Virus record (IMG/VR): IMGVR_UViG_3300049893_002485
Span: 1-30,282 of that record
Length of the DNA stretch: 30,282 nucleotides
Reading direction: 5' to 3' (one strand)
From: a virus
The notes under the pieces were generated by a model. The model was not told the DNA's origin, searched no databases, and was given only the letters and a program-made list of their open reading frames with translations. Made by a program: the position numbers and the translations under genes. Positions 1 through 30,282 of this stretch are shown one piece after another (position 1 is the first letter of the stretch; every line of letters starts with the position of its first letter).

Positions 1-1996
1 ATTCCTGTAATATCTCTCTGGCAACACCTGGGTCTGTAATATAGGCACCATACTCTTTACCCGTGCCACTCATCACTATGGCTCCGCGTTTGCGGATAAC
101 CGTAACGCTTGAACCTATATCATGATTTTGCTGAAACACATAAGCAGGATCAAGTTGCAATGTACTGGCAGTAGGCTTATATAGTATCCTAACAGGCCCT
201 TCCTGAAACTCTGTGCCGAAGTCAAATATAGCAAAAGATTCTTGGTCTGCGATATTGTTCGACGGATCAATAGGCAGCGTCCTGACATTATTGCCGGCTT
301 TAATTTCCGCCTGAATGGTAGATGTAAGAGATGATAGAACAAAAGCGGCATTTAGATCCCACATATATGGACCCAATATATTGGTATCGAGCTGCGATGT
401 TGTTAGGTAGGCAATGCTGCCCTCATTAGACATGCCAACTCTTTCAACTCGACATACCCCACCCGTGTTGGTCCCAGCTGGACCAGCGGCATCATAGGTA
501 AAAGAAGTCGATGTTGGAGTCGTCTTAATTATAAAGGTTCCATTCATAGTTGCATCCGTCGCCGTATCCTGGACTCGGACACCCTCACCTACGTTGAATC
601 CATGCGGGGTTGCAGTCGTCACTGTAACCGTGGTTCCAACCCGCGTTGCTGAAGACACAACACTCTCGTGTACACCCGCTGCATCTGGGAGATCTGGGGT
701 GATACCACTGAGTGTGTTTCCGCTTTTTGAAGTGTATGAATATATCTGTCTTTTATCAAATCGTGTATTAAAATCCTTAGTTAGGACTTGATCTTCGGAG
801 ATAGTTAGAACGTGTGTCTGAACCTCTTGCAGCTCTTGTAGGACAAACTGTCCGCCGTTAAGCGGCCAATCAGCAGCATTAGCAATTTCAAGAGAGGTTG
901 CACTAAGTCTATTAATAACTCTTTCTGAAAAACCATTAACATGAGCGGATCCGACTAGACTTCTCTTAACTACTGGAGGAGAGGCAGGCATCTCTACGAT
1001 GATTTCGCCGGGAGAAACCTCCCAGACGACAGATCGTGAGTTGTTGGTGTATATCACCAACTTTAGAGGATTCATGAATTTTAGAGCTGTTGTAGCACTA
1101 TGGGTGTGAACCCCAGCCGTACCAAACAGGTTTACAAAAGTAAAAGACGAGTTAGCAAGATCTATACTCTTGATAACAAAGGATCCCTGATTACCTGGGA
1201 TATCAATTATCACAACATTCCCAACTTCTACCTGATTTAGGTTGGGCGTGGGTCCGCTGATATGCTGAAATGTCATCGTGTCACCGATCTTGGTTATAGA
1301 CCAAGTGGTACCAAGACTAGCTCCAGCTCCATTTATGAAACCCTTAAACCTGAGAGCAATATCTGCTCTACCACCAAGAATCTGTACAGATCCTTTTGCA
1401 CCGACAGTGTTGGTGAATAGTCTAATAAATTTCTTCTTCTGAATTCTGTCATCAAATACAACTGCAAAACTATGGTTTGCCTGCCTATTTATGGCACCAA
1501 CAACTTCTTCAGCTGTAGCCGCAGCAATATTTGTGAAATCAGCACTTTTAAATATAATTCTCTCGCTGTTTGTCTGGTCTATCTTATATTCTAGTTCCCA
1601 GCCATCTACAAGTGAAAATGGTGCGGCGCTCTCAGATTGCGTAAAGGATGTGGTAGTCTCCTTGAAGAAGAAAATATCAAGAAGCATATCCATAACAAGT
1701 TTAACCTGCTTTGGTTGATAAGCCAAAACAGGTATATACCTTCTAAAATCTGCGTCTTGCATACCGACGAAACGAGGACGTGAGACCTTATAGTTGGCGC
1801 CAAGTCTATCGATATATGGGCGAGAAGCTGTCTTTATGAAAAACTGTTTTCTAACTTCTTCAGTAAGATCTGCGAGGTTTTGATCTGATTCCCCTAGCGC
1901 TTCAACCAAAGCCTTCCAATTAGGATTTTGACGAGTCCGGAAAAACCTCGGTAACTCGTCGTGAATCCTATCGATTTTAGACTTATTGTTGGCCAT
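1..1996 (-). CDS. Putative baseplate/tail protein (tail-protein-I position), 3' end missing
   Basis: This reading frame opens at the ATG at 1996-1994 and stays open for at least 665 codons to the window edge, so its C-terminus is missing. It starts one base after the stop of the baseplate J gene, so translation is probably coupled; no strong Shine-Dalgarno is visible. The N-terminal ~110 residues (IDRIHDELPRFF, then YIDRLGANYKVSRPRF and DADFRRYIP) resemble the opening of tail protein I or J-type wedge proteins, in which an 'LD..G' motif is followed by a charged 'FR.RI' segment. Later come beta-rich modules, including a 'VTTATPHGFNVGEGVRV...GTF.I' motif common in phage tail proteins and an 'F..NIAAATAEEVVGAIN' module also found in the upstream J protein. 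In P2-like phages gene I follows J, where it helps to attach tail fibres. The role is inferred from position and weak motifs. Confidence 0.75.
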   Translation of the reverse strand, partial: MANNKSKIDRIHDELPRFFRTRQNPNWKALVEALGESDQNLADLTEEVRKQFFIKTASRPYIDRLGANYKVSRPRFVGMQDADFRRYIPVLAYQPKQVKLVMDMLLDIFFFKETTTSFTQSESAAPFSLVDGWELEYKIDQTNSERIIFKSADFTNIAAATAEEVVGAINRQANHSFAVVFDDRIQKKKFIRLFTNTVGAKGSVQILGGRADIALRFKGFINGAGASLGTTWSITKIGDTMTFQHISGPTPNLNQVEVGNVVIIDIPGNQGSFVIKSIDLANSSFTFVNLFGTAGVHTHSATTALKFMNPLKLVIYTNNSRSVVWEVSPGEIIVEMPASPPVVKRSLVGSAHVNGFSERVINRLSATSLEIANAADWPLNGGQFVLQELQEVQTHVLTISEDQVLTKDFNTRFDKRQIYSYTSKSGNTLSGITPDLPDAAGVHESVVSSATRVGTTVTVTTATPHGFNVGEGVRVQDTATDATMNGTFIIKTTPTSTSFTYDAAGPAGTNTGGVCRVERVGMSNEGSIAYLTTSQLDTNILGPYMWDLNAAFVLSSLTSTIQAEIKAGNNVRTLPIDPSNNIADQESFAIFDFGTEFQEGPVRILYKPTASTLQLDPAYVFQQNHDIGSSVTVIRKRGAIVMSGTGKEYGAYITDPGVAREILQE

Positions 1997-1997
1997 C

Positions 1998-4900
1998 TTA
2001 TGCTACGCTTATATCTGCAGGTTCGATAAACGCCCGCTCATTATCTGATACAGGGATTCTTCCCTCGGTTGTCGCTAGTGGTGAGCTAACTGTAACAGCT
2101 TCTACACCAGATATACCCATAACTTTAACAATTACTTCTGCTGTTATCACGTCTGCACCAACGCCTAGTTGGTTGATGTAATTGATTATAGCAGACTTAA
2201 TATCATTTGTGACATCGTTTAGGTTTACGCCCTTATTAGTTGTAACCTGAAGAGTCATTGTTACACGCTTGATTAGAGGAGGAAGCGTCTCGATAACGCC
2301 GCCGATTGCTCGTCGGCCAGGATATGTAATAGAGTCTGGCTCATATCCATCTACTATACGCTGAACAGTACGCATTAGTCCTGTGTAGTAAGTATACCCA
2401 TCAATACCAGTCGTAACATCGACAGAGTAAGATAGTTTGCCAACCGGGATAATTTTAGAACCATTTGCCTGAGAAACTTTATACACCCTGGTAGCAGGAG
2501 TCATGAAGATCTGACGGCGATTCTCATTAAAGACATCGATAGCTGTGTGCTCAACTCTACGAAGAGACCTATAGGTGTTGTTTTCACCCTCTAGGATAAA
2601 GTATCCTAGGTTACTTACAGATATCTTTCTAGCACTCTGAGATATGCCTGCAGAGTTACTAACTCTGACAAATGGTCTACAATCAGAGGTCGTACCAACC
2701 TGTGTCACCGTGAATGTGCCTGAATTAACAGTGCTAAACCAGTTAACATCGGAGATGTTGTCAACAAACAGCTGATCGTCAATTCTTGCTGAATCGCCTT
2801 CAAAGATCTGAACATCCTCTGTGCTCTTAAGAACCACGCCCTTATTGACATCAGAGTTTTGGTCAAAAGACACACCGCGAGAAGATGAAGTTGTCCCCTG
2901 ATAGTTTGCACCAAGGGTTATAGATGTTGCATCGCTAAAGGATGTTCCGTTTCTCGATATAACCTGGCGATACTGCGTATCAGCATCTTCTTCCTTCTTA
3001 ACCCAGTCACCATAGTTTAAGTTCTTAAATTTACCAGCTGTACCGGTGATTGTATTTAAGTTAGAGGTCCAGTCAACTGTCTGATTGAGGTTGTTGAATG
3101 GAGTTAGAGTGTCGAGTTGCTCTACTGCAATCTCATTCTGGAAGATGATAGAGTCATTCGTCAAACCAACAATCCTAAACGTACCTGAGTTGCTGCTAGA
3201 GAAAGTTTCTCCAGTAAGATAGAGAAGATCGTCTACCGCTGCACCGCAGTCGATAAACCCAGGAGCGTCACCGTCTATGTGACGTAGTTTATATAGGCTA
3301 TTGAAACCTAGTGACTCTATGCTATAGCGCGTTGGTGTTCTGCTTGTCTTAATGACGTGGCCATTCGCATAAGTATTCACAAGTGGGAGAGCACCGGTTA
3401 GTGGTCCCGTGTAGGTAAACTGCGTAGGACTGAGAACTGATACAACTGTTACACTGAAATCGCTTGCAGACAAGTCGTTGTCAGAGATCGTTGCTACATC
3501 AGCCTCTTTAAGGTTGTGTGGCACCAATGTAGTTACTGTATAAGTTGTGCTTAAGTTTGGTGCAGTAATCTGAACGATAGCTGCTTTAGCCGAGTGCTTA
3601 AGATTCCAGCGAATAATAGGCGATGGCACGATGCCGACATTTCCTGTGCCAACAGCTTGATCCACCATGCTGACACCGCTAGGGTTGACGACATCGATAT
3701 ATCGTGATGAGGCATTTACATTTATGATTGGTAGACCAGCAACATTTGCATCGCCAGGATTCTTAGCCTTATTGCCGCTACTCCATCCGCTTCCGAAAGT
3801 GCCGTAGGCACATAGCAGATCGCCCGCGACAACGTCATCCAGGTTTGCTCCCTGTGTTTGTGCACTATCGAATAGCGCAGTAAACGGAGCGTTTGCCTGA
3901 AGAGCTATAGACATAGCGGAGACAATCTCATCTTCCGTATTAGAAGACAAGATGCTCACTTTAATCTTGTTAGTCGCAGAAACATAGGTTGCTCCAGTGG
4001 GAGCAGTATTGTCGCCGTCTACTGAGAACCACACGGCGAATGTTACACCTGATGCACTTCTAAAGGTAAAGTAGTCGCCCTGAGTAGGAACACCGCTAAC
4101 TGTTAGGGTGAGTGCTTGTTTGGTTGTTGGTGATCCAAGTGTAATCGAGCTAAATTGTAGATTTGTTGCATCCGTGATACCGGCAGCAATCTCGTCATCG
4201 GGTCCGATAGAGGCTGCGCCGTTAACTTTGGCTGTGATACTGAATACTGAACCACCATCATTATGTGTCCAACGCCAGACAGTTCCAGCAGGGCGACCAT
4301 AAGTAGAAGATTGATCTGCGATAGTCCAGCGAACATACTGGCCAAATTGAGTATCTTTGTAGTTCCAGCGATACTCCACATTGCTACCAGTTCCTTTGAA
4401 TACATCTATTGTGTCGCTTAGCTGTAAACGAGACTGGCGTTTTGCAGACTGTGAGTTAACAACTTCTACGTAATCACCTTTTGTCAATGTGACAGGGAAA
4501 GCAGCAGTCTTGACTTCTAAATAGTCTTTGCTAGCTCCTGGTGATACTTGGCCATCTCCATGGATAGAGAGCTCGATGTTGTTTGCGTTTCCGCCGACGA
4601 CCTCAACCGCACCAAGTGAGCCGAGTTGTTTAGACTTAATTTGAACTTTTCTAATAGCACTAGAGATCGCGATATCAGAGACAATCGGTAGCTGAGATAG
4701 AGCTTTTTGTGTAAAGTGGTGATACACATTGTTTAGTGTAACGGGCACTAGTTTAAAGAACTCACCAAGATCAGCAGTATCATGGTTTGGTGCACTATCT
4801 AGTGAATAAGCAGAAGGTGCTACACCCTGAAGTATTAGGGCTTTCTTTAGTGCAAAGTTGGGACTGGTGTTCTCAAATTGTTTAACCCAGCTTAAGCCAT

Positions 4901-7900
4901 CATATAGTTTAACGTATCCATTAATTAGATTTGCTGGATCAGGGTCATGTCCATAGGATAGAGACACACTGTAATCGTTGATTCCGGCTGGCGTATACTC
5001 TTCGTCGCGTGTTGCTTTAGTGATTGGGTTAACCCCGCTCACTGATGCAGCATAGAGAATTTTGCTGCTAGCATTAATCTTGCTAACGATATCTGATACA
5101 GAGGTATTGATCAGCGGGAAGATGAGAACAGATGTGGCTATAGAGATAGTCTCTGGTCCCGCATTTGTGCCATTGGTCGTGCTGACGCTGTGAACAGTGC
5201 CTGCTGCAGGAGTTGGTCTATTGCCATTCGCTGCATCTGTGACAGTGATTACGTTAGATAGAACAGTGGCAGACGCATAGGCCGCATCACCATTTACAAC
5301 TACTGCAGTCTTGGTGGCAACAGTGCTTGCACTATCGCCAGCATTAACCGTACTAATCCTAACAGCGCGAGATGCACCATGGAGAGGCATAGGTGTAACG
5401 CCTGTAACGTCATACCAGAATGCTACAGTTCCAGCTGCATCAGCTAGAACAAAGTACTTACCATCGATGCTCGATGGGTTTGATCCCGTGGTAAGTATCG
5501 ACGCGGTAAGCGTCGCACCTAGGTTTCCTACAGTAGGAGTGCCAAAGAAGCCCTGATCTACGTTAGTTACCGTAACAGTTGTTCCACCAGCTACTGCTGT
5601 AAACTCAGGATCAGCCTCGATTGCGGCTGCAGTCTTAGCAGCAACAGTGATGTCTGAATCGCTCCCTAAAGCCTTAACTACGATAATGCGATTGGCACCA
5701 CCATAAGAGCTTGGCGCACCAACAATGTTATCTGTATCAAATACTACGGCAACCTTGCCTGCAGAGTCATAGAGTTCGAAGTATTCGTCATCATTGATGT
5801 CGGATAAGGTTCCACTAACGTGTGTAAAGCCAGAGAATTGAGCCACAGTGGCAGTACCAACAACATCTGCAACAGTTGTAACAGTACTAACCTCAGGAGA
5901 GCCGACTCCTGTCACTGAGCCATCGGGGTTGTGGACGTCTACATACTTGAGAACGTTGCTAACACCCTTAATCCTAAATGTCCCGCGATTAGCGGCGCTA
6001 ACACCAGAATCAGCAAGCATACTGATTATGTCGCCAACCACAACAGTCGACAGGTTTGTTCCTGGATTTGAGAATGTCAGGCGATAGTCATCTCCGCCGA
6101 GGGAAGATACTGCAATCGTGTCTCCAGCTGTGACGCCGGTAGCCTTAACAGCACCTGAACCAAAAGTGTATGTGCTTAAGGTGTAGTCTGGCGTAGTGTC
6201 ATGAGAGATTGTGTTGCTCTGATTTGGAAAAGTAGGATATTCGATACGGAAACGATAGTTATCGCCGTGAGGTCCGTATTCTCGAGCGCGAACAAGAAGT
6301 GCACCGCCGCCAGATGTTGCTCCGCCAGATACATACCAGTTGCGAGATCTCATCCATACTGCGTAGTCTTTAAACTCTGTCTTGTTTGTGCTCTTGCCCC
6401 AAACCTGCAAACTCGAGAATGTAATTCCTGGCTCATTGTCTGCGTCATAGGCAGAGAATGAGATATTTGTAGGAGGAAAGCTGCTGCTTACTCGACCTGT
6501 TCTAGACATCTTAATGTCGATAGTCTTGGCTACAGAGTCCTGATCCAAGATGAGGACAATACTGTCCTCAGAGTTGATAGATGTAGGTCTTACTAAGTTG
6601 AAACGATCATTGGTGCTGTAGTCCATCAGTGTGCGAGGTAGGGCATGCTGTGTTCCGACTGCGTCACCTGATAGCTTATCTCGAATAGAGCGATAATGAC
6701 CTTTATTATTACCATCTAGGTTGTTTATTAGGTCATCAAAATCTACCACAGACGCATTTAGGCTGTCAGTAGACTGTAGTTGTTCACTATATGTATCCAC
6801 GCCCTCTGTGCCAGGCGTCGCATCAGAAGTAAGTGTTCCTGTTCTATCTGCGTATGTAACACGGTCTAGCCAGACATTTTTGCCAGAAATACCATCTGCA
6901 TTAAGTGCGGTTGGATCAGTTATCTTAAAGAATGAGATGGCGTCTTTACTAGAAACCCTATTAGCTATATGCGATGGGTTTCCACTTTGTTCACTTTGTT
7001 CGCTAGGAAATAAAAGTGTTGAATTACCAGTAGAGATGGGTAGCGCGATACTGCCACTGTCTTCTGTAGTTGAGGTAATCTTTACAGAGCTTGTCTTAAA
7101 GATAGAGGCTTTAGCATTTACGATGGTGCTGTTGATCGTATCAACAATATTCTGTATAGTTGCAGATGCTGGAACGGCCGTGAATGAGCCTTTCCACAGC
7201 TGAGGGTATTTATCGGATTTGAATACCTGAATATCTTCAGAAGCAAGAACGGTGTGTGATCCAGGCACGATTCCAACATTCTTGACTTCTACATAGGAAT
7301 CAGTACCTGCTAGAGTGTGTTCGCCCTTAGCGACAATCTTATATAGTCCACAGTTGGCAGGATCGATCCAGGATCCAACTCCGCGACTCACGATATATAT
7401 GAAATCGTGCGGCTGTGCCATATCGAATGAAGCAAGGGAGTCAGAGGTCAGCCTCATGACATTGCTTCCTTGATCGCTGACGACAATCGTGTTGCCGATC
7501 GCAATACCCATACCAGCACGAGGGGAGACACTTGCTGCATCCGCTACTAATAGTAGCTCTGCTGCTCGACCATTGGGATCTGTCGATACGTTGAAGTTTC
7601 CAGTGATGGTGGAAGTAGATATGAAATTACCCTTCGCATCATCTGTACCTGCGGTGATAGAGTCGCCCGCAGTGATATCTGTCAAGATGCGAAGATTGCC
7701 GGTCTGCCTATTCAACTGAAAGTCAGAGTTCTGACCAGTCGCCGATGTTTCCTGATTGCTAAACATCTTATCAAAATAAGTACCGCCCTCAATAACGAGT
7801 GAAGAAGACGATCCTGATTTGTTAGATACTATCTGCATTCTGCCACTAGAAGTAGCGGTTGCCGTGATGCCAGCATACTTATTGTTGAAGGCCGTAACCC

Positions 7901-9521
7901 AATCACTCAACACAAGTGATGCGAATGGGGTTCCGCCGAAATCAGTAGTACTAAAGCCTCTATCTTGTGGCGGGGTTCCGTCTACAGATATAACCAAATC
8001 ACCTGCGGCAATAATGTTCCAAGATGAGAATGGCGTAGTTAGTAGAGTAGCAGCTTTCTGCTCTTCGTTAAGCAGGGTGTTGTTTTGATATAGGCGGATG
8101 TATGAGTACTTGTTATTAGGAAACTTAAGTACGCTGTTTGCAAAAAGAAGAGGGTCATCCGTAGCCTTAAGCGGAGACACCTGAATAATCTCTACTGCAT
8201 GGTTTACAGGAAAGAGAAGGATTCGGGAAGAGGTCTTTGTAAAAGTCGCCTTAAAGCTAGTTGACTGATCATTTATAGCCACAATTATCTCAGAGATAGT
8301 TGCGGCTGCAATATTTAAGAACTGTGAAGCTGTGAATGTGACTGCTTCTTCTACACCGTCAATAAGTACGCGAAGCTGCATTCCTTCAGTAATTTGGAAT
8401 GGGCCATCGATAGTATTGATGACCTGAGGACGAGGTAGAGGATAGTTTGCTAGCTGAAGAAATTCCTCGTTACCGGAAGCATCGTTTAAGAGAACGTCAA
8501 CCGATTGACCGGTGTACGAAGGCTGAAACCCGCTACCATCATCGATGTATAGAATCGAAGGGTCGCCGACCACAGGTGGCTCAGTGATCGATGCAGAGGC
8601 TACTTGTTTGCCGTCTTCAGAGTCAGAGATACCAATGATTGCAGATATGATGGCTGCGCTTGTTCCGCGAGCCAGCGTGTTAGCATATGACTTAATTCTC
8701 TCCCTGAACGCGTCATCAGTCTCAACATCTCTACCGTCAGATAGAGCTGAAGTATTAGAGACTACTGCACCAGTAAATGGAGTAGATGTAAAGCTAGTGA
8801 TGGTGTTGATGCCAGCATTATTTTGAGAACCTGATAGAACAGATGTTATGCTCACATTGGCTATAGTGTCTTCCCCAGAAGGAATAACAGCATCCCTGAG
8901 CGTCCTAAATTCAATACTAGGATTCTGGTTGTTGGCTGGTATGAATACTGCCGTGCCGGCAGATATCAGGCGATCTGCTGTTCCCTGTGCATCTACGACC
9001 ACATCAGAGATGAGGTGGTCTTTCTGTAGCGCGGATCCAAGAGCGATAGTAAAAAATGAACCGTTGTTGGTGATGCTGGTATATGGAATGGGGCCTTCAA
9101 AGTTATCCGTGCCCCTACCAATAAATAGATTGCCAGTTGGAGACCACTCTGATGCATTGTTTACATAAATGACTGTAGATCCGGCAATAGGTGGTGTCTT
9201 GACTTGATATAGTCCGGTGCTTCGCTTAGAGATACTACTATCACTAATAGTTACAAAGCCGGTCGCTCGTTGAGCCGGAGTTCTAACTAGTCCAAAGTCA
9301 GCACCCCGAGCATCAAGGTCATTATTCCTGGTGGCATCAATGTTTAACAGTTCAAGAACATTCAAGATAGATGCATTATTCTCAAAGTCGACTTGAGCAG
9401 CGGCTTCAAGAATAGAGAGTAGTACCGACCCAGGATTTACGTCGTTAAGAGGCGTGTCTGCGATTATTTTTCGCACCATTTCGCCGAGAATCTGATTATA
9501 ACTTCTGATATCTATTGCCAT
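1998..9521 (-). CDS. Giant baseplate J-like wedge protein (2507 aa)
   Basis: The two ends of this protein look like a Baseplate_J (P2 gpJ / T4 gp6-like) wedge subunit. Residues ~1-330 contain NPGSVLLSILEAAAQ, LDARGADFGLVR and the hallmark ETDDAFRERIKSYAN with LARGTSAAI. Residues ~2365-2507 contain a GYEPDSITYPGRRAIGG segment and the usual C-terminal alternation of hydrophobic strands ending GISGVEAVTVSSP. J proteins are usually ~300-600 aa; here about 2000 residues of beta-rich, Ser/Thr/Asn-rich sequence sit between the two halves and include repeated modules (separate entries). Gp6-type proteins form the wedge ring that opens when the sheath contracts. The ATG at 9521 has an AAGG-type ribosome site about 8 bases upstream and lies 8 bases after the previous stop. 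The family call is secure; the role of the insert is unknown. Confidence 0.92.
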   Translation of the reverse strand: MAIDIRSYNQILGEMVRKIIADTPLNDVNPGSVLLSILEAAAQVDFENNASILNVLELLNIDATRNNDLDARGADFGLVRTPAQRATGFVTISDSSISKRSTGLYQVKTPPIAGSTVIYVNNASEWSPTGNLFIGRGTDNFEGPIPYTSITNNGSFFTIALGSALQKDHLISDVVVDAQGTADRLISAGTAVFIPANNQNPSIEFRTLRDAVIPSGEDTIANVSITSVLSGSQNNAGINTITSFTSTPFTGAVVSNTSALSDGRDVETDDAFRERIKSYANTLARGTSAAIISAIIGISDSEDGKQVASASITEPPVVGDPSILYIDDGSGFQPSYTGQSVDVLLNDASGNEEFLQLANYPLPRPQVINTIDGPFQITEGMQLRVLIDGVEEAVTFTASQFLNIAAATISEIIVAINDQSTSFKATFTKTSSRILLFPVNHAVEIIQVSPLKATDDPLLFANSVLKFPNNKYSYIRLYQNNTLLNEEQKAATLLTTPFSSWNIIAAGDLVISVDGTPPQDRGFSTTDFGGTPFASLVLSDWVTAFNNKYAGITATATSSGRMQIVSNKSGSSSSLVIEGGTYFDKMFSNQETSATGQNSDFQLNRQTGNLRILTDITAGDSITAGTDDAKGNFISTSTITGNFNVSTDPNGRAAELLLVADAASVSPRAGMGIAIGNTIVVSDQGSNVMRLTSDSLASFDMAQPHDFIYIVSRGVGSWIDPANCGLYKIVAKGEHTLAGTDSYVEVKNVGIVPGSHTVLASEDIQVFKSDKYPQLWKGSFTAVPASATIQNIVDTINSTIVNAKASIFKTSSVKITSTTEDSGSIALPISTGNSTLLFPSEQSEQSGNPSHIANRVSSKDAISFFKITDPTALNADGISGKNVWLDRVTYADRTGTLTSDATPGTEGVDTYSEQLQSTDSLNASVVDFDDLINNLDGNNKGHYRSIRDKLSGDAVGTQHALPRTLMDYSTNDRFNLVRPTSINSEDSIVLILDQDSVAKTIDIKMSRTGRVSSSFPPTNISFSAYDADNEPGITFSSLQVWGKSTNKTEFKDYAVWMRSRNWYVSGGATSGGGALLVRAREYGPHGDNYRFRIEYPTFPNQSNTISHDTTPDYTLSTYTFGSGAVKATGVTAGDTIAVSSLGGDDYRLTFSNPGTNLSTVVVGDIISMLADSGVSAANRGTFRIKGVSNVLKYVDVHNPDGSVTGVGSPEVSTVTTVADVVGTATVAQFSGFTHVSGTLSDINDDEYFELYDSAGKVAVVFDTDNIVGAPSSYGGANRIIVVKALGSDSDITVAAKTAAAIEADPEFTAVAGGTTVTVTNVDQGFFGTPTVGNLGATLTASILTTGSNPSSIDGKYFVLADAAGTVAFWYDVTGVTPMPLHGASRAVRISTVNAGDSASTVATKTAVVVNGDAAYASATVLSNVITVTDAANGNRPTPAAGTVHSVSTTNGTNAGPETISIATSVLIFPLINTSVSDIVSKINASSKILYAASVSGVNPITKATRDEEYTPAGINDYSVSLSYGHDPDPANLINGYVKLYDGLSWVKQFENTSPNFALKKALILQGVAPSAYSLDSAPNHDTADLGEFFKLVPVTLNNVYHHFTQKALSQLPIVSDIAISSAIRKVQIKSKQLGSLGAVEVVGGNANNIELSIHGDGQVSPGASKDYLEVKTAAFPVTLTKGDYVEVVNSQSAKRQSRLQLSDTIDVFKGTGSNVEYRWNYKDTQFGQYVRWTIADQSSTYGRPAGTVWRWTHNDGGSVFSITAKVNGAASIGPDDEIAAGITDATNLQFSSITLGSPTTKQALTLTVSGVPTQGDYFTFRSASGVTFAVWFSVDGDNTAPTGATYVSATNKIKVSILSSNTEDEIVSAMSIALQANAPFTALFDSAQTQGANLDDVVAGDLLCAYGTFGSGWSSGNKAKNPGDANVAGLPIINVNASSRYIDVVNPSGVSMVDQAVGTGNVGIVPSPIIRWNLKHSAKAAIVQITAPNLSTTYTVTTLVPHNLKEADVATISDNDLSASDFSVTVVSVLSPTQFTYTGPLTGALPLVNTYANGHVIKTSRTPTRYSIESLGFNSLYKLRHIDGDAPGFIDCGAAVDDLLYLTGETFSSSNSGTFRIVGLTNDSIIFQNEIAVEQLDTLTPFNNLNQTVDWTSNLNTITGTAGKFKNLNYGDWVKKEEDADTQYRQVISRNGTSFSDATSITLGANYQGTTSSSRGVSFDQNSDVNKGVVLKSTEDVQIFEGDSARIDDQLFVDNISDVNWFSTVNSGTFTVTQVGTTSDCRPFVRVSNSAGISQSARKISVSNLGYFILEGENNTYRSLRRVEHTAIDVFNENRRQIFMTPATRVYKVSQANGSKIIPVGKLSYSVDVTTGIDGYTYYTGLMRTVQRIVDGYEPDSITYPGRRAIGGVIETLPPLIKRVTMTLQVTTNKGVNLNDVTNDIKSAIINYINQLGVGADVITAEVIVKVMGISGVEAVTVSSPLATTEGRIPVSDNERAFIEPADISVA
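3835..4083 (-). repeat. Third, more diverged copy of the ~85-aa J module
   Basis: Residues ~1813-1895 begin GDYFTFRSASGVTFAVWFS and continue with a NKIKVSI strand, a DEIVSAMSIALQ helix and AFTALF-type residues. This is the same plan as the two copies at ~1244-1434, but with an extra residue or two in the first hairpin. Boundaries are approximate. Confidence 0.5.
5220..5790 (-). repeat. Two adjacent copies of a ~85-aa module inside the J protein
   Basis: Residues ~1244-1327 (starting DEYFELYDSAGKVAVVFD) and ~1352-1434 (starting GKYFVLADAAGTVAFWYD) align through a common plan. Each has a YF.L.D.AG.VA..(F/Y)D strand pair, an 11-17 residue turn, a basic I.V strand, a D....VA.KTA helix ending in 'A', and a closing VTVT(N/D) strand. 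Boundaries are approximate because they were read by eye. The copies are diverged rather than recent duplicates. Confidence 0.65.
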
Positions 9522-9529
9522 TTTATACC

Positions 9530-11113
9530 TTAACCAGTATTAACAGTAAAGCTGATCGGCACAAGAGAACCAGATCCTGCCAGTCTAACTACTAAGGAAA
9601 TTATAGCAGAACCTTGACCAACTGTTATATCTAGTTTCTCTATTCTAGAGAAACGACTGTCGGCACTCACAAGATTGGTTATACCTGTAACTAGCACCTC
9701 TTTTGTGGTAGCTGGGTTGCTGCTTTTACTACCTACAACCAGCGGAAGTCCGTAGTTTGGATGCCTTACAGATTGACCTTGTTCAGACTGAAATTTCAAC
9801 TGCATAGCCTGAAGAGCATTTGCTAAACCATAGTTTAACTGAAAATCTCCAGATGGTGTAAACACTAGATCATTGCTATTATCTATCAACAGATCTACGC
9901 CAGCACGTTTTTCATCTTCGCCCTTAGAAGCTAAGAAGAACGGCGTCTCTTTAGTAGAGCCACCCTTAATCGGACTTGGTGAAGGTATTAACACCATGAA
10001 GTTACTATTGATGGTGTTTGGTTTAAATACTCTAACATATGCACTATCTATTGTCTGATAAGTGCTTAGATTAGGACTACCACTAAGCTCGATAACTATC
10101 TCGCCTGAGATCGGGATTTCTTTAATACTCAAGATAGATCTTTGGTCTGGAAACTTGACTGCGTTTGATTGCAGGAACACAACCTGGTTTACATAGAACT
10201 TATCTATGTTGGCTTTACCGTTCGCATCTGTTTTTGCTATATTGAGTTGACTACCACTACCATTAGAGATAATAGGGATTGCTTCACCTATTTCGTCAAT
10301 ATATGGTGGACGAAGTCCATTGGCGATTGCAATCTCTAGCCATCTCTCCGGGTCTCCATAATATCGTGCTGCTAGAGCCTGAAGACTATCACCAAAAAAC
10401 ATTCGAACTAGTTGGCCAGATAATCCAGTTACGATACTTATCTCTGGGTTGTTAGCATTAGCTCTTGCTAGTGCAAAAGGATCTATATTCGATGTCGTCA
10501 AAGATCCTGTGTTCGATAATATATAGTCTACGGACATTATGGATTGCTGAAATGTTTGCATATCCGTAATGTCTTTGATACTAGGAGTTCTAAGTTGCTG
10601 TATTGGGCTTCTGTGGAATGTGGTGTCGTAGTTGATATCTGATAGACCAATAACATCAGCAATCTCGTCACGACCGTTGGCAAGACTTTGACGAATGTTT
10701 ACAAAATCAGTCTTTATGAATCGACGTATACGACTAATCTTGTTATTTACGATAGTGGTCTCTTCCTTTGTTAGAGGAATACTACTCACCTCAATACTCT
10801 CCCAGACTGAATAGTAGTCTGACAGGATGCTGGATTTTGCGAATGGGTTAATTCGCTTATTGGTATCGTGTCTTTGAATCCGGATAAGTTCTGTTAAAGA
10901 CTTAATCTGCGCATCAAGTAAGTCTGGATACGAATATGTTTTTATCTTTTCTTTAAGTCCATCTAAGATGAACTCCCAATTATCTCTAAAATAATTCCAC
11001 CTGAGAGGTATTATTTCCTGCATATCAGCCATAGTAAGAGGTAGGCCGGATCGGTCGTTGAACCATATCCTCAACTCTCCTAAATCTGAAAATGCTTGAC
11101 TAACTAAGGACAT
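9530..11113 (-). CDS. Baseplate protein with LysM-like segment and gp25-like C-terminus
   Basis: This 527-aa protein has three visible parts. The N-terminal ~200 residues are helical and charged, without a recognised motif. Residues ~236-275 (DSLQALAARYYGDPERWLEIAIANG) match the LysM-type pattern seen in many baseplate hub or wedge proteins. The last ~125 residues (DLVFTPSGDFQLNYGLANALQAM, then HPNYGLPL and a final beta region) fit the gpW/gp25 (DUF2634-like) wedge fold. T4 gp25 and P2 gpW nucleate the sheath and bind J/gp6, which suits a gene directly before J. The ATG overlaps the upstream stop as TAATG. The gp25-like domain is usually a separate ~100-150 aa protein, so this looks like a fusion. 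Domain calls rest on pattern recognition only. Confidence 0.8.
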   Translation of the reverse strand: MSLVSQAFSDLGELRIWFNDRSGLPLTMADMQEIIPLRWNYFRDNWEFILDGLKEKIKTYSYPDLLDAQIKSLTELIRIQRHDTNKRINPFAKSSILSDYYSVWESIEVSSIPLTKEETTIVNNKISRIRRFIKTDFVNIRQSLANGRDEIADVIGLSDINYDTTFHRSPIQQLRTPSIKDITDMQTFQQSIMSVDYILSNTGSLTTSNIDPFALARANANNPEISIVTGLSGQLVRMFFGDSLQALAARYYGDPERWLEIAIANGLRPPYIDEIGEAIPIISNGSGSQLNIAKTDANGKANIDKFYVNQVVFLQSNAVKFPDQRSILSIKEIPISGEIVIELSGSPNLSTYQTIDSAYVRVFKPNTINSNFMVLIPSPSPIKGGSTKETPFFLASKGEDEKRAGVDLLIDNSNDLVFTPSGDFQLNYGLANALQAMQLKFQSEQGQSVRHPNYGLPLVVGSKSSNPATTKEVLVTGITNLVSADSRFSRIEKLDITVGQGSAIISLVVRLAGSGSLVPISFTVNTG

Positions 11114-12138
11114 TACTTCAATCCCTTAATACCGCTCAACAGCGTGCTTGCATTACCTGCTATACTTGTCATTTTAGAAAACAAGGAGCCACCGAGATCG
11201 CCTAAACCGAGTTGGCTTAATAGATCAGTTTCTTTAACACCTTTAGCATTTACGTTCTGAAGATTAAATGCCCTAAGTCTAATTGAGTAGTTATATAACA
11301 TAGGGTTGTCAGCGGAACGAGTTAATGTAAAAGAGATTGGTATACAGTCGTACTTAATATTGTCTTTATAGTTCAAAAACTGCAGTGGATATACTTTTCT
11401 TTTAGTGGACAACAAATCCCCACTAACCCCTGCGCCAACAGCACTGAGCGCAGCGCCTATCTGATTTGATATGGCCGCTGATGCGCCTACACTACCGTCA
11501 GTTGGTGCGGGCGCGGTATCCATCTTATAGCGAAGCAGAAACTTATAAAAGTTGTGGAATGCATAATATCCACTCTGTTCAGGCTTGATACCTGTCTCAT
11601 TGGCGCCTGGTCCACCAGCGATGGCTTTAACAAGATTTGCGGCAGCATTAATTGTATTTGTGACTTCAGGAAGAAAGCCGCCTAGACTGATTCCTCCTTG
11701 AGGAGGAAAAGAGGCTCTACCTTGCGAAGGAGCCCCAGGCGCACTCGGATCAGGGAGTCCAGCTCCTGGCACTTTTCCGGCCGAACCAGGTCCGCCATCA
11801 GCCGGTCCCTTATAGAATGGGACAGTATACTTGGGTGCAATACCCGTATTTCCCTGTATCACTATATCGTAGTACCTAACCTCAGAATGCTCTTCAATGA
11901 TCCCGTACAGAGTGGTGATTACGTTGGTTGCGTAATGCGTGGTTACATTAATATCTCGGGGCGAGATGGGTAGCCAGAATGTTTCTGTAGCTGGGTCACC
12001 TGGTTTAGCCAGAGATGACCAAAAGGCAAATCCATATGGATACGACTTGTACCATCGATTGGGCTCTATTTTGTAGGGCTCATCGTTATTATTGTTGTTG
12101 TTCAACAACGGAAGGTTTAAGTCGTTAATACCAGGCAT
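11113..12138 (-). CDS. Putative baseplate / tube-initiator protein (341 aa)
   Basis: The N-terminus carries a six-asparagine run. It is followed by a conserved-looking segment (residues ~30-100: WYKSYPYGFAFWSS, LPISPRDINVTTHYATNV, EEHSEVRYYDIVIQG) typical of baseplate proteins in large myoviruses. Residues ~125-175 are Gly/Pro-rich and look disordered, and a C-terminal beta region includes PISFTLTRSADNP and YNYSIRLRAFNLQ. Lying between the spike gene and the LysM/gp25-like gene, it plausibly belongs to the hub-proximal ring or starts the tail tube. I do not recognise the exact family. The start is supported by an AGGAG site 8 bases upstream of the ATG. Confidence 0.65.
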   Translation of the reverse strand: MPGINDLNLPLLNNNNNNDEPYKIEPNRWYKSYPYGFAFWSSLAKPGDPATETFWLPISPRDINVTTHYATNVITTLYGIIEEHSEVRYYDIVIQGNTGIAPKYTVPFYKGPADGGPGSAGKVPGAGLPDPSAPGAPSQGRASFPPQGGISLGGFLPEVTNTINAAANLVKAIAGGPGANETGIKPEQSGYYAFHNFYKFLLRYKMDTAPAPTDGSVGASAAISNQIGAALSAVGAGVSGDLLSTKRKVYPLQFLNYKDNIKYDCIPISFTLTRSADNPMLYNYSIRLRAFNLQNVNAKGVKETDLLSQLGLGDLGGSLFSKMTSIAGNASTLLSGIKGLK

Positions 12139-12152
12139 CGTAAAAATCTCCT

Positions 12153-12174
12153 GTTCATATTATATAGTATGAAC
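12153..12174 (-). promoter_or_regulatory. Candidate promoter inside a 7-bp-arm inverted repeat
   Basis: Upstream of the 341-aa gene, the minus strand carries a perfect TATAAT (12164-12159). It sits inside an inverted repeat with arms GTTCATA and TATGAAC (12153-12159 and 12168-12174). No convincing -35 hexamer is seen. The arms could be an operator or a hairpin next to the ribosome site. Confidence 0.35.
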
Positions 12175-12181
12175 TGTAAAA

Positions 12182-13252
12182 CTAACCATTACTCTCAATA
12201 GCAGCATCGTCATCCCCAGAAAGACTAAAGGAATCAGCGTCTTTTAGAGAGCCTTTCACTAACGATAATTTAATCTTTAAGGGAAGCACCTGAGCTGCCC
12301 AAGTTGGAGCGGACATTAATGGGGTACAGGTACCGACCGGACTAGTAACAACCAGACTTCCAAGTGCATCAATTAGCTGAATAAGTCCATCAAAAAGCTC
12401 AAATTGATCATTACCTATAGCAACTTGCGTTCCTTTAATACTAACCTGTAATGATTGTAGAGCTAAGCCAACAGTAGATTTGATAGAGGCAGTGGTCTGG
12501 AAATCCATAACGCCTTTTCCAGATTGAACACTAAAATTACCAATAGCCGGGTTTCCGCCAAGCTCTATCTGAGAAGACCCTGATTTAAGTATGATGGAGC
12601 CAGTGGCTATATTCTTGTAGATTTTTATAGTCTGACTTCCATCAGATGCTATAAAACTACCGCCGCTATTGAAGCCATAGTATGAGCCGCCGGTTAATGG
12701 GTTGTATACAGGAGGAAGCACGTCTACGCCTGTTGGAGGTAGTTTCAGCGCAGCGTCATTAGTCGGGGCATATCCCTTAAAAGTAACCTTATAGCTTCCG
12801 TCATCCTTGATGCTTGTCTCTAGGCCATTAAACTCAGAGAGATACCCTATTGTCCCCATCTCAAGCTTTGGTTTTCTAGAGTTGTGGTTTAATCCACCAA
12901 GGATAACACCTTCCCTAGATTTACCATTGAGATAGGCAATGACAACGACATCGCCTGACCGCGCCTTATATTGAGCACCAGCTGTCGGCGAAAGTGCTCC
13001 TGCAGCTGTTGCTAACCAGCCTCTCATCTTGTATTCTTCAAAATTATGTGCACCACCGAATCTAACCATGGGCACACAGCCTACTAACACCATCTTTCCA
13101 TCAATCAATACTTCAACTACATATATAGTTCCAGTCTTTGTCTCCTGCTCTTCTCGAATAATGCCGACACGAATAGAGGTGTCTTGCTCCAAGGTTGCAG
13201 CAATAGAGCGCATATCGGGCAATACTGAACTATCTCTAACTATGTAGTCCAT
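12182..13252 (-). CDS. Baseplate spike protein, gpV-like (356 aa)
   Basis: Residues ~25-130 have the features of a phage baseplate assembly protein V / gp5 OB-fold: alternating strands with GTIYVVEVLIDGK, VPMVRFGG, then SGDVVVIAYLNG and GVILGGL. This is followed by a region rich in short strands (~160-270: GSYKVTFKG, TIKIYKN, SIILKSGSSQIELGG, FSVQSGKGVMDFQ), consistent with a trimeric beta-helical spike. The tail (FELFDGLIQLIDALG, then TCTPLMSAPTW) resembles C-terminal regions of other phage spike proteins. Such proteins sit at the tip of the tail tube and pierce the outer membrane or cell surface. The ATG overlaps the stop of the hub gene as TAATG. No lysozyme motif is present here; that domain is in the tape measure protein. 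Confidence 0.82.
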   Translation of the reverse strand: MDYIVRDSSVLPDMRSIAATLEQDTSIRVGIIREEQETKTGTIYVVEVLIDGKMVLVGCVPMVRFGGAHNFEEYKMRGWLATAAGALSPTAGAQYKARSGDVVVIAYLNGKSREGVILGGLNHNSRKPKLEMGTIGYLSEFNGLETSIKDDGSYKVTFKGYAPTNDAALKLPPTGVDVLPPVYNPLTGGSYYGFNSGGSFIASDGSQTIKIYKNIATGSIILKSGSSQIELGGNPAIGNFSVQSGKGVMDFQTTASIKSTVGLALQSLQVSIKGTQVAIGNDQFELFDGLIQLIDALGSLVVTSPVGTCTPLMSAPTWAAQVLPLKIKLSLVKGSLKDADSFSLSGDDDAAIESNG

Positions 13253-15102
13253 TACACCAACCCATTCTTTCCTAATTTCTGATCGTCGGGATCAGAAGCG
13301 ACGGATGTGCCAAATGTGTTCTTATTTCTCTCATCTACCGGGGATAGAGGTGTCGCAGATTTGTCGATTGCCCCGGTCTCTAGAGGAGCTGGTGCACCGA
13401 AAGCTATCGTCTTACCGCTACTATCAGCTAATATTCCACGAACAAACTGCACTGTCGTAGAGAAAGTCCGCGCACCAGTTTCCTGGTTGACAGAGAAGTT
13501 GTGCATAATATTTTCTACATGCGCAAGTAGGAAGGTGTTCTTTTCCGCTCCGTTGTAAGACTTTTGGCCCGCATTTAGCGGAGCATCGCCCAACACCTTG
13601 CTATCTATCATGATGTTGTCGCCAACCTGTATATATTGATTTTGCCCAACAAAAGTTACAGATCCATTTAGCATCATGTGAGTATTAAAGTACCACTCTC
13701 TTAATAAGAGCTTCCAATGAGATAACTTGGTCATAGCAAGACTAGAGTCATCCTCGATCGGCAGAAATGCAGAGGAAGCGAAGTGCGGCTTAAAACCATC
13801 ACGCTCGTATCCTTTTCTATCTAGCGTCTGTCCGTCTAATTTAGCCTGTAGACCTTGTACTTCTTGTAGGAGCTGCGTGTTTGCTCTTACTTCGATGAAG
13901 TTTATCTTGTCTCGCCAGTTGGTTCCAAAGTTAATATTAACAACATCATTGAGAGGGATATTGATTCGTCTAACATTCTTAAACGGAGACACAAGTGAAT
14001 CTACTGTAGACTTAGCAGCTAAGGCATCCGTGTCGCCTGCAGCAGTATAGGATACCATAAAGGTATCTCTTGTGACAAAAGGTTTGATCCTATGATAAAG
14101 GACAAATTTGGGTTTTCCACTACCATCCCAGCGTATATCATTGACCAACTCGTATAGCACACTGTTACAATTATCGCTCAGCAATTGCCATAAAGTGTGT
14201 GCACCCAAAAACTGAGATGGTGAAGGGATGCCGTACGAATCTTTGACTTCAGTATAGTGAAGATTGGTTTTCTTAGGATCATCGTAGCTGGTTAGTCTGC
14301 CATGTTCCCTTTGTATTATCGTACTAAAATTAACAGCAGTAGTCCCTGGTATAGGCTGCCCTAAAACTGTCTGACCTTGGCTCATGTAATTGGCAACTTC
14401 ATATGGAAGCTGAAACTGCGTTTTTGTAGATAGGAGTAGTTGGCTGCTTACAAGTTTTGAGGCTTCTTTTATTATTTCTTCGCCATTGGATATAGCAGTA
14501 CCTGCTCCAAGTCCCCACAAGTTCATTATCGCGTTGATTAAATCTGATGAAGTTGGAAGTTGTTTTTTATCGGAAAAGCTTTTAAACATATTTAATCCAA
14601 GTACGCCATATGCCTGAGCAATGGCACTACCCTTAAATACATTCTCTGCAACCCCTTGATCAATATATAGGACGCTCTCGAAAACACTTCCCCAGTCTTG
14701 ACCAGTGATAACAAATGCGGTACTTCTAGCGCCCGTTTCTTGATTTACGTCTACAACACCCCGCACAGAATCTATGCGGCCAAGCATCTTGAAGCTTTCT
14801 GGCTTAGCGGTTCCAACGTTATTCTTAGACATGTTGGGCAGAGGGTCTTGTGACATCATTATCGCGCACCAGCTGCCTGGAGTTATTCTAGTGACCCAGT
14901 TAAAACGAGGTGCTAGACGTATCTCAAACGATCCTGCTGGAGATGACTTTCTTTTAGCAGTTGATATCGAAACAACAGAAGACGTACCTATGATAACCTG
15001 TTCAACTTTATGCAGATCGTCTTTTCCGCCATCTGCGTTGACCCGGTCATCGTAGTTCCAGATTAGAACAGCTGCGTGAGGTGTAACTATTCTAGACTTC
15101 AT
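13252..15102 (-). CDS. Putative baseplate hub protein (616 aa)
   Basis: This gene sits between the tape measure and the spike, where gp27/gpD-type hub proteins lie. The N-terminus has a beta-rich start (SRIVTPHAAVLIW) and a strand-turn-strand region (VVSISTAKRK, GSFEIRLAPRFNW, GSWCAIMM). That region resembles the first tube-like domain of hub proteins, which bind the end of the tail tube and hold the spike trimer. A central helical part (residues ~170-260) and a second beta region (~480-570, with YIQVGDNIMID and TFSTTVQFVRGIL) follow. The latter is also typical, since hub proteins end one domain with a 'G..v.id' motif. An AAGGA site precedes the ATG at 15102. Assignment rests on position and general pattern. 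Confidence 0.7.
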   Translation of the reverse strand: MKSRIVTPHAAVLIWNYDDRVNADGGKDDLHKVEQVIIGTSSVVSISTAKRKSSPAGSFEIRLAPRFNWVTRITPGSWCAIMMSQDPLPNMSKNNVGTAKPESFKMLGRIDSVRGVVDVNQETGARSTAFVITGQDWGSVFESVLYIDQGVAENVFKGSAIAQAYGVLGLNMFKSFSDKKQLPTSSDLINAIMNLWGLGAGTAISNGEEIIKEASKLVSSQLLLSTKTQFQLPYEVANYMSQGQTVLGQPIPGTTAVNFSTIIQREHGRLTSYDDPKKTNLHYTEVKDSYGIPSPSQFLGAHTLWQLLSDNCNSVLYELVNDIRWDGSGKPKFVLYHRIKPFVTRDTFMVSYTAAGDTDALAAKSTVDSLVSPFKNVRRINIPLNDVVNINFGTNWRDKINFIEVRANTQLLQEVQGLQAKLDGQTLDRKGYERDGFKPHFASSAFLPIEDDSSLAMTKLSHWKLLLREWYFNTHMMLNGSVTFVGQNQYIQVGDNIMIDSKVLGDAPLNAGQKSYNGAEKNTFLLAHVENIMHNFSVNQETGARTFSTTVQFVRGILADSSGKTIAFGAPAPLETGAIDKSATPLSPVDERNKNTFGTSVASDPDDQKLGKNGLV

Positions 15103-15135
15103 CTGTGTTCCTTATTACCATCTACTGAATACACC

Positions 15136-18100
15136 TTATGTTTTACCCGCAGGAGGAGTAACTCCTCCTGGCTTGTTCTGGTTAGGGTTTGCATTGCTCT
15201 TCAAGTCTTGAATTATTCCAGAAGCGCCCTTCGTATCGCCCTGTAGCTTTAAATTGAGAGCATCAACTGTACGGGCCAATCTTTCAACACTCTTATCTAG
15301 TGTGCCAGCAGAACCCTCAACTATTTTAGCAAAGTTCTTAGGATCGAGATTGGTGGCCTCTTTTTCCATGGTCTTGATAATGTTTGCAAGATTTGCATTC
15401 ATATCTTTTAGACCAGCAGCATACTGGGTCACGTCGCCCTGCGCACTAGCAGAATCCATGCCTGCACCGGCATCTGTGTTCGCCGCACTATCTTCCTTAC
15501 TAAGGAATAGCTCTCGCTCGCGTGTTCTACGGCCATAAATTGCTTTATTAAACTGTCCACCAACTTTATTAAACTCTAAAAACTTATCTGCCGCACCACT
15601 CATGTCTCCAGAATTTATCTTGTCCATAATGGATCCAAGTTTTCCACCGCCAACATTAAATTCAAGTGATGTAAGAGCTGTCTCTTGCTGAGGTGTGAGC
15701 TGTACACCCGATTTTAGGCTTTGTCTCCAGGTTTGGTGGGACGCTAAATCTTTTTTAAGAAGATCTTTTACTTCTTTATCAGTGCGCGGTGCTCTACTTT
15801 CACCTGGTTTTAGTAGATGACCTACTCCAACAGTATCGTTGCCTGCTATATCTTTATAGACGTTATTTCTAACACCTTCTTCTTGTATTATGAAATCTTC
15901 CATGGAGGTAAATTTTCCACCTTTTCCTCCGCCTCTTCTACCGCCGTACGTAGAGCTGGATTCTCCGGCTTTTTTACCCACATCACCGTACGCTGAATAG
16001 CTCTCATGTGACTCAGTAAAACCACGAAGCGCCTGATCTGCTGCTCGAGTAAATGACTCAACTCTAGCTTTCTCTGTTTTAGATAGAGAATCCGGATTAT
16101 CTATATTCTTCATCATTAGGTTGTAGTCATCCTTGCTCCAACCAAATGCTTGATATTTCTCTGTATATACCTTTTTAAGGTTTATCTTGCTTAGATCTTT
16201 AATTTTTTGAGCTGCATCTTTATCGCCGCCCTTCAACCACAGTCCCTGACCAGCCTGATCAATCGCCTTCTGTTTCTGTTCTTCTGTTGCATTAGGATCT
16301 TGCAACACCTTTAATAGGGCTTCTGCTTGTGGTGCCTGAAGTTTTGATGCTGCTTCACCAGCAACACTTCCAGGTTTAAGTCCAAACTTCTCTAGCATCT
16401 GTGCGGACTGCACCATGCTAGGGATATCTATATTCCTTTTACGCAGAATGTCATCGGAAGTAGCAGCTGTCAATCCAGCAGCGCTAGCTGCTAGATTTTT
16501 ATCCACACCTTGAGATGTGAGTGCCTCGATGCTTCTCGCTGTAGCTGCCGCTGCTCCACCGAACGTAGACACACCACCTGCAGAGGTCCTTGCAGCAACG
16601 CTGCTCATGGTACGAACCATATCTGCAACATTCTTAGATGAATCCATGCCTGCTGCGACAGCGTTTCTGAGTATCGTTTCTAAGTTATCCTTGGTTCCAC
16701 CGCCGGCAGCAGACATTTGTCCACGTAGAGACATATATTGCTCAGAAGAGCCAAAACCTGCTTTAGCAAACATTCCAGCACTAGTTATATCTGAAGCAGC
16801 GAAGTTTCCACCTATATTACCTATACCAGCAGCCATCAATCCAGCGCTTTCCTCTAGATTGATCCCATATTTCTTAGCTAGGTTTTTTTGGAAGCCGACA
16901 TCGCGAACTTCACCGAGTATACCAGCCCGATCACTCCCTGCCCCAGAAGATGCTCTCCAGGATTGGCGTGTGAAGTCCATCGCCTTCTGAAGTACTTGCG
17001 CCTTCATGTAGTTTTTAGCATCTTGTTCTTGTCTTTTGGCTTGTTCACCTTCAAGAAAAGCTGATGTCTGCACCTGATCACTGGATAACCTAGCAATTTG
17101 CCCACTAGTCTGCGTTATTCCGCCGGCTGCTGCACTAAGTCCGCCGCCAATAGCTCCAATTGTTCCACCAATAAGAGCGCCAGGTACTGCACCAATTCCG
17201 CCGAACAGCGATCCAATTGCAGCACCAGTGGCAGCTCCAGCAACGCCGCCTTTAATTAGCGACCCAGCCGCAGTCATGCCTGAACCAACCATATTTGCAG
17301 TTGCGGCGCGAGTCTCGTCTTTACTTACTTCTTTTCCAAATTCCATGGATTTTCCCCAGGAATTTGACCTCAATCTGAGTATGGCAGCAGCATCGCCACT
17401 AGCTGCAGCACGTGCATCATCATATCGTTGATTTGCTAGGTTTATAACGCCGGTATTAAGCCTAGTTGTTCCTAGCGCTTTTTCTGACGTCCATTGGCGG
17501 TACATATCTCCGCCTGCGTTAACGATAGCCCCGCCAACCTGCAACCCAGTTCCTATAGTGCTAAGTATGTCTGCTTTAGATCCCATACCTGCTTGTTGTA
17601 GCGCTTTTGCTGCACTTGCTTTTTGCTCTACGTCTTGCTTTGCAGCACTGGCAGCCTTACCTAGTTCATCTACATTTTCTGCACCTGTTTTTAGTGCTTT
17701 ATCAAATGCTTCAAAAGCTGCTATCATTTTTCTCTGTGCAGTCTCTAGCTGCTTGTCGGCATCTAGACTAATTCCGCCAGATTTAGCAAGATTCTTAATA
17801 TCGCGTTCGCCAAGAGCTCTACTGGTTTTTTCAGCAAACTCTCTAGTCGAGTGATATTGGCTTCGGGTATCGATCCCCATCTTGCGCTGTTCATGTATAG
17901 CAGCTTGACCAATACCAATCTCACGCAACATTCCTTCGCGATTGCGAATCATGTGCTGTAGATGTTTGTCGCTACCACCAGGAGTTAGGTTTGCAGCGGC
18001 TTCGCGAATGCGCTCATCTTGTCGACCGAGTTCTAGTTGGCTTTTTTGAACCTGTCTCTCGATTGCACTAGTGGATTGACTAGATGCTAGAGCAATTGCT

Positions 18101-18462
18101 GGACCAGTATATGCAGAAGAGTGCTGGTAACGTGAGATATCTTCTTTAGTAGCTCGACTTCCTGTGGCAGTACGGATACTTGTCTGAAACGCACTCTCAA
18201 TACCGATAGAGCGAGGACCACGTTCACCGATCCTCTGTCTGGCAGCCTCTATCTCAGCCTGAATTGCAGAGACGCGCAATAGGCGCTCTTGATTATCTAT
18301 TGTCTGGTCTGCCATCGTGCGTTCGAGCTCAAGCTCTTTACCGGCGATCTTCATGCGGTCTCGGGTTTCGCCCGCAGATTGCATGCCAAGCTTCTCGCGA
18401 CGAACCCTTAGGATCTCCTCGCCTCTGCTTGATATCAGACTCTTATCTTTTTTATCTGCCAT
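15136..18462 (-). CDS. Tape measure protein with a T4-type lysozyme domain (1108 aa)
   Basis: This protein has the length, Ala/Gln/Lys-rich helical composition and position (after the assembly chaperone) of a tape measure protein, which sets tail length and leaves the tube during DNA ejection. Residues ~405-445 form a glycine-zipper hydrophobic stretch (GAAIGSLFGGIG, ALIGGTIGAIGGG) that could insert into a membrane. Residues ~853-988 match glycoside hydrolase family 24: IQEEGVRNNVYKD, then DTVGVGHLL, LTPQQETALTSLEFNVG and GRRTRERELFL. The first two motifs supply Glu, Asp and Thr where T4 lysozyme has its E-(8)-D-(5)-T catalytic set. The domain therefore looks active and would cut peptidoglycan as the tape measure exits. 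The C-terminus is low-complexity and Asn/Gly/Pro-rich. The gene begins 2 bases after the chaperone fusion stop. Confidence 0.92.
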   Translation of the reverse strand: MADKKDKSLISSRGEEILRVRREKLGMQSAGETRDRMKIAGKELELERTMADQTIDNQERLLRVSAIQAEIEAARQRIGERGPRSIGIESAFQTSIRTATGSRATKEDISRYQHSSAYTGPAIALASSQSTSAIERQVQKSQLELGRQDERIREAAANLTPGGSDKHLQHMIRNREGMLREIGIGQAAIHEQRKMGIDTRSQYHSTREFAEKTSRALGERDIKNLAKSGGISLDADKQLETAQRKMIAAFEAFDKALKTGAENVDELGKAASAAKQDVEQKASAAKALQQAGMGSKADILSTIGTGLQVGGAIVNAGGDMYRQWTSEKALGTTRLNTGVINLANQRYDDARAAASGDAAAILRLRSNSWGKSMEFGKEVSKDETRAATANMVGSGMTAAGSLIKGGVAGAATGAAIGSLFGGIGAVPGALIGGTIGAIGGGLSAAAGGITQTSGQIARLSSDQVQTSAFLEGEQAKRQEQDAKNYMKAQVLQKAMDFTRQSWRASSGAGSDRAGILGEVRDVGFQKNLAKKYGINLEESAGLMAAGIGNIGGNFAASDITSAGMFAKAGFGSSEQYMSLRGQMSAAGGGTKDNLETILRNAVAAGMDSSKNVADMVRTMSSVAARTSAGGVSTFGGAAAATARSIEALTSQGVDKNLAASAAGLTAATSDDILRKRNIDIPSMVQSAQMLEKFGLKPGSVAGEAASKLQAPQAEALLKVLQDPNATEEQKQKAIDQAGQGLWLKGGDKDAAQKIKDLSKINLKKVYTEKYQAFGWSKDDYNLMMKNIDNPDSLSKTEKARVESFTRAADQALRGFTESHESYSAYGDVGKKAGESSSTYGGRRGGGKGGKFTSMEDFIIQEEGVRNNVYKDIAGNDTVGVGHLLKPGESRAPRTDKEVKDLLKKDLASHQTWRQSLKSGVQLTPQQETALTSLEFNVGGGKLGSIMDKINSGDMSGAADKFLEFNKVGGQFNKAIYGRRTRERELFLSKEDSAANTDAGAGMDSASAQGDVTQYAAGLKDMNANLANIIKTMEKEATNLDPKNFAKIVEGSAGTLDKSVERLARTVDALNLKLQGDTKGASGIIQDLKSNANPNQNKPGGVTPPAGKT

Positions 18463-18464
18463 GT

Positions 18465-19357
18465 CTACTCTTCCGTTTTAATCGGCTGGTTGAAATCCAG
18501 GCTCAAATCTTCCCCAAAATCTTCACCGAACTGCTCTTTATTTAGAGCTATCTGCTCTTCCATCCACTTTATATTAGCAGGGTCCTTAGACGGATCTTGT
18601 TTCATTTTTGCAGCAGCTTCGGCTTCCGCCGCAGCTTCAGCTGCAGCTTCCTCAGCTTCAAGTTGGGCCGCCCAATCCTCGTTAGCCTTCTCCTTCTCTT
18701 CCTCTATCTTATCATTTTCTTGTTCAGCTTGTTCAACTTGAGCTTTCTTATGCTCCTTAACACTCTGGAATTCATATAGAAGTTCTTCAAAGGAATAGGA
18801 TAAGAGTACTGGATCCTTCATAGGACGTTTCCAGTACTCACACCACCAGCGTATTAGATATAAATGGTATTCACGTTCGCCAGTTAGGGTTCTGGCGTCT
18901 TTTGCGGCGAGGGCTTGTATGTCTGCAAAGACGGAGGTCGACTGAGGCCGCTCTCCGTCTACCCGTTTCCCGAAGGGGTTTCTTTCTCTTTAGAATCAGT
19001 AACCTTCTTGCGGATCTCTGATCTCCACTCATTCTCTAGGTTCTGAATTTCGTCATAGATGGCGATTACAACATTCTCATCTAGAATCTTGCTACCAAAA
19101 TCGAGGTTTGCCCACCAATCCGGCCATTTAACAAGTTTTGCTCGAATGGTAGAAAGAATTTCAGCGATGCCAGCTAAGCTACCAGATGGATTAGCATAAT
19201 CGGCCATCATCCTGGTCTTTTCTAGTTCTTTACTATGCTTTTCAGCCATATTAAGAACGCATTTGGTAACAAATTGTCCTTCGAACTTCTCGCCAGTGGT
19301 ATCGCCCTCTAGGCTAATAGTGAAGGTTCGTTCGTTTTTAGGTAGTGCTCCGTACAT
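18465..19357 (-). CDS. Tail assembly chaperone, long form made by -1 frameshift (297 aa predicted)
   Basis: The short chaperone frame ends at 18959, but the -1 frame is open from just before the slippery site through to a TAG at 18465. Shifting at GGGAAAC (18971-18965) yields 131 residues of the first frame followed by 166 of the second. The bridge begins RVDGERPQSTSVFADIQ and continues through LTGEREYHLYLIRWWCEYWKRP, which reads as coding sequence although it lies upstream of the first ATG of the second frame. The second half ends in an acidic, Ala/Glu-rich coiled coil. The layout equals the lambda G/GT arrangement between tube and tape measure: the long form contacts the tape measure protein and recruits tube subunits, and neither form stays in the virion. 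Confidence 0.88.
18904..18971 (-). promoter_or_regulatory. -1 programmed frameshift signal: GGGAAAC heptamer plus hairpin
   Basis: The heptamer G GGA AAC (18971-18965) sits in the right phase for a -1 slip of tandem tRNAs to GGG AAA. Four bases later an 8-bp perfect stem begins (AGACGGAG at 18960-18953 with CTCCGTCT at 18936-18929) around a 16-base loop. The loop's GCGGC (18951-18947) can pair with GCCGC (18908-18904), which would make an H-type pseudoknot. The zero-frame TAG overlaps the base of the stem. The pseudoknot is an inference; the heptamer and stem are directly visible. Confidence 0.88.
18959..19357 (-). CDS. Tail assembly chaperone, short form (132 aa)
   Basis: This is the zero-frame product, the counterpart of lambda gpG. 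It is a charged, mostly alpha/beta protein (RTFTISLEGDTTGEKFEG, TKCVLNMAEKHSKELEKTR) ending TPSGNG at a TAG two codons past the slippery AAC. An AAGGAG site lies 7 bases upstream of the ATG at 19357, and a candidate TATAAT promoter lies about 35 bases upstream. It follows the third tube-like gene and precedes the tape measure, the usual place for this chaperone. Confidence 0.85.
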   Translation of the reverse strand: MYGALPKNERTFTISLEGDTTGEKFEGQFVTKCVLNMAEKHSKELEKTRMMADYANPSGSLAGIAEILSTIRAKLVKWPDWWANLDFGSKILDENVVIAIYDEIQNLENEWRSEIRKKVTDSKEKETPSGNG

Positions 19358-19389
19358 TCAAATCTCCTTAGAGTTTAATACACAGTCGC

Positions 19390-19395
19390 ATTATA
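19390..19395 (-). promoter_or_regulatory. Candidate -10 element (TATAAT) before the chaperone gene
   Basis: A perfect TATAAT on the minus strand lies in the 61-base gap between the third tube-like gene and the chaperone gene, which is larger than most gaps here. No clear -35 hexamer is seen at normal spacing. Confidence 0.35.
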
Positions 19396-19418
19396 CCTAA
19401 TTATTGTAAAGGTTGTGA

Positions 19419-20027
19419 TTAAAAGAGCTTGGTGAAGCTATCAGCAAGGCCAGCTAAGCCAGTCTTCTCACCATCTCCGCCGCCCGGAGTGTATGGAACG
19501 CCTAGTTCATCTACCCAGCCAAGGGCTTTCCAAGAAAGCTGGATGGTTGATAACTCACCGGCTTGTAGACTTTGCTGTTTACTAGTGATAACTGCTTTAT
19601 TGGTCTTAAAAATAACCTGCCCAGTCATCTGATCGCTGATTTCAATGGTGATATATTTGTGCATCAAGAATGACAATACGTTTGCTTGTACAAGCTGGTC
19701 TTCTGCAGTTGGTCCTTTACCAGGAACATGAAACATGGAGAGTGTTCCATTTACAGATATGCGGGTAGGCATAAGCTCATATGCTACATAGTCGTCGATT
19801 GTGTTATTTTCTTGATATTCTGTGTTTATGGAGTAGTTTACCCCAAACGCAAAACCAAACAATTTATCATTTACTTTGATGATAGCACGTGCTCCGGTCA
19901 TGTAGCGACCGAAGTTGTTTAATGGAGATATAGCACCTACAGCACTCTTTACTAGATTGTCTGCTAATCCAGAAACTACTCCAGAAAGAGTCCCATTCTC
20001 TGTAATTGCGTTCTTTATCTTAGACAT
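19419..20027 (-). CDS. Tail-tube-like protein 3 (202 aa)
   Basis: This is the third and most diverged of three consecutive related proteins. After a ~35-residue N-terminal extension, the core YMTGARAIIKVNDKLFGFA...VNYSI, then MPTRISVNGTLSMFHVPG, aligns with the other two in the order (F/Y)-x-(S/T)-G-x-x-A-x-(I/V/L)-(K/L) ... N/TYxV ... YxVxGxLSxxRY. The C-terminal strands (KYITIEISDQMTGQVIF, LSTIQLSWKALGWVDE) also fit, but lack the 'DC(R)' pair found in the others. The ATG overlaps the upstream stop as TAATG. Tube proteins stack as hexamers inside the sheath; this copy could be the main tube, a terminator-type tube protein or a baseplate initiator. Confidence 0.72.
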   Translation of the reverse strand: MSKIKNAITENGTLSGVVSGLADNLVKSAVGAISPLNNFGRYMTGARAIIKVNDKLFGFAFGVNYSINTEYQENNTIDDYVAYELMPTRISVNGTLSMFHVPGKGPTAEDQLVQANVLSFLMHKYITIEISDQMTGQVIFKTNKAVITSKQQSLQAGELSTIQLSWKALGWVDELGVPYTPGGGDGEKTGLAGLADSFTKLF

Positions 20028-20752
20028 TAACTCAATTCCTGACCTACGCCAGATTTACGAGCAGTAAAGCTATCATCATCTGCGTATCGTGCTCTAAAGG
20101 TTAGATTGAGTGTGGCTACTCCGCGCTTATTAAGCTGAAAATCCATTTCCTCAAATCTACAGTCGCGTAATACAACTACAGGCGTCTCATTTTTACCTGC
20201 GCCGCTGGTGTCAGGCACAAGACCATCATCGATTGCATCTAGCACTGATTGTCCAAAATCTTGTAGTGCCTGACCCACATTTTTAGGGTTCCAATTCTTA
20301 CTTTTACCTAATTCACCCGGTGATGGTATTTGTTGACGAATTTCAATATCAAACATCTTAGATTGAAACATGCGTGAAGGATTGAAGTTTTCGTTTGGAG
20401 CTCCATCAAATTGACCATCAGAAGATGGAAGACCTAGCGCTGATCCGATGGCTCCACCGAATGACGCCATGCCATAACTTCCTATACCGTTACCCTTGTT
20501 GTTGACATTATCTGGAGAGTGGTTGCTGAAATAACCTTGCAAACCTCTTCCATATCTAATAATCGACAGGGTTCCAGTTACATCATAGGAAAGAGGCTGG
20601 ACTACTTCTACCTCAAATCTCCCTAATACCCTAGGTGCAGCATTCTTGGCGGAGACTCTATAAGTAACATTGGTAGCATATGCCACGGTCTTGCCGTTAA
20701 GCAAAATCCGGGCATTGCCACCAGTTAAGAAGAATGGAGTTTTACCAGCCAT
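20027..20752 (-). CDS. Tail-tube-like protein 2 (241 aa)
   Basis: The N-terminal region FLTGGNARILLNGKTVAYATNVTYRV ... QPLSYDVTGTLSIIRYGRG matches protein 1 nearly position by position. The C-terminal half carries KMFDIEIRQQ, then VVLRDCRFEEMDFQLNKRGVATLNLTF, matching FDMEIFQS, IHDCRVTRR and LSKRGVMVDSY of protein 1. It holds a ~50-residue insert (around PSSDGQFDGAPNENF and the SPGELGKSKNW region) absent from protein 1. An AGGAGA site precedes the ATG, but it lies in a perfect palindrome that could hide it. It is probably a tail tube or tube-associated structural protein. Confidence 0.75.
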   Translation of the reverse strand: MAGKTPFFLTGGNARILLNGKTVAYATNVTYRVSAKNAAPRVLGRFEVEVVQPLSYDVTGTLSIIRYGRGLQGYFSNHSPDNVNNKGNGIGSYGMASFGGAIGSALGLPSSDGQFDGAPNENFNPSRMFQSKMFDIEIRQQIPSPGELGKSKNWNPKNVGQALQDFGQSVLDAIDDGLVPDTSGAGKNETPVVVLRDCRFEEMDFQLNKRGVATLNLTFRARYADDDSFTARKSGVGQELS

Positions 20753-20757
20753 TAACT

Positions 20758-20773
20758 TCTCCTAATTAGGAGA
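20758..20773 (-). promoter_or_regulatory. Perfect 16-bp palindrome over stop codon and ribosome site
   Basis: TCTCCTAATTAGGAGA is exactly self-complementary. It contains both the stop codon of tube-like gene 1 (TAA at 20768-20766) and the AGGAGA ribosome site of tube-like gene 2. Folding in mRNA would pair the ribosome site, so translation of gene 2 may depend on ribosomes finishing gene 1. Confidence 0.5.
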
Positions 20774-21323
20774 GGTCAGTTAACTTAGATCCGCTGGTCG
20801 ATACATCAACTGCTACACCGGAATCGGTGTCACCAGCCAAGATACCAACAAACGCATAAGAGTCAACCATAACCCCACGTTTGCTTAGCGCAGAGGTGCG
20901 CCGAGTAACGCGGCAGTCGTGAATCTTGAACAAGCTATTCTGATTGGTCTCAGTCGTGTCGCTTGCGGTTGCAGATGTTGATTGGAAGATCTCCATATCA
21001 AACGTTGAAGAAGACAATACGCGACCTGGATCTAATTGGGTTCCAACTCGGTTGTCACCGCCTAGTTCATCTGCTGGGTTACCATTTGCACTACCGCTGG
21101 CAGGCTTGATAACTTTGGTGTAACGGATAACTGAGAACGATCCGTTTACGCTATATGCGATAGGTTCATATGCTTTAACTTCATATGAGCCGATAGCCTC
21201 GATTGGTACAGTAGCCATATCTACTGTGTAATTTAGATCCGTGCAGTAAGCCAACGTTTTACCGTCGAGCTTAACCCGCGCGTTCGCGCCTGACACAAAT
21301 CCTGGTTTCATTCCTACTGCCAT
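20766..21323 (-). CDS. Tail tube protein, copy 1 (185 aa)
   Basis: This is the shortest and most compact of the three tube-like proteins, and it directly follows the sheath gene, the classic place for the major tube protein. The features shared with its neighbours are FVSGANARVKLDGKTLAYC, EPIAYSVNGSFSVIRYTK, STFDMEIFQ, IHDCRVTRR and LSKRGVMV. Several matches to the P2 gpFII / T4 gp19-type tube plan (two beta sheets with a helix and a long hairpin) are plausible, but I cannot confirm the fold. The AGGAG site 9 bases before the ATG is strong. It is transcriptionally separated from the sheath by the terminator at 21417-21461. Confidence 0.78.
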   Translation of the reverse strand: MAVGMKPGFVSGANARVKLDGKTLAYCTDLNYTVDMATVPIEAIGSYEVKAYEPIAYSVNGSFSVIRYTKVIKPASGSANGNPADELGGDNRVGTQLDPGRVLSSSTFDMEIFQSTSATASDTTETNQNSLFKIHDCRVTRRTSALSKRGVMVDSYAFVGILAGDTDSGVAVDVSTSGSKLTDLS

Positions 21324-21398
21324 GTCCTAATCTCCTAATTGGTGTTGCGGTTCACCTTACCTAGACATTTTTTTAAGCCACAACGGCTCAAGCTTAAT

Positions 21399-21404
21399 AT
21401 TATC
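21399..21404 (-). promoter_or_regulatory. Weak candidate -10 element before the tube genes
   Basis: On the minus strand the sequence reads TGTGATAATATT, an extended -10-like TGnGATAAT, between the sheath terminator and the first tube gene. A promoter is expected here because a strong terminator lies just upstream. No -35 is recognisable. Confidence 0.25.
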
Positions 21405-21416
21405 ACAGAAATAGAT

Positions 21417-21461
21417 AAAAAATAAGGCCCCACTAGACTTAACTAGTAGGGCCTTATTTTA
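21417..21461 (-). terminator. Strong intrinsic terminator after the tail sheath gene
   Basis: On the minus strand a 12-bp perfect stem (AAAATAAGGCCC with GGGCCTTATTTT) encloses a G-U pair and a further 5-bp stem (ACTAG/CTAGT) around a 6-base loop. It ends in six consecutive T bases. It starts 10 bases past the sheath stop. The near-symmetry means it might also stop transcription coming from the other side. Confidence 0.9.
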
Positions 21462-21470
21462 ATTAACTAC

Positions 21471-23645
21471 TTAGGCGGTAGCTCGCTGGATAGTGATTTC
21501 GCTTAGGACGAAATCGATACCTTCGACGATCTTGATGGTTACTTCGACATAGATAGTGTTGCCTTGTAGGCGAACTACTAGGTTCTTAAACCCTTGAGGA
21601 GCGTCAGGTGTGCTCACCGTGATGCCTTGGGTTAGGAAGCCATTCAAGACTGTGCTAGCTACACCAGCAATATCAGCTACGGAGACCGTATTCTTCTTAC
21701 CTACGAACACTGCTTCGAGAGAGTTGCGGAAGTTGAATGCAACGATGTCCGCTGCATAGATAACATTACCGCGGTTCCATACGAAGTTTCCGTCACGACC
21801 ATAGGTGGTGTTATCAACTACAACTCGGAATCCACCAGTTTGTGGATTTTCGAGGAAGGTGAGGCCCGACTGGATCGCATCGTCAGTCTGAAGATCTGGG
21901 TCAAAATCTACAACAATGTTTGCATCTGGGGTTGACATCGCCTGTGCAGTCTGGCGGATACCAGAGCAGTTCAAGAACTTAAATGTCATTGGTTCACCGA
22001 TAGGTGCACCGCCACGAGCGCCAGCCATCAAGCACGACAGTGCCCAAGGTTGGAACCACTTAATAACACCAGAAACATCGGTTTGACGAACATCTTGGAT
22101 TAGCAACTGTAGACGACCGTCAGCTAGATCTCCTGCTTTGGTTTTGCAGTTAGCATAGCTATCTTTCAGGGAGAGATATCCTTGACGCTCAGAACGCCTC
22201 TTGGTAGTCTTCATTAGAGAGATGTGTGTCTTCACGGCTTGGTGAATCGCATCAATCGTGTATGTAGACAAAGAATCGGTTAGGCTATCAGCTATATCAT
22301 CCGCTGCATCACGAGAGAACAGAGGAACAATTGCGTTAACATGGAACTTCTCGAATTTCTCAAGAGCTGCAACGATATCCGCAGAGGTGGTTGCACCGCG
22401 TGCGCCACCAGTGAGTAGAGTTTCTGGTAGAGCGTCTGGAAGACCTTTAGCAACTTGGTTCTCAAGTGAGGCCATAGAGCTGAGACTGAAGAAGTCTGCT
22501 ACATCAGAAGCATCTTTCTTAATGCGTGCAGGCTTTGCTCCAGATGGAGACAGAGCGCCAACAGCAGAAACCTGATCTAGATCACTAGGAGATAGTTGGT
22601 TGTAGAGTGAGTTCGAAAGAGAAGCACTCCATCCGCCGTACGAAGCAAGATTAACTTCATCAACCAAATCCTTAAGCGTAGCAAATCCTGCTTTAGGAAG
22701 AGTTTGTGAACCGAGACTGGTCGTAAGAGTGATGTCGCTTGCGCCAATGCTAACAGATGCGCTTGTTGCACCACCTGAGCCATCGTGTCCAAGTTCTAGA
22801 ACAACGTTTCCACCGAGTGAATCGCTCTCAGAAACGCCATCGCGAAGTTGATTTAGGGTAATTGTTGCGCTTGGCTCAACAGCTGGTTTTTTCAAGCCGG
22901 CGGTTAGACCCATATCTGCAAGAGGAGTACCTGTTCCATCGACGAGTTCAAAACTGCGTCCCCAACCTTCTTGATGTTGTGTAGGAGCAGCAGCCATTGC
23001 GATGGTTAGCGTAGAAGCACCAGTTGTTCCACCGGCTGTAAAAGTAAGACCTGCAACTGACCACGATGCTACGTCAGCAGCAAAAGCTGCTTGGCTAGCA
23101 TATGTTCCAGCTACTGCAACAGAAACAGATGCGCCACCATTTACGCGAGCAGTAAAGCTTCCTGCGCTTACTAGTGATTCATCGAATGGAGCAGCTGAAG
23201 CAGCTGAGGCCGGAGTTTCAGAAACAAGGACATTCTTAACAGATACTTTATTGCCGCCAACGCCCCATTCAAGAGCTTGAGCAGTAGCGTATGCTGTTGC
23301 AAGAGCTAGCGAAGCACGAGTAGATGCGTTGGTCTTGTAGAACCAAACAGTCTGTGCACCAGATGGAATCGCTGCATCAGCCGCAGGAGCGAAGAGCATG
23401 CTTGCGCTGTCAGCGATTGGGCCGCTTCTGTATTTAGTGCGGATCGATGAGATCTGATCTGCTGAGAAACGGTTGTTAGCGATATTGACTTCTTGAGCGC
23501 CTGGTGTTCCGGCATCGGCTTCACCTAAGACAGCAATAAGACCAGCAGGACCAAGTGGAAACCCACCGCCTAGATCGATATTCGTCTTAGAGTACGAACC
23601 GGGCTTGAATATTGTAGCGCCGTTGAATGATACATTAATTGCCAT
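21471..23645 (-). CDS. Tail sheath protein (724 aa)
   Basis: This protein has the typical start of contractile tail sheath proteins (MAINVSFNGATIFKPGSYS, then GPAGLIAVLGEADAG). The conserved C-terminal region includes the VVDNTTYGRDGNFVWNRGNVIYAADIVAFNFRN block and closes with GNTIYVEVTIKIVEGIDFV followed by FVLSEITIQRATA. The C-terminal region (residues ~560-724) forms the mesh that links sheath rings. The middle (~150-420) is an Ala/Ser/Gly-rich, surface-exposed insertion, which accounts for the length (many sheaths are 400-660 aa). The protein contracts around the tube to drive injection. AGGAGG lies 8 bases before the ATG, consistent with very high expression, and an extended -10 promoter candidate lies ~40 bases upstream. 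Confidence 0.95.
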   Translation of the reverse strand: MAINVSFNGATIFKPGSYSKTNIDLGGGFPLGPAGLIAVLGEADAGTPGAQEVNIANNRFSADQISSIRTKYRSGPIADSASMLFAPAADAAIPSGAQTVWFYKTNASTRASLALATAYATAQALEWGVGGNKVSVKNVLVSETPASAASAAPFDESLVSAGSFTARVNGGASVSVAVAGTYASQAAFAADVASWSVAGLTFTAGGTTGASTLTIAMAAAPTQHQEGWGRSFELVDGTGTPLADMGLTAGLKKPAVEPSATITLNQLRDGVSESDSLGGNVVLELGHDGSGGATSASVSIGASDITLTTSLGSQTLPKAGFATLKDLVDEVNLASYGGWSASLSNSLYNQLSPSDLDQVSAVGALSPSGAKPARIKKDASDVADFFSLSSMASLENQVAKGLPDALPETLLTGGARGATTSADIVAALEKFEKFHVNAIVPLFSRDAADDIADSLTDSLSTYTIDAIHQAVKTHISLMKTTKRRSERQGYLSLKDSYANCKTKAGDLADGRLQLLIQDVRQTDVSGVIKWFQPWALSCLMAGARGGAPIGEPMTFKFLNCSGIRQTAQAMSTPDANIVVDFDPDLQTDDAIQSGLTFLENPQTGGFRVVVDNTTYGRDGNFVWNRGNVIYAADIVAFNFRNSLEAVFVGKKNTVSVADIAGVASTVLNGFLTQGITVSTPDAPQGFKNLVVRLQGNTIYVEVTIKIVEGIDFVLSEITIQRATA

Positions 23646-23682
23646 TTTGTTGGCCTCCTGATAATTTCAAGTTAGCATTCAT

Positions 23683-23691
23683 ATTATAGCA
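23683..23691 (-). promoter_or_regulatory. Candidate extended -10 promoter of the sheath gene (TGCTATAAT)
   Basis: On the minus strand TGCTATAAT is a full extended -10 match, followed by ATG as in two other gaps. It lies in the 67-base gap before the sheath gene, whose transcript would then end at the strong terminator, giving a single-gene unit. No -35 is evident. Confidence 0.5.
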
Positions 23692-23712
23692 CATTGACTA
23701 ACCTAATATGTG

Positions 23713-23958
23713 TTAAAGTCCAAAAAGCTTCAAACCTTCATCGTACTTAGTAACCGGCTCTTCCTTCTTTAATCCTCGAGCATTAAAATCTGCCCAGATG
23801 ATCTCTTTCAGGTGAGGCCTGAGAGACATGCGCTTATTGAGCATGATCCACCAGTGGTCAAAGCTTTGACGTTCATCAGGAGACGCAGGTTGCGGATTCT
23901 GTTCCCGTTTTGCATCTTCCATCTCTTTGATCTTGCGTTTAAGATTTTTCTCACTCAT
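23713..23958 (-). CDS. Small phage protein of unknown function (81 aa)
   Basis: The first ~25 residues are highly charged (NLKRKIKEMEDAKREQ) and probably a helix or coiled coil. The rest has SFDHWWIMLNKRMSLRPHLKEIIWADFNARGL, with paired tryptophans and basic helices, and ends in a YDEGLKLFGL motif. The W/F-D/N-A-R-G-L pattern reminds me of small proteins seen before sheath genes in other large myoviruses, but I cannot name a family. A GGAG site lies 8 bases before the ATG. It could be a neck, assembly or regulatory protein. Confidence 0.65.
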   Translation of the reverse strand: MSEKNLKRKIKEMEDAKREQNPQPASPDERQSFDHWWIMLNKRMSLRPHLKEIIWADFNARGLKKEEPVTKYDEGLKLFGL

Positions 23959-24000
23959 AGTTTGTCTCCATGTTCTATGATATCTTGCTATACTACTTAA

Positions 24001-24642
24001 TTAAAGGTCGACTTCTTCATCATTAACATTGCTGGCAATAAGGTCTACTTCTATATCTCCGATATCTAGGTATGGTTCGGCATCCCAGAAATTTTGAGTT
24101 AAGCAGCGATATCTTATAGTCCTAACCCAGATATTATCAGCCATTTTAGCTAAATCGCGAGCATTATCTGTAGCGCTAAATGTCGACAATTGCAGACCTA
24201 ATGCCTCAGCCTGACGCTTTCTCTTAAAGAGAATGTAGTTAACTATGTAATACAGCCAGAGAGTTTCATCACCGTTCTTAGAGGACATGATGAGTACATC
24301 TAAATTTACAACGAAGGTATTAACACCGATATCGCCATCGTCACCCATGTCCCAATGGTCGCCTATAGCAGCCTTACTCTCGTCCTCTTGCTCTGAAGAA
24401 AGTCGGATAGCTATCTGTGGCGCCTGCTGTGGGTTGATTGACCAGGCTTGGACTACGGGGATCTCTGTCTGAACAAACCACTTCTTGACATTCTCAATAT
24501 ACTTCTGACCAAAGTCCCGGTTGATTGGGTCAACCGTGTAGTATCTAAATATGTCATCAAGTACATTAGGGTTTTGTTTAAGTATCTGAATACCTTGCCA
24601 AATTATCCTATGTAGAGCTACTTGTGGTATTACATGTGCCAT
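24001..24642 (-). CDS. Putative neck / tail terminator protein (213 aa)
   Basis: This is a mixed alpha/beta protein with an N-terminal helical segment (ALHRIIWQGIQILKQN), a strand region (IAIRLSSEQEDESKAA) and a second part (VNTFVVNLDVLIMSSK, TLWLYYIVNYILFKRKR). A closing set of strands reads WVRTIRYRCLTQNFW followed by DIGDIEVDLIA. The pattern of a helix plus a beta sheet with a late 'D(I)...V' strand is consistent with a tail terminator (gpU / gp15-like), which caps the tube before head joining. The place, two genes upstream of the sheath and after a neck candidate, supports this. It is not a sequence-level recognition. The gap to the upstream gene is 3 bases, with a GGAG site inside that gene's last codons. 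Confidence 0.55.
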   Translation of the reverse strand: MAHVIPQVALHRIIWQGIQILKQNPNVLDDIFRYYTVDPINRDFGQKYIENVKKWFVQTEIPVVQAWSINPQQAPQIAIRLSSEQEDESKAAIGDHWDMGDDGDIGVNTFVVNLDVLIMSSKNGDETLWLYYIVNYILFKRKRQAEALGLQLSTFSATDNARDLAKMADNIWVRTIRYRCLTQNFWDAEPYLDIGDIEVDLIASNVNDEEVDL

Positions 24643-24645
24643 TTG

Positions 24646-25371
24646 TTACTCCATATAAGAGGTGTAATAGGACTGAATCAGCTCTTCTATTGCATCTCTT
24701 GCAGTATCGGTCATCCTTCTATTTAACCCATGAATATAATCAGTCATATCAGCATCTTTCTCTGGTATGACCCAAGACTTCGATGGATCTTGCTTATCTG
24801 AGGCCGTCTTAAACTCCACTCCACCCGCGTTTCCCTTAGAAGTTCCTCGTGAAGTGTGCGCTGCAGAAACCTGTTGAGATAGGTTGGTTCTTAGAGCTTC
24901 AGTAATCCCAAGTTTCCGATTTGCAGCCTGTTGCCTAAGAGCGGCACGAGCTTCATCCATAGCATCCTGTCTTGCCTGTAAAACACTAAACATACTATGT
25001 TCTACCTTGATCTCCTTTTTAGGGATAGGTATAACCTTGTACTTGTGTCCATCTTTGCTGGTCTTAGCATTATTCAATAGCTTTGGCAGCATCTGTTCTG
25101 ATTCTTTAGAATAGTCTAGTGTACCAGAGTGAGTAGATATTCTATATAGACCGTCTGCATCAGGGAGTACTTGGATATCGTCGACGAAGTCATTTGCGCC
25201 TATCTCTAATGCGTAGTCGATTGCTTCGCTTACCGCATTAGATACGATATCTAGCAATATCTCGTTGATATCGCCAGTCGCAGCATCACAGATGTTTTGT
25301 ATATCACTGTTTGGGAGTTGACTTCTCGATAAGGAAAATCGGAGTCTTTCTACTTCAAGCTGGACACTCAT
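24646..25371 (-). CDS. Putative neck / tail completion protein (241 aa)
   Basis: Residues ~35-120 (IVSNAVSEAIDYALEIGANDFVDDIQ, then YRISTHSGTLDY) form a helix followed by a strand. The middle (KYKVIPIPKK) and C-terminal half are highly charged and helical, with RRMTDTARDAIEELIQSYY at the end. The general shape (helix bundle plus basic central strand) is like HK97-gp10-type neck proteins, but I cannot confirm it. It starts directly at the stop of the Nudix gene (TAA followed by ATG) and is followed after 3 bases by the terminator candidate, so these neck genes are co-translated. Confidence 0.5.
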   Translation of the reverse strand: MSVQLEVERLRFSLSRSQLPNSDIQNICDAATGDINEILLDIVSNAVSEAIDYALEIGANDFVDDIQVLPDADGLYRISTHSGTLDYSKESEQMLPKLLNNAKTSKDGHKYKVIPIPKKEIKVEHSMFSVLQARQDAMDEARAALRQQAANRKLGITEALRTNLSQQVSAAHTSRGTSKGNAGGVEFKTASDKQDPSKSWVIPEKDADMTDYIHGLNRRMTDTARDAIEELIQSYYTSYME

Positions 25372-26955
25372 TTAGTGTCCTCCGCGCTTGATTGCCCTTG
25401 CACGCATATCCTGAAGAAAGTTCTTCCTCTCCATTGGAGTCCACTCTGCTCCAAACGTAATGCGTATATTTCCATCTGGAGAGATGATTACTTCAGGTCT
25501 TGGTAAGTAGTTGTAGAACTCTTCGTGCACTTTCTTATCGTTGCGCGGTGAACCAGAGTAGGCGTCGACGGAAACAGGTTGGCGACCAACCTCGTCTATT
25601 TTTGCTTGTAGCTCTTTTAATTTAGATTCTAGTAAGTCGATAGCATCTCCTGCTTCATCAGCTAGATCGTTGTGCTTATCAACTATTTCCATTACCGTTT
25701 CTTCTAGTTTGTCGAACAGTTTCATCATCTTCTGTTCAACTTGCTGAAGATCAACGGCCATACCGTTACGCATCTCTTCGCGGATGTTCTCCATCTCTGC
25801 ATAGATGCTAACAATATTGTGCTTGCGATAGTTCTCAATAAGAGAATTGATTCCACCATGGATAGCATCATCTGGTAAAGATGAATCATCCATTATCTCA
25901 AGCTCTTTCTCATCTTCAGGAGCATACCACTCGAACACGCTCATTAGTTCGGCAGCAACAGCAGGAAGTGACTTATTTGTGAACTGATGGACCTGCTTGT
26001 GTCCATCGGTTACTCGACCAGAGTAGACATCGTTGGTGTGTTTGCGGATATGTAGTGTGTAGTTGTCGACATGGATATCCCGAAAATCCTCGTCCGTCAT
26101 ATCCTTAACAGCTTCGCGCAGCATCCTGAAAGTGCCGTTCCCAACCATCCTCAGGGCATCACCATGAGTGAGCTCATAAACAGTATTAGCCGGAGCATTA
26201 CCAGAGCGGATTATATTCTTTTGCAATGCTTCTTCAGCGACAAGAAGAGCCACATCTCTACTTTTAGAGAGCTCTTTCTTAACATATTTAGCAATTGCTT
26301 CGCTGGTGTAGTCTACCATGGAGTCCCATGGAATATCAGTGATATAGAACCACTTTAAATCTAAGAATTCTGGGTTTCTTTTGATCTTGCCCTTAAACGA
26401 GGTAACAAGGAAAGTCTTACTGTCGTAGCCGCGATACACGCCTTCTAGAAGAGGGCTTGGGTTTTTACCCACGATGCCTGCTTCTTCACGAAGTTCTCGA
26501 AGAGCCGCTTCTTCAAAAGACTCATCGTCTTCGACATGGCCGCCTGGAGTAGCCCACATTCCGCTATCAGAGCGCTTGCCGAGCAAGAAGCGTCCGCTAT
26601 CATCTACAACCAAACAACCTGCACCTTTCCGTCCTTGAGAAAGGAGGAAATTCTCTAGTGATTTGTTTAGCTTTTTCTTTTTATCCCTGTCTTCAGACCT
26701 TTTCTTTTTACGATCAAGTCTTTTAGCATCTACTTTTTTCTTATCTTTAGCGTGATGGCCTTCGCTCCATTTTCCGCCTTCGTGTTCTTTACCCTTGCTC
26801 TCAGGAGCACTATCTCCTGGTGATTTACCACTACCGGCATATTTGCCTGCAACAGACTTAGGTACACGGTCACCTCGCGCAGAGGTGCCGTCCTTCTTAC
26901 CATGAAGGATAGCCATCATGTAACGATATTGTCTTTTGCTTACCGCAGCTGGCAT
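25372..26955 (-). CDS. Nudix hydrolase domain fused to virion-cluster protein (527 aa)
   Basis: Residues ~105-228 are a Nudix hydrolase. The Nudix box fits the G-x5-E-x7-R-E-U-x-E-E-x-G-U rule exactly in GHVEDDESFEEAALRELREE followed by AGI. It is preceded by the expected GCLVVDDSGRFLLGKRS strand and the WATPGG loop. Nudix enzymes hydrolyse nucleoside diphosphates linked to another group, such as dNTPs, ADP-ribose, NAD or RNA caps. The N-terminal ~95 residues are strongly basic (RQYRYMMAILHGKK; a KKVDAKRLDRKKKRS stretch). The C-terminal ~290 residues are structural-looking, with long helices of coiled-coil character (~370-460) and a short beta tail. The position between neck genes suggests a virion or assembly protein that carries the enzyme. 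Substrate unknown. Confidence 0.8.
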   Translation of the reverse strand: MPAAVSKRQYRYMMAILHGKKDGTSARGDRVPKSVAGKYAGSGKSPGDSAPESKGKEHEGGKWSEGHHAKDKKKVDAKRLDRKKKRSEDRDKKKKLNKSLENFLLSQGRKGAGCLVVDDSGRFLLGKRSDSGMWATPGGHVEDDESFEEAALRELREEAGIVGKNPSPLLEGVYRGYDSKTFLVTSFKGKIKRNPEFLDLKWFYITDIPWDSMVDYTSEAIAKYVKKELSKSRDVALLVAEEALQKNIIRSGNAPANTVYELTHGDALRMVGNGTFRMLREAVKDMTDEDFRDIHVDNYTLHIRKHTNDVYSGRVTDGHKQVHQFTNKSLPAVAAELMSVFEWYAPEDEKELEIMDDSSLPDDAIHGGINSLIENYRKHNIVSIYAEMENIREEMRNGMAVDLQQVEQKMMKLFDKLEETVMEIVDKHNDLADEAGDAIDLLESKLKELQAKIDEVGRQPVSVDAYSGSPRNDKKVHEEFYNYLPRPEVIISPDGNIRITFGAEWTPMERKNFLQDMRARAIKRGGH

Positions 26956-27000
26956 CTAGCTGAGTCTCCAACTTATCACTGTCAACTCTGTACAGTACAT

Positions 27001-27006
27001 ATTATA
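27001..27006 (-). promoter_or_regulatory. Candidate -10 element (TATAATATG) before the Nudix gene
   Basis: A perfect TATAAT on the minus strand, followed by ATG as at the sheath and 341-aa genes, lies 46 bases before the Nudix gene start and just after the previous stop. No -35 at normal spacing is visible, although a TTGACA lies downstream of it. Confidence 0.35.
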
Positions 27007-27013
27007 ACTTAAC

Positions 27014-27901
27014 TTACGGGCCACGCTCTTCCTCTTGTCTTGCTTTGTTGCGCAGGAAGTCTCTGCGCACTAATACTTGTTGTGGCAAGCGCTTAGCTAC
27101 TTTTTGCCCCTGCAGATTCATCTCTTGAGTGATTCTCAATTCTCTCAGGTGCTGTAATACGTTATATACCGGATTTGCATAATACTGGATGACATATACG
27201 TCACCTTTATTCTCTGTCACATTAAAGGCCGGCGTTTGCCCAGGTATCCACTCTATATTGCCGTTAACAATATTGAAATTCACACCCTTCTGATATACTA
27301 CTAGGGCATCATCAACCGCCGAGGCGACATATTCAATATCAAACACAGGATATCTAAACTGTTGCTGATTGTTGGCTGTGGGTCTATATTCTTTTAGCTC
27401 CCACATGCGTACTTTAAAGTCAGGGATAATTAGTTGGTCGTAAGTATTGAATTCTGCTTGAGTTCCATCGGGATACTCTGTCGGTAGAGTGACTACTGCA
27501 GAACCAACTTCCCATAAGCCCTGATATTCAAAGTTCTTTTCTAAAGAATTACTATAGAATACACCCCATATCTCTTTTTCTGTGTAGAAGAGAAGACCAT
27601 CCTCACAGAGCGGACAATTTGGGTTATGGTTGTTGTCGAACACGGTTTCTATATTTGGACAGGGTGTTGCTTTCTTATGAATGAAGCGAATACCCCTATT
27701 CTGCAGCAACTGATCAAATGATACACCCTTGATACTTGGGTCTGGAATAAAGAGCGGCAACGGGGACTGTGTTGAGGTAGGAGAGGTTGGATATATTGAA
27801 CCGCTACCCGCAGAGCCACCGCCACCAAAACCGGAACCGGTCGGGGTGCTACCACTCAATGGTAAGCCAGTTGGGCCACAGTTGTCATTATCATTCGCCA
27901 T
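27014..27901 (-). CDS. Unrecognised protein with a Cys-rich knuckle, possible head-tail connector (295 aa)
   Basis: This is the first gene of the minus-strand virion cluster as seen here. The first ~55 residues are Gly/Ser/Pro-rich and disordered-looking. At residues ~80-102 are CPNIETVFDNNHNPNCPLC, with cysteines spaced C-x(14)-C-x2-C, and then a DGLLFYTEKEIWGVFYSN region, which could bind zinc or iron. The rest is beta-rich (PDFKVRMWELKEYRPT, YVIQYYANPVYNVLQHLREL) and ends in a basic helix (RVLVRRDFLRNKARQEE-like). Location before the neck genes suggests a portal-proximal or head-completion role, but I do not recognise the family. AGGA lies 5 bases before the ATG. Confidence 0.6.
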   Translation of the reverse strand: MANDNDNCGPTGLPLSGSTPTGSGFGGGGSAGSGSIYPTSPTSTQSPLPLFIPDPSIKGVSFDQLLQNRGIRFIHKKATPCPNIETVFDNNHNPNCPLCEDGLLFYTEKEIWGVFYSNSLEKNFEYQGLWEVGSAVVTLPTEYPDGTQAEFNTYDQLIIPDFKVRMWELKEYRPTANNQQQFRYPVFDIEYVASAVDDALVVYQKGVNFNIVNGNIEWIPGQTPAFNVTENKGDVYVIQYYANPVYNVLQHLRELRITQEMNLQGQKVAKRLPQQVLVRRDFLRNKARQEEERGP

Positions 27902-28021
27902 TGTATTCCTGTGCGCTATGTTACCTATACATTGTATCCCAATGTAAAATAAACAAAGATTGTAATCCGATTCGATTAAAAATGGATCCTCTTGCCTGTA
28001 TTATACAGTGGAGTAGTTGGT
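27902..28021. promoter_or_regulatory. Divergent intergenic region at the strand switch
   Basis: These 120 bases lie between the leftward virion cluster and the rightward small-gene cluster and should hold promoters in both directions. Leftward, a TACAAT/TATAGG-like pair of possible -10 boxes lies ~30-40 bases before the 295-aa gene. Rightward, TATTAT at 27999-28004 lies about 20 bases before the 68-aa gene's TTG start, which is close for a promoter. The region is AT-rich. No operator repeat is obvious. Confidence 0.4.
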
Positions 28022-28228
28022 TTGGAAGACAGATATAAGAAGATACTTATAAAGATAGTGGAAAAGGAGGGCGATTGCCTCACCAATTCGCTATGTGATA
28101 ACTGTCCGTTTAGACTGAGATGTCTCCCTGAATTTCTGAATAAGAAGAGTAGGCCAACAAGAAAAGAGAGATACGAGATGGCGGCAGATGCTCTTGCAAG
28201 AATTGATCTGATGCTAGATATTAACTAA
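28022..28228 (+). CDS. Four-cysteine mini-protein, possible zinc-binding protein (68 aa)
   Basis: The centre reads CLTNSLCDNCPFRLRC, so four cysteines are spaced C-x5-C-x2-C-x5-C, fitting a small zinc knuckle. A basic segment (KKSRPTRKERYEMAADALARID) follows. The rest is helical and charged. I chose the TTG at 28022 because GGAG lies 8 bases upstream; an earlier TTG at 27992 has no good ribosome site. It is the first gene after the strand switch and lacks the motif of the array that follows. Function unknown; small Zn-binding phage proteins often act on host transcription or nucleic acids. Confidence 0.65.
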   Translation: MEDRYKKILIKIVEKEGDCLTNSLCDNCPFRLRCLPEFLNKKSRPTRKERYEMAADALARIDLMLDIN

Positions 28229-28294
28229 GTTAGAATTACTCCGACTTAATTAGCTTCGAATCTGACACTAAGTTATAAATAGGATTATACCGAG
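28229..28294 (+). promoter_or_regulatory. Leader of the small-gene array with TATAAATA element
   Basis: This 66-base AT-rich gap precedes the array. It contains TATAAATA (28274-28281), which equals the T4-type late promoter core, about 14 bases before the ATG at 28295. A plain sigma70 promoter would start transcription inside the coding region from this spacing, so this may be coincidence. AGGA at 28281-28284 serves as ribosome site. Confidence 0.25.
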
Positions 28295-28567
28295 ATGGCT
28301 ACGCATAGAGTAGACAGCACAGAGAGGGCGGCTAAAAAATTAGCGCGCCTACTCATTCTTCTAAAGCGACTCGGGGTATTTGATGATGACCTACATATTG
28401 TCACTGGAGATATTAGAAGGTGCGTAGAGAACTGGAAGAGAGGTGTGTTTGAATCCAAGACCATTCCTGGAAATGCTACGTCTATTAAGAAAGCTGAAGG
28501 TGTACGAGAGAAGACTTCCCGGTCGAATAACGATAACAGTGTGGGAGAGATATTGTGGACGTGGTGA
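28295..28567 (+). CDS. Array protein 1, LLxxLGV motif (90 aa)
   Basis: This is the first member of the array of small proteins. The core motif is LARLLILLKRLGVFDDD at residues ~16-32, followed by a DIRRCVENWKRGVF helix. The C-terminal half is basic and Ser/Asn-rich, without hydrophobic clusters. The ATG at 28295 is preceded by AGGA 10 bases upstream. It overlaps the next gene by 13 bases. Function unknown; I know of no family with this plan. Confidence 0.65.
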   Translation: MATHRVDSTERAAKKLARLLILLKRLGVFDDDLHIVTGDIRRCVENWKRGVFESKTIPGNATSIKKAEGVREKTSRSNNDNSVGEILWTW

Positions 28568-28797
28568 GATGCGTTAAACTAGAGAACAACTACTGTGATG
28601 GCTATGATAGCGTCTTAGTGATGCACCTCATGTGTGTGCTATTTAAGCTAGGCGTCATACATAACGTTATTGCTCCGGTAAACTACGACATCGGTGCACA
28701 CAAGATGACAGTGTTTGCTGCAGACTATCTGAGAGGCAACCCTCACATCTTCATGGACCCAAAGAGTAGAAGAAGTAGGGATTATGACTTTTATTAA
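28555..28797 (+). CDS. Array protein 2, LLxxLGV motif (80 aa)
   Basis: It starts at a GTG (28555), with GGGAGAG 5-9 bases upstream inside the previous gene. The motif is VLVMHLMCVLFKLGVIHN at residues ~20-37; a second hydrophobic stretch (HKMTVFAADYLRGN) follows. It overlaps the next gene by 14 bases. Other in-frame GTGs at 28561 and 28564 are possible starts. It has one cysteine in the motif and two near the N-terminus. Function unknown. Confidence 0.62.
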   Translation: MDVVRCVKLENNYCDGYDSVLVMHLMCVLFKLGVIHNVIAPVNYDIGAHKMTVFAADYLRGNPHIFMDPKSRRSRDYDFY

Positions 28798-29026
28798 AAG
28801 TATGCTCGATATGGAGCGAATAAGGAAAGAGCAGACCCACAAATTCAAGAATGCTCAGCGCTCCCAGAGATTGTCGGCAATGTTTGATCTACTGATTAGA
28901 TTAAGGATAGTGGATGATGTGCGCGCGATGACAAACCCCATCTCGGCACAGTTTAACAGCCAGATGCTCGCCCACTTCCTAGTGGACAAATATTATAAGG
29001 ATCCTTCTCGCAGTGACAAACGTTAA
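28784..29026 (+). CDS. Array protein 3, LLxRLRI motif (80 aa)
   Basis: The ATG at 28784 has a GTAGGGA ribosome site. The first ~30 residues are charged (MERIRKEQTHKFKNAQRSQ), then the motif RLSAMFDLLIRLRIVDDV, where G of the LGV core is R. A helix (QFNSQMLAHFLVDKYYKD) closes the protein. It overlaps its neighbours by 14 bases on both sides. Function unknown. Confidence 0.65.
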   Translation: MTFIKSMLDMERIRKEQTHKFKNAQRSQRLSAMFDLLIRLRIVDDVRAMTNPISAQFNSQMLAHFLVDKYYKDPSRSDKR

Positions 29027-29192
29027 AACGCACAGAGTAAATATTCAGGGTATTCACCTTAAGGCTCAACTTTTAGCTGACATGCTTGAACTTTTGAATA
29101 TGCTTCTTCCAGAAGAACACTGTGGCTTCTTAGATAAGAGAGATGTTGAGATGTTTGCTCTTGAGATGGTTTGTAAACATGTAACCCGCTAG
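29013..29192 (+). CDS. Array protein 4, degenerate motif (59 aa)
   Basis: This short frame starts at a GTG (29013) that overlaps the previous gene by 14 bases and ends with TAG at 29190-29192. AAGGA lies 11 bases upstream. The motif region is AQLLADMLELLNMLLPEEH, where the LGV core has become LLP. A helical segment (DVEMFALEMVCKHVTR) follows, as in other members. It is supported by its place in the array, the same overlap length and the hydrophobic pattern; on its own it would be doubtful. Confidence 0.55.
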   Translation: MTNVKTHRVNIQGIHLKAQLLADMLELLNMLLPEEHCGFLDKRDVEMFALEMVCKHVTR

Positions 29193-29200
29193 GGTCGAAA

Positions 29201-29210
29201 GGGGGCCCCC
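29201..29210. repeat. Perfect 10-bp GGGGGCCCCC palindrome
   Basis: This GC-only palindrome lies in the 21-base gap before array protein 5, the only gap in the rightward array. It supplies a GGGGG ribosome site 8 bases before the ATG at 29214 and could also fold. Confidence 0.6.
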
Positions 29211-29213
29211 TCC

Positions 29214-29366
29214 ATGCACCAGTACAACTTAATCAGCTTAATGCGACTCATCAAACTCCTGTGGAAACTCCGTGTGGTGAATAGCTCAGATGTGTATAAG
29301 AATATAGTGAAACTAAGAGTGATGCAGAGAGATGCCGATGATGGAATTGGTGTACTTGAAAGATAA
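29214..29366 (+). CDS. Array protein 5, LLWKLRV motif (50 aa)
   Basis: This 50-aa frame starts at ATG 29214 and ends with TAA. The motif is LMRLIKLLWKLRVVNSS, very near the N-terminus, followed by DVYKNIVKLRVMQRD. It is the smallest member and close to the minimal motif. The next gene starts inside its last third. Function unknown. Confidence 0.55.
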   Translation: MHQYNLISLMRLIKLLWKLRVVNSSDVYKNIVKLRVMQRDADDGIGVLER

Positions 29367-29523
29367 GAGCACTAACAAACAGTATGTGTATATTGGCGAA
29401 GGCTTCAATAATACATGCTGGCACATCTTTTTCATCTTGATAAGACTGCGTGTGATAGAACAAGAACGACTCGACTTAATACGAAACAGCTATGGTTTAT
29501 ATGTGCGCTATGATAAACGCTAA
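29332..29523 (+). CDS. Array protein 6, LIRLRVI motif (63 aa)
   Basis: ATG codons at 29332, 29338 and 29341 are possible starts; an AGAGAG stretch (29326-29331) suits the second or third best. The N-terminal half is an extra strand-like part (YLKDKSTNKQYVYIGEG) found in no other member. The motif is CWHIFFILIRLRVIEQE, and the C-terminus (RNSYGLYVRYDKR) is basic. It overlaps the previous gene by 26-35 bases, depending on start. Function unknown. Confidence 0.6.
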   Translation: MPMMELVYLKDKSTNKQYVYIGEGFNNTCWHIFFILIRLRVIEQERLDLIRNSYGLYVRYDKR

Positions 29524-29701
29524 AGAAAGTTGGCTGAAGATGGAGTATCTACTCTATAGACTCGGCGTTGATACAGTGAATGCTGACGGCATGATGCGAA
29601 GAATCCTGTATGTATCGTTTATCGATGCATGTGAGAGGCACACCGGCATGAGCAATCCTTTCTACATAAATGGCAAGGCGGTAGACTACCATGAATTTTA
29701 A
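29510..29701 (+). CDS. Array protein 7, LLYRLGV motif (63 aa)
   Basis: I chose the ATG at 29510, which gives the 14-base overlap seen at other junctions; an earlier ATG at 29492 would add six residues. No good ribosome site is visible, so translation may be coupled. The motif is WLKMEYLLYRLGVDTVN near the N-terminus. It is followed by a helix (RRILYVSFIDACERHTG) and a short tail. Function unknown. Confidence 0.6.
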   Translation: MINAKESWLKMEYLLYRLGVDTVNADGMMRRILYVSFIDACERHTGMSNPFYINGKAVDYHEF

Positions 29702-29867
29702 TCGAACCACCCAGAAGCGAAGAAAACTCGACATCATAAGTGACTTCAATGAGCTCTACACCCTATTGCGCAAGCTCGGTGTACCGGTACCAGGTCCTGG
29801 CGTCGGCATCATGATGGCAAAATTTGAAGACGCAATTATTCGCTGGAGGGACGACGGTGGTCGCTAA
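29691..29867 (+). CDS. Array protein 8, LLRKLGV motif (58 aa)
   Basis: ATG at 29691 overlaps the previous gene by 11 bases; TAA at 29865. The N-terminus is basic (NRTTQKRRK). The motif DFNELYTLLRKLGVPVPG is among the clearest in the set, and a Pro/Gly loop (PVPGPGVG) leads to a helix (MMAKFEDAIIRWRDD). Function unknown. Confidence 0.6.
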   Translation: MNFNRTTQKRRKLDIISDFNELYTLLRKLGVPVPGPGVGIMMAKFEDAIIRWRDDGGR

Positions 29868-30081
29868 GAGATATCACCACGCTTTCTTGGCTGAGAAAGT
29901 GTTCAACGACCTATCTGACCTCATGGAGCTTCTTGAGAAGCTTGGCATCGTCAGCGGCATAAGCAAGCGTATCTCTCACCAACACGATGTCGTGTATCAA
30001 CTCACTCTTGAGAGTGTTGCTGGTCGCTTCACCAGAAGAGCCAACGAGAAAGCGTGGGCGGATGAGCACTCGGATCCCTGA
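29857..30081 (+). CDS. Array protein 9, LLEKLGI motif (74 aa)
   Basis: The start is placed at GTG 29857: GGAGGG lies 7 bases upstream, and the overlap with the previous gene is 11 bases. A TTG at 29824 would be a poor start. The motif FNDLSDLMELLEKLGIVSG is close to consensus. A polar strand-like segment (HQHDVVYQLTLESVAG) and a basic tail follow. Its last 53 bases overlap the end of the convergent gene on the other strand. Function unknown. Confidence 0.62.
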   Translation: MVAKRYHHAFLAEKVFNDLSDLMELLEKLGIVSGISKRISHQHDVVYQLTLESVAGRFTRRANEKAWADEHSDP

Positions 30082-30253
30082 TCTCCGCCTTCGAATGGCT
30101 ATCATTCAGTGCTATCTCCACCCACCCTTCTTTATTCAACAGTCGCCGATCAGTGACGCCGAGCTTCCTCAGTAGATCTACAAGATCAGACATCCTTGCG
30201 ATATCGGCGAGGTGCCTCGGCGTGGGGTTCTCTTTTGCAGTTCGCCTACTCAT
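30029..30253 (-). CDS. Array protein 10, LLRKLGV motif, opposite strand (74 aa)
   Basis: This minus-strand frame carries RMSDLVDLLRKLGVTDRR at residues ~21-38, the same motif as the plus-strand genes and nearly identical to array proteins 8 and 9 at the core. A strand-like WVEIALND segment follows. ATG at 30253 with TAGGC as a modest ribosome site. The motif on this strand, in this frame, supports the gene strongly against being a shadow frame. It converges on array gene 9 with a 53-base overlap of the 3' ends. Confidence 0.62.
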   Translation of the reverse strand: MSRRTAKENPTPRHLADIARMSDLVDLLRKLGVTDRRLLNKEGWVEIALNDSHSKAEIRDPSAHPPTLSRWLFW

Positions 30254-30282
30254 ATAGCCTAATGTCCAGCCATGGGTTGAGG

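Follow-up and report, generated by a model that had tools for sequence, protein, structure and literature searches.

The internal proteins of phage T4 are variable small proteins with one short docking sequence in common, the capsid targeting sequence, which is N-terminal and cleaved; they are packaged in the head and processed by the prohead protease. It is now known that bacterial immunity includes proteins that sense phage capsid and tail proteins. CapRel is a sensor of the capsid protein (PMC9712102), and DSR2 is a sensor of the tail tube protein, for which the phage protein DSAD1 competes with the tube (PMC11087589). Prophages and satellites, moreover, encode small blockers of tail assembly (Tab, PMC10884400; Tai, PMC11364771).

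The locus described here lies in a 30,282-base virus record from a contractile-tailed phage, the whole of which is referred to as the window, and consists of an array of small genes whose products have a motif of about ten residues in common. It differs from the T4 system in that the motif is internal or C-terminal, starting anywhere from residue 8 to over 60 so that no common N-terminal sequence exists, and in that the flanks are virion segments, as seen in relatives. It may parallel the DSAD1-type inhibitors, in which a small phage protein occupies the sensor's virion-protein site (PMC11087589); DSAD1, however, is a single gene, without an array or a common tag. Tab and Tai may be parallels as well, being small accessory proteins that act on virion assembly (PMC10884400, PMC11364771), but they are single prophage or satellite proteins with a counter-protein and have not been described as arrays of a tag plus virion segments. 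The major capsid protein of Herelleviridae-like myoviruses (SPO1 and relatives) is about 30% identical to that of the present group, and a search of 50,697 phage records with a capsid-like array protein (L019:6545) gave no match. The libraries and the published, mostly open-access papers searched contained no description of a system built in this way.

The array in the window and its relatives

The tail sheath, a baseplate wedge protein, a NUDIX protein and the neck-type protein of the window are encoded on the minus strand. The neck-type gene, used as the anchor for the same locus elsewhere, is followed by a small conserved gene and then by the array (Table 1), which runs in the direction opposite to the structural genes. 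Array members frequently overlap by a few bases. Since the record stops 29 bases past the last member, the array is probably cut. The small gene between neck gene and array, the product of which is 59% identical to that of L002:7696-7902, adjoins most arrays; it was considered as a partner of the motif and rejected, its co-occurrence with arrays not being significant (p 0.07-0.22).

Table 1. Features of the array locus in the window, and variant-tag ORFs of relatives (PWM, position weight matrix score)
Position	Strand	Feature	PWM	Remarks
27014..27901	-	Neck-type virion protein		phrog_1004, E 1.1e-18; adjoins array
28022..28228	+	CPFRxxCLPEFL protein, conserved neighbour		Landmark between neck-type gene and array; no array member
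28295..28567	+	Member 1, LLILLKRLGV (residues 19-28)	21.0	Orthologous to L002:7418-7624 (blastp E 1.5e-6)
28443..28577	+	Member, MLRLLRKLKV	20.4	GTG start; overlaps 3' part of 28295..28567 in a different frame; 43% over 30 aa with L015:4781-4960, E 1.6e-4; absent from the original prediction
28555..28797	+	Member, LMCVLFKLGV	13.3
28784..29026	+	Member, MFDLLIRLRI	13.3	Probable ortholog of L002:7218-7421 (blastp E 0.01 over 69 aa, matching position)
29013..29192	+	Possible member, degenerate LADMLELLNM	6.7	Chance level alone; counted by position
29214..29366	+	Member, LIKLLWKLRV	21.0
29332..29523	+	Member, IFFILIRLRV	8.4
29492..29701	+	Member, MEYLLYRLGV	15.5
29691..29867	+	Member, LYTLLRKLGV	21.1
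29824..30081	+	Member, LMELLEKLGI	21.1	TTG-started ORF; start uncertain, a start codon further in being as likely
30029..30253	-	Member, LVDLLRKLGV	23.7	43% over 42 aa with L002:7066-7215, E 1.7e-4
L036:4816-5016		Variant tag, tube segment
L125:11124-11336		Variant tag, tube segment
L156:5960-6184		Variant tag, capsid segment
L083:16973-17149		Variant tag, sheath segment

The original prediction listed ten motif-bearing ORFs here and proposed that a profile of the motif be compared with chance. All ten ORFs were recovered in their places. A position weight matrix was built from 243 motifs, with the window and L015 left out. Nine small ORFs of the window scored 12 or higher with it, and every one of them lies inside 28295-30253; 0.21 would be expected from shuffles of the window's 229 small ORFs. 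The array is real, with some corrections: the nine high scorers include one ORF not named among the ten, the ORF at 29332 scores lower, and that at 29013 does not rise above chance. Eleven members are counted in the window, the degenerate one included.

A search with the neck protein yielded 66 contigs/loci, and at least three motif ORFs were present in 21 of 30 non-redundant loci. In G001, the closest long relative (167,515 bases), 33 motif ORFs lie between the same neighbours, and a scan of its 1,058 small ORFs gave none outside the array locus that reaches this motif score. The genomes of G003 and G005 have further motif genes scattered across them, and the arrayless G009 and G011 have 2-3 motif matches each, about the chance level. 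Locus L015 contains six motif ORFs, its structural proteins being for the most part 74-85% identical to the window's; the number of members thus varies (6, about 10 and 33) despite mostly 74-85% identity of the structural proteins, and the array is supported as an accessory, highly variable locus. No isolate phage carrying the array was found among the phage records searched. In the remote isolates DAC23 (whole genome) and Mx1 (one 16.7-kb stretch) the motif is absent, with one weak ORF in 773. Since the only MAG contigs that contain a relative are those labelled Saprospiraceae and Cytophagales, Bacteroidota hosts are our guess.

A ten-residue motif in fast-evolving genes

The motif columns consist of two hydrophobic residues, any residue, L/F, L, any residue, K/R, L, often G, and V/I, with other positions weak at best. 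Column counts show that only about ten residues are common to the members. This agrees with the original prediction in so far as the rest of each protein was held to be unlike the others, but a second helix, also predicted, could not be recognised as a conserved feature, little being common beyond the ten residues. In L002 the motif forms the last 11 or so residues of 17 members, after a variable beta-rich part. Because only ten residues are common and these are internal or C-terminal, the motif behaves as a short linear motif and not as a domain. One motif family, K2 (L019:8383-8652 and 16 homologs), has a wing-like pattern after the helix and usually lies near the neck gene.

In line with the earlier view that no described family has this arrangement, no acceptable match was found in Pfam, PHROGs or NCBIfam. 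In Pfam the array proteins stayed below the curated cutoffs, the best being DUF7647 (17.3 bits, cutoff 27) and LAGLIDADG_3 (16.9, cutoff 22.5); in NCBIfam none came near any curated cutoff; and in PHROGs the best E was 0.02 (threshold E<=0.001). A profile search of solved structures gave nothing significant (best E 0.65, MecA adaptor). AlphaFold returned a weak model of one capsid-like member (pLDDT 70, pTM 0.26), in which the motif is a helix and for which Foldseek found no match; the model of the capsid protein (pLDDT 53) was too poor to place segments in three dimensions.

Selection was assessed, as the original prediction had proposed, by dN/dS across related phages. For two ortholog pairs of array members from L016 and L037, dN was 0.26 and 0.24 and dS 1.34 and 1.25, giving dN/dS of 0.20 and 0.19. 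The dN of the structural neighbours was 0.03-0.08, that of the array members being three to nine times higher. Since dN/dS is about 0.2 and dN exceeds that of the structural neighbours, the array genes evolve fast under purifying selection, and the members are real, fast-evolving proteins.

These values bear on the idea that what is conserved is an element of the DNA or RNA inside the ORFs, such as a recombination site or processing signal, and not a protein feature. As such an element would have it, nothing but the motif is conserved, and genes evidently turn over by recombination; but synonymous codon use at the conserved L, K/R, G and V positions is about as variable as it is genome-wide, and dN/dS is about 0.2. 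We give this explanation almost no credence, and a DNA-level element was rejected because of the free choice of codons at the motif.

Virion-protein segments beside the motif

In relatives, the flanks of the motif often match virion proteins of the same phage group, i.e. sheath, capsid, tail tube and baseplate wedge. HMM matches of flanks to virion families of this group (among them the major capsid protein, identified by phrog_752, the portal by phrog_12, the sheath by phrog_279 and the baseplate wedge by phrog_6) numbered 6 with real and 0 with shuffled sequences at E<=1e-6, and 15 and 1 at E<=1e-4. In profile-profile comparisons, sheath (2e-10), capsid (1e-4) and baseplate (1e-3) took the top three places of 660, and all three scores beat 1320 shuffled comparisons (best shuffle 3e-3). 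The motif was present in 17 of 31 small ORFs with a virion segment, against a background of 2.3% (Fisher p 2e-20, relatedness not corrected for). A flank matching a virion protein is present in 17 members from 10 relative loci. Flanks in G001 match capsid (8e-7), tube (4e-5) and portal (6e-5).

The following segments are worth noting: 1) Sheath residues 1-19 stand with the motif in five phages. 2) Capsid residues 49-75 are represented in L002, L078, L138, L154 and L156 (in L156 with a variant tag); L223 has such a segment as judged by eye. 3) A capsid 231-267 segment occurs in a family of ten. 4) The tube N-terminus is found in several members, and a baseplate wedge segment occurs too. The parts are variously combined: L019:7126 begins with what looks by eye like a sheath start, followed by the motif and a tube segment, and L154:7231 of the motif and capsid 49-75. 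A variant tag, CSCP...LLHKLLH, stands on tube, tube, capsid and sheath segments in four phages. Since the flanks are different virion segments, three of which are found with a single variant tag, the members look as if assembled by recombination. The original prediction of repeated duplication followed by fast divergence can be kept for the divergence, as the dN/dS values show, but not for simple duplication, as only the ten-residue motif is common and the flanks come from different virion proteins.

In the window itself, the small ORFs beside the neck gene carry the motif. No flank of any member there has a significant virion match. The sequence GNPHIFMDPKS in 28555..28797 looks like the capsid 231-267 type on inspection by eye alone, and a capsid similarity of this ORF was rejected as not significant and no better than shuffles. 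The putative chimeric build is thus claimed from relatives at the same locus, G001 among them, and not from the window.

The sheath-like segments have 9-12 of 19 residues, but few codons, in common with the phage's own sheath gene; they are therefore old and have been kept at the protein level. L002:3185 is closest to its own capsid protein and has the same codon as the own capsid gene at 9 of 12 identical residues, so that capture may be continuing; for the other capsid segments the own capsid protein is not clearly closer than others. Copying of 5' ends for their expression signals was ruled out, since the capsid 49-75 and 231-267 segments are internal, and a tube origin for the whole beta-rich set of L002 (1673-4632) was unsupported by profile comparison. 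Separately, L167-L170 (G018:140658, G016:81128, G020:128838 and G017:17529) contain frames of 332-572 aa, 1-3 kb from the capsid gene, which have residues of about 13-65 of the N-terminal part of the capsid protein in common.

The sequence L-x-K-L-G-V is frequent as a helix C-cap, and the helix might be a mere folding element of an old, extremely diverged family, with the virion similarities due to chance or gene debris. Several array families lack virion similarity, as this explanation would allow; profile comparison gave no virion family match for the recurrent wing-like K2, Cys-rich K7 and other families. It accounts poorly, however, for a motif that is far above chance and, in G001, local to this locus, for virion segments that beat shuffles and associate with the motif, or for purifying selection and sheath-like segments conserved as protein despite different codons, and we regard it as decidedly unlikely.

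Possible roles of the array

One tag attached to segments from several virion proteins points to an address combined with an effector contact that the members share, and the accessory, fast-changing content of the array fits a role in conflict. The reading that we prefer, with rather less than even confidence, is that the locus encodes modular 'tag plus address' accessory mini-proteins, possibly decoys or adaptors against virion-protein recognition. Such arrays would arise if phages captured segments of their own virion genes and joined each to the common helical tag, a route that we propose tentatively. The virion-like segment would be the address, binding whatever normally binds that virion protein, and the common helix would bind one partner common to the members, or block activity. 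Acting as decoys or adaptors, the set would prevent virion proteins from triggering the host's sensors for them, and the array would turn over rapidly as sensors change.

Decoys against factors recognising virion proteins may be the most likely function, although we would put this somewhat short of an even chance. They are our first choice because sensors of capsid and tube are known and DSAD1 competes at the sensor's virion-protein site; a counter-defence role is what we infer for the array. Against decoys, one that bears the epitope could itself trigger the sensor. Other points that speak against the reading are that the window's own members have no significant virion segment, that several recurrent array families match no virion family, that the segments are not clearly closer to the own capsid protein than to others, and that the search of solved structures gave nothing like the motif. 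If the reading is correct, sensed proteins carried in pieces on one tag would serve generally, and exchangeably, as a counter-measure or as a weapon against competitors, the list of segments would point to virion regions important for sensing or assembly, and the combination of tag and virion segment would be a search rule for further cases.

A different and more doubtful use of the same segments would be interference with assembly, in which they enter capsid, sheath, tube or baseplate interfaces and poison assembly, with the helix as poison or recruiter and with co-infecting relatives, or the phage itself at the wrong time, as target. The segments derive from self-assembling proteins and belong to conserved parts of them, and Tab (PMC10884400) and Tai (PMC11364771) are precedents from prophages and satellites for small blockers of tail assembly. 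But the segments match the phage's own proteins about as well as others, so that self-harm would have to be avoided, and no immunity gene was identified.

The members might instead be virion-bound cargo, small proteins docked by segment or helix on or in the assembling particle for delivery to the next host, in the manner of the T4 internal proteins. A short common helix on unlike, fast-evolving small proteins is the expected look of a docking peptide, and the locus adjoins structural genes; we nevertheless consider cargo unlikely, as the window array is opposite in direction to those genes, the motif lacks a fixed position, unlike an N-terminal targeting sequence, and a common cleavage site was not seen.

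Several other genes were observed in relatives. Most of them have one or several members of family F06 (L015:829-1371; ..NWLRKDKRLNGG..KNPGSRAG..) close to the array. In G001 the sheath and tube genes flank an ORF of the endonuclease VII/HNH-like family F07 (L002:14490-15530), which the window lacks there. G001 encodes its own GroEL-type chaperonin (L006:17696-19411, phrog_5725). A 195-aa protein with a motif-like helix, LVDLLAKLGLKQPSA, is encoded near the GroEL gene at L077:3549-4136 and L110:6505-7095, these being two homologs only.
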